Below the pieces are notes generated by a model. It had not been told where the DNA came from, searched no databases, and saw only the letters and a program-made list of their open reading frames with translations. Below are positions 1 to 39,110 of a stretch of DNA of 39,110 nucleotides, piece after piece. Positions within the stretch are counted from its first letter, which is position 1; every line of letters starts with the position of its first letter. A program made the translations under genes and the position numbers. This stretch comes from Minisyncoccota bacterium. Its GTDB lineage: Bacteria > Patescibacteriota > Minisyncoccia > Phycocordibacterales > PALSA-1337. The stretch covers positions 20,390 through 59,499 of the forward strand of contig JAGOVB010000003.1 of NCBI GenBank assembly GCA_018060945.1, in the 5' to 3' direction.

Positions 1-2
1 CT

Positions 3-761
3 CAAGTACCATTTGGAGTAGATAAAAACACTGAGCTTTTAAATTACGATGAACTAAAAAAGATTGCGGTAGAAAACAAACCAGACATTATCGTCGCTGG
101 ATTTACTGCATACCCACGAGTAGTTGATTTCAAAAAGTTCCGTGAGATCGCAGATGCATCCGGTGCACTTTTGATGGTGGACATGTCACACTTTGCCGGG
201 CTCGTAGCTGGAAAAGAATATCCATCTCCATTTTTGTATGCCGATATCGTTACTCACACAACTCACAAAAGTCTCCGTGGTCCGCGTTCAGCTATCATAT
301 ATGCAAAGATAGATGCTCGAGAAATGGGAAAGAAGATAGACCGTGCAGTATTTCCAGGTATGCAGGGAGGTCCTCATATAAACCAGATTGCAGCTGTAGC
401 AGTCGCTCTCAAGGAAGCTGCAGAACCAAGTTTTAGAAAGTACGCAAAGCAGGTGATCAAAAACGCTCAAGCACTTTCAACGGAGCTGACCAAACGTGGG
501 TGGAGAATAGTCTCTGGGGGAACTGATTCGCATCTCATCCTTGTCGATACCATATCAGGAGGAATTTCTGGAAAAGATGCATCAGATCGTCTGGAAAAAG
601 AGGGGATCATCGTAAACAAAAATGCGATCCCGTATGACACTCGACCACCAACCGACCCATCAGGAATCCGACTTGGTACATGTGCAGAGACAACTCGAGG
701 AAAGAAAGAAAAAGATATGAAAAAGATTGCTGAGCGTATCGACAAGATTTTGAGAAAATAA
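3..761 (+). CDS. glyA: Serine hydroxymethyltransferase, C-terminal part (5' end outside window)
   Basis: Cytosolic PLP enzyme that interconverts serine and glycine while loading one-carbon units onto tetrahydrofolate. The frame is open from base 3 and reads into the window without a start, so the N-terminal part lies upstream. Visible SHMT signatures are VDMSHFAGLVAG (active-site Asp/His region) and THKSLRGPRSA, whose Lys is the expected PLP Schiff-base residue, then FPGMQGGPH and a C-terminal GIRLGTCAETTRG. The stop TAA shares its last base with the ATG of argS (TAATG), implying translational coupling. The family assignment is firm; the missing N-terminus cannot be judged. Confidence 0.97.
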   Translation, partial: QVPFGVDKNTELLNYDELKKIAVENKPDIIVAGFTAYPRVVDFKKFREIADASGALLMVDMSHFAGLVAGKEYPSPFLYADIVTHTTHKSLRGPRSAIIYAKIDAREMGKKIDRAVFPGMQGGPHINQIAAVAVALKEAAEPSFRKYAKQVIKNAQALSTELTKRGWRIVSGGTDSHLILVDTISGGISGKDASDRLEKEGIIVNKNAIPYDTRPPTDPSGIRLGTCAETTRGKKEKDMKKIAERIDKILRK

Positions 762-2344
762 TGCAAGAAAAAATTAAAGAAATACTCAAACAGGCAACCG
801 AACTCAATATCGATATTCCTGTTGCACATACGGATGATTTTAAAAACGGCGACTATGCATCACCGGTAGCTTTTGTCCTGGCTAAGCAGTGGAAAATCAC
901 TCCAAAAGATGCAGCTCAAAAAGTCTTTGAAAAATTAGTTTTACCAAAAGAAATTAAAAAAGTAGAAGTAGCGGGGAATGGATATCTGAATTTCTTTTTA
1001 GCTGAAGACTACATTGCTCGGATGGTGCAGGGGGTAGATGATAATTTTGGGAAAAATGATGTCTATAAAGGACAAAAAGGGATGGTGGAGTATACCGATC
1101 CAAATCCATTTAAGGTATTTCATATTGGGCACTTGATGAACAACTCAATCGGAGAAACTCTGGCACGTCTTGCTGAGTTTGGCGGAGCACAGGTGATACG
1201 TGCTTGCTATCAGGGAGATGTCGGTCTACATGTAGCAAAGGCAATCTGGGCACTCCTCCAAGACAAAGAAAATTTCGAAAATACAATTGAGTATTGGGGA
1301 AAGGTATATGTTACTGGGAGCAGTGAGTATGAAAATCACAAAGCAGAGATCGACGAATTAAACAAAAAGATTTTTGAAAAATCAGATCCAGAAATACAAA
1401 AATACTATGAGCTCGGTCGCGCATTGAGCCTGGAATATTTTGAAACTATATATAAAAAGCTCGACACACATTTTGATCGGTACTTCTTTGAAAGTGAAGT
1501 AGCCCAAGAGGGAATCAAGCTAGTCAAAGACAATTCTCAAGTTTTCGAATTGAGCGAGGGAGCAATGGTATTTAAAGGATCGCACACACGCGTATTTTTA
1601 AATTCAAAAGGACTTCCAACATACGAAGCAAAAGAATTGGGTCTCACTGCTACAAAATTTAGAGAATTTTCTGACATCGCTTTTTCCCTTGTAGTGACTG
1701 GCAACGAACAGAATGATTATTTTAAGGTTGTTAAAGAAGCTTTATTAAAAATAGACCCAAAGTACAATATCAGACAGTTTGGACATGGTCTCATGCGTTT
1801 TGCAGATGGAAAGATGTCTTCTCGAAAGGGAAATATTGTTAGTGCAGAAGATTTGATATCTGATATTCAGACTTCAGTAAAAGAAAAAAATCCTGATTCT
1901 GATTCAGAAAAGATAGCGATCGCGGCGATCAAGTACTCGATCCTGCGCCAGGCTGTCGGCGGTGACATTATCTATGACAAAGAAAAGTCTGTTTCATTTG
2001 AAGGAGACTCAGGTCCGTATCTTCAATACTCATGTGTCCGTGCAAAATCTGTTTTGGCAAAGGCGGGTACAGCTGAGATAAAAAATCGTACGATCAACGT
2101 TCTCGATCGGATGATTCTACGTTTCCCTGAAGTTGTGTTACGTGCACAGACTGAATTTGCTCCACACCATGTGGTCACGTACCTCACTCAGTTGGCGGGG
2201 GAGTTTAATAATTTTTACGCTCACAACAAAATCCTCGATGCAGGGGATGATACTGGGTATAGATTGGTGCAAACCAAAGCTTTTATCGAGACTATGCAAA
2301 ACGGCCTCAAGATCCTCGCTATCCAAATCCCCTCAAAAATGTAG
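761..2344 (+). CDS. argS: Arginyl-tRNA synthetase
   Basis: Class I aminoacyl-tRNA synthetase that charges tRNA-Arg; 527 aa, close to the usual 550-580. An N-terminal Arg-tRNA-synthetase (Add-1-like) domain precedes the Rossmann core. The ATP-binding HIGH motif is at residues 121-124, inside YTDPNPFKVFHIGHLMNNS. A KMSS-type loop, KMSSRKGN, is at residues 351-358; many ArgRS enzymes lack a clear KMSKS, so this well-formed version is worth noting. The C-terminal anticodon-binding DALR-type helical domain runs to the end (AGEFNNFYAHNKIL). The start overlaps the glyA stop by one base and no ribosome-binding site is visible, so coupled translation is likely. The gene ends just before the promoter of a candidate small RNA. 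Confidence 0.97.
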   Translation: MQEKIKEILKQATELNIDIPVAHTDDFKNGDYASPVAFVLAKQWKITPKDAAQKVFEKLVLPKEIKKVEVAGNGYLNFFLAEDYIARMVQGVDDNFGKNDVYKGQKGMVEYTDPNPFKVFHIGHLMNNSIGETLARLAEFGGAQVIRACYQGDVGLHVAKAIWALLQDKENFENTIEYWGKVYVTGSSEYENHKAEIDELNKKIFEKSDPEIQKYYELGRALSLEYFETIYKKLDTHFDRYFFESEVAQEGIKLVKDNSQVFELSEGAMVFKGSHTRVFLNSKGLPTYEAKELGLTATKFREFSDIAFSLVVTGNEQNDYFKVVKEALLKIDPKYNIRQFGHGLMRFADGKMSSRKGNIVSAEDLISDIQTSVKEKNPDSDSEKIAIAAIKYSILRQAVGGDIIYDKEKSVSFEGDSGPYLQYSCVRAKSVLAKAGTAEIKNRTINVLDRMILRFPEVVLRAQTEFAPHHVVTYLTQLAGEFNNFYAHNKILDAGDDTGYRLVQTKAFIETMQNGLKILAIQIPSKM

Positions 2345-2373
2345 TTGACGTCATGCCTCAACCGTGCTATTCT
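2345..2373 (+). promoter_or_regulatory. Sigma-70-type promoter of candidate small RNA
   Basis: TTGACG (2345-2350), 17-nt spacer, TATTCT (2368-2373) preceded by TG at the extended -10 position (TGCTATTCT). It starts immediately after the argS stop. The predicted start of transcription, about 2380, coincides with the first base of a perfect hairpin. Confidence 0.7.
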
Positions 2374-2379
2374 TTTGCT

Positions 2380-2459
2380 GTTCGCACCTTTCGGCTTCGA
2401 GGTGTCGGACAAAGGTCAGTTGCAGTGGACGCGTCCACGGGCTGACCTTTTTCTTTTTT
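2380..2459 (+). ncRNA. Candidate two-hairpin small RNA
   Basis: About 80 nt, made almost entirely of two adjacent hairpins. Hairpin 1 (2380-2410): GTTCG+CACCT pairs with AGGTG+CGGAC, with a one-base bulge and a 10-nt loop. Hairpin 2 (2411-2450): AAAGGTCAG pairs with CTGACCTTT around an inner 14-bp perfect palindrome GTGGACGCGTCCAC, then a T-rich tract (2448-2459), as in an intrinsic terminator. It has its own promoter upstream, while ileS has a separate -10 (TAGAGT, 2474-2479) only 7 nt before its ATG. A self-contained small RNA therefore fits better than an ileS leader. An attenuator for ileS, or just the argS terminator, remains possible. It matches no RNA family that I recognise. Confidence 0.5.
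2411..2459 (+). terminator. Intrinsic terminator after argS / small RNA
   Basis: Nine-bp outer stem AAAGGTCAG/CTGACCTTT with an inner palindromic stem, followed by TTTTTCTTTTTT. It would end both argS read-through and the small RNA. Confidence 0.8.
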
Positions 2460-2473
2460 ATACCAAGATATGA

Positions 2474-2486
2474 TAGAGTAAATGCC
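2474..2486 (+). promoter_or_regulatory. Extended -10 placing ileS transcription start at its ATG
   Basis: TGATAGAGT gives a TG-n-TAGAGT extended -10 (hexamer 2474-2479); 7 nt separate it from the ATG at 2487. That spacing puts +1 at or next to the start codon, i.e. a leaderless mRNA, as seen at many other genes here. The hexamer is only a moderate match. Confidence 0.45.
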
Positions 2487-5400
2487 ATGAATGAAGCTAA
2501 AAGCACCCACGCAGAACGAGAGGAACGAATACTCGAATATTGGAAGCAAGACGGTACGTTCCAAAAGTCACTAGAGAAAGATTCCCCAAAAGGCGATTTT
2601 GTATTTTATGACGGACCTCCATTTGCGACTGGCACTCCACATTATGGCCACCTTTTGACGGGAACTATAAAAGACGTTATCCCACGATATAAAACTATGC
2701 AGGGGTATCATGTGCCTCGTCGTTGGGGGTGGGATTGTCATGGACTACCACTTGAAAACCTGATCGAAAAAGAACTCGGTCTCAAAACCAAAAAAGATAT
2801 CGAAGAATTGGGCATCGAAAATTTCAATGATGCTGCACGTAATGCAGTGCTCCGATACGCACATATCTGGAAAGAGGTAGTCCCTCGTTTTGGACGATGG
2901 GTAGATATGGACAATGATTATCGTACGATGGACTCTTCATATACTGAGTCTGTCTGGTGGGCATTTAAGACACTTCACGATAAGGGGCTCGTCTACGAAG
3001 GATATAAAAGCATGCAGCTCTGTCCTCGTTGTGGAACCACACTTTCAAACTTTGAAGTTAATCAGGGATACAAAGACATCACTGATATCTCTGTCTATGT
3101 AAAATTTAAGATAGAGCCAAACACATTTTTGCTCGCATGGACCACTACTCCTTGGACATTACCGGGCAATGCTGCACTCGCAGTCGGTCCCGATATCACA
3201 TATGCAAAGATAAAAATAGGCGATGATTTCTATATTCTTGCAAAAGAACGACTCGTAGTAATAAAAGATGCATACACTGTCGAAAAAGAAATGCTTGGAA
3301 AAGATTTGGTAGGTACAAAGTACACTCCTGTTTTTGATGCATATATAAAAGAGGGAAAAGTTTACCCAGCTGAATTTGTCACTACCACAGATGGAACAGG
3401 TATTGTCCATATTGCGCCTGCTTTTGGTCAGGATGACTATGATCTCGGAAAGAAGTACGATCTCAAATTTATCCAGCACGTTACTCCCGATGGCAAAATG
3501 ACCGTAGTTCCATTTGAAGGAATGGATGCAAAGCCAAAAGATGATCATCAGCGAACTGATGTAGAAGTTATCAAATATCTTGCGGGCAAAGGAACGCTTT
3601 TTGCAAAAGAAAAATTGATCCACTCATATCCACATTGTTGGCGTTGTGATACACCACTTCTTAACTATGCTTCTTCTTCATGGTTCGTAAAAGTTCCAGA
3701 AATAAAAAACAAACTCGTCTCAGAAAACAAAAAAGTACACTGGGTACCCGAATCAGTAGGAGCAAATCGTTTTGGGAACTGGCTTGAAGGTGCTCGTGAC
3801 TGGGCTATCTCACGTAGTCGATACTGGGGAGCTCCACTACCAGTGTGGAAGAGTAAAACTGAAACCAAAATAATTGCTTCGCTTTCTGATATTCAAAAAG
3901 CATGTAAACCTCGAAACAATATCCTATTGATGCGACATGGCGAGATCGAGAGCAATAAAAATAATCTTATCAGTGCTGATATACACAAGAAAGAGGGACT
4001 GACTGAGAATGGAAAGAAACAAGTCAAAAAGTCAGCAGAGTCACTCAAAAACAAAAAGATCGATCTAGTTTTCATCTCTCCATTTTTTAGAACAAAAGAG
4101 ACTGCAAAAATAGTTGCAGGGGTTTTGGATTTGAAATCAGAGCACATAAAAGAAGATGTACGTCTTGCTGAAGTAGATGCAATGGATTTCCAAGGTCGAC
4201 CATGGTCTGACATTTTGAACATGTATCGTGATCGAAAAGAATGGTTTGATCGGAAGATTGTAGGACTCGAGACTTTGTCTGAAGTACGTGAGCGAGTGGG
4301 TAGTTTTGTGTACGAGATAGATAAAAAATATAAAGACAAAAACATTCTCATCATCAGCCACAATACACCTCTAAAGATTGTGCAGGCCTTGTCAGAAGGA
4401 AAGGATGACGATTGCGATATTGAGCTTTTCGACAATGCAGAAGTTCGTGCACTGCATTTTACTCAGCTACCAAGAAACAGAGAATACAAGATCGATTTCC
4501 ATCGTCCATATATCGACGAAGTCGTTCTCCACGATTCAAAAGGGCATGAGATGAAGCGAGTACCTGAGGTGTTTGATTGCTGGTTTGAATCAGGTTCAAT
4601 GCCGTTTGCATCTCAACCGGTACGCCCAAAGTGGTTTGGAAAAATAAAAGGTTACCCAGCTCAGTTTATTGCAGAAGGACTCGATCAGACTCGAGGATGG
4701 TTTTACTCGATGCTTGTTTTGGGAACTGCACTATTTGGAAAATCTCCATATGAAAATGTGATCGTAAACGGGCTCGTGCTCGCAGAAGATGGGAAAAAGA
4801 TGTCAAAGAGTTTGAAAAATTATCCTGATCCGATGGATGTGGTGAACAAATTTGGCGCCGATGCTATCCGATACTTTATGCTCTTGTCTCCAGCGATGGC
4901 AGGAGAGGACCTGCGTTTTAGTGAAAAGGGTGTCGATGAAGTTGTTAAAAAAGTAATCAATCGTCTCGATAACGTAGTCACCTTCTTTGAAATGTATTCA
5001 AGATCAGAAGCTGCAAGTGTGCGTTCAACAAATATACTCGACAAATGGATCATGGCACGACTCCACGAGACTGCTCATATTGTTACCGAAGGTATGGACA
5101 AATACGAGTTACATATAGCAACTCGACCCTTCAATGATTTTATCGATGATCTTTCTACTTGGTATCTACGACGCTCACGTGACCGTTTCAAGGATGGTGA
5201 TGTCCAGGCAATCCAGACAACAAAATATATCCTCACAGAACTTTCAAAGTTACTCGCTCCTTTTATGCCATTCTTTGCTGAAGATATGTATCAAAGACTA
5301 GGTAATACAGAGAGTGTCCATCTAGCATCTTGGCCAGCACCACAGTCAGTTGATCAAAAGGTGATTGTAGAAATGAAAAAGACTCGTGATATCGTGACAT

Positions 5401-5810
5401 TTGGTCTCGAAGCTCGGACTCGATTCAGTATAAAAGTGCGACAACCACTCGCAAAACTTTCTGTACGTGAGCTCGTCAGTGCAGAGTTTGTCGAACTGAT
5501 CAAGGATGAAGTAAACGTAAAAACAGTTGTAGAAGACAAAGAAGTAAAAGGGGAAGTGCTCCTCGACCATGTCATCACTCCTGAGCTCAAAGAAGAAGGA
5601 GACGTACGAGAGTTCCTTCGACTCGTCCAAGATCTGCGAAAAGAAAAAGGATTAAAACTGGGTGAGCCAGCAAAACTCGCTGTGGCAACTGATGAAAAAA
5701 CAAAAGCATTGATCGAGAAAAACAAACCTCTCCTTCTCAAAGTTGCGCAGATAAAAGAAGTTACATTCACACTCTCTGATGCTGGAACGACGATGACTAT
5801 CGAACGCTAA
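2487..5810 (+). CDS. ileS: Isoleucyl-tRNA synthetase (IleS2 type) with inserted histidine-phosphatase domain
   Basis: Charges tRNA-Ile; 1107 aa. The start at 2487 (MNEAKS) is chosen because the 41 residues in frame upstream would be translated through the small-RNA terminator and do not look like IleRS. HYGH is at residues 52-55 and KMSKS at 771-775; the core wording (GWDCHGLP, FGRWVDMDNDYRTMD, VFDCWFESGSMPFA) is that of the eukaryote-like IleS2 class. The CP1 editing domain is present (AWTTTPWTLPGNAALAV). The striking feature is an insertion at about residues 472-665, between GAPLPVW and FHRPYIDEV, that is a complete histidine-phosphatase/phosphoglycerate-mutase-like domain: RHG at 483-485, Arg535 (SPFFRTKETA), Glu562 (LAEVDAM), His625 (IISHNTP). 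All expected catalytic residues are in place and the frame is unbroken. The anticodon-binding domain follows. The stop overlaps the recO start (TAATG). The insert's role is unknown. Confidence 0.95.
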   Translation: MNEAKSTHAEREERILEYWKQDGTFQKSLEKDSPKGDFVFYDGPPFATGTPHYGHLLTGTIKDVIPRYKTMQGYHVPRRWGWDCHGLPLENLIEKELGLKTKKDIEELGIENFNDAARNAVLRYAHIWKEVVPRFGRWVDMDNDYRTMDSSYTESVWWAFKTLHDKGLVYEGYKSMQLCPRCGTTLSNFEVNQGYKDITDISVYVKFKIEPNTFLLAWTTTPWTLPGNAALAVGPDITYAKIKIGDDFYILAKERLVVIKDAYTVEKEMLGKDLVGTKYTPVFDAYIKEGKVYPAEFVTTTDGTGIVHIAPAFGQDDYDLGKKYDLKFIQHVTPDGKMTVVPFEGMDAKPKDDHQRTDVEVIKYLAGKGTLFAKEKLIHSYPHCWRCDTPLLNYASSSWFVKVPEIKNKLVSENKKVHWVPESVGANRFGNWLEGARDWAISRSRYWGAPLPVWKSKTETKIIASLSDIQKACKPRNNILLMRHGEIESNKNNLISADIHKKEGLTENGKKQVKKSAESLKNKKIDLVFISPFFRTKETAKIVAGVLDLKSEHIKEDVRLAEVDAMDFQGRPWSDILNMYRDRKEWFDRKIVGLETLSEVRERVGSFVYEIDKKYKDKNILIISHNTPLKIVQALSEGKDDDCDIELFDNAEVRALHFTQLPRNREYKIDFHRPYIDEVVLHDSKGHEMKRVPEVFDCWFESGSMPFASQPVRPKWFGKIKGYPAQFIAEGLDQTRGWFYSMLVLGTALFGKSPYENVIVNGLVLAEDGKKMSKSLKNYPDPMDVVNKFGADAIRYFMLLSPAMAGEDLRFSEKGVDEVVKKVINRLDNVVTFFEMYSRSEAASVRSTNILDKWIMARLHETAHIVTEGMDKYELHIATRPFNDFIDDLSTWYLRRSRDRFKDGDVQAIQTTKYILTELSKLLAPFMPFFAEDMYQRLGNTESVHLASWPAPQSVDQKVIVEMKKTRDIVTFGLEARTRFSIKVRQPLAKLSVRELVSAEFVELIKDEVNVKTVVEDKEVKGEVLLDHVITPELKEEGDVREFLRLVQDLRKEKGLKLGEPAKLAVATDEKTKALIEKNKPLLLKVAQIKEVTFTLSDAGTTMTIER

Positions 5811-6295
5811 TGGCGTACACCGTACACACGACTGAAGGCTTTATTCTTTCAAGTGCTCCGATCGGGGAAGCAAATCGTATATACCATATATTTACTCGAG
5901 AATTTGGAATGATTATCGCTACTGCCCAGGGAGTGCGTCTCAACAAATCAAAACTACGCCCACACTTATTGGACTATAGCTTTTCGTCTGTTTCTTTAGT
6001 CAGAGGAAAAGAGTTTTGGAGGATTACGAGCGCCTCAAGCACCAACAAAAATACAAATAAAATATACATTCAAATTTTAACCATCATAAAAAGATTACTC
6101 CAAGGAGAAGGGGAACATGAGGTCCTTTTTGATTATTTAAAACAAGAATTATTCAAAGAAAATTTAGACGAAACAGATATTATGATAAAAATCCTAACAG
6201 ACCTGGGTTATGTAAGTGTAAATGAAACAAAAGGTGCAGACAAAACTAAGCTTGTAAGCTTGATCAATAAGGGCTTGAAAGAAAGCCAACTATGA
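5810..6295 (+). CDS. recO: DNA repair protein RecO, short form
   Basis: RecO loads RecA on SSB-coated single-stranded DNA in the RecFOR pathway. The N-terminal OB-fold signature is clear (TEGFILSSAPIGEANRIYHIFTRE, then GMIIATAQGVR and SKLRPHLLDYS, given here in pieces of the first 60 residues). At 161 aa it is much shorter than the usual 230-250. The C-terminal helical part is cut down and the Cys4 zinc site seen in some RecO proteins is absent. It starts on the last base of the ileS stop, so it is probably coupled to ileS. ssb and recA also lie in this window. It could be a reduced but working RecO, as expected in a small genome. Confidence 0.85.
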   Translation: MAYTVHTTEGFILSSAPIGEANRIYHIFTREFGMIIATAQGVRLNKSKLRPHLLDYSFSSVSLVRGKEFWRITSASSTNKNTNKIYIQILTIIKRLLQGEGEHEVLFDYLKQELFKENLDETDIMIKILTDLGYVSVNETKGADKTKLVSLINKGLKESQL

Positions 6296-6308
6296 TATAA
6301 TTCATGAA
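6294..6308 (+). promoter_or_regulatory. Extended -10, leaderless start
   Basis: TGATATAAT (hexamer 6296-6301) is a perfect extended -10, 7 nt before the ATG at 6309. An ATG at 6304 opens only a two-codon frame, so 6309 is the likely start. Confidence 0.65.
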
Positions 6309-8222
6309 ATGAATGAAGAAAGTAAGCTCTCGAAGCTCCAAAAAAGTCTATATTCTCGAAATAGACCTGAAACAGCCCATTCTACAAAGGTCTCGTTTAA
6401 ACCTGAAGAGAGCAATGTACCGACCGACTGGCAGCATCCAGAGGAAAGTTTTGAAGAACGGCCTGTGGAGTATGCAGATACTGGTATGTCATTTTTTACA
6501 AAATTCTTTATAGGGTCCCTCATATTTTTTGTTCTTGCATTGGGGATGAGTCTCATCTTTCTTTTTAAAGGTGCAAACATCGTGTCTGCTGACAATATCG
6601 ATATTTCTGTTTCCGGGCCACTTTCTACAGGAGCCGGGGATGAGTTTCCGTTTGATGTCCAGGTATATAATAAAAATAACATCAAACTCGAAGTGGTTGA
6701 TTTGAGTGTCGAGTTTCCGTCAGGCACTGTAAATCCAGATGATACAAGTGCAGAATACAAACGGTACCAACAAGTATTGCCTGACATCGAGCCTGGTGCC
6801 TATGCGCAAGAAACAATTCGAACTATTTTGTATGGAGAGGAAAATAGTAAAAAAACAATCATGATAAAAGTGGAGTACCGTATCAAGGGCTCAAATGCTC
6901 TGTATTACAAAGAAAAGCCATACGAGGTGATCATAAACGCTGCACCAGTATCGATGACCGTCACTTCATTTAAAGAAATTCAGTCAAATCAAGAATTTGA
7001 AGTCACAGTACAAGTATCATCAAACTCGCAGCAAGTATTAAAAAATATGATGCTTCACGCGTACTATCCGTTTGGGTTTACTTTCACTAGTGCTGATGTA
7101 AAGCCACTTACTGATAATTCCACATGGAGACTTGGTGACCTAAAACCTCAAGAAAAAAAGACAATAAAATTCAAAGGAAAAATAGAAGGTCAAGATGAAG
7201 AAGAGCGTGTCTTTAGGTTTTCGACCGGGTTACAAAGCGCAAAGAGTGACAAAGTCATCGGGACTGAATTTGTTTCATCGAATCAAGCTCTCAGAATAAA
7301 AAAACCATTCCTTACCACAAAGCTGACCCTCAATGATTCAGAAGGAAATGGTGACTATGTAGCACAGTACGATCAGCCAGTCACCGCAGAGATAGAATGG
7401 TTCAACAACCTACCTACAAATGTGACTGATGCCGAAATACGGGTAAAGTTTTCAGGTATGGTCTTTGACAAAGACTCTGTCGATCCAGATGAAGGTTTGT
7501 TTAAATCGGCTGACAATGAGATCGTTTGGAATACTCAGACCACTAAAGGACTGAGGAGTATTGGAGCTGGTGAGAGTGGTCGAGTAACATTTAAATTTAT
7601 TCCACGATCAAAAGGTGCTCAAACAAACCCAACCATGACCGCAGACGTCAGTATAAAGGGTCGACGAGTGTCAGAGGAAAACGTCCCGGAAAATCTAGTA
7701 TCAAATACGGTTAGAAATATAAAGATTGCATCGAGCGCAGGCCTCGGAGCTGTTATCGTTCGATCTACTGGTCCATTCCAAAATACAGGACCGATACCGC
7801 CAAAAGCCGAGCAAGTAACCACTTACACAGTTATTTGGACACTAAACAACACCTCAAGCGGCATTGCTGATGCGGTGGCGACTTCAAAGTTACCTCCGTA
7901 TGTAAAGTGGGTAGGCAAAATAAGTCCAGAGACAGAGGACATCAAGTACGATACAAAGGATGGTTCAATTGTCTGGAATGTAGGAGATGTTCCAGCGTAC
8001 ACAGGATTTGGTGCTGCTCGCCGAGAAGTGGCGTTCCAAATATCATTTGAGCCAAGTGTAAGTCAGGTGGGTAAAAATACACTGGCACTAGTCGAGGACG
8101 CAGCTTTTAAAGCGATTGACATATTCACTGGCACTACGCTATATTCAAGCAGAAGTGAGCTCACCACACGTTTCAGTACTGACCCACAGTTTAAAAATGG
8201 GGACGACACTATCATACGATAA
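6309..8222 (+). CDS. Membrane-anchored extracellular beta-rich protein, function unknown
   Basis: 637 aa. A hydrophilic cytoplasmic stretch of about 60 residues is followed by one transmembrane helix (about 62-87, rich in F, I and L); the remaining ~550 residues are then outside the membrane. That part looks like repeated Ig-like/CARDB or DUF11-type beta domains: recurring phrases such as LSVEFPSGTVNPD, GRVTFKFIPRS and VTTYTVIWTLNNTSSGIADA, the last a typical DUF11-style 'conserved repeat' line. No catalytic motif was seen. It has its own leaderless-type promoter, and its stop overlaps the glyS start (TAATG), so glyS translation probably depends on this mRNA. It may be a cell-surface scaffold or adhesin; that is inference from architecture only. 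Confidence 0.75.
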   Translation: MNEESKLSKLQKSLYSRNRPETAHSTKVSFKPEESNVPTDWQHPEESFEERPVEYADTGMSFFTKFFIGSLIFFVLALGMSLIFLFKGANIVSADNIDISVSGPLSTGAGDEFPFDVQVYNKNNIKLEVVDLSVEFPSGTVNPDDTSAEYKRYQQVLPDIEPGAYAQETIRTILYGEENSKKTIMIKVEYRIKGSNALYYKEKPYEVIINAAPVSMTVTSFKEIQSNQEFEVTVQVSSNSQQVLKNMMLHAYYPFGFTFTSADVKPLTDNSTWRLGDLKPQEKKTIKFKGKIEGQDEEERVFRFSTGLQSAKSDKVIGTEFVSSNQALRIKKPFLTTKLTLNDSEGNGDYVAQYDQPVTAEIEWFNNLPTNVTDAEIRVKFSGMVFDKDSVDPDEGLFKSADNEIVWNTQTTKGLRSIGAGESGRVTFKFIPRSKGAQTNPTMTADVSIKGRRVSEENVPENLVSNTVRNIKIASSAGLGAVIVRSTGPFQNTGPIPPKAEQVTTYTVIWTLNNTSSGIADAVATSKLPPYVKWVGKISPETEDIKYDTKDGSIVWNVGDVPAYTGFGAARREVAFQISFEPSVSQVGKNTLALVEDAAFKAIDIFTGTTLYSSRSELTTRFSTDPQFKNGDDTIIR

Positions 8223-9517
8223 TGGAAAAAATAATTTCACTTGCAAAACAAAGAGGTTTTATATACCAAGGCTCAGAGATCTACGGAGGTCTGGCGGGTA
8301 CTTTTGACTATGGTCCGCTCGGAGTCACGCTTAAAAAGAATATAGAAAATGTGTGGTGGAAACGTTTTGTTACTGATCGAGAAGATATGTACGGTATCGA
8401 CGCATCGATTTTGATGAACCAAGAAGTCTGGAAGGCATCTGGCCATGTTGGAGGTTTTTCTGATCCGCTTGTTGAGTGTAAAAAATGTAAACGACGTTTC
8501 CGTGCTGATCATCTAGAAGATAAAAAGAAATGCCCAGAATGTGGTGGGGAATTGGGCGAAGAAAAACAGTTCAATATGATGTTCAAGACTCATGTCGGCG
8601 CCGCACAGGACGATGCATCAGTATCGTATCTCCGACCAGAGACAGCTCAGGGTATGTTTGTAAACTTCAAAAATGTCATCGATTCATTCCATCCAAAGCT
8701 TCCTTTCGGCATGGCACAGATCGGTAAAGCATTTCGAAACGAGATTGCTCCTCGCGACTTTATCTTCCGTGTTCGAGAGCTTGAGCAGATGGAGATCGAA
8801 TATTTTGTAAAACCAGATGCGTGGGAAGAGGTATTTAAAGCATTCCAAAAAGAACAATTAGATTTTCTTTTAGAACTAGGGTTGAGTAAAGAAAAAATAC
8901 ACCAAGTAGATATAAAACCAGAAGACCGTGCACACTATTCGAAGCACAGTGTTGATACTGAGTTCGATTTTCCAATTGGTCAAAAAGAGCTACTCGGCCT
9001 CGCATATCGAACAGACTTTGATCTACGAAATCATTCCACTGCATCAGGAGCTGACCTCTCTTATTTTGATGAAGAAACAAAAACTCGCTATATCCCGCAC
9101 TGCATCGAGCCTACCTTTGGTCTCGGTCGTCTCATCCTTGCAGTACTCTGTGATGCATACACCGAAGATATGTTGGGTGGGGAGCTCCGAGTGTTCCTCA
9201 AGATTTCACCAAAGATTGCTCCGGTCAAAGTCGCAGTATTCCCACTATTGAAAAACAAACCAGTTTTAGTCGAAAAGGCACGTGAGATTTATAAAGGATT
9301 GCGCACAAAGTTTCCAGGTATCGTATTTGATGACAATGGAAATATCGGAAAACGATATCGTCGACAAGATGAGATCGGTACACCATATTGTGTGACTGTA
9401 GATTTTGAGACAGTAGAGAAAGATCAAAAAGTAACTGTGCGTGATCGAGACACAGGCAAGCAGGAAAGAGTTACTATCGAAGAACTACATGCACTACTCG
9501 AAAAAAACATTAGATAA
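8222..9517 (+). CDS. glyS: Glycyl-tRNA synthetase, dimeric single-chain type
   Basis: Class II synthetase that charges tRNA-Gly; 431 aa, near the usual 440-460 for the alpha2 type (not the alpha2beta2 GlyQ/GlyS form). The N-terminal RGFIYQGSEIYGG and FDYGPLG are diagnostic. A Cys4 zinc-ribbon-like insert (CKKC...CPEC, about residues 80-103) follows, then RPETAQGMFVNF, motif 2 (FRNEIAPRDFIFRVRELEQ), motif 3 around EPTFGLGRLILAVL, and a C-terminal anticodon-binding domain (KVAVFPLLKNKP). It begins on the last base of the upstream stop. Its 3' end overlaps the next gene by 29 nt in another frame. Confidence 0.96.
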   Translation: MEKIISLAKQRGFIYQGSEIYGGLAGTFDYGPLGVTLKKNIENVWWKRFVTDREDMYGIDASILMNQEVWKASGHVGGFSDPLVECKKCKRRFRADHLEDKKKCPECGGELGEEKQFNMMFKTHVGAAQDDASVSYLRPETAQGMFVNFKNVIDSFHPKLPFGMAQIGKAFRNEIAPRDFIFRVRELEQMEIEYFVKPDAWEEVFKAFQKEQLDFLLELGLSKEKIHQVDIKPEDRAHYSKHSVDTEFDFPIGQKELLGLAYRTDFDLRNHSTASGADLSYFDEETKTRYIPHCIEPTFGLGRLILAVLCDAYTEDMLGGELRVFLKISPKIAPVKVAVFPLLKNKPVLVEKAREIYKGLRTKFPGIVFDDNGNIGKRYRRQDEIGTPYCVTVDFETVEKDQKVTVRDRDTGKQERVTIEELHALLEKNIR

Positions 9518-10745
9518 CGGACTGAGAGTCATCACGGTACCAAATACCGAGTCTTTGGCTGCAACTATTTTGGTACTTACTGAGACTGGTTCAAAATATG
9601 AAACCAGAGCTACTAACGGCCTCGCTCATTTTTTGGAGCATATGATTTTCAAAGGAACTCCGACTCGACCAAAATCGATCGATATCAGCCACGAGCTAGA
9701 GTCGATCGGTGCGCAGTACAATGCATTTACTAGTCAGGAATACACTGGCTACTATGCAAAGGTGAGTGCTCGTCATTTTGAAAAAGCGCTCGATATTATC
9801 TCTGATATGTATTCTCACCCACTACTCGAAGAATCAGAAATCCAAAAAGAGAAGGGAGTTATAACAGAAGAAATCAGAATGTATCAAGACATGCCACATA
9901 GGCATGTGCAGGATATGATCATGGAACTTTTGTATGGAGATACTCCTGCAGGGTGGAATATTGCAGGAAAAGTCGAAACAGTAAGAAACTTTACTCAGCA
10001 AGATTTTATCAATTACCGAAAGGAGCATTACACTACTGGTACCACTATAGTTGTTGTATCAGGAAATTACGGTGATATCGATATCGAATCACGATTCAAA
10101 GATATTCCAGTCGGTCAGAAATCAAATAAAGTTCCAGTGATCGAGCAGCAGAGCGAGCCACAAGTCTTGATAGAAAATAAAGATACCGATCAGACACATT
10201 TGGTGATCGGTATCCGTGGCCTCTCAGTACAGAACCCTCGTACACCCGTTGCTCGTATCCTTGCACATATACTCGGTGGGGGCATGTCGTCACGTTTGTT
10301 TGAACGATTGCGTACAAAGATGGGTGTTGGATACTATGTCCACGCAAGCCACGATGCATATACAGATCACGGTGTCTTTTCTATATCGACAGGAGTCGAC
10401 AAGGCTCGAGTAGACGAAGTAGTTATTGCCATTCTAGAAGAATGTAGATTGCTTATTGATGCAAAAGTTAGTGATGTAGAACTTGATCGTACAAAAAATA
10501 ATATCATCGGTTCTTTGGAGCTAGGCCTCGAGACTTCAGATGCTCAAGGGGAATTCTTTGGTTTTCAAGAAGTTCTAAAAGGGAATATCGAAACAGCTGA
10601 GGAAGTCAATGCAAAAATAATGAAAGTTACTTCAGAGCAAATACAGGAAATGGCAAAAGAACTATTTGTAAATAAAAATCTAAACATAGCCCTCGTCGGT
10701 TCCTATCCAGATAAAGAAAAACTCAAATCTTTATTGAAAATCTAA
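9489..10745 (+). CDS. M16-family zinc protease (processing-peptidase-like)
   Basis: 418 aa with the start at 9489 (MHYSKKTLDNG); the frame is open further upstream, but the family begins just before this TLDNGLRV motif. The inverted zinc motif HFLEH lies at residues 47-51 and the third ligand Glu at 127/128 (ITEEIR), the expected ~76-residue spacing. A second, inactive-type half follows (GGGMSSRLFERLR, VGYYVHASH), as in M16B enzymes. No signal peptide is visible, so it is probably cytosolic, perhaps degrading peptides or cleaved leader fragments. Because its start sits inside glyS, translation is probably coupled to glyS. Confidence 0.9.
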   Translation: MHYSKKTLDNGLRVITVPNTESLAATILVLTETGSKYETRATNGLAHFLEHMIFKGTPTRPKSIDISHELESIGAQYNAFTSQEYTGYYAKVSARHFEKALDIISDMYSHPLLEESEIQKEKGVITEEIRMYQDMPHRHVQDMIMELLYGDTPAGWNIAGKVETVRNFTQQDFINYRKEHYTTGTTIVVVSGNYGDIDIESRFKDIPVGQKSNKVPVIEQQSEPQVLIENKDTDQTHLVIGIRGLSVQNPRTPVARILAHILGGGMSSRLFERLRTKMGVGYYVHASHDAYTDHGVFSISTGVDKARVDEVVIAILEECRLLIDAKVSDVELDRTKNNIIGSLELGLETSDAQGEFFGFQEVLKGNIETAEEVNAKIMKVTSEQIQEMAKELFVNKNLNIALVGSYPDKEKLKSLLKI

Positions 10746-10747
10746 AT

Positions 10748-10764
10748 AATGGTACCATTGGGGC
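10748..10764 (+). promoter_or_regulatory. Possible extended -10 / palindrome before permease gene
   Basis: TGGTACCAT (hexamer 10753-10758) ends 6 nt before the ATG at 10765, the leaderless spacing seen elsewhere. It lies in a 12-bp perfect palindrome AATGGTACCATT. TACCAT is a weak -10, so this is tentative. Confidence 0.3.
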
Positions 10765-11763
10765 ATGATCACATCCGGTAGTATTGTACGTATTATTCTC
10801 ATAACAGGCTTATTTTTCGCCCTCTACTATGTGCGAGATCTACTGCTCGTGGTACTAGCAGCTATCGTGATCGCCTCAGCGATCGAGCCTATTATCCACT
10901 GGTTTGGTCGACACAAGGTCAAACGACTGCTAGCTGTTCTCATAACCTACATTACCATTGGAGCGATGTTGGCTGGATTTTTCCTTTTCTTTATTCCGTC
11001 TCTTTTGAGTGAGACAGTCGGATACCTCGACAACTTGCCTCAGAGTATCAGTGTAGGAGATCTATGGAAGACAGACTCACTAGCAAACAAGTCATTTCCA
11101 ATCAAAGAAATCGTTGGTAACTTTAGTGAAGTGATAGCGGGGACGGGTGAGGGGACCTTCAAGACTGTCAGTGTGGTATTCGGAGGTGCGTTGAGTTTTG
11201 TTTTGATGATCGTCCTCTCATTCTACTTGGCCGTGCAAGATGATGGGGTAGGTAACTTTCTCCGCATCATCACTCCGATCAAAAATCACGAGTACATCAT
11301 TGATCTCTGGAAACGATCACAAGCAAAAATGGGCTACTGGCTTCAAGGACAAGTACTGCTCGCAGTTATTGTCGGAGTTTTGGTGTATTTGGGGCTAGTC
11401 ATCCTCGGTGTAAGACATGCGCTATTACTCGCAACTTTGGCAGCAATATTTGAAATCATTCCTATTTTTGGTCCTATTTTGGCTTCATTCCCAGCAATCG
11501 TCATTTCGTATGTCGATGGAGGTCTTTCACTCGGACTTTTAGTTCTTGGCCTCTATGTCATCATCCACCAGTTCGAAAATCATTTATTCTATCCATTGGT
11601 AGTAAAAAAGATTGTCGGTATATCACCGATCATCGTCATCCTCGCCTTGGTGGTTGGAGCAAAACTAGCTGGATTCCTCGGAGCGATCCTCGCCGTACCG
11701 CTTTCCGCTGCGCTTATGGAATACGTAAACGACATCGAAAAGCACAAAAATCATCATGTCTAA
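10765..11763 (+). CDS. AI-2E family (UPF0118/PerM-like) transporter
   Basis: 332 aa integral membrane protein. The N-terminal pair of helices, a soluble segment at about residues 95-135, and a C-terminal bundle containing FLGAILAVPLSAALMEYVNDIE match the AI-2E/PerM/YtvI exporter-like family, with about seven to eight predicted helices. GQVLLAVIVGVLVYLGLVIL and EIIPIFGPILA are typical lines. Members have been linked to autoinducer-2 export, Na+/H+ antiport or peptidoglycan-precursor transport, so the substrate cannot be assigned. The last 8 nt overlap the metG start. Confidence 0.88.
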   Translation: MITSGSIVRIILITGLFFALYYVRDLLLVVLAAIVIASAIEPIIHWFGRHKVKRLLAVLITYITIGAMLAGFFLFFIPSLLSETVGYLDNLPQSISVGDLWKTDSLANKSFPIKEIVGNFSEVIAGTGEGTFKTVSVVFGGALSFVLMIVLSFYLAVQDDGVGNFLRIITPIKNHEYIIDLWKRSQAKMGYWLQGQVLLAVIVGVLVYLGLVILGVRHALLLATLAAIFEIIPIFGPILASFPAIVISYVDGGLSLGLLVLGLYVIIHQFENHLFYPLVVKKIVGISPIIVILALVVGAKLAGFLGAILAVPLSAALMEYVNDIEKHKNHHV

Positions 11764-13141
11764 AACATTTTATATCACCACCACACTCCCATACGTAAAC
11801 GCTGAGCCACACATCGGCTTTGCTACGGAGATCATCCGTGCTGACATCATCGCTCGCTTTAAAAGAACTCAGGGCTACGATGTCTTTTTCAATACGGGTA
11901 CTGATGAGCACGGCATAAAGCTATACCGCAAAGCACTCGAAGCAAAGCTCGATCCCCAGGCATATGTCGATGGTTATGCAGAAAAATTCAAAGAACTGAT
12001 TCCATTACTCCATATATCTGATGTTCATTTCATCCGCACTACTGACCCTCAGCACAAGAAAAATGCTCAAGATTTTTGGAACACCTGCAACGAAAAGGGA
12101 TTTATTTACAAGAAGAAATATCAAGTCAAATATTGTGTCGGTTGTGAACTTGAAAAAACAGATTCAGAACTCGTAAATGGAAAGTGTCCGATCCATCCGG
12201 CTCAAGAAATAGAGCTAATTGACGAAGAAAACTATTTCTTTAAGTTTTCTCACTTTCAAAAACCACTCCTCGACCTCTATGATAAAAATCCATTGCTCGT
12301 TATCCCTGATTTTCGTTTCAATGAAATAAAAGCTTTTGTGAAAAGAGGACTAGAGGATTTCAGTATCTCTCGTCTAAAAGAAAAGATGCCGTGGGGCGTA
12401 CCAGTGCCAGGTGATGACGATCATGTCATGTATGTTTGGTTCGATGCATTGGTAAACTATGTTTTTAATAAAGAAAAATGGCACGAAGCAGTGCAGTATT
12501 GCGGCAAGGACAATCTCCGCCAGCAGTCAGCGATGTGGCAGGCGATGCTACTCGCTGTCGGTATGGAGCCTTCAAAACATATTGTGATCAATGGTTTTAT
12601 TACCGTTGGAGGACAAAAAATGTCAAAAAGTACAGGAAACGTAGTAAATCCGTTAGAACTTGTCTCACAATATGGAGCCGAGGCACTGCGCTATCATGTT
12701 GTCCGAGAGTTCAATCCATTTGAAGATAGCGATTTTACCTTTGAAGGATTTAAAACTGCCTACAACGCAAACCTTGCAAATGGCATCGGAAACCTAGCAA
12801 GTCGAGTGATCCAAATGGTCTTGGCAAACAATATCCCCATAGAAATTCCTAAACATGAATTCGATCCAGCATTCGTAAGGTCATTAGAGAATTTTAATAT
12901 AAAAGAAGCTGCTGACTTTATCTGGAAAAAAATAGGGGAAGCGGATGCATATATTCAACGAGAAGAGCCGTTCAAAAAAATTAAAACCGACTTGGCTGGA
13001 GCAACGAAAGACCTAAAATATCTTTTATCTGAACTCACCAATATCGCTCATCATCTCGGTCCGATTATGCCAGAAACCTCGAAAGAGATATTCACTGCGC
13101 TCGAGCTCAAGCGTAAGCCGATGCTCTTCCCACGGAAATGA
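11756..13141 (+). CDS. metG: Methionyl-tRNA synthetase
   Basis: Class I synthetase that charges elongator and initiator tRNA-Met; 461 aa, so it lacks the C-terminal dimerisation/tRNA-binding domain of longer MetRS proteins. The first signature is LPYVNAEPHIGF (HIGH variant at 19-22); KMSKS is at 288-292 (GGQKMSKSTGN). A connective-peptide zinc knuckle is reduced: CVGCE is followed by CPIHP rather than a second full CxxC. The C-terminal helical anticodon-binding domain is present (FNIKEAADFIWKKIGEAD). The start overlaps the permease by 8 nt and the stop TGA overlaps the tatD ATG (ATGA). This use of UGA as a stop argues for the standard bacterial code. Confidence 0.96.
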   Translation: MSKTFYITTTLPYVNAEPHIGFATEIIRADIIARFKRTQGYDVFFNTGTDEHGIKLYRKALEAKLDPQAYVDGYAEKFKELIPLLHISDVHFIRTTDPQHKKNAQDFWNTCNEKGFIYKKKYQVKYCVGCELEKTDSELVNGKCPIHPAQEIELIDEENYFFKFSHFQKPLLDLYDKNPLLVIPDFRFNEIKAFVKRGLEDFSISRLKEKMPWGVPVPGDDDHVMYVWFDALVNYVFNKEKWHEAVQYCGKDNLRQQSAMWQAMLLAVGMEPSKHIVINGFITVGGQKMSKSTGNVVNPLELVSQYGAEALRYHVVREFNPFEDSDFTFEGFKTAYNANLANGIGNLASRVIQMVLANNIPIEIPKHEFDPAFVRSLENFNIKEAADFIWKKIGEADAYIQREEPFKKIKTDLAGATKDLKYLLSELTNIAHHLGPIMPETSKEIFTALELKRKPMLFPRK

Positions 13142-13866
13142 TTGAGTATATCGATATTCATTCCCATCTCAACTTTCCTGACTTTGATGCAGATCGCGAG
13201 GAGATAATAACACAAATGAAAGAAAAGAAAATCGGCACCATCGTAGTCGGTACAACTTTTGAGACTTCTAAAAAAGCAGTAGAGATCGCTCAGGCTCATG
13301 AAAACATCTGGGCTATTGTCGGTTGTCATCCAATATATGCAGAGGAAGGTTTTGATTATGAAATGTATAGACAATTAGCAGAAAATAAAAAAGTAGTGGG
13401 AATAGGGGAGTGCGGTTTGGATTATAAATACCCAAACGAAAAGCAAAAAGAAGTTTTTAAACAACAAATAGCCTTGGCTCAAGAAATCAATAAGCCGCTA
13501 ATGCTCCATATACGAGATGCGTACAAAGATGTCTATGAAATGATAAAAGACAAATCAGTCAGGGCAAATGCACATTTTTTTGCAGGAACTGTTGAAGATG
13601 CAAACAATTTTATAGAATTGGGATTTTCTATTTCGTTTACAGGAGTCATTACTTTTACTCATGACTATGATCATTTAGTTAAGCATGTTCCGAGCGACCG
13701 GATCATGTCAGAGACCGATAGTCCATACGTATCTCCAAAAAGGGGGCAGCGAAATACACCTCTCAACGTCGTCGATATCGTTGCAAAGATGGCAGAATTA
13801 AGGGGGGATACACTTGTCCACATGAAATCCACTATTTTACAGAACTTTTACACTTTTTTCCTGTAA
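13138..13866 (+). CDS. tatD: TatD-family metal-dependent deoxyribonuclease
   Basis: 242 aa, TIM-barrel amidohydrolase-fold nuclease; TatD relatives act on 3' ends of DNA/RNA or in D-Tyr-tRNA deacylation-like reactions, so the exact substrate is open. Family motifs in order: HSHLNFPDFD (metal-binding HxH), VGCHP, GECGLDY, LMLHIRDAY, and ETDSPYVSPKRG near the C-terminus. All expected metal ligands appear present. The start overlaps metG by 4 nt (ATGA). In many bacteria tatD follows metG, and that order is kept here. A hairpin follows the stop. Confidence 0.93.
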   Translation: MIEYIDIHSHLNFPDFDADREEIITQMKEKKIGTIVVGTTFETSKKAVEIAQAHENIWAIVGCHPIYAEEGFDYEMYRQLAENKKVVGIGECGLDYKYPNEKQKEVFKQQIALAQEINKPLMLHIRDAYKDVYEMIKDKSVRANAHFFAGTVEDANNFIELGFSISFTGVITFTHDYDHLVKHVPSDRIMSETDSPYVSPKRGQRNTPLNVVDIVAKMAELRGDTLVHMKSTILQNFYTFFL

Positions 13867-13882
13867 GTTTTGTACCAATCTG

Positions 13883-13902
13883 ATACGCTGTATATGGCGT
13901 AT
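13883..13902 (+). other. Hairpin after tatD
   Basis: Perfect 6-bp stem ATACGC/GCGTAT with an 8-nt loop. There is no T-tract, so it is a weak terminator candidate or an mRNA 3'-end stabiliser. Confidence 0.35.
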
Positions 13903-13921
13903 TGCGTTTACGCTCTTGGTG

Positions 13922-13927
13922 TGATAA
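13922..13927 (+). promoter_or_regulatory. Probable rpsF operon -10 element
   Basis: GATAAT preceded by TG at the extended position (TGTGATAAT). The -35 is poor. The predicted +1, about 13934, lies upstream of the folded leader described next. Confidence 0.4.
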
Positions 13928-13957
13928 TCTCGTTTTACACGAACATTAATAATTAAA

Positions 13958-13988
13958 AGCAGTCCGGGTGTCATGTCGTCACCCTGCT
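13958..13988 (+). promoter_or_regulatory. S6:S18-binding mRNA leader motif (autoregulatory)
   Basis: AGCA (13958-13961) pairs with TGCT (13985-13988) and GGGTG (13966-13970) with CACCC (13980-13984), leaving a one-sided bulge GTCC that exposes a CCG trinucleotide (13964-13966). Two short helices flanking a CCG bulge just before rpsF are the hallmark of the known S6:S18 leader, which mimics the 16S binding site and lets the S6:S18 complex repress its own operon. Both rpsF and rpsR lie directly downstream, as the model requires. Confidence 0.75.
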
Positions 13989-14022
13989 CCATTTCTTCGT
14001 GATGGATTACTGCTTTATCACT

Positions 14023-14487
14023 ATGACTAGATCAAAAAAGACCGATGATCCAAAGGTATACGAAATAGGATACCTTCTCGTTTCATCAATACCTGAAGAA
14101 AAGGTAAGTGCAAAAGTAGACGAATTAAAAGCAATCCTTTCAGCTAAAAAAGTTGAGATGATCGCTGAAGAGGCTCCAGTGCTCGAAACATTGTCATATA
14201 CTATGATAAAGAAAGTCGGAACAAAAAATGTCCGATTTACTCAAGCATATTTTGGATGGGTGAAGTTTGCTACTGAAGCAGAAAGCATTATTAAAATTAA
14301 AGAGGCATTTGATGTGGATACTGAGGTACTTCGATTCCTCCTCATCAACACACCGCGAGAAGCAACTTATCTTGGAAAGCGAACATCAACAGTGTTGAGA
14401 GAAGAAGCTACTGCTGTTGTTGAAGCTCCCGCTGAAGTAGTTGTAGAAGCGGAAAAGCCAGTAGACGAAACACCAAAGGAAGCATAA
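14023..14487 (+). CDS. rpsF: Ribosomal protein bS6
   Basis: Small-subunit platform protein that binds with bS18. The core KVYEIGYLLVSSIPEEKV, then YFGWVKFATEAESI and EAFDVDTEVLRFLLINTP, is the bS6 ferredoxin-like fold. With the ATG at 14023 the protein is 154 aa, longer than the usual 95-135 because of an Ala/Glu/Val-rich acidic tail after about residue 120. Earlier in-frame starts (GTG 13999, ATG 14002) exist, none with a Shine-Dalgarno; 14023 leaves the shortest extension before the conserved core, so this choice is a judgement. First gene of rpsF-ssb-rpsR. Confidence 0.9.
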   Translation: MTRSKKTDDPKVYEIGYLLVSSIPEEKVSAKVDELKAILSAKKVEMIAEEAPVLETLSYTMIKKVGTKNVRFTQAYFGWVKFATEAESIIKIKEAFDVDTEVLRFLLINTPREATYLGKRTSTVLREEATAVVEAPAEVVVEAEKPVDETPKEA

Positions 14488-14524
14488 ACTATATATACGT
14501 CGATTATTCACTAATACGTATACT

Positions 14525-14965
14525 ATGTATTTAAACAAAGCTCTTATTATAGGAAATCTTACACGCGACCCAGAGCTCAAAGCTCTACCGTCAGGCATCA
14601 AAGTCTGCCAGTTTAGCCTCGCTACAAATCGTGTGTGGAAAGATAAAAGTGGTGCAAAGCAAGAAGCTGCTGACTATCACAATGTTGTAGTCTTCGGCAG
14701 ATCAGCTGAGCTCGCTGCACAGTACCTCAAAAAGGGTGCATCAGCACTAGTTGAGGGACGTATGCAGACTCGATCTTGGGACGATAAGGAAGGCAAGAAA
14801 AACTACCGCACAGAAGTAGTTGCTGACCGAGTTCAGTTCGGCCCACGAGGGACAGGAACTGGTACGACTCCATCTCCAAAAGCAGGGGACGAGCAACCAG
14901 CAGCTCCAGCCGATACTATCGATTACCCTGTAGAAGAAATTAATCCAGACGATATTCCATTCTAA
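14525..14965 (+). CDS. ssb: Single-stranded DNA-binding protein
   Basis: 146 aa. The N-terminal OB fold (MYLNKALIIGNLTRDPELK, FSLATNRVWKDK, YHNVVVFGRSAELAAQYLKKG, LVEGRMQTRSW) covers about residues 1-108. A flexible Gly/Thr/Pro linker follows, and the conserved acidic tip is DDIPF, the docking site for RecO and other partners. It lies between rpsF and rpsR, a common bacterial order, so it is coregulated with ribosome synthesis. No ribosome-binding site precedes the ATG; a TATACT directly abuts it. Confidence 0.96.
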   Translation: MYLNKALIIGNLTRDPELKALPSGIKVCQFSLATNRVWKDKSGAKQEAADYHNVVVFGRSAELAAQYLKKGASALVEGRMQTRSWDDKEGKKNYRTEVVADRVQFGPRGTGTGTTPSPKAGDEQPAAPADTIDYPVEEINPDDIPF

Positions 14966-14987
14966 ATTAATAAATTATTAAAAACGT

Positions 14988-15191
14988 ATGAACAAACAGT
15001 GTTACTTTTCACAAAACAATATCAAGCATATTGACTACAAGGACACAGAAATCCTCAAAAAGTTTCTAAACCCTCACGGTCGTATGCTTGCTCGAAAGAA
15101 GACAGGAGTGAGCGCTAAAAGCCAGCGACAGTTGAGCGAAGCAGTAAAGCGAGCTCGATTCATCGGACTTCTACCATTCGTAGCGAGATAA
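14988..15191 (+). CDS. rpsR: Ribosomal protein bS18
   Basis: 67 aa, normal length. FLNPHGRMLARKKTGVSAKS and QLSEAVKRARFIGLLPFV are the conserved bS18 segments that contact 16S rRNA and bS6. The N-terminus has a single Cys. It is followed directly by an intrinsic terminator; rplI (bL9), often the next gene in this operon, is not there, in line with reports that several CPR lineages lack bL9. Confidence 0.95.
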   Translation: MNKQCYFSQNNIKHIDYKDTEILKKFLNPHGRMLARKKTGVSAKSQRQLSEAVKRARFIGLLPFVAR

Positions 15192-15201
15192 TGTTAAAAA
15201 C

Positions 15202-15230
15202 AAAAAACCGCCTTTTGCAGGCGGTTTTTT
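15202..15230 (+). terminator. Intrinsic terminator of rpsF-ssb-rpsR
   Basis: AACCGCC (15206-15212)/GGCGGTT (15220-15226), 7-nt loop, flanked by an A-run upstream and T-run downstream. Confidence 0.92.
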
Positions 15231-15234
15231 GTTG

Positions 15235-15249
15235 TGATATAATTTTGCT
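15235..15249 (+). promoter_or_regulatory. Extended -10, leaderless start
   Basis: TGATATAAT (hexamer 15238-15243) exactly matches TGnTATAAT, 6 nt before the ATG at 15250. It sits between a strong terminator and the gene, so it is very likely the only promoter. Confidence 0.75.
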
Positions 15250-15642
15250 ATGAAAAATAAGAATCTGGCTAGTATTTCATTGGGAATTGTAACTGTTTTG
15301 TACTTAGTTATCTTTGTAGTTGCTCTGTATACCATGAGTCCACTGCTTATTGCTATCTTTGGGCTCATAGTTATTTTTTCGGCCATATCTATATTTGCAG
15401 TACACAGCACTCGAAAGAGTATTCTGTATTTAGGCATGGTTATGCCGACAATCGGTGTACTAAACACCATCTTGGCAGTTATCGGTATGGTGCTTGCTAT
15501 TGTGGATACAGCACTCGCATTGTCGCTGGGCAAACCTGTTCTACCAATAGGGTCAGATCTTTACTTTAATCTAATCGCCGGAGTACTCTATGTTTATCCG
15601 TTTATCTTTCTATTCAAGAAGGTTAGAAGTGTAAAAAAGTAA
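15250..15642 (+). CDS. Small four-helix membrane protein, unknown
   Basis: 130 aa with four hydrophobic segments, at about residues 10-30, 32-52, 58-85 and 100-122, separated by very short loops and ending in a Lys/Arg-rich tail. No recognised family motif. It stands alone between the rpsR terminator and the next single gene, each with its own leaderless-type promoter. It is likely a real gene because of the perfect -10 and clean start. Function not assignable. Confidence 0.65.
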   Translation: MKNKNLASISLGIVTVLYLVIFVVALYTMSPLLIAIFGLIVIFSAISIFAVHSTRKSILYLGMVMPTIGVLNTILAVIGMVLAIVDTALALSLGKPVLPIGSDLYFNLIAGVLYVYPFIFLFKKVRSVKK

Positions 15643-15655
15643 TTCTGTATTTATT

Positions 15656-15671
15656 TGATATACTTGTGGAT
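15656..15671 (+). promoter_or_regulatory. Extended -10, leaderless start
   Basis: TGATATACT (hexamer 15659-15664), 7 nt before the ATG at 15672. This favours ATG 15672 over the in-frame GTG at 15666, which would fall upstream of +1. Confidence 0.6.
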
Positions 15672-16160
15672 ATGAAAATAAAAACATCGGCGCTGATTAT
15701 TATTGCTGTCATCGTGTTTGTTGGAGGATTCTTTGTGTACAAACAGCTAAACATCCCAAGCCTTGCCCTTCAAGAGGTGGAGCAGTTTACTTATGTACCA
15801 ATACCAGAATTGGGTGTTGAGTTAGCTATACAAAAAGATATCCCAGATTTTAAATATATAATCAAAAACGGGGAGGTGTCTTTCACACGAGCTTCTTTTG
15901 AAGCCAAGTCTCCGTATTGTCTCGCCAAAGACGCGCCATTTGGTAGCCTAGTCAAGGTTCTTAAGAAGAATCTTACGAACGACCCAAATGGATATGGACC
16001 CACTACAGTTAAAGGTATCTCAAATGCAATGAAAGACGGTCTGGCAAAAGATTTCGATGATTTCTACTTGGTGCGTATTACACCCCAAGATGCTTCATGT
16101 GCAGTTGCGGTGCAGGCAAAAGGGAGTCTAATTTCATTAGAAAAGACGAAAGCTATATAG
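15672..16160 (+). CDS. Single-pass membrane-anchored protein, unknown
   Basis: 162 aa. Short basic N-terminus, one transmembrane helix or uncleaved signal anchor (about residues 6-24), then a soluble outside domain of about 135 residues. The domain contains two Cys residues (PYCLAKDA and DASCAVAV) that could form a disulfide. No family recognised. The start at ATG 15672 is picked from the -10 position. It converges on efp with only 6 nt between stops, where a 10-bp palindrome GCTATATAGC sits. Confidence 0.6.
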   Translation: MKIKTSALIIIAVIVFVGGFFVYKQLNIPSLALQEVEQFTYVPIPELGVELAIQKDIPDFKYIIKNGEVSFTRASFEAKSPYCLAKDAPFGSLVKVLKKNLTNDPNGYGPTTVKGISNAMKDGLAKDFDDFYLVRITPQDASCAVAVQAKGSLISLEKTKAI

Positions 16161-16166
16161 CCAGCA

Positions 16167-16733
16167 CTATTTCGTCACCCTCTCTCGATACTCCGCTGTT
16201 TCTGTGTTGATTCGGATCACATCTCCTTCATTTACGAACATTGGTACGTTGATAGTTGCTCCTGTCTCGAGAGTGACATTTTTTGATCCTCCAGTGACAG
16301 TATCTCCACGAACTGCAGGGGCTGCTTCAGTTACTTTGAGGTCGACGGTGATAGGGAATTTGAGACCGATTGGTCGCTCTGCAAATGAGAGGAGGGGGAT
16401 GATGGTGTTTTCTTTTATATATTTAGCCTGGGGTCCAAGAAACTCTTCAGTCATGCTAAATCGTTTTGCCGGATCGTTTGCCTCGCAAAACCACATCTCT
16501 CCTTTGTTGGTGTAAAGGAATTTTACGTCTCGTTTGTCGATAATAGCCTCTTCCGCTTTTTCGTTTTGGTGGAAAGAGTACTCGGTAACTTTACCGGTAA
16601 AGAGGTTTTTTAATTTGGTAGCATTTACAGGCTTTCGCTGTTGTTTACGAAATACATGTGAAGTGAGGACTTCGTATGGGTCACCGTTAAAGATGATGTA
16701 TTTTCGTTCTACGATTTCGTTATATTCAAGCAT
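16167..16733 (-). CDS. efp: Translation elongation factor P, atypical tip loop
   Basis: Relieves ribosome stalling at polyproline stretches by reaching into the peptidyl-transferase centre. 188 aa, normal length, with KOW-like N-domain (MLEYNEIVERKYIIFNGDPY) and two OB domains (ERPIGLKFPITVDLKV, TGATINVPMFVNEGDVI). The loop that normally reads like PGKGQ, carrying the modified Lys34 (or Arg32), here reads FRKQQRKPV. Aligned back from KLKNL, the tip position is Gln, so neither beta-lysylation, rhamnosylation nor 5-aminopentanol modification at that site seems possible, unless a neighbouring Lys/Arg takes its place. It starts 9 nt after the recA stop, so it is in the recA operon. Confidence 0.95.
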   Translation of the reverse strand: MLEYNEIVERKYIIFNGDPYEVLTSHVFRKQQRKPVNATKLKNLFTGKVTEYSFHQNEKAEEAIIDKRDVKFLYTNKGEMWFCEANDPAKRFSMTEEFLGPQAKYIKENTIIPLLSFAERPIGLKFPITVDLKVTEAAPAVRGDTVTGGSKNVTLETGATINVPMFVNEGDVIRINTETAEYRERVTK

Positions 16734-16742
16734 TGCACTATA

Positions 16743-17795
16743 TTACTCTTCTTTTAATTTTTGTCTAATCTCAGCAAGGATCTTTTCACTTGTCTTTTTG
16801 TCTTCTTTTAGGAATTGTCGAGTTGCATCATATCCTCGGCCGAGTTTTATTTCACCGTAATTGTATGAGGTGCCTGTCTTTTGGATGAGACCCATTTTCT
16901 CACCGAGGGCGATGATTTCTCCTTCTTGTGAAATACCCTCGTTGTACATGAGGTCGAACTCAGTTTGTTTGAAGGGAGCCGCTACTTTGTTTTTGACCAC
17001 CTTTACACGCACACGTCCTCCCATAATTTCTTCACCTTTTTTGATCTGTGCAATACGTCGGATATCGAGACGAACTGAGGTGTAGAACTTGAGCGCTTTT
17101 CCTCCTGGGGTAGTCTCTGGGTTTCCAAACATCACTCCGATTTGCATACGGATCTGGTTGATGAATATAACGACAGTCTTGGACTTGGCAACGATACCAG
17201 TGAGTTTCCGGAGTGCTTGAGACATGAGACGAGCCTGTTTACCCATGTGTATTGCGCCCATATCGCCCTCTATTTCGTCTTTTGGGGTCAATGCGGCTAC
17301 TGAGTCGATAACGATCACATCCATCTTCCCAGAGCGAACTAGGCTCTCGACGATTTCGAGGCCCTGTTCACCATTGTCAGGTTGAGAAATGAGTAATTCG
17401 TCTGTTCGGACACCGAGGCGTTTTGCATACTCAGGGTCCATTGCATGTTCTGCGTCGATGAATGCACATATACCTCCGAGCTTTTGAGCTTCAGCGATGA
17501 TGTGAAGTGAAAGGGTGGTTTTACCAGATGATTCTGGACCAAAGATTTCGATGATACGTCCACGGGGAATACCGCCGACACCGAGTGCTGCGTCGAGACC
17601 GATTGAGCCAGTAGGGATAGCGTTGATATCTACTCGAGGTTTTTCTCCGAGCTTCATGATCGCATCGTCGCCGAATTTGGTACGGATCGCGTCTAGAGTA
17701 TCAGCCATACCAGCAAAGGATGGGCGACCTGATTCAATGGATGTTTCAGTTTTTAGTTCTTCTGTTGGTTTGGTTTTTGTAGTTTTCTTAGCCAT
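16743..17795 (-). CDS. recA: Recombinase RecA
   Basis: Strand-exchange ATPase; 350 aa. Walker A GPESSGKT at residues 86-93, [14 protein letters not shown] (Walker B region), the L2/Gln switch region in [10 protein letters not shown], and [17 protein letters not shown]. The N-terminus has about 25 extra Lys/Thr/Glu-rich residues compared with E. coli RecA, and the acidic C-tail is short. No LexA-type box was recognised upstream. It shares a transcript with efp. A TGGTATAGT extended -10 lies about 40 nt upstream on the minus strand. Confidence 0.98.
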
Positions 17796-17827
17796 AAAAT
17801 AAAATTAATCTGATAGTGAACCAACTA

Positions 17828-17839
17828 TACCAAATCATA
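17828..17839 (-). promoter_or_regulatory. Probable recA promoter -10
   Basis: On the minus strand TTGGTATAGT gives a TG-n-TATAGT extended -10, leaving a leader of about 30 nt before the recA ATG at 17795. No convincing -35. Confidence 0.45.
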
Positions 17840-17851
17840 CATGAAATTTTT

Positions 17852-18202
17852 CTAAAATGTAGCTTGTCTAAAAATCCTAAGTATTTTCTGGTTTTCTCTG
17901 TTGAATCTATCCTTTATAAACAGCTTATACACATTTTCGCCTTTCTCTAGGAGACGTATTTCGCCAAAATTTCCTTGTTCATCGATCAATATGGGTTGAT
18001 CATTGAGAGTGATTATCTTTGCATTGGGTGCATAGCCTCTGAGGATGACTGTGGTTGTCGCGATTATTGCTCCATCAGCAGGCTCGTAAATAGTGAGTAC
18101 AGGTCCACGTATAAGATTGCGAGCTGTGTATAGGGAATAGCCTACAATAATGAGGATTAGAAGAATTATACCTATATTTTTAAGTCTATTGCGCAGGTTC
18201 AT
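17852..18202 (-). CDS. Small anchored Ig-like-domain protein
   Basis: 116 aa from the ATG at 18202 (MNLRNRLKN); an earlier in-frame ATG at 18226 would add 8 residues and deepen the ftsK overlap. One transmembrane helix (about residues 9-28), then an outside domain that reads like a glucodextranase/FlgD-type Ig-like fold: VLTIYEPADGAIIATTTVILRGYAPNA (first part), with the line LEKGENVYKLFIKDRFNRE near its end. Such domains bind or space other surface parts. Translationally overlaps the ftsK 3' end by 17 nt. Exact function unknown. Confidence 0.6.
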   Translation of the reverse strand: MNLRNRLKNIGIILLILIIVGYSLYTARNLIRGPVLTIYEPADGAIIATTTVILRGYAPNAKIITLNDQPILIDEQGNFGEIRLLEKGENVYKLFIKDRFNRENQKILRIFRQATF

Positions 18203-20303
18203 CAGCTGGGGCAGAGATGGCTTCATTGCCGATTACTTCACGTGGCTTTGATCCGTTTGCAGGGCCAATAACTCCTTTTTGCTCCAACATATCCATAAGG
18301 CGTGCTGCCCGAGAGTAGCCTATACCCAGCTTTCTTTGAAGGTATGAGGTGCTTGCTTTACCAGCTTCAGCGACTACGGCTCTAGCATCCTCATACATAT
18401 CATCTTCTTCACCGAGCTCATCACCACCGATACTTGATTCAAACATGCTATTGCTTCCAGGAAGTTCGGGTGCGGTGAGATTGATCTCATCCATGATTTC
18501 ATCTTTGTATGAGTCGATAAGGTAGTTTACAACATCTTTTAGTTCAGCTTCAGATACATATGCAGATTGAAGACGGATCGGTTTTGACATCTCTCCACCT
18601 TGGTACAGTGTATCTCCAGCACCCAACAACTTTTCTGCACCAGGTGCGTCGAGAATAGTTCGAGAGTCGATCTGTGAGCTCACCTGGAGGGCGAGACGTG
18701 TGGGGATGTTTGCTTTGATGAGACCGGTGATGACGTTTACACTCGGTCGCTGGGTCGAAAGGATGAGGTGGATACCAACTGCGCGGCTCATCTGTGCAAG
18801 GCGGACGATAGCGCTCTCAAGCTCTCGAGGGTAGGTTTGCATGATGTCTGCCAATTCATCGATGATGATGACCATATACGGCATAGTTTCGCTGTCCTTG
18901 GAACGAGATTTGTGGAACGACTCGATATCTCGGCACTTGTTCTGTTCGAGGACGTCATAACGGCGACTCATTTCTTTTGCAGCCCATCGTAGTGCTAGGA
19001 TTGCTTTCTTGGCATCTGTGATAACGGGGGTGAGAAGGTGAGGGATCTTGTTGTACAAAGTAAGCTCCACACGTTTTGGGTCGATAAATATAAATTTGAG
19101 GTCCTCTGGTGAGTTTCTGTATAGAAGAGAGGTAATGAGGGTGTGGATCGTCACAGATTTTCCTGAACCAGTAGTACCAGCAATGAGCATGTGAGGGGCT
19201 TTTGCCAAGTTTGCAAAGACAGGTTTTCCAGAGATCCCTTTTCCGAGAGAGATCATGAGTGGCTTTGGAGAATCTTGGTACTCGTCAGAGCTCAGGAGCG
19301 AGGCTAGTCCAACCATTGTTTTTGTAGTGTTTGGGATTTCAATACCGACTAGGGACTTGCCGGGGATAGGTGCTTCGATACGGATTGGGTGCGCTGCGAG
19401 AGCAAGGGCGAGGTCGTTGTTTAGAGCGACGATCTTTGCGAGCTTTACTCCTTCAGCAGGTTTGAGGGCGTATCGGGTAACTGAAGGTCCAATAGATATT
19501 TCATCCATCTCGACATCAATGCCGAAATTCAAAAGGGTTCGCTTGATGATGTTTGCATTTGCTTTGATATCTCCCACCTCAGGCTTACCTTTGTCACGTT
19601 CAAGGAGGGTGAGGGGAGGTGGTTCGTATGTTTTGCCGCTTCGGCTAAAAGTAGGAGCAGGTTCAAAATCTTTATCCTCCACAAATTCGGGAGTTCTGAC
19701 TTTGAGGGCTGGCTTCACCATCTCTTCCTCCACCTCTTGTTCCTCTATTTGCTCGCGGACCTTTTCTACTTGTTCGTCGATCTCATCTTCATCAATCTCT
19801 TTCTTTTCTTTTTTAAACCAGTTCCAGAATGCGAGTGACTCCTGAGTAAAATGAGCCTCAAACAATACAAGTATTGAAATGATAAGGACAGCAATGAGTA
19901 TCGCTACAGTTGCGTACACATCAAACAACCGAATGAGTGGTGAAGATATCAGGTTGCCCACCACGCCACCATTATGTCCTGGAAAAATATTGATAATCCC
20001 AAGACCGGATATAAAAAATAGGAATGCACTAACGATCTTGCTTACTCGCAGCTTTTGCTCTGTGTCAGTCAGGCTATAGACACCCAACATGATTAGTAGA
20101 AGAGGGAAAAGAAAATAACCGATACCAAATAAGTATTTAAAAAAAGAATAGATGTGGGTACCTACGTACCCAGCCTTATTAACAGATGCTAGGACGGTGA
20201 CCAAAGCAGCCGCAAAAAAAAGGATAGCAACAATTGCTTTTGTTGTGTCTTTGCCGATCTCGCTTTTCAAAGAGAAATCTTTAACTTCTTTCTTTTTTGC
20301 CAT
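18186..20303 (-). CDS. ftsK: FtsK/SpoIIIE-type DNA translocase
   Basis: Septum-located ATPase that pumps chromosome ends into daughter cells; 705 aa. Four N-terminal transmembrane helices (about 22-40, 57-78, 86-107, 128-150), a charged Glu/Lys-rich linker (165-200) much shorter than E. coli FtsK's, the alpha domain (from about 240), the RecA-like motor with Walker A GTTGSGKS at 376-383 and Walker B MVIIIDELAD, and a C-terminal winged-helix gamma domain (LQRKLGIGYSRAARLMDMLE) that reads orientation sequences. All core parts are present. It has its own leaderless-type -10 and heads the group ftsK-Ig protein; recA-efp follow after a separate promoter. Confidence 0.97.
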   Translation of the reverse strand: MAKKKEVKDFSLKSEIGKDTTKAIVAILFFAAALVTVLASVNKAGYVGTHIYSFFKYLFGIGYFLFPLLLIMLGVYSLTDTEQKLRVSKIVSAFLFFISGLGIINIFPGHNGGVVGNLISSPLIRLFDVYATVAILIAVLIISILVLFEAHFTQESLAFWNWFKKEKKEIDEDEIDEQVEKVREQIEEQEVEEEMVKPALKVRTPEFVEDKDFEPAPTFSRSGKTYEPPPLTLLERDKGKPEVGDIKANANIIKRTLLNFGIDVEMDEISIGPSVTRYALKPAEGVKLAKIVALNNDLALALAAHPIRIEAPIPGKSLVGIEIPNTTKTMVGLASLLSSDEYQDSPKPLMISLGKGISGKPVFANLAKAPHMLIAGTTGSGKSVTIHTLITSLLYRNSPEDLKFIFIDPKRVELTLYNKIPHLLTPVITDAKKAILALRWAAKEMSRRYDVLEQNKCRDIESFHKSRSKDSETMPYMVIIIDELADIMQTYPRELESAIVRLAQMSRAVGIHLILSTQRPSVNVITGLIKANIPTRLALQVSSQIDSRTILDAPGAEKLLGAGDTLYQGGEMSKPIRLQSAYVSEAELKDVVNYLIDSYKDEIMDEINLTAPELPGSNSMFESSIGGDELGEEDDMYEDARAVVAEAGKASTSYLQRKLGIGYSRAARLMDMLEQKGVIGPANGSKPREVIGNEAISAPADEPAQ

Positions 20304-20319
20304 ATAACAATAATATCAT
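20304..20319 (-). promoter_or_regulatory. Extended -10, leaderless ftsK start
   Basis: Minus strand TGATATTAT (hexamer 20315-20310), 6 nt before the ftsK ATG at 20303. Confidence 0.6.
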
Positions 20320-20345
20320 GGATTGCAAAAATACGGCCAGAACGC

Positions 20346-20375
20346 TTTACAAACAGACATGGACAAGCATATAAT
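20346..20375 (+). promoter_or_regulatory. Sigma-70-type promoter of wHTH gene
   Basis: TTTACA (20346-20351), 18-nt spacer, TATAAT (20370-20375). Predicted +1 about 20382, giving a leader of about 48 nt that ends in the only clear Shine-Dalgarno in this window (AAAAGGAC, 20422-20429). Confidence 0.75.
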
Positions 20376-20429
20376 GGACACATAAAAGTCGCTTATTTAT
20401 TAAGAGACATTTTAGAGACTAAAAGGACA

Positions 20430-21119
20430 ATGAACTACTTTAAAGACATAGACAGTAACGAAGATTTTACCAAGCTTGGATTTTTCTCAGGAGAGCCTTA
20501 TCTCAAGCAGGTTTTTAAAAAGACAGAAAAAGTTGTCGCTGCCCTTTACCTTGTCTCTAACTTAATAAAAGACAAGGAGCCCATAAAATGGAAGTTGCGA
20601 GAAAGAAGCATGACTTTGATGTCTGCGGCACTTACACTGAACGATGATCAGTCCTTCGATAAGGATTTCGCTGTGAGGACTGTGTTTTCTGACATACTAG
20701 AGATCTTATCCACACTTAGCTTGGCACATATGTCGGGGCTATTGTCCGAGATGAACTACAATATTTTACGTGTCGAAGTTGAAAAAATTGCAAATATTCT
20801 AAAAGACAATTTGGTCATTGAGCGAGAAACTAAAGGTTATGTACTCTCAGAATCTTTCTTCAAAGAAGATATAGTTAAAGCCAAAAATATTGTCCCTGTT
20901 ATAAAAGACAATGTAACGGAGTCGCCGAAGAAAAATAATAGACAGGAGGTCATTTTAAGCTTGTTAAAGACGCGTTCAAATCTTACGATAAAAGACGTGG
21001 CTCAGGTGGTGACTGACTGCAGTGAAAAGACTATTCAAAGAGAACTTATCAATATGGTAGAAAAAGGTCTTGTAAAGAGAGAGGGGGAACGTAGATGGAG
21101 TCGTTATTCTCTAAGATAA
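20430..21119 (+). CDS. Winged-helix (DeoR-like HTH) protein, unknown
   Basis: 229 aa. The N-terminal ~135 residues are helical and unrecognised (MNYFKDIDSNEDFTKLGFF onward). The C-terminal ~65 residues are a winged helix: RQEVILSLLKTRSNLTIKDV, then CSEKTIQRELINMVEKGLVK with a basic wing (REGERRWSRYSL). This suggests DNA binding, perhaps as a regulator of the surface-protein gene downstream; that target is speculation. It is unusual here in having a standard promoter plus a Shine-Dalgarno (AAAAGGACA then ATG). Confidence 0.7.
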   Translation: MNYFKDIDSNEDFTKLGFFSGEPYLKQVFKKTEKVVAALYLVSNLIKDKEPIKWKLRERSMTLMSAALTLNDDQSFDKDFAVRTVFSDILEILSTLSLAHMSGLLSEMNYNILRVEVEKIANILKDNLVIERETKGYVLSESFFKEDIVKAKNIVPVIKDNVTESPKKNNRQEVILSLLKTRSNLTIKDVAQVVTDCSEKTIQRELINMVEKGLVKREGERRWSRYSLR

Positions 21120-21555
21120 TAAACCCTCTATTTTATTGACTTTTTAGTCTGAAAAGAGTAGTATAACGGGGTGTGATATATGTGCATAAAAGCACTTATC
21201 CACTGTGGTGATTATTGCGCCTATTTTGGATGTGTTATACTTTCAAAATACAGTTCAGAAATTACCCAGGACGATAGGACTTTGACAATAGAATAAGTGC
21301 ACAATATTTCAGAATCTCGGCAATATTTCCTTCACGGCTGTACGATAGAAAATCAGACCCAACCTTATCAGCTATGCCATACTCGTGTCGATAACAAGAG
21401 TATGGAATAGTGTTGTTGTACATCTTGATTGCAAGATCAGGGTGTGCAAAGTTTCAGTATCGAAAGAATTAATAGTTATAAACGTGTGAAAATATTTTAT
21501 CTTTTTCAAATTTTTATTAGTAAACGAAAAAGGTAGGTATTAATTATAAAATCAA
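21120..21555 (+). promoter_or_regulatory. 436-nt structured intergenic/leader region upstream of the surface-protein gene
   Basis: No ORF of note. Promoter candidates: TTGACT (21136-21141)-17 nt-TAGTAT (21159-21164), and an extended -10 TGTTATACT near 21236. Two perfect hairpins follow: CCATACTC/GAGTATGG with a 13-nt loop (21377-21405) and ATCTTG-ATTG-CAAGAT (21422-21437). The stretch 21480-21555 is very A/T-rich and ends with TATAAA (21545-21550) close to the ATG. It could be a long 5' UTR or a separate non-coding RNA. I recognise no known riboswitch, RNase P, tmRNA or SRP RNA in it. Confidence 0.4.
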
Positions 21556-23451
21556 ATGATGAAAAGAATATTAGTGGTTGTTGCTATCGCACTCTCATTG
21601 AGTGTAGTAGCTACACCAGCAAAGGCAGCAACAGTTGCTGAACTCCAGGCTATGATCGCGCAGTTGACTGCTCAGATCTCAGCACTTTCAGGAGGTTCAA
21701 CAGCAGCTTCTACTGGATACAAGTTCAACACTAACCTCACTGTAGGTTCTACAGGAGCAGACGTAGTTGCACTCCAGGATTGGCTAGCATCTAAAGGTTT
21801 CCTTTCAATTCCAGCTGGAACTTCAAAGGGATACTTTGGACAACTTACAAAGACAGCAGTGTCAGCTTACCAGGCTTCAGCAGGACTTCCTGCAACAGGT
21901 TTCGTAGGTCCTATGACACGAGAGAAGTTGAATGCAGCAGCACCAGTAGTAGTTACACCTACACCTGGAACTACTCCATCAACACCTTCTACTCTTAGCG
22001 GAGGTGAAGGAGAACTCCGAGAATTCGATACTATTGGTGGTGTTGAATCATCAGTAGATGAAGGCGCTGAGGACGAGAAAGTTCTTGGTGTTGAATTCAA
22101 AGCAAAGGATTCTGACGTTTCTATCGAACGTGTAGACGTCGATATCGAAGTTGGATCTGGAGGTAGCTCAAAACTACGAGATTACATTGATTCAGTTTCT
22201 CTATGGCTCGACGGCAAGAAGATTGCTGACGCAGACGTAAGTGAAGGTGATGAAGACAGTGATGTTTACTCATTCCGATTCTCAGGTCTTAACGGAGTTG
22301 TTAAGGAGGATGATGAGGCAGCATTGTACGTTGCAGTTAACGCTGTAAGCAATCTTGATACAGGTGACTCAGATGTAGATCTTACTGTAAGCGTTCCTGA
22401 GGGTGGAATCCGAGCAGTTGATGCAGCGGGTATCTCAGATACATACGTTTCATCTACAGATAGCCTCGAAGAATCATTCAATATCGGAGCTCGAACAGCA
22501 GGTGACCTAAACGTTACCGAAGCTAGCGAATCTCCTGATACAAAAACAGTTCAGGTTGATGCAGATAGCGATACAAGCGATGTAACACTATTCGTACTCG
22601 ATCTCGAAGCTGATGAACAGGACATTACCATTACAGATCTCCCTGTATACATTACTTCAACAGGAGCAGGTGTAGGAGAGATCATCAAGGATGTTAAACT
22701 TGTTCAGGGTTCAAAAACACTTGACTCAGTTTCAATCTCATCAACAACAGCTACAGGACGAAGCATTTTCTTTGAGAATGTTGACTTGACTGTTAAGGAT
22801 GGAGAGACCGAAACTGTAAAGGTTGTTGCTACAATCAATGACATTGAAGGAGCATTCTCTACTGGAGACAGTGTATACGTATCAGCTACATCTAGCGCCC
22901 TATGGGATGCTGAAGATGAGGAAGGTGATCAGATTACACTTAACCACGATGTAACCGGTTCAGTTATCACATTCCGAAGCACTGGAGTTATGGTTACAGC
23001 AGGTGACATGACACAGACTGTTCAGGCTAACGCAGACGCTACTACAGATGACCAGGGAGTGTACTCAATCACATTCGATGTTGAGGCATTCGAAGATACA
23101 GCATACATTCTACTTGGTTCTGCTACACGAGGAGGATCAAGCACAACAACTGCTGCTAACTACTACGTCGAGTCTTCTACAAACAGCTATGCTGCAACCA
23201 CAACAGGTTCAGTAAGCTCAGAAGTAACTCGAGTTAGTGGAGGAAGCGTAGAAGGAAGCTATGTTCGAATCAACGCTGGAAGCAAGGCTACATTCAAATT
23301 GAGTGTATACTTTGACGCAGCTTTGACCGACCTATACCGACTACAACTTCAGTCAGTAAACTTCAACGACACAGCAGCTGCACCAGATTCATCTGAAGCA
23401 GTTACTCCACTTGAGGACTTCCAGACAACATCTGTCTCAGTTCAAAACTAG
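21556..23451 (+). CDS. Large secreted surface protein with peptidoglycan-binding domain (S-layer-like)
   Basis: 631 aa. Signal peptide with cleavage expected after PAKA (residue 24). A short helical/coiled-coil stretch (ATVAELQAMIAQLTAQISAL) is followed by a PG_binding_1 domain at about 58-127 (LTVGSTGADVVALQDWLAS, KGYFGQLTKTAVSAYQ, LPATGFVGPMTREKLN). A Pro/Thr linker then leads into about 480 residues of strongly acidic, Thr/Ser/Val/Asp-rich beta sequence with no Cys, as in S-layer or fibre proteins. The codon choice is notably uniform (CGA, ACA, GTT, CTT favoured), suggesting high expression. This architecture recurs in Parcubacteria surface proteins, so an S-layer or wall-bound adhesin role is likely but inferred. 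Start ATG 21556 or 21559. Confidence 0.8.
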   Translation: MMKRILVVVAIALSLSVVATPAKAATVAELQAMIAQLTAQISALSGGSTAASTGYKFNTNLTVGSTGADVVALQDWLASKGFLSIPAGTSKGYFGQLTKTAVSAYQASAGLPATGFVGPMTREKLNAAAPVVVTPTPGTTPSTPSTLSGGEGELREFDTIGGVESSVDEGAEDEKVLGVEFKAKDSDVSIERVDVDIEVGSGGSSKLRDYIDSVSLWLDGKKIADADVSEGDEDSDVYSFRFSGLNGVVKEDDEAALYVAVNAVSNLDTGDSDVDLTVSVPEGGIRAVDAAGISDTYVSSTDSLEESFNIGARTAGDLNVTEASESPDTKTVQVDADSDTSDVTLFVLDLEADEQDITITDLPVYITSTGAGVGEIIKDVKLVQGSKTLDSVSISSTTATGRSIFFENVDLTVKDGETETVKVVATINDIEGAFSTGDSVYVSATSSALWDAEDEEGDQITLNHDVTGSVITFRSTGVMVTAGDMTQTVQANADATTDDQGVYSITFDVEAFEDTAYILLGSATRGGSSTTTAANYYVESSTNSYAATTTGSVSSEVTRVSGGSVEGSYVRINAGSKATFKLSVYFDAALTDLYRLQLQSVNFNDTAAAPDSSEAVTPLEDFQTTSVSVQN

Positions 23452-23464
23452 TTAGTTGAGGATT

Positions 23465-23480
23465 GATTACGAAAGTAATC
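23465..23480 (+). other. GAAA-tetraloop hairpin in 3' UTR
   Basis: GATTAC-GAAA-GTAATC, 6-bp perfect stem with a GNRA loop, between the stop codon and the terminator. It may protect the 3' end of an abundant mRNA. Confidence 0.5.
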
Positions 23481-23490
23481 TGTGAGTAAA

Positions 23491-23525
23491 ACAAAAAACC
23501 ACCTTCACGGGTGGTTTTTTGTTTT
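23491..23525 (+). terminator. Intrinsic terminator of surface-protein gene
   Basis: AAAAACCACC/GGTGGTTTTT stem with a short TTCACG loop and T-run. Strong. Confidence 0.92.
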
Positions 23526-23537
23526 GTATAAAAGTTA

Positions 23538-23549
23538 TATAATATAAGC
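23538..23549 (+). promoter_or_regulatory. Consensus -10, leaderless start of 35-aa gene
   Basis: TATAAT (23538-23543), 6 nt before the ATG at 23550, directly downstream of a terminator. Confidence 0.65.
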
Positions 23550-23657
23550 ATGTTCGATCAAACCTTCTTTAAATTTTTAGTTGGATTCACGATGATTCTT
23601 GGCACCAGTCTCGGGATCTTGTTTATTGTTGGAAACTATTCTCTAATCACTCGTTAG
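23550..23657 (+). CDS. 35-aa single-helix membrane peptide
   Basis: Too short for usual gene-finding cutoffs. It reads MFDQTFFKFLVGFTMILGTS at the start and ends in NYSLITR; residues 8-30 form one strongly hydrophobic helix. Support comes from context: it lies just after a terminator, with a consensus TATAAT at the leaderless spacing and an uninterrupted frame to TAG. No known family recognised. It could be a small membrane regulator or subunit. A non-coding transcript in the same place cannot be excluded. Confidence 0.5.
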   Translation: MFDQTFFKFLVGFTMILGTSLGILFIVGNYSLITR

Positions 23658-23690
23658 GTAGAAAATTCATAAAGATTTCATTTCAATTTA

Positions 23691-23707
23691 ATATGATGTT
23701 CTCATAT
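23691..23707 (+). other. Hairpin upstream of hydrolase gene
   Basis: ATATGA-TGTTC-TCATAT, perfect 6-bp stem, no T-tract, 20 nt before the next ATG. Could be an operator or weak mRNA structure. Confidence 0.3.
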
Positions 23708-23726
23708 CAGCTAATCAATACACGAT

Positions 23727-26216
23727 ATGAGAAAAATACTTTTATTTATAGTCATATTTTTACCAAGCCTTACACACGCAGAGACAATAGTCCCCGCAGG
23801 GATAGAATCAGACCTGTGGATAAAGCAATATAGTCCCTACATTATAAATTCAGACACTATTGTAAGTGGCACGCTAACCATCGAGCCAGGAGTTGTTGTG
23901 CAGATGGGGCATGCAGATATAGACTCTTTTAAAATAGTTGGATCAATACAGGTAAAAGGTAGTCAGGACGATCCGGTTATATTTGAGTCATATGGGGATG
24001 AGGAAAAGAATTGGTCACTAAATATAGATTCTTCTGAGGGATCAGAGATACAACATGCGATATTTCGAAATTCTCTGAATGCAGTCACAATCAAAGATTC
24101 AAAAGTGAGTTTTAGAGACGTGAGCTTTTCTAGGTTGTCTTTTTGCTTGAGTGTAGATCACTCGAGTATCAGTTTGGTTCGAGTAGAGTTCGAACAGTGT
24201 CAAAATGGATCAATCTTTTCAGACCAAGGAGACATAACACTCGACAGTGTCATCCTTGATGGAAACAATGAAGTCGACGGAGTCTTTGTTAATAACTATT
24301 CATCATTAAACATCGTCTCGTCTACGTTCAAAAACTTATCGAATGCTATTCTTTCTGATAATTCGACTGTACGTATTGATAAAACATCATTTGTAGATAA
24401 TAGAACTGGAATATCCACAAAATTATCAGACATTGTAGTTGAGTGGGGTGTGTTCAAGAATAATGACACAGCAGTGGCAGTCTTCAAAAATGGTCCGATA
24501 TTTTCAGGAGGGGAAGGAAATATTTTTTCACCGAAAGACCAAGTGATCATCCATAATAGTGAATTTGTCGAATCTGCATCGAATGATATCAACAACACTT
24601 CAGACATAACAGTAGATGCAACAAACAATTGGTGGGGGACAGATGAAGGTCCAAAGAAAAACACTGGTTACGTCGCAGTAGATCCATGGATAGTTAGAAA
24701 GAAAGATTGTTGCTCAAGCATACTATTTATCCCTGGTTTCCAAGCGAGCAGATTGTCGATCTCAGGCAATCAGTTGTGGGAACCAAACAGAAACGCTGAT
24801 GTCGAAAAGCTATTTCTAGACGAAAAAGGTCAATCAAGCACTTCTGTCTCCGTTGACTCAATCATCGACAAGGGCATCGGCTACAAGATATACGACGCTC
24901 TAATCCAAGCACTGAACAATGTAGTCGAATCAGGTGCTGTCGCCGCATGGCAGCCTTTTCCATATGACTGGAGGCGTAACCAGATGGATGTAGCTCTAGA
25001 TATACTCCCCACGATCCAGTCACTGGCCTCAAGCTCGATTACGGGGAAGGTAAATATCGTATCCCATAGCAATGGTGGGTTGATAGCAAAAGCGTTACTA
25101 AAGTTACTTAGGGACAAGGGGAAAGAAAACCTTATCGATGCACTCGTGTTTATTGCAGTCCCACACATAGGTACCCCCAAAGCAATTGCCTCACTACTCT
25201 ACGGGTACGATCAACAGATTGCAAAGGGCCTCATACTCAACAAAAAGATTGCACGGCAGCTGGGCTACAATACGCCCGGAGCCTACGGCCTTTTGCCCAG
25301 CGCTTTTACTGCGCCTACCACTGGCGTAGCTTCTTCATCAAAAGATATTGAAAGCCCGATGTTACTAAATAAGTATTTAGCCAGTGAAGCAAAGAAATTG
25401 CATCAGGCCCTAGATCAAATCAATTTTCCTAGGATGTTTTCGATCACTGGGTGGAATATGCCTACACCCAATTCTCTCAGCACGACTACTTTGCTAGGTG
25501 ATGGAACTGTGATTGCAAGTAGTAGTGATATATTCAAAAATAGTTATTTCTTCGACCTGAAGAAATACGGTCAAGGTATTGGTCATGCAAATATAACTGA
25601 AGCCACCCCCGTCTTGGCTCTCTTGAAGGATATCGTACTGAGTACTACTGACTCACAATCAGCATACACATCTTTCATAAGCAAAGACTATCCTAAAGTC
25701 TCAGTCGATACATTGGAAATAAAGATGTTTTCACCAGTTGATATTCATGTGTACGATAGCGAGGGACGGCACACTGGTCCGGCCCTGAACCAGCAAGAGA
25801 GGGAGCAAGAAATGGATATCGAACCCGGTCTCATATCATTTGTTGACGAAGAGATCCCCGGTAGTAGCTACAGTGATATGGGGGTAAAGACAATATCTGT
25901 ACCAAATACAGGTACATATATTATAAAAGGCATCGGAACTGATAATGGAGTATTTACTTTGCAAACAAGCGTGTTGAACGGAGAAGGCGAAGAAAAGATT
26001 TTAGCACGATACGAAGAGCTCCCCGTATTAAAAGACTCTAAAATCGAGCTCAGTCTAAATACAGCTTCAACTACACCAGATAACCTAAAGATAGATATAG
26101 AAAATGACGGAATATTTGAGAAGACAATAAGGCCAAATAAATCAAAGAAAAAGATTTTCCCATATATTAAAAAACACGAATACCACAGATATCTACGTGA
26201 CTACTTTAAGGATTGA
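23727..26216 (+). CDS. Secreted beta-helix + LCAT/lipase-like alpha/beta hydrolase
   Basis: 829 aa. Signal peptide (cleavage about residue 18, THA). Residues ~30-315 look like a right-handed parallel beta-helix: repeated short strands such as GTLTIEPGVVVQMG, NAVTIKDSKVSFRDVSF, NWWGTDEG (a phrase common in beta-helix surface proteins). Residues ~330-630 are an alpha/beta hydrolase of the lecithin:cholesterol-acyltransferase/PGAP1-like group: oxyanion line FIPGFQASRL (about 336), QPFPYDWRRN, nucleophile elbow SHSNGG with Ser448, acid GDGTV with Asp592, and His620 in GIGHANI. The triad is therefore complete. The C-terminal ~190 residues are beta-rich with no named family. Likely acts outside the cell on lipids or acylated host surface material; substrate unknown. 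Its 3' end contains the -35 of the rplJ promoter. Confidence 0.82.
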   Translation: MRKILLFIVIFLPSLTHAETIVPAGIESDLWIKQYSPYIINSDTIVSGTLTIEPGVVVQMGHADIDSFKIVGSIQVKGSQDDPVIFESYGDEEKNWSLNIDSSEGSEIQHAIFRNSLNAVTIKDSKVSFRDVSFSRLSFCLSVDHSSISLVRVEFEQCQNGSIFSDQGDITLDSVILDGNNEVDGVFVNNYSSLNIVSSTFKNLSNAILSDNSTVRIDKTSFVDNRTGISTKLSDIVVEWGVFKNNDTAVAVFKNGPIFSGGEGNIFSPKDQVIIHNSEFVESASNDINNTSDITVDATNNWWGTDEGPKKNTGYVAVDPWIVRKKDCCSSILFIPGFQASRLSISGNQLWEPNRNADVEKLFLDEKGQSSTSVSVDSIIDKGIGYKIYDALIQALNNVVESGAVAAWQPFPYDWRRNQMDVALDILPTIQSLASSSITGKVNIVSHSNGGLIAKALLKLLRDKGKENLIDALVFIAVPHIGTPKAIASLLYGYDQQIAKGLILNKKIARQLGYNTPGAYGLLPSAFTAPTTGVASSSKDIESPMLLNKYLASEAKKLHQALDQINFPRMFSITGWNMPTPNSLSTTTLLGDGTVIASSSDIFKNSYFFDLKKYGQGIGHANITEATPVLALLKDIVLSTTDSQSAYTSFISKDYPKVSVDTLEIKMFSPVDIHVYDSEGRHTGPALNQQEREQEMDIEPGLISFVDEEIPGSSYSDMGVKTISVPNTGTYIIKGIGTDNGVFTLQTSVLNGEGEEKILARYEELPVLKDSKIELSLNTASTTPDNLKIDIENDGIFEKTIRPNKSKKKIFPYIKKHEYHRYLRDYFKD

Positions 26217-26241
26217 CATATAGGTATTTAAAATGTAATAT
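26213..26241 (+). promoter_or_regulatory. Strong sigma-70 promoter of rplJ-rplL
   Basis: TTGACA (26213-26218), 17-nt spacer, TAATAT (26236-26241). The -35 overlaps the stop codon of the upstream hydrolase gene. Confidence 0.88.
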
Positions 26242-26248
26242 GGCACAC

Positions 26249-26300
26249 AAGGTCAGAGAAAGTAGGCGTTCATAAGTCCTACCGAGATAAACTCAACCTT
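26249..26300 (+). promoter_or_regulatory. L10 ribosomal-protein leader (autoregulatory)
   Basis: Outer stem AAGGT (26249-26253)/ACCTT (26296-26300), purine-rich asymmetric internal loop (CAGAGAAA opposite CGAGATAAACTCA), inner stem GTAGG (26262-26266)/CCTAC (26278-26282). A two-helix element with a purine-rich internal loop between an r-protein promoter and rplJ matches the L10 leader class, bound by L10(L12)4 to repress the operon. Confidence 0.72.
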
Positions 26301-26333
26301 AGGTCGTATTATTAGTCGTTAAAAATCTTACGT

Positions 26334-26822
26334 ATGGCACTTTCAAAAAATAAAAAGAAAGAAGTGATTGAGAAGCTCGAAGGAGCTATCAAAGATGCCA
26401 AGTCGGTTGTATTCGTAAACTTCCATGGTCTAAAAGTGGGGGACACGACACAATTTCGACGAAAGCTCCGTGCAAATGGAGTAGGATTCTATGTCTCAAA
26501 GAAAACGCTAGCAAAGCGAGCTCTCGATACAAAGAAATATGAAGGCACTATGCCAGAGCTATTGGGTGAAGTAGGTATCGCATATAGCGCAGACCTTATC
26601 GCTCCAGCTCGAGAAGTCTACGAATTCCAAAAGAAATTCAAAGACAATCTTTCTATCCTCGGTGGTGTATTTGAATCAAAATACATGAACAAGGAAGAAA
26701 TGTTGGCAATAGCCCTCATCCCTTCACAGGACACACTTCGTGGTATGTTCGTCAACGTCATCAATTCTCCTATACAGGGATTTGTTATGGCACTTAGTGA
26801 GATAGCAAAAAAGAAAGCTTAA
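26334..26822 (+). CDS. rplJ: Ribosomal protein uL10
   Basis: Base of the ribosomal stalk; binds 23S rRNA and carries the L7/L12 dimers. 162 aa, usual length. MALSKNKKKEVIEKLEGAI, SVVFVNFHGLKV, QFRRKLRANGVGFYVSKKTL and the C-terminal helix segment are typical. The L11-L1 pair that often precedes rplJ is not here; instead the gene has its own promoter and leader. No Shine-Dalgarno before the ATG. Confidence 0.95.
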   Translation: MALSKNKKKEVIEKLEGAIKDAKSVVFVNFHGLKVGDTTQFRRKLRANGVGFYVSKKTLAKRALDTKKYEGTMPELLGEVGIAYSADLIAPAREVYEFQKKFKDNLSILGGVFESKYMNKEEMLAIALIPSQDTLRGMFVNVINSPIQGFVMALSEIAKKKA

Positions 26823-26838
26823 TAATTTATAAAAATAT

Positions 26839-27222
26839 ATGGAACCAGTAGAAATCCCAGCAAAATTCAAGTCACTCGTTGAATCAATCGAGACAATGTC
26901 AGTACTTGAACTCAATGAACTCGTTAAATTACTAGAAAAGAAGTTCGGAGTATCTGCGGCAGCAGTTGCAGTAGCAGCTCCAGTATCAGCAGGGGCAGCA
27001 GCAGATGAAAAATCATCATTCGCTGTACACCTTACATCAGCAGGCGAACAGAAGATCGCGGTGATCAAGGTTATCAAGGAAGCTCTAGGTCTAGGTCTAA
27101 AAGAAGCAAAGGACCTCGTAGACGGAGCTCCAGCATTGGTAAAGGACGGAGTAAAGAAGGATGATGCAGAAAAGATGAAGAAAGACATCGAAGCTGCAGG
27201 AGGAAAGGTAGAATTGAAATAA
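26839..27222 (+). CDS. rplL: Ribosomal protein bL12 (L7/L12)
   Basis: Multi-copy stalk protein that recruits translation GTPases. 127 aa: N-terminal dimerisation helices ([20 protein letters not shown]), Ala-rich hinge ([16 protein letters not shown]), and the highly conserved C-domain ([35 protein letters not shown]). Coupled to rplJ with a 16-nt gap lacking a Shine-Dalgarno. A strong terminator follows. Confidence 0.97.
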
Positions 27223-27232
27223 ATAAGACCAC

Positions 27233-27259
27233 AAAAAAGAGCCTGCGAGGCTCTTTTTT
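27233..27259 (+). terminator. Intrinsic terminator of rplJ-rplL
   Basis: AAAAAAGAGCC (27233-27243), 5-nt loop, GGCTCTTTTTT (27249-27259). Confidence 0.95.
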
Positions 27260-27262
27260 GTA

Positions 27263-27280
27263 TGCTAGAATAAACCCGCT
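27263..27280 (+). promoter_or_regulatory. Extended -10, near-leaderless start
   Basis: TGCTAGAAT (hexamer TAGAAT 27266-27271), 9 nt before the ATG at 27281; predicted leader of 0-3 nt. Confidence 0.5.
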
Positions 27281-27901
27281 ATGGATATATTAGAAAAACT
27301 TTTCGGAACGACTGCAAAGGTAAAAATCATGCGTTTATTCCTTTTTAATCCTGAATACGTGTTCAGTCTAGATGAGATTATTGAAAGAGGAAAGATGACC
27401 GGCAAGGAGGTTAAAAATGAATTACCGGATCTTATAAAAACAGGTCTGATTCGAAAAAAACCTTTTATCAAAGATGTCATCGTCGTAAAGAAGAAAAAGA
27501 CAGTAACGAAACGAATAAAGGGGATAGGATATCTGCTCGACGGTAAGTTTCCATACCTCAATGCTTTAAAAACATTACTCATCTCTGTGAGTCTACATTC
27601 TCATGATGATATTGCTAGACGATTTTCTAAGGTAGGGAAAATCAAGGCGTTGATTGTCGCAGGGGTATTTATTCAGGATTGGGAAAGCCGTGTTGACCTC
27701 ATGATTGTCGGAGATGAGCTGGATAATGAGCGGATACACTCAATCGTTAAACTACTTGAGTCAGAGCTTGGTAAAGAGATCTCATATACTGCGCTCGATA
27801 CTGCAGACTTTGAATACCGTATCGGAGTATACGACAAACTAGTGCGTGATATTTTGGATTTTCCACACGTAAAAATAGTTGACCGTCTATCACTTAGTTA
27901 G
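27281..27901 (+). CDS. Winged-helix + degenerate nucleotidyltransferase-like protein
   Basis: 206 aa. Residues 1-~75 form a winged helix (LFGTTAKVKIMRLFLFNP, EVKNELPDLIKTGLIRKK) with a very basic wing (VVKKKKTVTKRIKG). Residues ~115-200 resemble a minimal nucleotidyltransferase fold: AGVFIQDWESRVDLMIVGDE recalls the GS...DxD line of MNT enzymes, but the GS pair is replaced by GV and only part of the Asp pair remains, so catalysis is doubtful. Proteins of this HTH+NTase layout occur in archaea and CPR bacteria as putative regulators. Probably DNA-binding; target unknown. Confidence 0.65.
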   Translation: MDILEKLFGTTAKVKIMRLFLFNPEYVFSLDEIIERGKMTGKEVKNELPDLIKTGLIRKKPFIKDVIVVKKKKTVTKRIKGIGYLLDGKFPYLNALKTLLISVSLHSHDDIARRFSKVGKIKALIVAGVFIQDWESRVDLMIVGDELDNERIHSIVKLLESELGKEISYTALDTADFEYRIGVYDKLVRDILDFPHVKIVDRLSLS

Positions 27902-27903
27902 TG

Positions 27904-27912
27904 TGGTATAAT
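27904..27912 (+). promoter_or_regulatory. Extended -10 of membrane-protein gene
   Basis: TGGTATAAT (hexamer 27907-27912). Predicted +1 about 27919, giving a leader of about 31 A/T-rich nt, so this gene is not leaderless. Confidence 0.6.
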
Positions 27913-27949
27913 TAGTGGGTATTATTAATAGTATTAACCATTAAAACAT

Positions 27950-28642
27950 ATGATGTTTGTAGCAGATTGGGGCCAAATCTTCACTAGTTCATTACAGGGG
28001 ATTTGGGTGGGTGTAGCGAGCTTTGTTCCTAGCCTTGTCTTCGCAGTTATTATCTTTGTTGTTGGATGGATTGTTGCTGTTCTTATCGAGCGAATCGTAG
28101 AGGCAGTATTCCGTTCAGTCAAAGTTGATAGTGCATTACGAGCGGCGGGTGTAGAAGAGACTGTGAGACGAGCAGGGTACTCTCTAAACTCTGGACGTTT
28201 TGTCGGAGCTCTTGTTAAGTGGTTTGTAATCGTTGTATTCCTTGTCGCATCATTCGATGTCCTAGGACTTAACGAGGTAAACAAATTCTTGAGCGATGTA
28301 GTTCTCGGTTATTTGCCAAAAGTAATTATAGCTGTATTGATGCTTATGGTATCAATCGTAGTTGCTGACGCAGCAAAGAAACTTGTAATTGCTTCATCAA
28401 AAGCAGCTCATCTTACTTCTGCAAACTTGCTCGGAAGTGTTACTAAGTGGGCTATTTGGATATTTGCAGTACTTACAGTACTTTTCCAGCTCGGTATCGC
28501 AGCTCCATTTGTACAAACACTATTCATGGGTGTTGTTGTTGCAATATCTCTTGCAGCAGGACTTGCATTTGGACTCGGTGGGAAAGAAGCAGCTTCAGAA
28601 CTTGTTTCAAAGTTGAAGCATGACGTTTCAAATCATCAATAA
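27950..28642 (+). CDS. Conserved-TM-helix (MscS-related) membrane protein
   Basis: 230 aa with five to six predicted helices. The repeated unit of the 'conserved TM helix' family (small CmpX/MscS-like proteins) is visible twice: VVGWIVAVLIERIVEAVFRS with GRFVGALVKWFVIVVFLVAS, then KVIIAVLMLMVSIVVADAAK with GSVTKWAIWIFAVLTVLFQL. The last helix (ISLAAGLAFGLGGKEAASEL) matches the pore-lining, Gly/Ala-rich TM3 of MscS channels. The large cytoplasmic cage of full MscS is absent. Possibly a small mechanosensitive channel. Two adjacent ATGs (27950, 27953). Confidence 0.82.
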   Translation: MMFVADWGQIFTSSLQGIWVGVASFVPSLVFAVIIFVVGWIVAVLIERIVEAVFRSVKVDSALRAAGVEETVRRAGYSLNSGRFVGALVKWFVIVVFLVASFDVLGLNEVNKFLSDVVLGYLPKVIIAVLMLMVSIVVADAAKKLVIASSKAAHLTSANLLGSVTKWAIWIFAVLTVLFQLGIAAPFVQTLFMGVVVAISLAAGLAFGLGGKEAASELVSKLKHDVSNHQ

Positions 28643-28650
28643 TTGAAACT

Positions 28651-28678
28651 CAAAAGACCCCCGAAAGGGGGTCTTTTG
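28651..28678 (+). terminator. Intrinsic terminator
   Basis: CAAAAGACCCCC-GAAA-GGGGGTCTTTTG: 12-bp perfect stem with a GNRA loop. It separates the membrane-protein gene from the rRNA locus. Confidence 0.92.
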
Positions 28679-28689
28679 CATTATGGGTA

Positions 28690-28717
28690 TTGACTTTATT
28701 TTAGCCTCGAGTATACT
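28690..28717 (+). promoter_or_regulatory. rRNA-region promoter P1
   Basis: TTGACT (28690-28695), 16-nt spacer, TATACT (28712-28717). Predicted +1 about 28724, the first base of the folded element below. Confidence 0.8.
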
Positions 28718-28723
28718 AATCAG

Positions 28724-28817
28724 CACATCCGAATATGGTAAAAAACTCACTAAAACAGCCGTAATACTAGCTCTAAACAAGTGATGTGTAACGGCCGCTT
28801 TAAAAAGAGCGGTTTTT
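28724..28817 (+). ncRNA. Candidate structured leader/small RNA with terminator, upstream of 23S
   Basis: CACATC (28724-28729) can pair with GATGTG (28783-28788), and GCCGT (28758-28762) with ACGGC (28791-28795). The two pairings interleave, so together they would make an H-type pseudoknot. Directly after is a terminator-like hairpin CCGCT (28795-28799)/AGCGG (28808-28812) plus TTTTT; its first base overlaps the ACGGC strand. This could be a small RNA or an attenuator in front of 23S. It matches no family I recognise. Confidence 0.4.
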
Positions 28818-28835
28818 AAATATTTCGGAGGCTAT

Positions 28836-28864
28836 TTGACAACTGAATATCAAAGGTTGAATTA
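28836..28864 (+). promoter_or_regulatory. Possible rRNA promoter P2
   Basis: Perfect TTGACA (28836-28841), 17-nt spacer, weak -10 GAATTA (28859-28864). It lies after the terminator-like hairpin and would transcribe 23S directly. Confidence 0.4.
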
Positions 28865-28910
28865 AGTTTAATGAAAGGTGTGAGAATGTGAGTTGTAATT
28901 GTGGTTTTTA

Positions 28911-28924
28911 GATTTCCTAATAGG
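28911..28924 (+). other. 23S processing stem, 5' strand
   Basis: GATTTCCTAATAGG is perfectly complementary over 14 nt to 32433-32446; the pair closes the 23S precursor for RNase III-type cutting. Confidence 0.85.
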
Positions 28925-29440
28925 AAATTTAAGAGCATATGGTGGATGCCTTGGCTAAAAGAGGCGATGAAGGACGCGACAGGCGGCGATACGCTTCGGG
29001 GAGGTGCCTAGTGACCGTTATATCCGAAGATTTCCGAATGGGGAAACCCCTCTCTTTCGAGAGAGACACATAACTTGATTATGTGAGCGCACCCTGGGAA
29101 GTAAAACATTTCAGTACCAGGTGGAAAAGAGACAAATATGTATTTCGCAAGTAGCGGCGAGCGAAAACGAAATAGCCCAAACTCATCCTTTATCATACGG
29201 CGCACGTAAGTGTTTCGTATGATAAAGGATGGGGGTTGTAAGGTGGGGACGTGATATTTATATCAGAAAAGTTACAAAATTATTTAATAGTAGAATGTTC
29301 TGGAAAGAACAGCCCTAGTAGGTGATAGCCCTGTAAACGAAATTAAATAGTCTTTTTTGTTCCCATTCTTGAGTACCTCGAGACACGAATAGCTCGGGGG
29401 AATCTGCCGGAACTAACCGGCAAGGCTAAATACTCTTTTA

Positions 29441-29482
<42 letters not shown>

Positions 29483-30053
29483 GCCCGTTAAGGGCGTTGA
29501 AATAATCCTGAAACCATATGTTTACAAGGAGTCGAAGCGGGTGCAAGTCCGCGACGGCGTGCCTATTGAAGAATGAGCCAACGAGTTTTAGCATACTGCA
29601 GGCTAAGGTCGAGAGACTGGAGCCATAGGGAAACCGAGTATGAATAGTGCGATCGTAGTATGCTAAAGACCCGAAGCCAGGTGAGCTTGCCTTGAGCAGG
29701 ATGAACTTCTGAGAAATCAGAAGGAAGGTCCGAACGATAGAGTTGTGCAATTCTCTTCGATGACTTGAGGTAAGGAGTGAAAAGCTAATCGAACCTGGTA
29801 ATAGCTGGTTTTCTCCGAAATAGCTTTTGGGCTAGCGTTAGACGTACCCACGTGGGGTAGAGCACTGGAAGGTCTTGACAGGTCGAAAGATCCCGAGACC
29901 TATCAAACTCCGAATACACGTGGTCAAATATCTAGCAGTTAGACGGTGGGGGCTAAGCTCCATGCGTCAAAAGGGAAACAGCCCGGACCTCCATTTAAGG
30001 TCCCTAAATTTACGTTAAGTACACTTAAGGTGGTGAAGTTTCTTAAACAATGA

Positions 30054-30085
<32 letters not shown>

Positions 30086-30891
30086 GAAAGCGTAACAGCT
30101 CACTCATCGAGAGACTTTGCGCCGCAGATAATCGGGGTTTAAACGTAATACCGAAACTGAGGATGCGTTCTTTCTTCGGAAAGATCGCGTGGTAGGAGAA
30201 TTTTCTGTTCTGCGTTGAAGGTGAAGGGGTGACCCACACTGGAGCGTACAGAAGTAAGAATGTTGGCACAAGTAACCGCAATGCGGGTGAGATACCCGCA
30301 CGTCGAAAGATCAAGGTTTCCTTTGCGATGTAGATCAGCGAAGGGTTAGTCGGGCCTAAGGGAATGGCAAACGCCGTACCCGATGGACACATGGTTAATA
30401 TTCCATGACTTTTACGTAGAATGAGGGAGGGACGAAGTGCAGTATGTATCGCATGTTATTGGATTTGTGTGCATTCTATAAGGGCGCTCTCTAGGTAAAT
30501 CCGGAGACTGATTTAAATATCGGGTCTAAGTAGCGTGCAAATGTTGGGGTTCGCCCTTGCAAATGATACAAAGCGCGCTTTCGAGAAAATCTTCTAAGTT
30601 TATCTACGTAAAAACCGTACCGTAAACCGACACAGGTGATCAGGGCGAGTAGCCTAAGACGAACGAGTGAGAGGTCTCCAAGGAACTCGGCAAAAAAGCA
30701 GCCGTAACTTCGGAATAAGGCTTGCCCATAATAAAATATGGGCCGCAGCGAAAGTATCTCTGGCGACTGTTTATCAAAAACACAGCTCCCTGCGAACACG
30801 TAAGTGGATGTATAGGGGGTGACACTTGACCAATGCCGGTAGGTCAAACAACGGCGGTGCGATTATATCAAGCTGACTGTTGTAAGCCCCG

Positions 30892-30926
<35 letters not shown>

Positions 30927-31146
30927 TCTCGGTTTATCTTCGGATGAACCGAGACGGACTAGGACTGTTATATAGCAAAAGTGTAGTTTAGAGAAAACAG
31001 ATCAAATATGTTACATAAACAAGCTACCTGCAATTCAAGAAATTGATTGTGGAGTCCATGTGGGCAAATAGAGACCAGCACCACACATCCGACTTCCGAA
31101 AGGGAAGGATGAAGATAGAGTCCTACTGTGCTTAAAGGAATAGTAG
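30927..31146 (+). ncRNA. Group I intron in 23S at site L1931, no ORF
   Basis: The 5' exon stops at CCTAAGGT (U1931 in E. coli numbering) and the 3' exon resumes at AGCGAAATTCC. The last 5' exon base is U and the last intron base is G, as group I splicing requires. The core R element AGAGACCAGC (31070-31079), a P8 hairpin with GAAA loop, and the S element GAAGATAGAGTCC (31111-31123) are in the right order; P9 (CTACT/AGTAG) closes at the end. The intron opens with an 8-bp hairpin TCTCGGTT/AACCGAGA capped by TTCG. 220 nt, too small for a homing endonuclease. The guide pairing P1 is not clean by eye. Confidence 0.9.
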
Positions 31147-31809
31147 AGCGAAATTCCTTGTCAGGTAAGTTCTGACGCGCACGAATAGTGTAACGACTGG
31201 AGAACTGTCTCGGAGACTTGCTCGGTGAAAATACAGTACCGGTGAAGATGCCGGTTACCTGCAGTTAGACGAAAAGACCCTAGAAGCTTTACTGCAATTT
31301 TTCGTTGAGTGTATATTTATTATGCGTAGCGTAGATGGTAGGATTTGAAGCTCACCTCTCGGGGTGGGTGGATCCGTCGATGAAACACCATTCTTAATTG
31401 ATATACATTCTAACCACAGTGGAAAAACCACCGTGAGACAGCGGATGATGGGCAGTTTTAGTGGGGCGCTATCCTCCTAAAAAGTAACGGAGGAGCCTAT
31501 TAAGGTCAGCTAGCCGTGAATGGAAACCATGGCGATAGTGTATAGGCACAAGCTGGCTTGACTGTGAGACGTACTTGTCGAGCAGACGCGAAAGCGGAGC
31601 TAAGTGAACCGACCTTTCGCATTAGATGCGGGGGAAGATTATCGGATAAAAGCTACTCTAGGGATAACAGGCTGGTTGCGCCTGAGCGTTCATAGCGGCG
31701 GCGCAGTTCGGCACCTCGATGTCGGCTCAACTTATCCTGGGGCTGGAGAAGGTCCCAAGGGTTTGGCTGTTCGCCAATTAAAAAGTTACGCGAGCTGGGT
31801 TCAGACCGT

Positions 31810-32149
31810 TTAGTAGTTAAATACGACACGGTCTCGAGTGTGAGAAATGCATGTGAGTGAAGAAGAGTGTTGTGATCTTTGACTGTTAAACAGTCTGAAT
31901 CACTTCGAGTCTTTTTCGTCTAAAAAAAGATAATAAGTATAGGAAGTTTGACCAATCATACACGGCGGTCCTCCATAGAAATATGGAAGTGATCAAGTCG
32001 ATTAGTATCGGTGGAAGTCCATTTGCGCCCGCGAATGGATCATACCGAGGGAAGTTTGTGAATTTCACAGACACCCGTAGAGACTAAACATCGACCATCC
32101 GAAAGGATGAAGCTATAGTCCATTGCAACGAGTAATCGTTGGTAACAAG
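31810..32149 (+). ncRNA. Group I intron in 23S at site L2593, no ORF
   Basis: Interrupts the peptidyl-transferase region between CAGACCGT (U2593) and CGTGAGACAGG. 5' exon ends in U and intron ends in G (32149). The R element GTAGAGACTAAA (from 32078), a P8 hairpin CATCC-GAAA-GGATG, and the S element GAAGCTATAGTCC (32109-32121) are textbook. An internal guide ACGGTCT near 31837 is fully complementary to the exon AGACCGT; it would pair the splice-site U with A rather than the usual G. About 340 nt with no coding frame. Confidence 0.92.
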
Positions 32150-32291
32150 CGTGAGACAGGTTGGTCTCCTATCTACTGCAGGCGTTGATTCTTGAGGAGA
32201 TTTGACTCTAGTACGAGAGGACCGAGTTGAACTGACCTCTGGTGTATCTGCTGTCCTGCCAAGGGCAACGCAGAGTAGCTATGTCGGGCAT

Positions 32292-32324
<33 letters not shown>

Positions 32325-32432
32325 AGCTCCAAGATTAGGAATCGTTTGAGATCCGTAAGAGATGATTACGTTGATAGGCTTTAGGTGTACGCACAGTAAT
32401 GTGTTCAGCCGTGAAGTACTAATCCATCGACT

Positions 32433-32446
32433 CCTATTAGGAAATC
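32433..32446 (+). other. 23S processing stem, 3' strand
   Basis: CCTATTAGGAAATC, perfect complement of 28911-28924. Confidence 0.85.
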
Positions 32447-32516
32447 TGGAAGTCACAGTTACAAAGCATGTTCCAAACTTTTCATTTAAACAAAAAAACC
32501 TAGTATTTGAATATTC

Positions 32517-32631
32517 TGTTCTGGTGATTCGGCGCTATGGAACCACCCGTTCTCATTCCGAACACGGAAGTTAAACGTAGTAGCGGCGATGATAGTCTCT
32601 ATGGGGCAAAAGTAGCTAGTCGCCAGAACAG
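32517..32631 (+). rRNA. rrf: 5S ribosomal RNA
   Basis: About 115 nt. Helix I: TGTTCTGGTGA (32517-32527) pairs with TCGCCAGAACA (32620-32630), one G-T pair. The conserved loop B/C region CCGAACACGGAAGTTAAACG and the GGCGATGATAGT segment identify it. It follows 23S by about 75 nt with no tRNA between. No clear terminator; the -10 of the next gene starts 12 nt later. Confidence 0.95.
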
Positions 32632-32642
32632 AGTGTTTAATA

Positions 32643-32654
32643 TATAATTCCTAT
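32643..32654 (+). promoter_or_regulatory. Consensus -10, leaderless start
   Basis: TATAAT (32643-32648), 6 nt before the ATG at 32655, right after 5S. Confidence 0.65.
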
Positions 32655-33413
32655 ATGAGTTGGTCTACACGCAGAAAATCATTATTTGGCTACGGGTTTG
32701 TACTCGTGGTTCTTTTGGCTGTTGGAATTCCTTTATTTAATATATTTTATGTTACAGCAACCTGTTTTGATGGAAAACAAAATCAAAATGAAACAGGTAT
32801 AGATTGTGGGGGAAAATGTGCGCGAGTCTGTTCGAGCGCTTTTCTTTCACCTCGTATAAAATGGTCACAGATCGATAGTATAGGAAATGGAGTGTACAAT
32901 ATCGCAGCTTACGTAGAAAATCCAAATCTAGATGGCGCTGCTTCAAATGTTACTTACCGGTTCAATCTATATGATAAAAATGCTCAGCTTATTGGTGAGC
33001 GAACTGGATCAACCTACCTACCGGCACATAAAAATACACTCATATTTGAGTCCGCTGTCCAGACTGGTAAAAGCATTCCTGGTCCGGTTACTTTTGAATT
33101 TACACAACCTATTGAGTGGGAGAAAACTTCTTTCCAGAATGATGGTATCATCGTTTCAAACAAAAGTTTTGTTAGTGAAAAAGATGGATCCTCGCTGACA
33201 GCAACAATCAAAAATACAATGTACGATGACTACGGTCAGTTTTACGTATTCGCTATTCTCTATAATAGCGAAGGAAACCAGGTTGGCTTTTCACGCACAA
33301 AGTTAGATGGATTGAGACGAGGAGCTAGTACAAATATCCAATTTACTTGGCCTGGAGAAAAACAAGGAGTACTCACCACCGAAGTAATCCCAAGTATTAA
33401 TCGGATAAAATAA
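32655..33413 (+). CDS. Membrane-anchored protein with Cys-rich loop, unknown
   Basis: 252 aa. Basic N-terminus (MSWSTRRKS), one transmembrane helix (about residues 11-32), then a compact Cys cluster: CFDGKQNQNETGIDCGGKC followed by ARVC, a pattern of four Cys likely forming two disulfides outside the cell. The remaining ~190 residues are beta-rich (NIAAYVENPNLDGAASNVTY, SLTATIKNT), like a FxLYD/Ig-type fold. Its stop overlaps the rodA start (TAATG), so it may work with RodA in wall synthesis; that link is from gene order only. Confidence 0.7.
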   Translation: MSWSTRRKSLFGYGFVLVVLLAVGIPLFNIFYVTATCFDGKQNQNETGIDCGGKCARVCSSAFLSPRIKWSQIDSIGNGVYNIAAYVENPNLDGAASNVTYRFNLYDKNAQLIGERTGSTYLPAHKNTLIFESAVQTGKSIPGPVTFEFTQPIEWEKTSFQNDGIIVSNKSFVSEKDGSSLTATIKNTMYDDYGQFYVFAILYNSEGNQVGFSRTKLDGLRRGASTNIQFTWPGEKQGVLTTEVIPSINRIK

Positions 33414-34531
33414 TGAAACGTTTTTTTGAAATTGATTGGCTACTTTTTGGGGCCACCATACCTCTTTTAGGTGCTGGGTTGGTAACTATGAACTCATTCG
33501 GTACTGCTAGTTCGTATTTTGAACGACAGTTTATTTGGATCATTATTTCTATAGGTATATTTTTTATCTTATCGAATATAGATTTTAGATTTCTACACAG
33601 AACTGAAGTGGTAACTGGTCTTTTCATTGCGGGAGGAGCGTTGCTCGTGGGCCTGTTTACATTTGGATATGTGGCAAAAGGAGCACAAAGCTGGTTTGAT
33701 TTCGGTTTTTTTTCACTTCAGCCTGCTGAATTCGTAAAGATTATTTTGGTTATAGTATTGGCAAAGTATTTCTCCCGGCGACATATCGAGATAGCACATA
33801 TACGCCATATCCTAATCTCAGGTGTATATGCTTTTATCATATTTGCCCTAGTCCTTATACAGCCAGACTTCGGTTCAGCTATTATTATATTTTTCTTATG
33901 GTTGGGAATGGTTTTGGTATCAGGAATATCGAAAAAACACATTGCTCTCGTTACGCTCGTTGGCGCCCTGGCTTTTGCTGGTCTTTGGAGCTTTGGTTTT
34001 CAGGATTATCAGAAAAACCGCATCAAAAACTTTATCAATCCTTTGGCTGATATACGTGGAACTGGATACAATGCGTATCAATCTACGATCGCAGTAGGAT
34101 CTGGGCAGTGGTTGGGTAAGGGAGTGGGGTACGGAACTCAGTCACGACTTCGTTTTTTACCAGAGTACCAGACTGACTTTATCTTTGCTGCTTTTGCAGA
34201 GGAGTGGGGTTATGTCGGAGTGCTTATCCTATTTACTCTCTTCACTATCTTGGTATTACGGATTGTAATTATTGCTATGCACGGTGCTACAAATTTTGAA
34301 ATCCTCTTCGGACTAGGTGTGGCAATCCTTTTTGTCATCCATATAGTCATAAATATTGGGATGAATATCGGAGTGCTCCCAGTGACTGGGACCGCATTAC
34401 CTTTTTTAAGCTATGGGGGTACACATGTGCTCACTGAGTTTATTGCCCTAGGTATTTTAATGGGAATGCGTAAATATTCTCGCACCGCTCATAAAGACAC
34501 TATGAAGAATGAGTTTTTGGGGCCACAGTAG
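33413..34531 (+). CDS. rodA: RodA/FtsW-family peptidoglycan polymerase
   Basis: SEDS-family glycosyltransferase that builds lateral-wall glycan strands from lipid II; 372 aa, about ten transmembrane helices. Signatures include AQSWFDFGFFSLQPAEFVKI (GA.RWi..g...QPSE line), LIQPDFGSAIIIF, SRLRFLPEYQTDFIFAAFAE, and LPVTGTALPFLSYGGTHVLT. The Asp of QPDFG and the Glu of EEWGY are in their expected places. Coupled to the Cys-rich protein upstream. Its last 32 bases overlap the end of the convergent glycosyltransferase gene. A partner class B penicillin-binding protein is not in this window. Confidence 0.93.
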   Translation: MKRFFEIDWLLFGATIPLLGAGLVTMNSFGTASSYFERQFIWIIISIGIFFILSNIDFRFLHRTEVVTGLFIAGGALLVGLFTFGYVAKGAQSWFDFGFFSLQPAEFVKIILVIVLAKYFSRRHIEIAHIRHILISGVYAFIIFALVLIQPDFGSAIIIFFLWLGMVLVSGISKKHIALVTLVGALAFAGLWSFGFQDYQKNRIKNFINPLADIRGTGYNAYQSTIAVGSGQWLGKGVGYGTQSRLRFLPEYQTDFIFAAFAEEWGYVGVLILFTLFTILVLRIVIIAMHGATNFEILFGLGVAILFVIHIVINIGMNIGVLPVTGTALPFLSYGGTHVLTEFIALGILMGMRKYSRTAHKDTMKNEFLGPQ

Positions 34532-35669
34532 AGTATATTTTTTCGATGGATTGAATCATTTTTTGAAGACTGAAATCAGTCTTTACTTTTTTTATTAAAT
34601 TTCGGCCAAACTCCGAACGCATATCAGGGTGCTCGTACATAAAATTTACTGCATAGTCTATTTCTTGATATTTTCTGGGTTGGATCAGGATACCAGATTT
34701 CATGTCGTCGATAATGTCGGGGATACCCCCAACTGTAGTGGCAATGACAGGAATACCAACAAGTCCGATCTCCAACAGGGTATATGGCAGTCCTTCTTTT
34801 ACCGAAGACATGAGAAAGAGATCAAATGCTTTGGCATATTGAGAGGCATTTTCTATAAAACCAGCCAAATACACATGTGATCGGAGGTTTGATTTTTCAA
34901 TTAGTTTTTTCAAAGATTCTTCTTTTTCACCAGTACCAATAATGATGAGGAGGATGTCATTGTGTTGATTGATCAAGGACTTCATTGCTTCAACTGCATA
35001 TTCATAACCCTTACTTGGATGTAATTCTCCAATCATGCCCACGAGAAATTTGTCTTTCAGCAGTATACCAAGTCCGTTCCCAATATATTCCCGGGCCGCG
35101 TTCTCTCTGGGTGCCGACTGTTCCCTAACTCCATTAGGAATAAGAGTGATTTTATTTTTTGCGTATGGAAAAAGTGCGGTCTGATCCGTTTCTTTTTTAG
35201 AAATGGTGACTATGTGTGTCGCAAAGACTGTAGTGATCCATGAGGCAGAGACAATGAGCAGTTTTTGATACAGGGGCCTGTCTTCGTTGAAAGCCCAGCC
35301 GTGAACAGTGTATATAATTTTCTTTATTTTGAGTATTCGGGCAGAAAGGGCACCAAGTCCAGCTGCTTTTGGGCTGTGTAAGTGAAGAATGTCTGGCTTT
35401 TCTTGTTTTAAAATCTTGTAAACTTCAACGAATGAGATCAGGTCTTTTTTGACACTTATATCACGCCACATTGTATCAATGCTTATGGTACGGATACTGA
35501 CCTCTGCGAGCTTTTTCTTTAACACTCCATGTCCTCCAAGGATAACAACCACATCGTACTTTTTTGGATCCAGGTGTGTGGCTATGTCATAGACGTGTTT
35601 TTGAGCACCACCCCAGTTAGATTTGGTGATCAGAAAGGCTATCTTGGTTCGAGGAGTATCGGTAGACAT
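34500..35669 (-). CDS. GT4-family glycosyltransferase
   Basis: 389 aa from the ATG at 35669 (MSTDTPRTKIAFL); an ATG two codons upstream (35675) is equally possible. GT-B fold: N-domain with NWGGAQKHVYDIATHLDP and HLHSPKAAGLGALSARI; C-domain with LIPNGV, GMIGELHPSKGYEYAVEAM, and the nucleotide-sugar binding E-x7-E in KEGLPYTLLEIGLVGIPVIA. Transfers a sugar, with retention, in surface glycan assembly. It is divergent from the polyprenyl-phosphate sugar transferase, sharing a promoter region, so the two probably serve one glycan pathway. Confidence 0.92.
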   Translation of the reverse strand: MSTDTPRTKIAFLITKSNWGGAQKHVYDIATHLDPKKYDVVVILGGHGVLKKKLAEVSIRTISIDTMWRDISVKKDLISFVEVYKILKQEKPDILHLHSPKAAGLGALSARILKIKKIIYTVHGWAFNEDRPLYQKLLIVSASWITTVFATHIVTISKKETDQTALFPYAKNKITLIPNGVREQSAPRENAAREYIGNGLGILLKDKFLVGMIGELHPSKGYEYAVEAMKSLINQHNDILLIIIGTGEKEESLKKLIEKSNLRSHVYLAGFIENASQYAKAFDLFLMSSVKEGLPYTLLEIGLVGIPVIATTVGGIPDIIDDMKSGILIQPRKYQEIDYAVNFMYEHPDMRSEFGRNLIKKVKTDFSLQKMIQSIEKIYSTVAPKTHSS

Positions 35670-35676
35670 ATACATT

Positions 35677-35697
35677 AGTATAGTATACTATTTCCAC
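35677..35697. promoter_or_regulatory. Divergent overlapping -10 elements, both leaderless
   Basis: A 12-bp palindrome ATAGTATACTAT (35680-35691) holds TATACT on the plus strand (35684-35689, 8 nt before ATG 35698) and two TATACT hexamers on the minus strand (35687-35682 and 35682-35677, 6 and 7 nt before ATGs at 35675 and 35669). Confidence 0.6.
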
Positions 35698-36984
35698 ATG
35701 CAAAACATTAGACAAAATGAGTATATTGTGCTCCTAATAGGCGATATTATCGTTCTCGCGGTCTCTTTGGCGCTTACAGTTTTTGTACGCGGGCAAGCCT
35801 TTTCTGACCATATTGGGCCATTCTCAATACTCTTTATTTTCTCTATTGTTACTTTCTTTATAGCGGGACTCTATGAACAACACACCCTTCTTTTTAAAAA
35901 GAAACTATCCCAGATTATTACGAGAGCGCAGATTGGAAATGCAATCATTGCAATAGCATTGTTCTATTTTGTACCTTTCTTTACCATCACGCCAAAGATA
36001 AACCTTTTCCTATACCTTGGGATTTCACTTATAATTTTGTTTGTCTGGAGATTATATGGTCTAAAGGCGTTTGTTACCGGGAACAAGAAACATGCCGTCG
36101 TCCTTGGAGAGGGTGCTGAGGCAGATGAGCTGATTCATGAAATAAACAACAATAGCCGCTATCCATTTAGGATCCTAAGGAAGATCAATCCAGAACAGCT
36201 TGCGACACTGCCTAGCGACATAACCATGGTTATACTCGATGATCGGATGAAGTACGCACAGTTACTCTATCCTCTTATCTTAAAAGGCATTCAGTGTGTT
36301 GAGCTTACAAAGCTTTATGAAGAGATATTTGAGCGTATCCCATTGTCTTTGGTAAATGAGGGGTGGCTTGTTCGAAATATCTCTGTGACACGCCGATATA
36401 CCTACAATGCAGTTAAAAGAGTGTTTGATATCATTGTGGCTACATGTCTCGGTATCGTGCCGATAATTTGTTTTCCATTTATATATATCTTGGTAAAACT
36501 CGAAGATGGTGGCCCTGTCTTTATCAGTCAGGATCGTGTCGGAAGAGATGGAAAGATAATCAGAATATATAAGTTCCGTAGCATGACCGCAAATGATAAT
36601 GGTAAATACGGCAAAGATGGTACTCCTCATCGAGTGACCAGAGTAGGGGACTTTCTAAGAAAAAGCCGATTGGATGAGTTTGCCCAGTTATACAATGTTC
36701 TTATTGGGGATCTATCTCTCGTGGGTCCTCGCCCTGAGTTTCCAGCATTAGTTACACAGTACGAAGAAAAGATTCCATACTTTGGATTGCGCCATATAGT
36801 ACAGCCAGGTCTTTCAGGTTGGGCTCAGCTCTATGGGGAGCATGCACATCATCAGCTAGGTCTAGATGAGACCCGTAACAAGCTATCTTACGATCTGTAT
36901 TATATAAAGCACCGTTCATTGGTACTCGAGCTTACGATTGCCCTCAGAACAATCAGGATACTTTTGTCTAAAAGTGGAATTTAG
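35698..36984 (+). CDS. Polyprenyl-phosphate sugar-1-phosphate transferase (WbaP/undecaprenyl type)
   Basis: 428 aa from the ATG at 35698; residues before it in frame would precede the promoter. Four N-terminal transmembrane helices (about 10-110), a CoA-binding-like Rossmann segment (about 125-200, AVVLGEGAEADELIHEI), one more hydrophobic membrane-inserting helix, then the bacterial sugar-transferase catalytic domain: KRVFDIIVATCLGIV, GPVFISQDRVGRDGKIIRIY, KFRSMT, RKSRLDEFAQLYNVLIGDLS, LVGPRPE, PGLSGWAQ. It starts surface glycan synthesis by putting the first sugar phosphate on the lipid carrier. Gene context (GT4, rodA) fits. Confidence 0.93.
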   Translation: MQNIRQNEYIVLLIGDIIVLAVSLALTVFVRGQAFSDHIGPFSILFIFSIVTFFIAGLYEQHTLLFKKKLSQIITRAQIGNAIIAIALFYFVPFFTITPKINLFLYLGISLIILFVWRLYGLKAFVTGNKKHAVVLGEGAEADELIHEINNNSRYPFRILRKINPEQLATLPSDITMVILDDRMKYAQLLYPLILKGIQCVELTKLYEEIFERIPLSLVNEGWLVRNISVTRRYTYNAVKRVFDIIVATCLGIVPIICFPFIYILVKLEDGGPVFISQDRVGRDGKIIRIYKFRSMTANDNGKYGKDGTPHRVTRVGDFLRKSRLDEFAQLYNVLIGDLSLVGPRPEFPALVTQYEEKIPYFGLRHIVQPGLSGWAQLYGEHAHHQLGLDETRNKLSYDLYYIKHRSLVLELTIALRTIRILLSKSGI

Positions 36985-36986
36985 TA

Positions 36987-37000
36987 TATAGTACTTCATT
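36987..37000 (+). promoter_or_regulatory. -10, near-leaderless secD start
   Basis: TATAGT (36987-36992), 8 nt before the ATG at 37001. Confidence 0.45.
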
Positions 37001-38245
37001 ATGCTAAGAACAAGAATATATGCGGTATTTCTAGTATTATTCGCGATTGCGGTAGGTTTCTATGTGACTAAAGGAAAGCCATTTACTCTAGGGCTTGATT
37101 TGAATGGAGGAACTCATCTGGTGTACAAGGCAGACATCTCAAAAATACCTAGTGGCGATATCAACCCTTCGATGCAGTCTTTGCGTGATGTGATTGAAAA
37201 ACGTGTAAATATATACGGAGTTTCGGAACCACTCGTACAGGTAGAGCAGGGAGGCGTGTTGGGATCAAAAGAAGCTGAGCACAAGCTTGTTGTCGAATTG
37301 CCTGGAGTTACTGATATAGACGCAGCTGTAAAGATGATCGGTCAGATTCCAAAACTAGAATTTCGACTCGTGAAAGAAGAGAAACAAGAGAATGCATCTT
37401 CGACTTTTACAACTGAGTACACAGGTATCACCGGGGCTCAGCTAAAGCGTGCAACACTACAGTTTGATCCAAATACAAGTCAGCCTACCGTCGGTCTCGA
37501 ATTGTCAGCAGAAGGCCGAGATATATTTGCTAAGGTTACCAAAGAACATACAGGAGAGGTACTCGGTATATTCCTCGATGGACAGGTCTTGTCATTGCCG
37601 ACCATTCGACAAGAAATCCGTGATGGTAAGGCAGTCATATCTGGTAGCTTTGACCGAAAAGAAGCTCAGGCTTTGGTCCGAGATCTAAACTATGGAGCAC
37701 TGCCTTTGCCAATTGAGCTCATCTCTACACAGACTATTGGGTCTTCTTTGGGCCAAAATGCACTACAGGGAGGGGTAAAAGCGGGTGTGGTAGCATTTAT
37801 CATCATTGCGATTTTCCTCGTCATGTATTATCGACTACCAGGGTTCGTAGCTGTTCTTGCCCTCGGTATGTATAGCGTGCTCATGTTGGCGTTATTTAAA
37901 TTGATCCCAGTAACACTCACAGCTGCTGGTATCGCTGGCTTCATCCTTTCTATCGGTATGGCCGTCGATGCAAACATTCTTATCTTTGAGCGTATGAAAG
38001 AAGAGCTAAAACGAGGTAAAAATCAGTGGGATGCGATGCACGAAGGATTTGCTCGAGCGTGGCTCTCTATCCGAGATTCAAACACCTCAAGCATTTTGAC
38101 AGGTCTCATCCTCTATTTCTTTGGTAGCTCATCTATCATCACCGGATTTGCACTTGTGTTTATCATAGGTGTGCTCGTGTCTATGTTCAGCGCAATCACC
38201 GCTTCACGAATATTCCTTTATTCAATTAGCCGATCACAAAAATAA
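37001..38245 (+). CDS. secD: Protein-export membrane protein SecD
   Basis: Proton-motive-force-driven accessory of the Sec translocon. 414 aa, shorter than E. coli SecD (615) because the periplasmic P1 region is reduced. One N-terminal helix, then GLDLNGGTHLVYKADISK, a P1 domain ending around LGIFLDGQVLSLPTIRQEI, and five C-terminal helices with IELISTQTIGSSLG and the conserved GMAVDANILIFERMKEEL, plus SILTGLILYFFGSSSI. secF follows 1 nt after the stop, the normal order. Confidence 0.96.
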   Translation: MLRTRIYAVFLVLFAIAVGFYVTKGKPFTLGLDLNGGTHLVYKADISKIPSGDINPSMQSLRDVIEKRVNIYGVSEPLVQVEQGGVLGSKEAEHKLVVELPGVTDIDAAVKMIGQIPKLEFRLVKEEKQENASSTFTTEYTGITGAQLKRATLQFDPNTSQPTVGLELSAEGRDIFAKVTKEHTGEVLGIFLDGQVLSLPTIRQEIRDGKAVISGSFDRKEAQALVRDLNYGALPLPIELISTQTIGSSLGQNALQGGVKAGVVAFIIIAIFLVMYYRLPGFVAVLALGMYSVLMLALFKLIPVTLTAAGIAGFILSIGMAVDANILIFERMKEELKRGKNQWDAMHEGFARAWLSIRDSNTSSILTGLILYFFGSSSIITGFALVFIIGVLVSMFSAITASRIFLYSISRSQK

Positions 38246-38246
38246 C

Positions 38247-39110
38247 ATGTATATCGTCACTTATCGAAAAGTATTCTACGCTATCGCTGCACTCCTTGTT
38301 GTTGGATCAATTGGAGTTGTCTTTGTAAAAGGATTGAACTACAGCATTGATTTTAAAGGGGGAACTATAATCGAAGCTGAATATACAGGAGAAAGACCGA
38401 GTCGCGAGTCTGTGTTAGAAGTCTTAAAACCGCTCGATTTAAGCGAGTCTGTTCGTGAGACAGGAGACAAGGGCTTTCTTATCCGAAGCCGAGCAATATC
38501 AAACGAAGAACGAGTAACCATTACGTCTCTTTTAAAGGGAGCTGAAATCAAGCGATTTGATTCCATTGGTCCTGTACTTGGAAAAGAAGCGGCTCGATCG
38601 GCCTATGCTTCTATCCTGCTTGTTTTGGTTGTAATCGTGCTCTTTATTGCATATGCATTTCGACATGTCTCACGACCGATCTCTTCTTGGCAGTATGGAT
38701 TCGTAGCAATTATCGCTCTCGTTCACGACGTGATTATTCCTGTGGGAGTATTTGCCTTCCTCGGCTATGAAGTCGATACATTGTTTGTTACCGCACTCCT
38801 TGTGATTCTAGGATTCTCAATCCATGACACGATCGTAGTATTCGACCGTGTCCGAGAAAATCTCCGCAATCAAAAGAAAGAAAGTTTTACCGAAATTGTC
38901 GGGAACAGTATCAGCCAAACCTTTGCTCGTTCAATCAACACTTCATTGACTACACTCATGGCCCTTGTAGCACTCTACATATACGGAGGTGAAGCAACAC
39001 ATAAGTTTGCTCTAGCCCTTCTTATCGGTATTACAGCAGGTACATATTCATCAATATTCATCGGTTCGCCACTCTTGGTGACTATCGAAAAGTGGCAGAA
39101 TCGCAAGAAG
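38247..39110 (+). CDS. secF: Protein-export membrane protein SecF (3' end cut by window)
   Basis: 288 codons visible and open to the last base. One N-terminal helix, YSIDFKGGTIIEAEYTGE (the SecF DFxGG line), a small P1 domain, SIGPVLGKEAARSAYASILL, then helices with LVHDVIIPVGVFAFLGYEVD, LGFSIHDTIVVFDRVRENL and SINTSLTTLMALVALYIYGG. Already close to the typical 290-320 aa length, so few residues are missing. Partner of SecD. Confidence 0.97.
   Translation, partial: MYIVTYRKVFYAIAALLVVGSIGVVFVKGLNYSIDFKGGTIIEAEYTGERPSRESVLEVLKPLDLSESVRETGDKGFLIRSRAISNEERVTITSLLKGAEIKRFDSIGPVLGKEAARSAYASILLVLVVIVLFIAYAFRHVSRPISSWQYGFVAIIALVHDVIIPVGVFAFLGYEVDTLFVTALLVILGFSIHDTIVVFDRVRENLRNQKKESFTEIVGNSISQTFARSINTSLTTLMALVALYIYGGEATHKFALALLIGITAGTYSSIFIGSPLLVTIEKWQNRKK

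What the first reader, a model, noticed from the sequence alone, without database searches (positions are those of the whole stretch)
3903..4485. Complete histidine-phosphatase domain inserted in isoleucyl-tRNA synthetase
Seen: about 190 residues between the GAPLPVW and FHRPYIDEV segments of an IleS2-type enzyme form a full RHG-type (phosphoglycerate-mutase-like) domain with RHG 483-485, Arg535, Glu562 and His625 all kept. Known: IleRS normally has only a short linker here and already carries a CP1 editing domain, which is intact. Inference: a catalytic module was inserted into the synthetase without breaking the frame. It could dephosphorylate a nucleotide or a phosphorylated inhibitor/substrate, or regulate charging. 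I know of no described function for such a fusion.
Basis: partly seen in the sequence, partly recalled or inferred. Interest (0 to 1): 0.85.

Follow-up and report, generated by a model that had tools for sequence, protein, structure and literature searches.

The report
Phosphatase domain inside a tRNA synthetase
In this tiny uncultured bacterium and many of its relatives, the enzyme that loads isoleucine onto tRNA carries a second, complete phosphatase enzyme in its middle, with its catalytic residues preserved in every copy examined, so translation enzymes in this lineage seem to carry an extra chemical activity that we could not find described.

Summary
The isoleucyl-tRNA synthetase at window 2487-5810 (+) holds a complete branch-1 histidine phosphatase (HP) domain at about 3918-4466 (PF00300, E 2e-30), inserted in the CP2 region. 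AlphaFold2 models both parts confidently. It is not an oddity of one assembly: 58 of 60 nearest genomes have it, and 89 genomes in at least 44 family-level groups of the Patescibacteria (CPR) carry HP in IleRS. Across 113 synthetase-inserted HPs averaging 33% identity, R483, H484, S531, R535, E595, R603 and H625 never change, and E562 changes once (to Asp). Other CPR IleRS/ValRS carry Nudix, GNAT, HAD or serine-hydrolase inserts. Best reading: an active phosphatase kept for its chemistry and tethered to branched-chain synthetases; substrate not established. Compensation for a missing pyrophosphatase or glycolytic mutase fails in this genome, which has both. No description found in the held literature. 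New variant of a known kind (enzyme domains inserted in synthetases).

The parts
2487..5810 (+). ileS, isoleucyl-tRNA synthetase with inserted phosphatase, 1107 aa (an alternative upstream GTG start at 2364 would give 1148 aa)
   Evidence: nearest solved structures Priestia megaterium IleRS2 8c8u and yeast IleRS; AlphaFold2 pLDDT 89.3, pTM 0.81
3066..3635 (+). CP1 editing domain (residues 194-383)
   Evidence: match to solved IleRS editing domain 1wk8, E 3e-37
3828..3848 (+). left flank GAPLPVW (residues 448-454), end of the first Rossmann half, start of CP2
   Evidence: alignment of 31 fused proteins
3918..4466 (+). inserted histidine phosphatase domain (residues 478-660)
   Evidence: PF00300 E 2e-30; model of the domain alone pLDDT 94.8, pTM 0.92; Foldseek best 4ij6, E 7e-13
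3933..3941 (+). RHG motif, R483-H484-G485; H484 is the expected nucleophile
   Evidence: R and H invariant in 113 of 113 synthetase-inserted HPs
4077..4091 (+). S531 and R535 of the phosphate pocket
   Evidence: invariant in 113 of 113
4170..4172 (+). E562, expected general acid/base
   Evidence: 112 of 113, one Asp
4269..4295 (+). E595 and R603, invariant conserved pair
   Evidence: invariant in 113 of 113
4359..4361 (+). H625, second catalytic histidine
   Evidence: invariant in 113 of 113
4497..4523 (+). right flank FHRPYIDEV (residues 671-679), return to the synthetase
   Evidence: alignment
4797..4811 (+). KMSKS motif
   Evidence: sequence
761..2344 (+). argS, directly upstream; in relative G333 the order is argS-HP-ileS with HP as its own gene
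   Evidence: Pfam; L255 map

Best explanation
The insert is a working, metal-independent phosphomonoesterase of the histidine phosphatase superfamily, kept for its chemistry and physically tethered to branched-chain class Ia synthetases (IleRS, sometimes ValRS). Expected reaction, from the family: H484 takes the phosphate as a phosphohistidine, E562 acts as acid/base, R483, R535 and H625 hold the phosphate, and water releases it. Function, inferred: local clean-up of a phosphorylated species that the synthetase meets, so that charging is not blocked. The most concrete candidate is a tRNA whose 3' end carries a phosphate; a small phosphorylated metabolite is the alternative. Shown here: domain identity, fold, site, spread, catalytic invariance, occurrence in a second synthetase, and split-gene linkage. 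Inferred: catalytic activity, action in cis, and the substrate.
For: Catalytic residues invariant in 113 inserts at 33% mean identity. HP diverges faster than the synthetase body (46% against 64% identity to the nearest relative) yet these positions do not move. HP occurs at three positions in IleRS and also in ValRS, in tandem, and in both synthetases of five genomes, which fits a local rather than a diffusible role. In G333 HP is a separate gene overlapping ileS in argS-HP-ileS; it is 53% identical to an inserted HP, nearer than to any free HP examined. The site-A inserts, the two split genes and some other synthetase HPs form one supported set that excludes all free HPs (SH-aLRT 98). Two unrelated phosphate hydrolases, Nudix and HAD, occur as inserts in other IleRS/ValRS; one Nudix box is intact.
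Against: No assay. No evidence on the substrate. GNAT and serine-hydrolase inserts in related synthetases show that non-phosphatases are tolerated too. IleRS without HP is common in the same phylum and occurs in the same order (G316), so HP is not essential to charging.
Confidence: 0.45

Rival explanations
1. Passenger enzyme: CP2 and neighbouring sites of IleRS and ValRS are permissive landing places, and a housekeeping phosphatase rides there in a compact genome. It is active, but its substrate has nothing to do with aminoacylation.
For: Other enzyme domains sit in CPR IleRS/ValRS: GNAT, Nudix, HAD, serine hydrolase. HP is also fused to pyruvate kinase, a 2-hydroxyacid dehydrogenase, MFS and VTT proteins in this phylum. 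Catalytic conservation is equally expected.
Against: Recurrence in IleRS and ValRS, two or three HPs in one polypeptide, both synthetases in one genome, and the split HP next to ileS all point to a synthetase link. Every HP-bearing ORF over about 700 aa among the listed hits was IleRS or ValRS, though those lists were truncated.
Confidence: 0.3
2. tRNA end repair as the specific function: HP removes a phosphate from the 3' end of tRNA-Ile or tRNA-Val so that the CCA end can be charged.
For: Explains tethering to the synthetase and copies in two synthetases. CCA-end (pyro)phosphorylation that blocks charging is a described type of tRNA damage (PMC11559606, toxSAS; abstract).
Against: The described toxSAS FaRel2 selects tRNA-Gly and tRNA-Thr (PMC11559606). 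No histidine phosphatase known to me acts on tRNA ends. The geometry is untested.
Confidence: 0.12
3. Structural or regulatory insert with no catalysis.
For: CP2 insertions could stabilise a class Ia enzyme (general expectation, not tested).
Against: Invariant catalytic residues in all 113 inserts, in both tandem copies, and a separate-gene form.
Confidence: 0.06
4. Metabolic stand-in: the insert supplies a missing phosphoglycerate mutase, or clears pyrophosphate where inorganic pyrophosphatase is absent.
For: About half of fused genomes lack PF01676 and two thirds lack PF00719.
Against: This genome has both a full-length PF01676 protein (510 aa, iPGM-like) and a pyrophosphatase. Fused genomes have pyrophosphatase at least as often as unfused ones. 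The mutase models score far below cut-off.
Confidence: 0.05
5. Assembly or gene-calling artefact.
For: None found.
Against: Same junctions in 58 of 60 relatives and 37 named contigs; the fold is predicted with high confidence.
Confidence: 0.005

Closest known systems
Hydrogenobacter thermophilus phosphoserine phosphatase PspA (PDB 4ij5/4ij6)
   Same: Closest solved relative of the insert by sequence (E 2e-14) and by fold (E 7e-13, TM 0.8); same RHG...R...E...H active site.
   Different: Free-standing enzyme named for phosphoserine; NCBIfam PspA score 66 against a cut-off of 350, so no orthology.
PhoE, CobC and a riboflavin-pathway histidine family phosphatase (1h2e, 6e4b, 9mmh)
   Same: Same fold and catalytic residues; small phosphatases with differing substrates.
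   Different: Not synthetase-linked; CobC score 78 against 163.
NCBIfam NF040702 ileS_w_GNAT
   Same: IleRS carrying an extra enzyme domain; precedent for the kind of architecture.
   Different: Acetyltransferase, not phosphatase; score 324 against a cut-off of 1999 for the window protein.
IleS2 enzymes such as Priestia megaterium IleRS2 (8c8u) and yeast IleRS (7d5c, 8wnd)
   Same: Whole synthetase body: Z 42-46, about 42% identity.
   Different: No phosphatase domain in CP2.

Membership tests
Histidine phosphatase superfamily, branch 1 (PF00300) | profile match above the curated cut-off over the whole domain | tested here: met
   106-111 bits against 21.7, profile 1-182 of 194
Histidine phosphatase superfamily, branch 1 (PF00300) | RHG, Arg, Glu and His catalytic residues | tested here: met
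   all present in the window and in 112-113 of 113 inserts
Histidine phosphatase superfamily, branch 1 (PF00300) | phosphohistidine-based phosphatase activity | not testable with these tools
   needs an assay
Isoleucyl-tRNA synthetase (TIGR00392) | equivalog score | tested here: met
   859 against 621 bits
Isoleucyl-tRNA synthetase (TIGR00392) | KMSKS motif, CP1 editing domain and IleRS fold present | tested here: met
   sequence, 1wk8 match, fold match to IleRS structures
Phosphoserine phosphatase PspA (NF045917) | equivalog cut-off | tested here: not met
   66 against 350 bits
2,3-diphosphoglycerate-dependent mutase (NF038349 and others) | equivalog cut-off | tested here: not met
   84 against 225 bits
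Alpha-ribazole phosphatase CobC (TIGR03162) | equivalog cut-off | tested here: not met
   78 against 163 bits
ileS_w_GNAT (NF040702) | model cut-off and GNAT domain | tested here: not met
   324 against 1999 bits and no GNAT match in the window protein

The most novel reading that the evidence does not exclude
CPR bacteria evolved a dedicated synthetase-associated phosphatase family that moves between IleRS and ValRS, between sites within them and in and out as a separate gene, giving these synthetases a third catalytic activity next to charging and editing, for instance repair of phosphorylated tRNA ends.
Probability: 0.3. Interest if true: 0.9.

Novelty: new variant of a known kind. Interest (0 to 1): 0.7.

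Why it matters
Class Ia synthetases charge tRNA and edit mistakes. If a conserved phosphatase is a third activity, it points to a phosphorylated species that interferes with translation in CPR bacteria and makes that question directly testable with one purified protein and its H484A mutant. The spread over dozens of families, with repeated insertions and a split operon form, makes it hard to dismiss as a curiosity.

Tried and rejected
Pyrophosphatase compensation: PF00719 is present in this genome and not depleted in fused genomes. Glycolytic mutase compensation: PF01676 protein present here. Geometry of the two active sites: the structure tool gives no coordinates, so it could not be measured. 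Whether all synthetase HPs share one origin: AU test p 0.44, not decided; tandem copies or the ValRS HPs as one clade each: p 0.067 and 0.063, not decided. IleRS tree: fused and unfused interleave, 13 changes with at least 10 forced by supported branches; gains, losses and transfer cannot be separated (quick tree, LG+G4). L180, titled Spirochaetia, is a 400-kb genome whose only IleRS is the fused one and which falls among CPR rows in the tree, so I treat it as mislabelled CPR. A Nudix survey of the phylum showed no synthetase fusion among listed hits, but the list is truncated. Literature searches found no description.

Full report
What is there. NCBIfam ileS is met (859 against 621 bits). Pfam places a complete His_Phos_1 domain between two stretches of tRNA-synt_1. 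AlphaFold2 on 33 fused relatives gives mean pLDDT 89.3 and pTM 0.81 for the whole, and 94.8 and 0.92 for the domain alone. The synthetase body matches solved IleRS structures at Z 42-46; the insert matches phosphoserine phosphatase PspA, PhoE and other small histidine phosphatases. The insertion point lies between the GAPLPVW strand and FHRPYIDEV, inside CP2. In relatives that keep them, CxxC pairs lie on both sides of the insert, as in a zinc ribbon; the window has lost these cysteines.

How widespread. 58 of the 60 nearest genomes have it, a few cut by contig ends. Counting loci read in full, 89 genomes in at least 44 family-level groups carry HP in IleRS, and 37 named contigs include Nomura-, Taylor-, Zambryski-, Pace-, Wolfe-, Sung-, Yanofsky-, Jorgensen-, Giovannoni-, Falkow- and Peregrinibacteria. 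The non-CPR IleRS kept by the same scan (Bacteroidota, Bacillota, archaea and others) are all unfused. Within the phylum many IleRS lack HP, including G316 of the same order and G233, G264, G333 and G341 of the same class. On a tree of the synthetase body fused and unfused rows interleave (13 changes, at least 10 forced by supported branches).

Catalysis is under selection. In 113 synthetase-inserted HPs with mean pairwise identity 33%, eight positions never vary: R483, H484, L505, S531, R535, E595, R603 and H625; E562 is Asp once. Between the window and its nearest relative the HP is 46% identical and the synthetase 64%, so the insert drifts faster than its host while the active site stays. 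That is the pattern of a retained enzyme, not a scaffold.

More than one architecture. Besides site A in CP2 (core column about 494), HP sits at about column 545 and about column 675, just after KMSKS. One family-level group (f107; L203 shows the same in a Peregrinibacterium) has two HPs in tandem at site A; G302 has three HPs at three sites; G428 has one at site A and one after KMSKS. ValRS carries HP in seven genomes (L065, L066, L068, L081, L137, L157, L261). G046, G105, G282, G302 and G432 have HP in both IleRS and ValRS. In G333, whose IleRS is unfused, the order is argS, HP, ileS with overlapping ends; that HP is 53% identical to an inserted HP. In a Nealsonbacterium an HP gene also lies upstream of an unfused ileS. 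In the HP tree both split genes fall in a supported set with all site-A inserts and no free HP (SH-aLRT 98). Whether all synthetase HPs share one origin is undecided (AU p 0.44).

Other inserts. Pfam finds a Nudix domain in the IleRS of L160 and L161, GNAT in L138, HAD plus serine hydrolase in the ValRS of L065, and serine hydrolase in the ValRS of L068. The Nudix box of L161 is intact. CPR branched-chain synthetases are thus repeated hosts of enzyme domains, of which HP is the commonest seen here.

Mechanism. From the family, H484 is expected to form a phosphohistidine, with E562 as acid/base and R483, R535 and H625 binding phosphate. Activity, substrate and action in cis are inferred. Presence in two synthetases of one genome argues for a local role, since one copy would serve a diffusible substrate. 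The main rival is a passenger enzyme. A stand-in for pyrophosphatase or phosphoglycerate mutase is rejected for this genome. Repair of phosphorylated tRNA ends is attractive because CCA-end (pyro)phosphorylation blocks charging (PMC11559606), but nothing here tests it.

Novelty. Enzyme domains in synthetases have precedent, including an NCBIfam model for IleRS with GNAT. I found no account of a histidine phosphatase in any synthetase in the held open-access papers; most subscription papers were not searched, and domain databases may list the architecture automatically. I rate it a new variant of a known kind, with unusual breadth and conservation.

Noticed in passing
L160 residues 226-340; L161 residues 254-386: Nudix domain inserted in IleRS near the start of the CP1 region in other CPR lineages; the L161 Nudix box is intact.
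   Followed up: partly
L138 (G105 IleRS), residues about 666-764: GNAT acetyltransferase domain inserted after the CWFESG motif, at the same site where the G302 IleRS has an HP.
   Followed up: partly
L065 and L068 (ValRS of G288 and G432): ValRS with a serine-hydrolase domain directly before the HP; L065 also has a HAD domain in the CP1 region.
   Followed up: no
L163, L164, L165, L168: HP fused to VTT, MFS, 2-hydroxyacid dehydrogenase (SerA-like) and pyruvate kinase in CPR.
   Followed up: no
L220 7885-8493: Urinicoccus massiliensis (Bacillota): an HP gene starts directly after an unfused ileS; this HP is nearer to free HPs.
   Followed up: no
L076 (G174): IleRS that groups with an archaeal IleRS in the tree yet has HP at the same CP2 site.
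   Followed up: no
L206: Yanofskybacteria IleRS-HP reading frame is broken just upstream of the HP (frameshift or sequencing error).
   Followed up: no
window 28917-32442: 23S rRNA gene spanning about 3526 bases against a 2925-position model, so about 600 bases of extra sequence, possibly an intron; 5S at 32520-32628.
   Followed up: no
window 2364-2486: The longest ORF of ileS starts at GTG 2364, but the first 41 residues look non-coding; ATG 2487 is the likelier start.
   Followed up: partly

Follow-up and report, generated by a model that had tools for sequence, protein, structure and literature searches.

A Paceibacteria order without an anti-Shine-Dalgarno sequence probably relies heavily on leaderless initiation from promoters adjacent to the start codon

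The closest described counterpart of the arrangement considered here is the "-10-motif" of Deinococcus-Thermus, a TANNNT hexamer that precedes the ORF by approximately 6-7 bp for almost a third of the genes in D. radiodurans, and that is read in the accessible text of that report as leaderless promoters (PMC12340547). Leaderless mRNAs are also frequent in archaea and Actinobacteria (PMC5397173). Organisms that are scarce in Shine-Dalgarno (SD) sequences and without CCUCC in the 16S rRNA form category iv of PMC10783764, and include Campbellbacteria, Wolfebacteria, Absconditabacteria, and Peregrinibacteria; these CPR cases comprise one or two genomes each and are not tied to -10-adjacent promoters in the accessible text of that paper. 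Flavobacteriia are a further bacterial case of CCUCC loss (PMC10783764). Our literature search, which covered open-access journal papers, found no paper tying leaderless genes or promoters to Patescibacteria. Archaea have a different promoter machinery, Actinobacteria retain the anti-SD, and we know of no -10-adjacent leaderless arrangement in Flavobacteriia.

The window, by which we mean the whole 39,110-nt stretch of DNA analyzed, comes from contig 27 of a genome of 629 kb in 33 contigs that is 89% complete and was placed in its order by kinship codes and a 16S tree. At 6294-6311, the end of recO runs into the start of a gene for a 637-aa protein with matches in 58 of 60 relatives (Table 1). 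For this one gene, 30 loci were fetched with our own included, and identity to the window's protein was 41-54% across the 29 relatives. A usable in-frame ATG was found in 27 of the loci, and in 24 of these, our own among them, a TAnnnT hexamer stood 6-9 nt before it, compared to 4 of 27 at the control distance of 16-19 nt. The first-pass annotation had proposed that the position of the -10 element can be used to fix start codons, and the finding that the element marks the start of this gene in those 24 orthologues supports such use. The three loci without a usable ATG have, as judged by eye, a -10 element followed by GTG at a like distance. GTG may therefore serve in relatives, and the restriction to ATG described below may hold for this genome alone.

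The 637-aa gene was one of eleven sites that had been listed in the window, and at all eleven an ATG was found to be preceded at 6-9 nt by a TAnnnT hexamer. TG at the extended position, described as frequent, was present as TGn at six of them. For the minus-strand gene beginning at 35675, the hexamer was indeed found at 6 nt, but it occupies 35682-35687 and not the listed position of 35677. This hexamer is part of a palindromic TATA block that lies before two divergent starts, and a second divergent pair on one such block was seen at 1571 (minus) and 1594 (plus) of locus L005. The start codons are 23 nt apart in both pairs, and the shared block apparently serves as a leaderless promoter in each direction. 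Gaps of 21-25 nt were seen in 5 of 35 divergent pairs in this genome and in 0 of 49 in order relatives.

Table 1. Candidate promoter elements and the start codons next to them in the window.
Feature	Position	Strand	Basis
recO stop codon TGA, which also supplies TGn to an extended -10	6293..6295	+	ORF 5810-6295, RecO_N match, sequence
TATAAT -10 element, 7 nt before ATG 6309	6296..6301	+	sequence; like element in 24/27 orthologues
637-aa DUF11-domain protein, with ATG 6309 as its predicted leaderless start	6309..8222	+	ORF, domain match, orthologues
TGA-TAGAGT extended -10, 7 nt before ileS ATG 2487	2474..2479	+	sequence scan
TGA-TATAAT, 6 nt before ATG 15250	15238..15243	+	sequence scan
TGA-TATACT, 7 nt before ATG 15672	15659..15664	+	sequence scan
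TGA-TATTAT, 6 nt before ftsK ATG 20303	20310..20315	-	sequence scan
TATAAT, 6 nt before ATG 23550	23538..23543	+	sequence reading
TGC-TAGAAT, 9 nt before ATG 27281	27266..27271	+	sequence scan
TATAAT, 6 nt before ATG 32655, directly past the 5S gene	32643..32648	+	sequence scan
Palindromic TATA block with two divergent starts: minus ATG 35675 (hexamer 35682-35687), plus ATG 35698 (hexamer 35684-35689)	35682..35689	both	sequence
TATAGT, 8 nt before secD ATG 37001	36987..36992	+	sequence scan

The claim that such elements are widespread was then examined in a 255-kb sample of the genome, consisting of the window and 20 other stretches (216 kb). ORFs were called as the longest non-overlapping frames with the first in-frame ATG as the start, so that starts were set by rule; those within the window's 23S-5S stretch were left out, and sets of at least 80 aa (the looser set) and at least 100 aa were kept. 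The claim was borne out by a sharp, ATG-only, and frame-specific peak at the leaderless distance. In the set of at least 100 aa, 49 of 233 genes had a TAnnnT ending exactly 6 nt ahead of their first in-frame ATG, whereas shuffling the upstream 40 nt 300 times with dinucleotides preserved gave 8.2 ± 2.8 with a maximum of 20. The looser set gave 51 of 252. Within the window alone, the hexamer was found at exactly 6 nt in 9 of 30 genes and at 6-9 nt in 14 of 30, whereas two control distances gave 1 and 3 of 30. When all early codons were considered, the hexamer was at 6 nt before 59 of 476 in-frame ATG codons, and no peak was found at 6 nt before out-of-frame ATG (6/496 and 3/132), in-frame GTG (6/279), or in-frame TTG (3/273). 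The same pipeline applied to E. coli K-12 as a control gave 0 of 40 at 6 nt and SD words in 9 of 40. An early in-frame ATG with TAnnnT at 6-8 nt was found in 89 of 236 genes and at a control distance in 32 of 236, so that approximately a quarter of the genes are in excess of chance under the strict hexamer rule. This may underestimate the leaderless share, because real -10 elements are variable and the starts followed a fixed rule.

The elements had been assigned to genes not coupled to an upstream gene, with TAATG or ATGA overlaps assigned to coupled ones. The signal was present at single or divergent genes (31/137 at 6 nt in the looser set), but genes closely following another also had it (20/115 at 6 nt); the corresponding values before out-of-frame ATG were about 3% and 1%. 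The overlaps were not unusually common: an ATG at a gap of -1 or -4 was seen in 19 of 109 same-strand pairs, and the corresponding counts were 10 of 103 for order relatives and 12 of 88 for the phylum at large. Overlap coupling was thus dropped as a special mode of this genome, being not distinctive against either group, and the split into uncoupled leaderless genes and coupled overlapping genes is too clean.

By its make-up, the upstream element is, as far as sequence alone can tell, a promoter. TGn preceded the hexamer in 17 of the 49 peak genes, a minority, compared to 6 of 141 genes having no hexamer at 5-9 nt. Likewise, 17 of the 49 matched the -35 at 4 or more of 6 bases with a spacer of 16-19, compared to 8 when either of two wrong spacers was imposed; the -35 is therefore weak. 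One protein with sigma-70 region 3 was found in the genome. Region 3.0 of this RpoD reads PVHMVETIAKY, which we take to match the H..E pair with which the E. coli protein reads TGn.

The words most enriched at -19 to -4 in this genome were all -10-like (ATACTA in 14 genes versus 0; TATACT in 17 versus 1.5), and those in the wider phylum were AGGAG/AAGGA. SD words were defined as GGAGG, AGGAG, and GAGGT at -18 to -4, and were judged as words and not by the pairing energies of PMC10783764. SD motifs had been described as nearly absent, and this was confirmed: such a word was found at 4 of 230 genes and, when a background window lying farther upstream was used, at 11 of 230. As in Deinococcus-Thermus, TANNNT stands just before the start codon well above chance. 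By the accessible text of PMC12340547, a GGAG RBS motif serves other Deinococcus genes; in this genome, unlike Deinococcus, the anti-SD is gone and no separate class of GGAG-type RBS genes was found, SD words being at or below background. In two Deinococcus plasmid stretches, a small positive control, annotated starts had the hexamer at 6-7 nt in 5 of 40 and 4 of 37 genes, and the first-ATG rule gave 1 of 70 at 6 nt.

The 16S gene lies at contig 27:59802-61303, its start approximately 300 nt past the end of the window. The 16S tail had been pointed to as a check, and there the anti-SD is indeed missing: after helix 45 the tail reads GGATTATTTCAATTTG in place of the usual bacterial GGATCACCTCCTTT, with no CCUCC. 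Assembly error is unlikely because like tails occur in many separately assembled genomes. Counting genomes with a 16S locus, and excluding six that were unreadable, CCTCC was absent in all 28 readable genomes of the order. Of 46 genomes from other orders of the class, 19 had it intact, 8 had it with one letter changed, and 19 lacked it; of 29 from the rest of the phylum, 27 had it intact and 2 had a one-letter variant. The order forms one clade with an SH-aLRT of 97 in a tree of 103 16S 3' halves. On this tree, which was made quickly, has some long branches, and cannot separate gain from loss, the intact or lost label needs at least 10 changes when one-letter variants are scored as intact. Through much of the order, the tail GGAnUAUUUCAA is well conserved. 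This genome thus resembles category iv in having no CCUCC and few SD genes (PMC10783764, as far as its accessible text goes). It differs from those cases in that the loss extends to every readable genome (28 of 28) in one order and a leaderless promoter signature is present.

Two further features of the tail were considered and rejected. A hairpin replacing the anti-SD in the order is not indicated, the mean folding z of 25 tails being +0.17 against shuffles that preserved base composition only. A structured 3' extension of the 16S rRNA fared no better, as the stretch from helix 45 to GAACGGAACAAAA had no further predicted pairs in a 23-sequence alignment and no Rfam match. In anti-SD-intact tails from the wider phylum, the mean folding z by the same measure was -1.58 (23 tails), and CUCC...GGGAG can pair; such a fold would cover the anti-SD in the precursor of these relatives. 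The near-invariant GAACGGAACAAAA lies 130-260 nt past helix 45 (L001 3155-3167, and the same in most order loci). It is complementary to TTTTGTTCCGTTC, which lies shortly before the 5' end of the 16S gene, and in some loci, as judged by eye, a change in one arm is matched by a change in the other. The two may form a putative processing stem around both the 16S and an unusually long trailer.

We then compared the order with its relatives. In 20-kb stretches from order relatives, 37 of 302 genes had the hexamer at 6 nt over a background of 2.8%, with SD words at 11 versus 10. A set of 61 named order-type loci was found by the 16S tail of relatives and includes Taylorbacteria (16), Zambryskibacteria (3), and Nomurabacteria (2), all of which we take to be Parcubacteria/Paceibacteria lineages; it gave 47 of 277 at 6 nt and a small excess of SD words (17/277 versus 6). 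CCTCC-intact genomes of the wider phylum had the hexamer at 6 nt in 16 of 207 genes over a background of 3.4% (p 0.002) and SD words at 26 versus 4. CCTCC-intact genomes of the class had it in 8 of 146, which was not significant, and SD words at 11 versus 3. At 6 nt this genome differed from each CCTCC-intact group with p below 1e-4, and the pooled order was weakly above the class-intact group (p 0.03) and not significantly different from the phylum-intact group (p 0.11). As CCTCC-intact relatives also have an excess at 6 nt, some leaderless promoters probably predate loss of the anti-SD.

Other orders without CCTCC still have SD words (24/216 versus 5), which shows that loss of the anti-SD by itself does not remove SD sequences. 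Such loss alone therefore does not explain the pattern in this genome. SD words despite the absence of CCTCC were clearest in the genomes G153 (locus L197; 13/62 versus 2) and G088 (L173; 12/60 versus 1). AAGGAGG-type SD genes were seen on the same contig as a CCTCC-less 16S gene in L197 and L173, and also in L187 (G134) and L195 (G160), all from other Paceibacteria orders. A hidden CCTCC exon in the SD-bearing, CCTCC-less genomes was rejected, since the three pattern hits overlie ORFs and none follows a helix-45-like sequence.

Among the components of translation, IF3 is present in the genome. Its gene (L254 1486-2052, minus strand) has no in-frame ATG near its start and thus seems to use a non-ATG codon, as does E. 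coli infC. A strong bS1 match was found in 22 of 24 order genomes tested, and none was found in this genome, which is 89% complete, or in G025; this genome had two S1-domain hits, of which one lies in an ORF that we read as NusA-like. In E. coli, bS1 aids leadered mRNAs. The order seems to keep this route, and with bS1 in most of its genomes S1-aided leadered initiation is possible. Matches to bS21 were found in 7 of 24 order genomes compared to 24 of 30 CCTCC-intact genomes, but a diverged bS21-like ORF is present in this genome, so the low count may reflect divergence and not loss. Era was rejected as a marker, as only 1 of 79 genomes had a full-length Era and the other matches look, from their tandem pattern, like other GTPases, apparently Der by our own reading. 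The 23S and 5S genes lie together at window 28917-32628, with the 16S gene approximately 7 kb downstream and protein genes between, and the rRNA genes are therefore not in one operon. Two likely group I introns were seen in the 23S gene (window 30926-31143, E 2e-4; 31887-32142, E 9e-8), both below the Rfam gathering score, and they would account for most of its 3526-nt length.

The hexamers might be thought a product of chance in A/T-rich intergenic DNA, given a G+C content of about 42% in the window. This is refuted for the genome sample by the shuffles, the frame and codon controls, and the conservation among orthologues, leaving chance a negligible explanation. It could also be supposed that the A/T-rich block is a leader feature, either unstructured or S1-binding, of mRNAs that have ordinary leaders. 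Upstream regions are A-rich overall, bS1 is kept in most of the order as noted above, and S1 sites are named by Nakagawa et al., in the accessible text of PMC5397173, as an alternative cause of such biases. A leader feature would nonetheless have to account for TAnnnT in one register, accompanied by TGn and by a correctly spaced -35, a pattern which base shuffles do not reproduce, and for a hexamer that stays near the start across orthologues. We consider it unlikely.

A new anti-SD would have mRNAs pairing with the changed 16S tail (UAUUUCAAUUUG) or with another rRNA site. Conservation of the tail through much of the order is in its favor, yet words complementary to the new tail were not enriched at -19 to -4 in the genes of this genome or of the order, and so no replacement pairing is seen. 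We regard this explanation as very unlikely, more so than a leader feature.

We therefore favor, with a probability of roughly 0.86, the reading that this order of Paceibacteria has no anti-SD and relies heavily on leaderless initiation by way of -10-adjacent promoters. Sigma-70-type promoters, with a -10 element often preceded by TGn and placed 6-9 nt before the ATG, would drive a large share of genes. RNA synthesis would begin at or within approximately 3 nt of the start codon to give an mRNA without a leader, and ribosomes would load onto the 5'-terminal AUG without base pairing to the 16S rRNA. SD pairing would be unavailable because the order has lost CCUCC, and the mRNAs of this genome show little or no SD signal. 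Coupling or unstructured leaders may give ribosomes access to the remaining genes. Placement of transcription start sites at the ATG, and leaderless translation itself, are what we infer from the promoter arrangement. The first-pass annotation had called leaderless initiation a main mode in this organism, and the ATG-only peak, the absence of SD words in this genome, and the missing CCUCC support that wording; they do not support calling it the only mode.

We further infer that leaderless initiation and loss of the anti-SD are related, the former having favored the latter. It is somewhat more probable than its converse that the whole order dropped the SD system and fused the starts of transcription and translation, such that the -10 element and not an RBS picks the start codon. 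The 16S tail would then be free to change, because no mRNA would need it.

If this reading is correct, annotation of a large uncultured group would be improved, as the -10 element would fix starts that offer SD-based gene callers nothing to detect. The order would also provide a bacterial case beside the archaea, in which leaderless mRNA has been linked to CCUCC loss (PMC10783764, in its accessible text). The class as a whole would span the range from an intact CCUCC, by way of one-letter variants, to its complete loss, and in this natural series one could ask what replaces the anti-SD and in which order the parts were lost.
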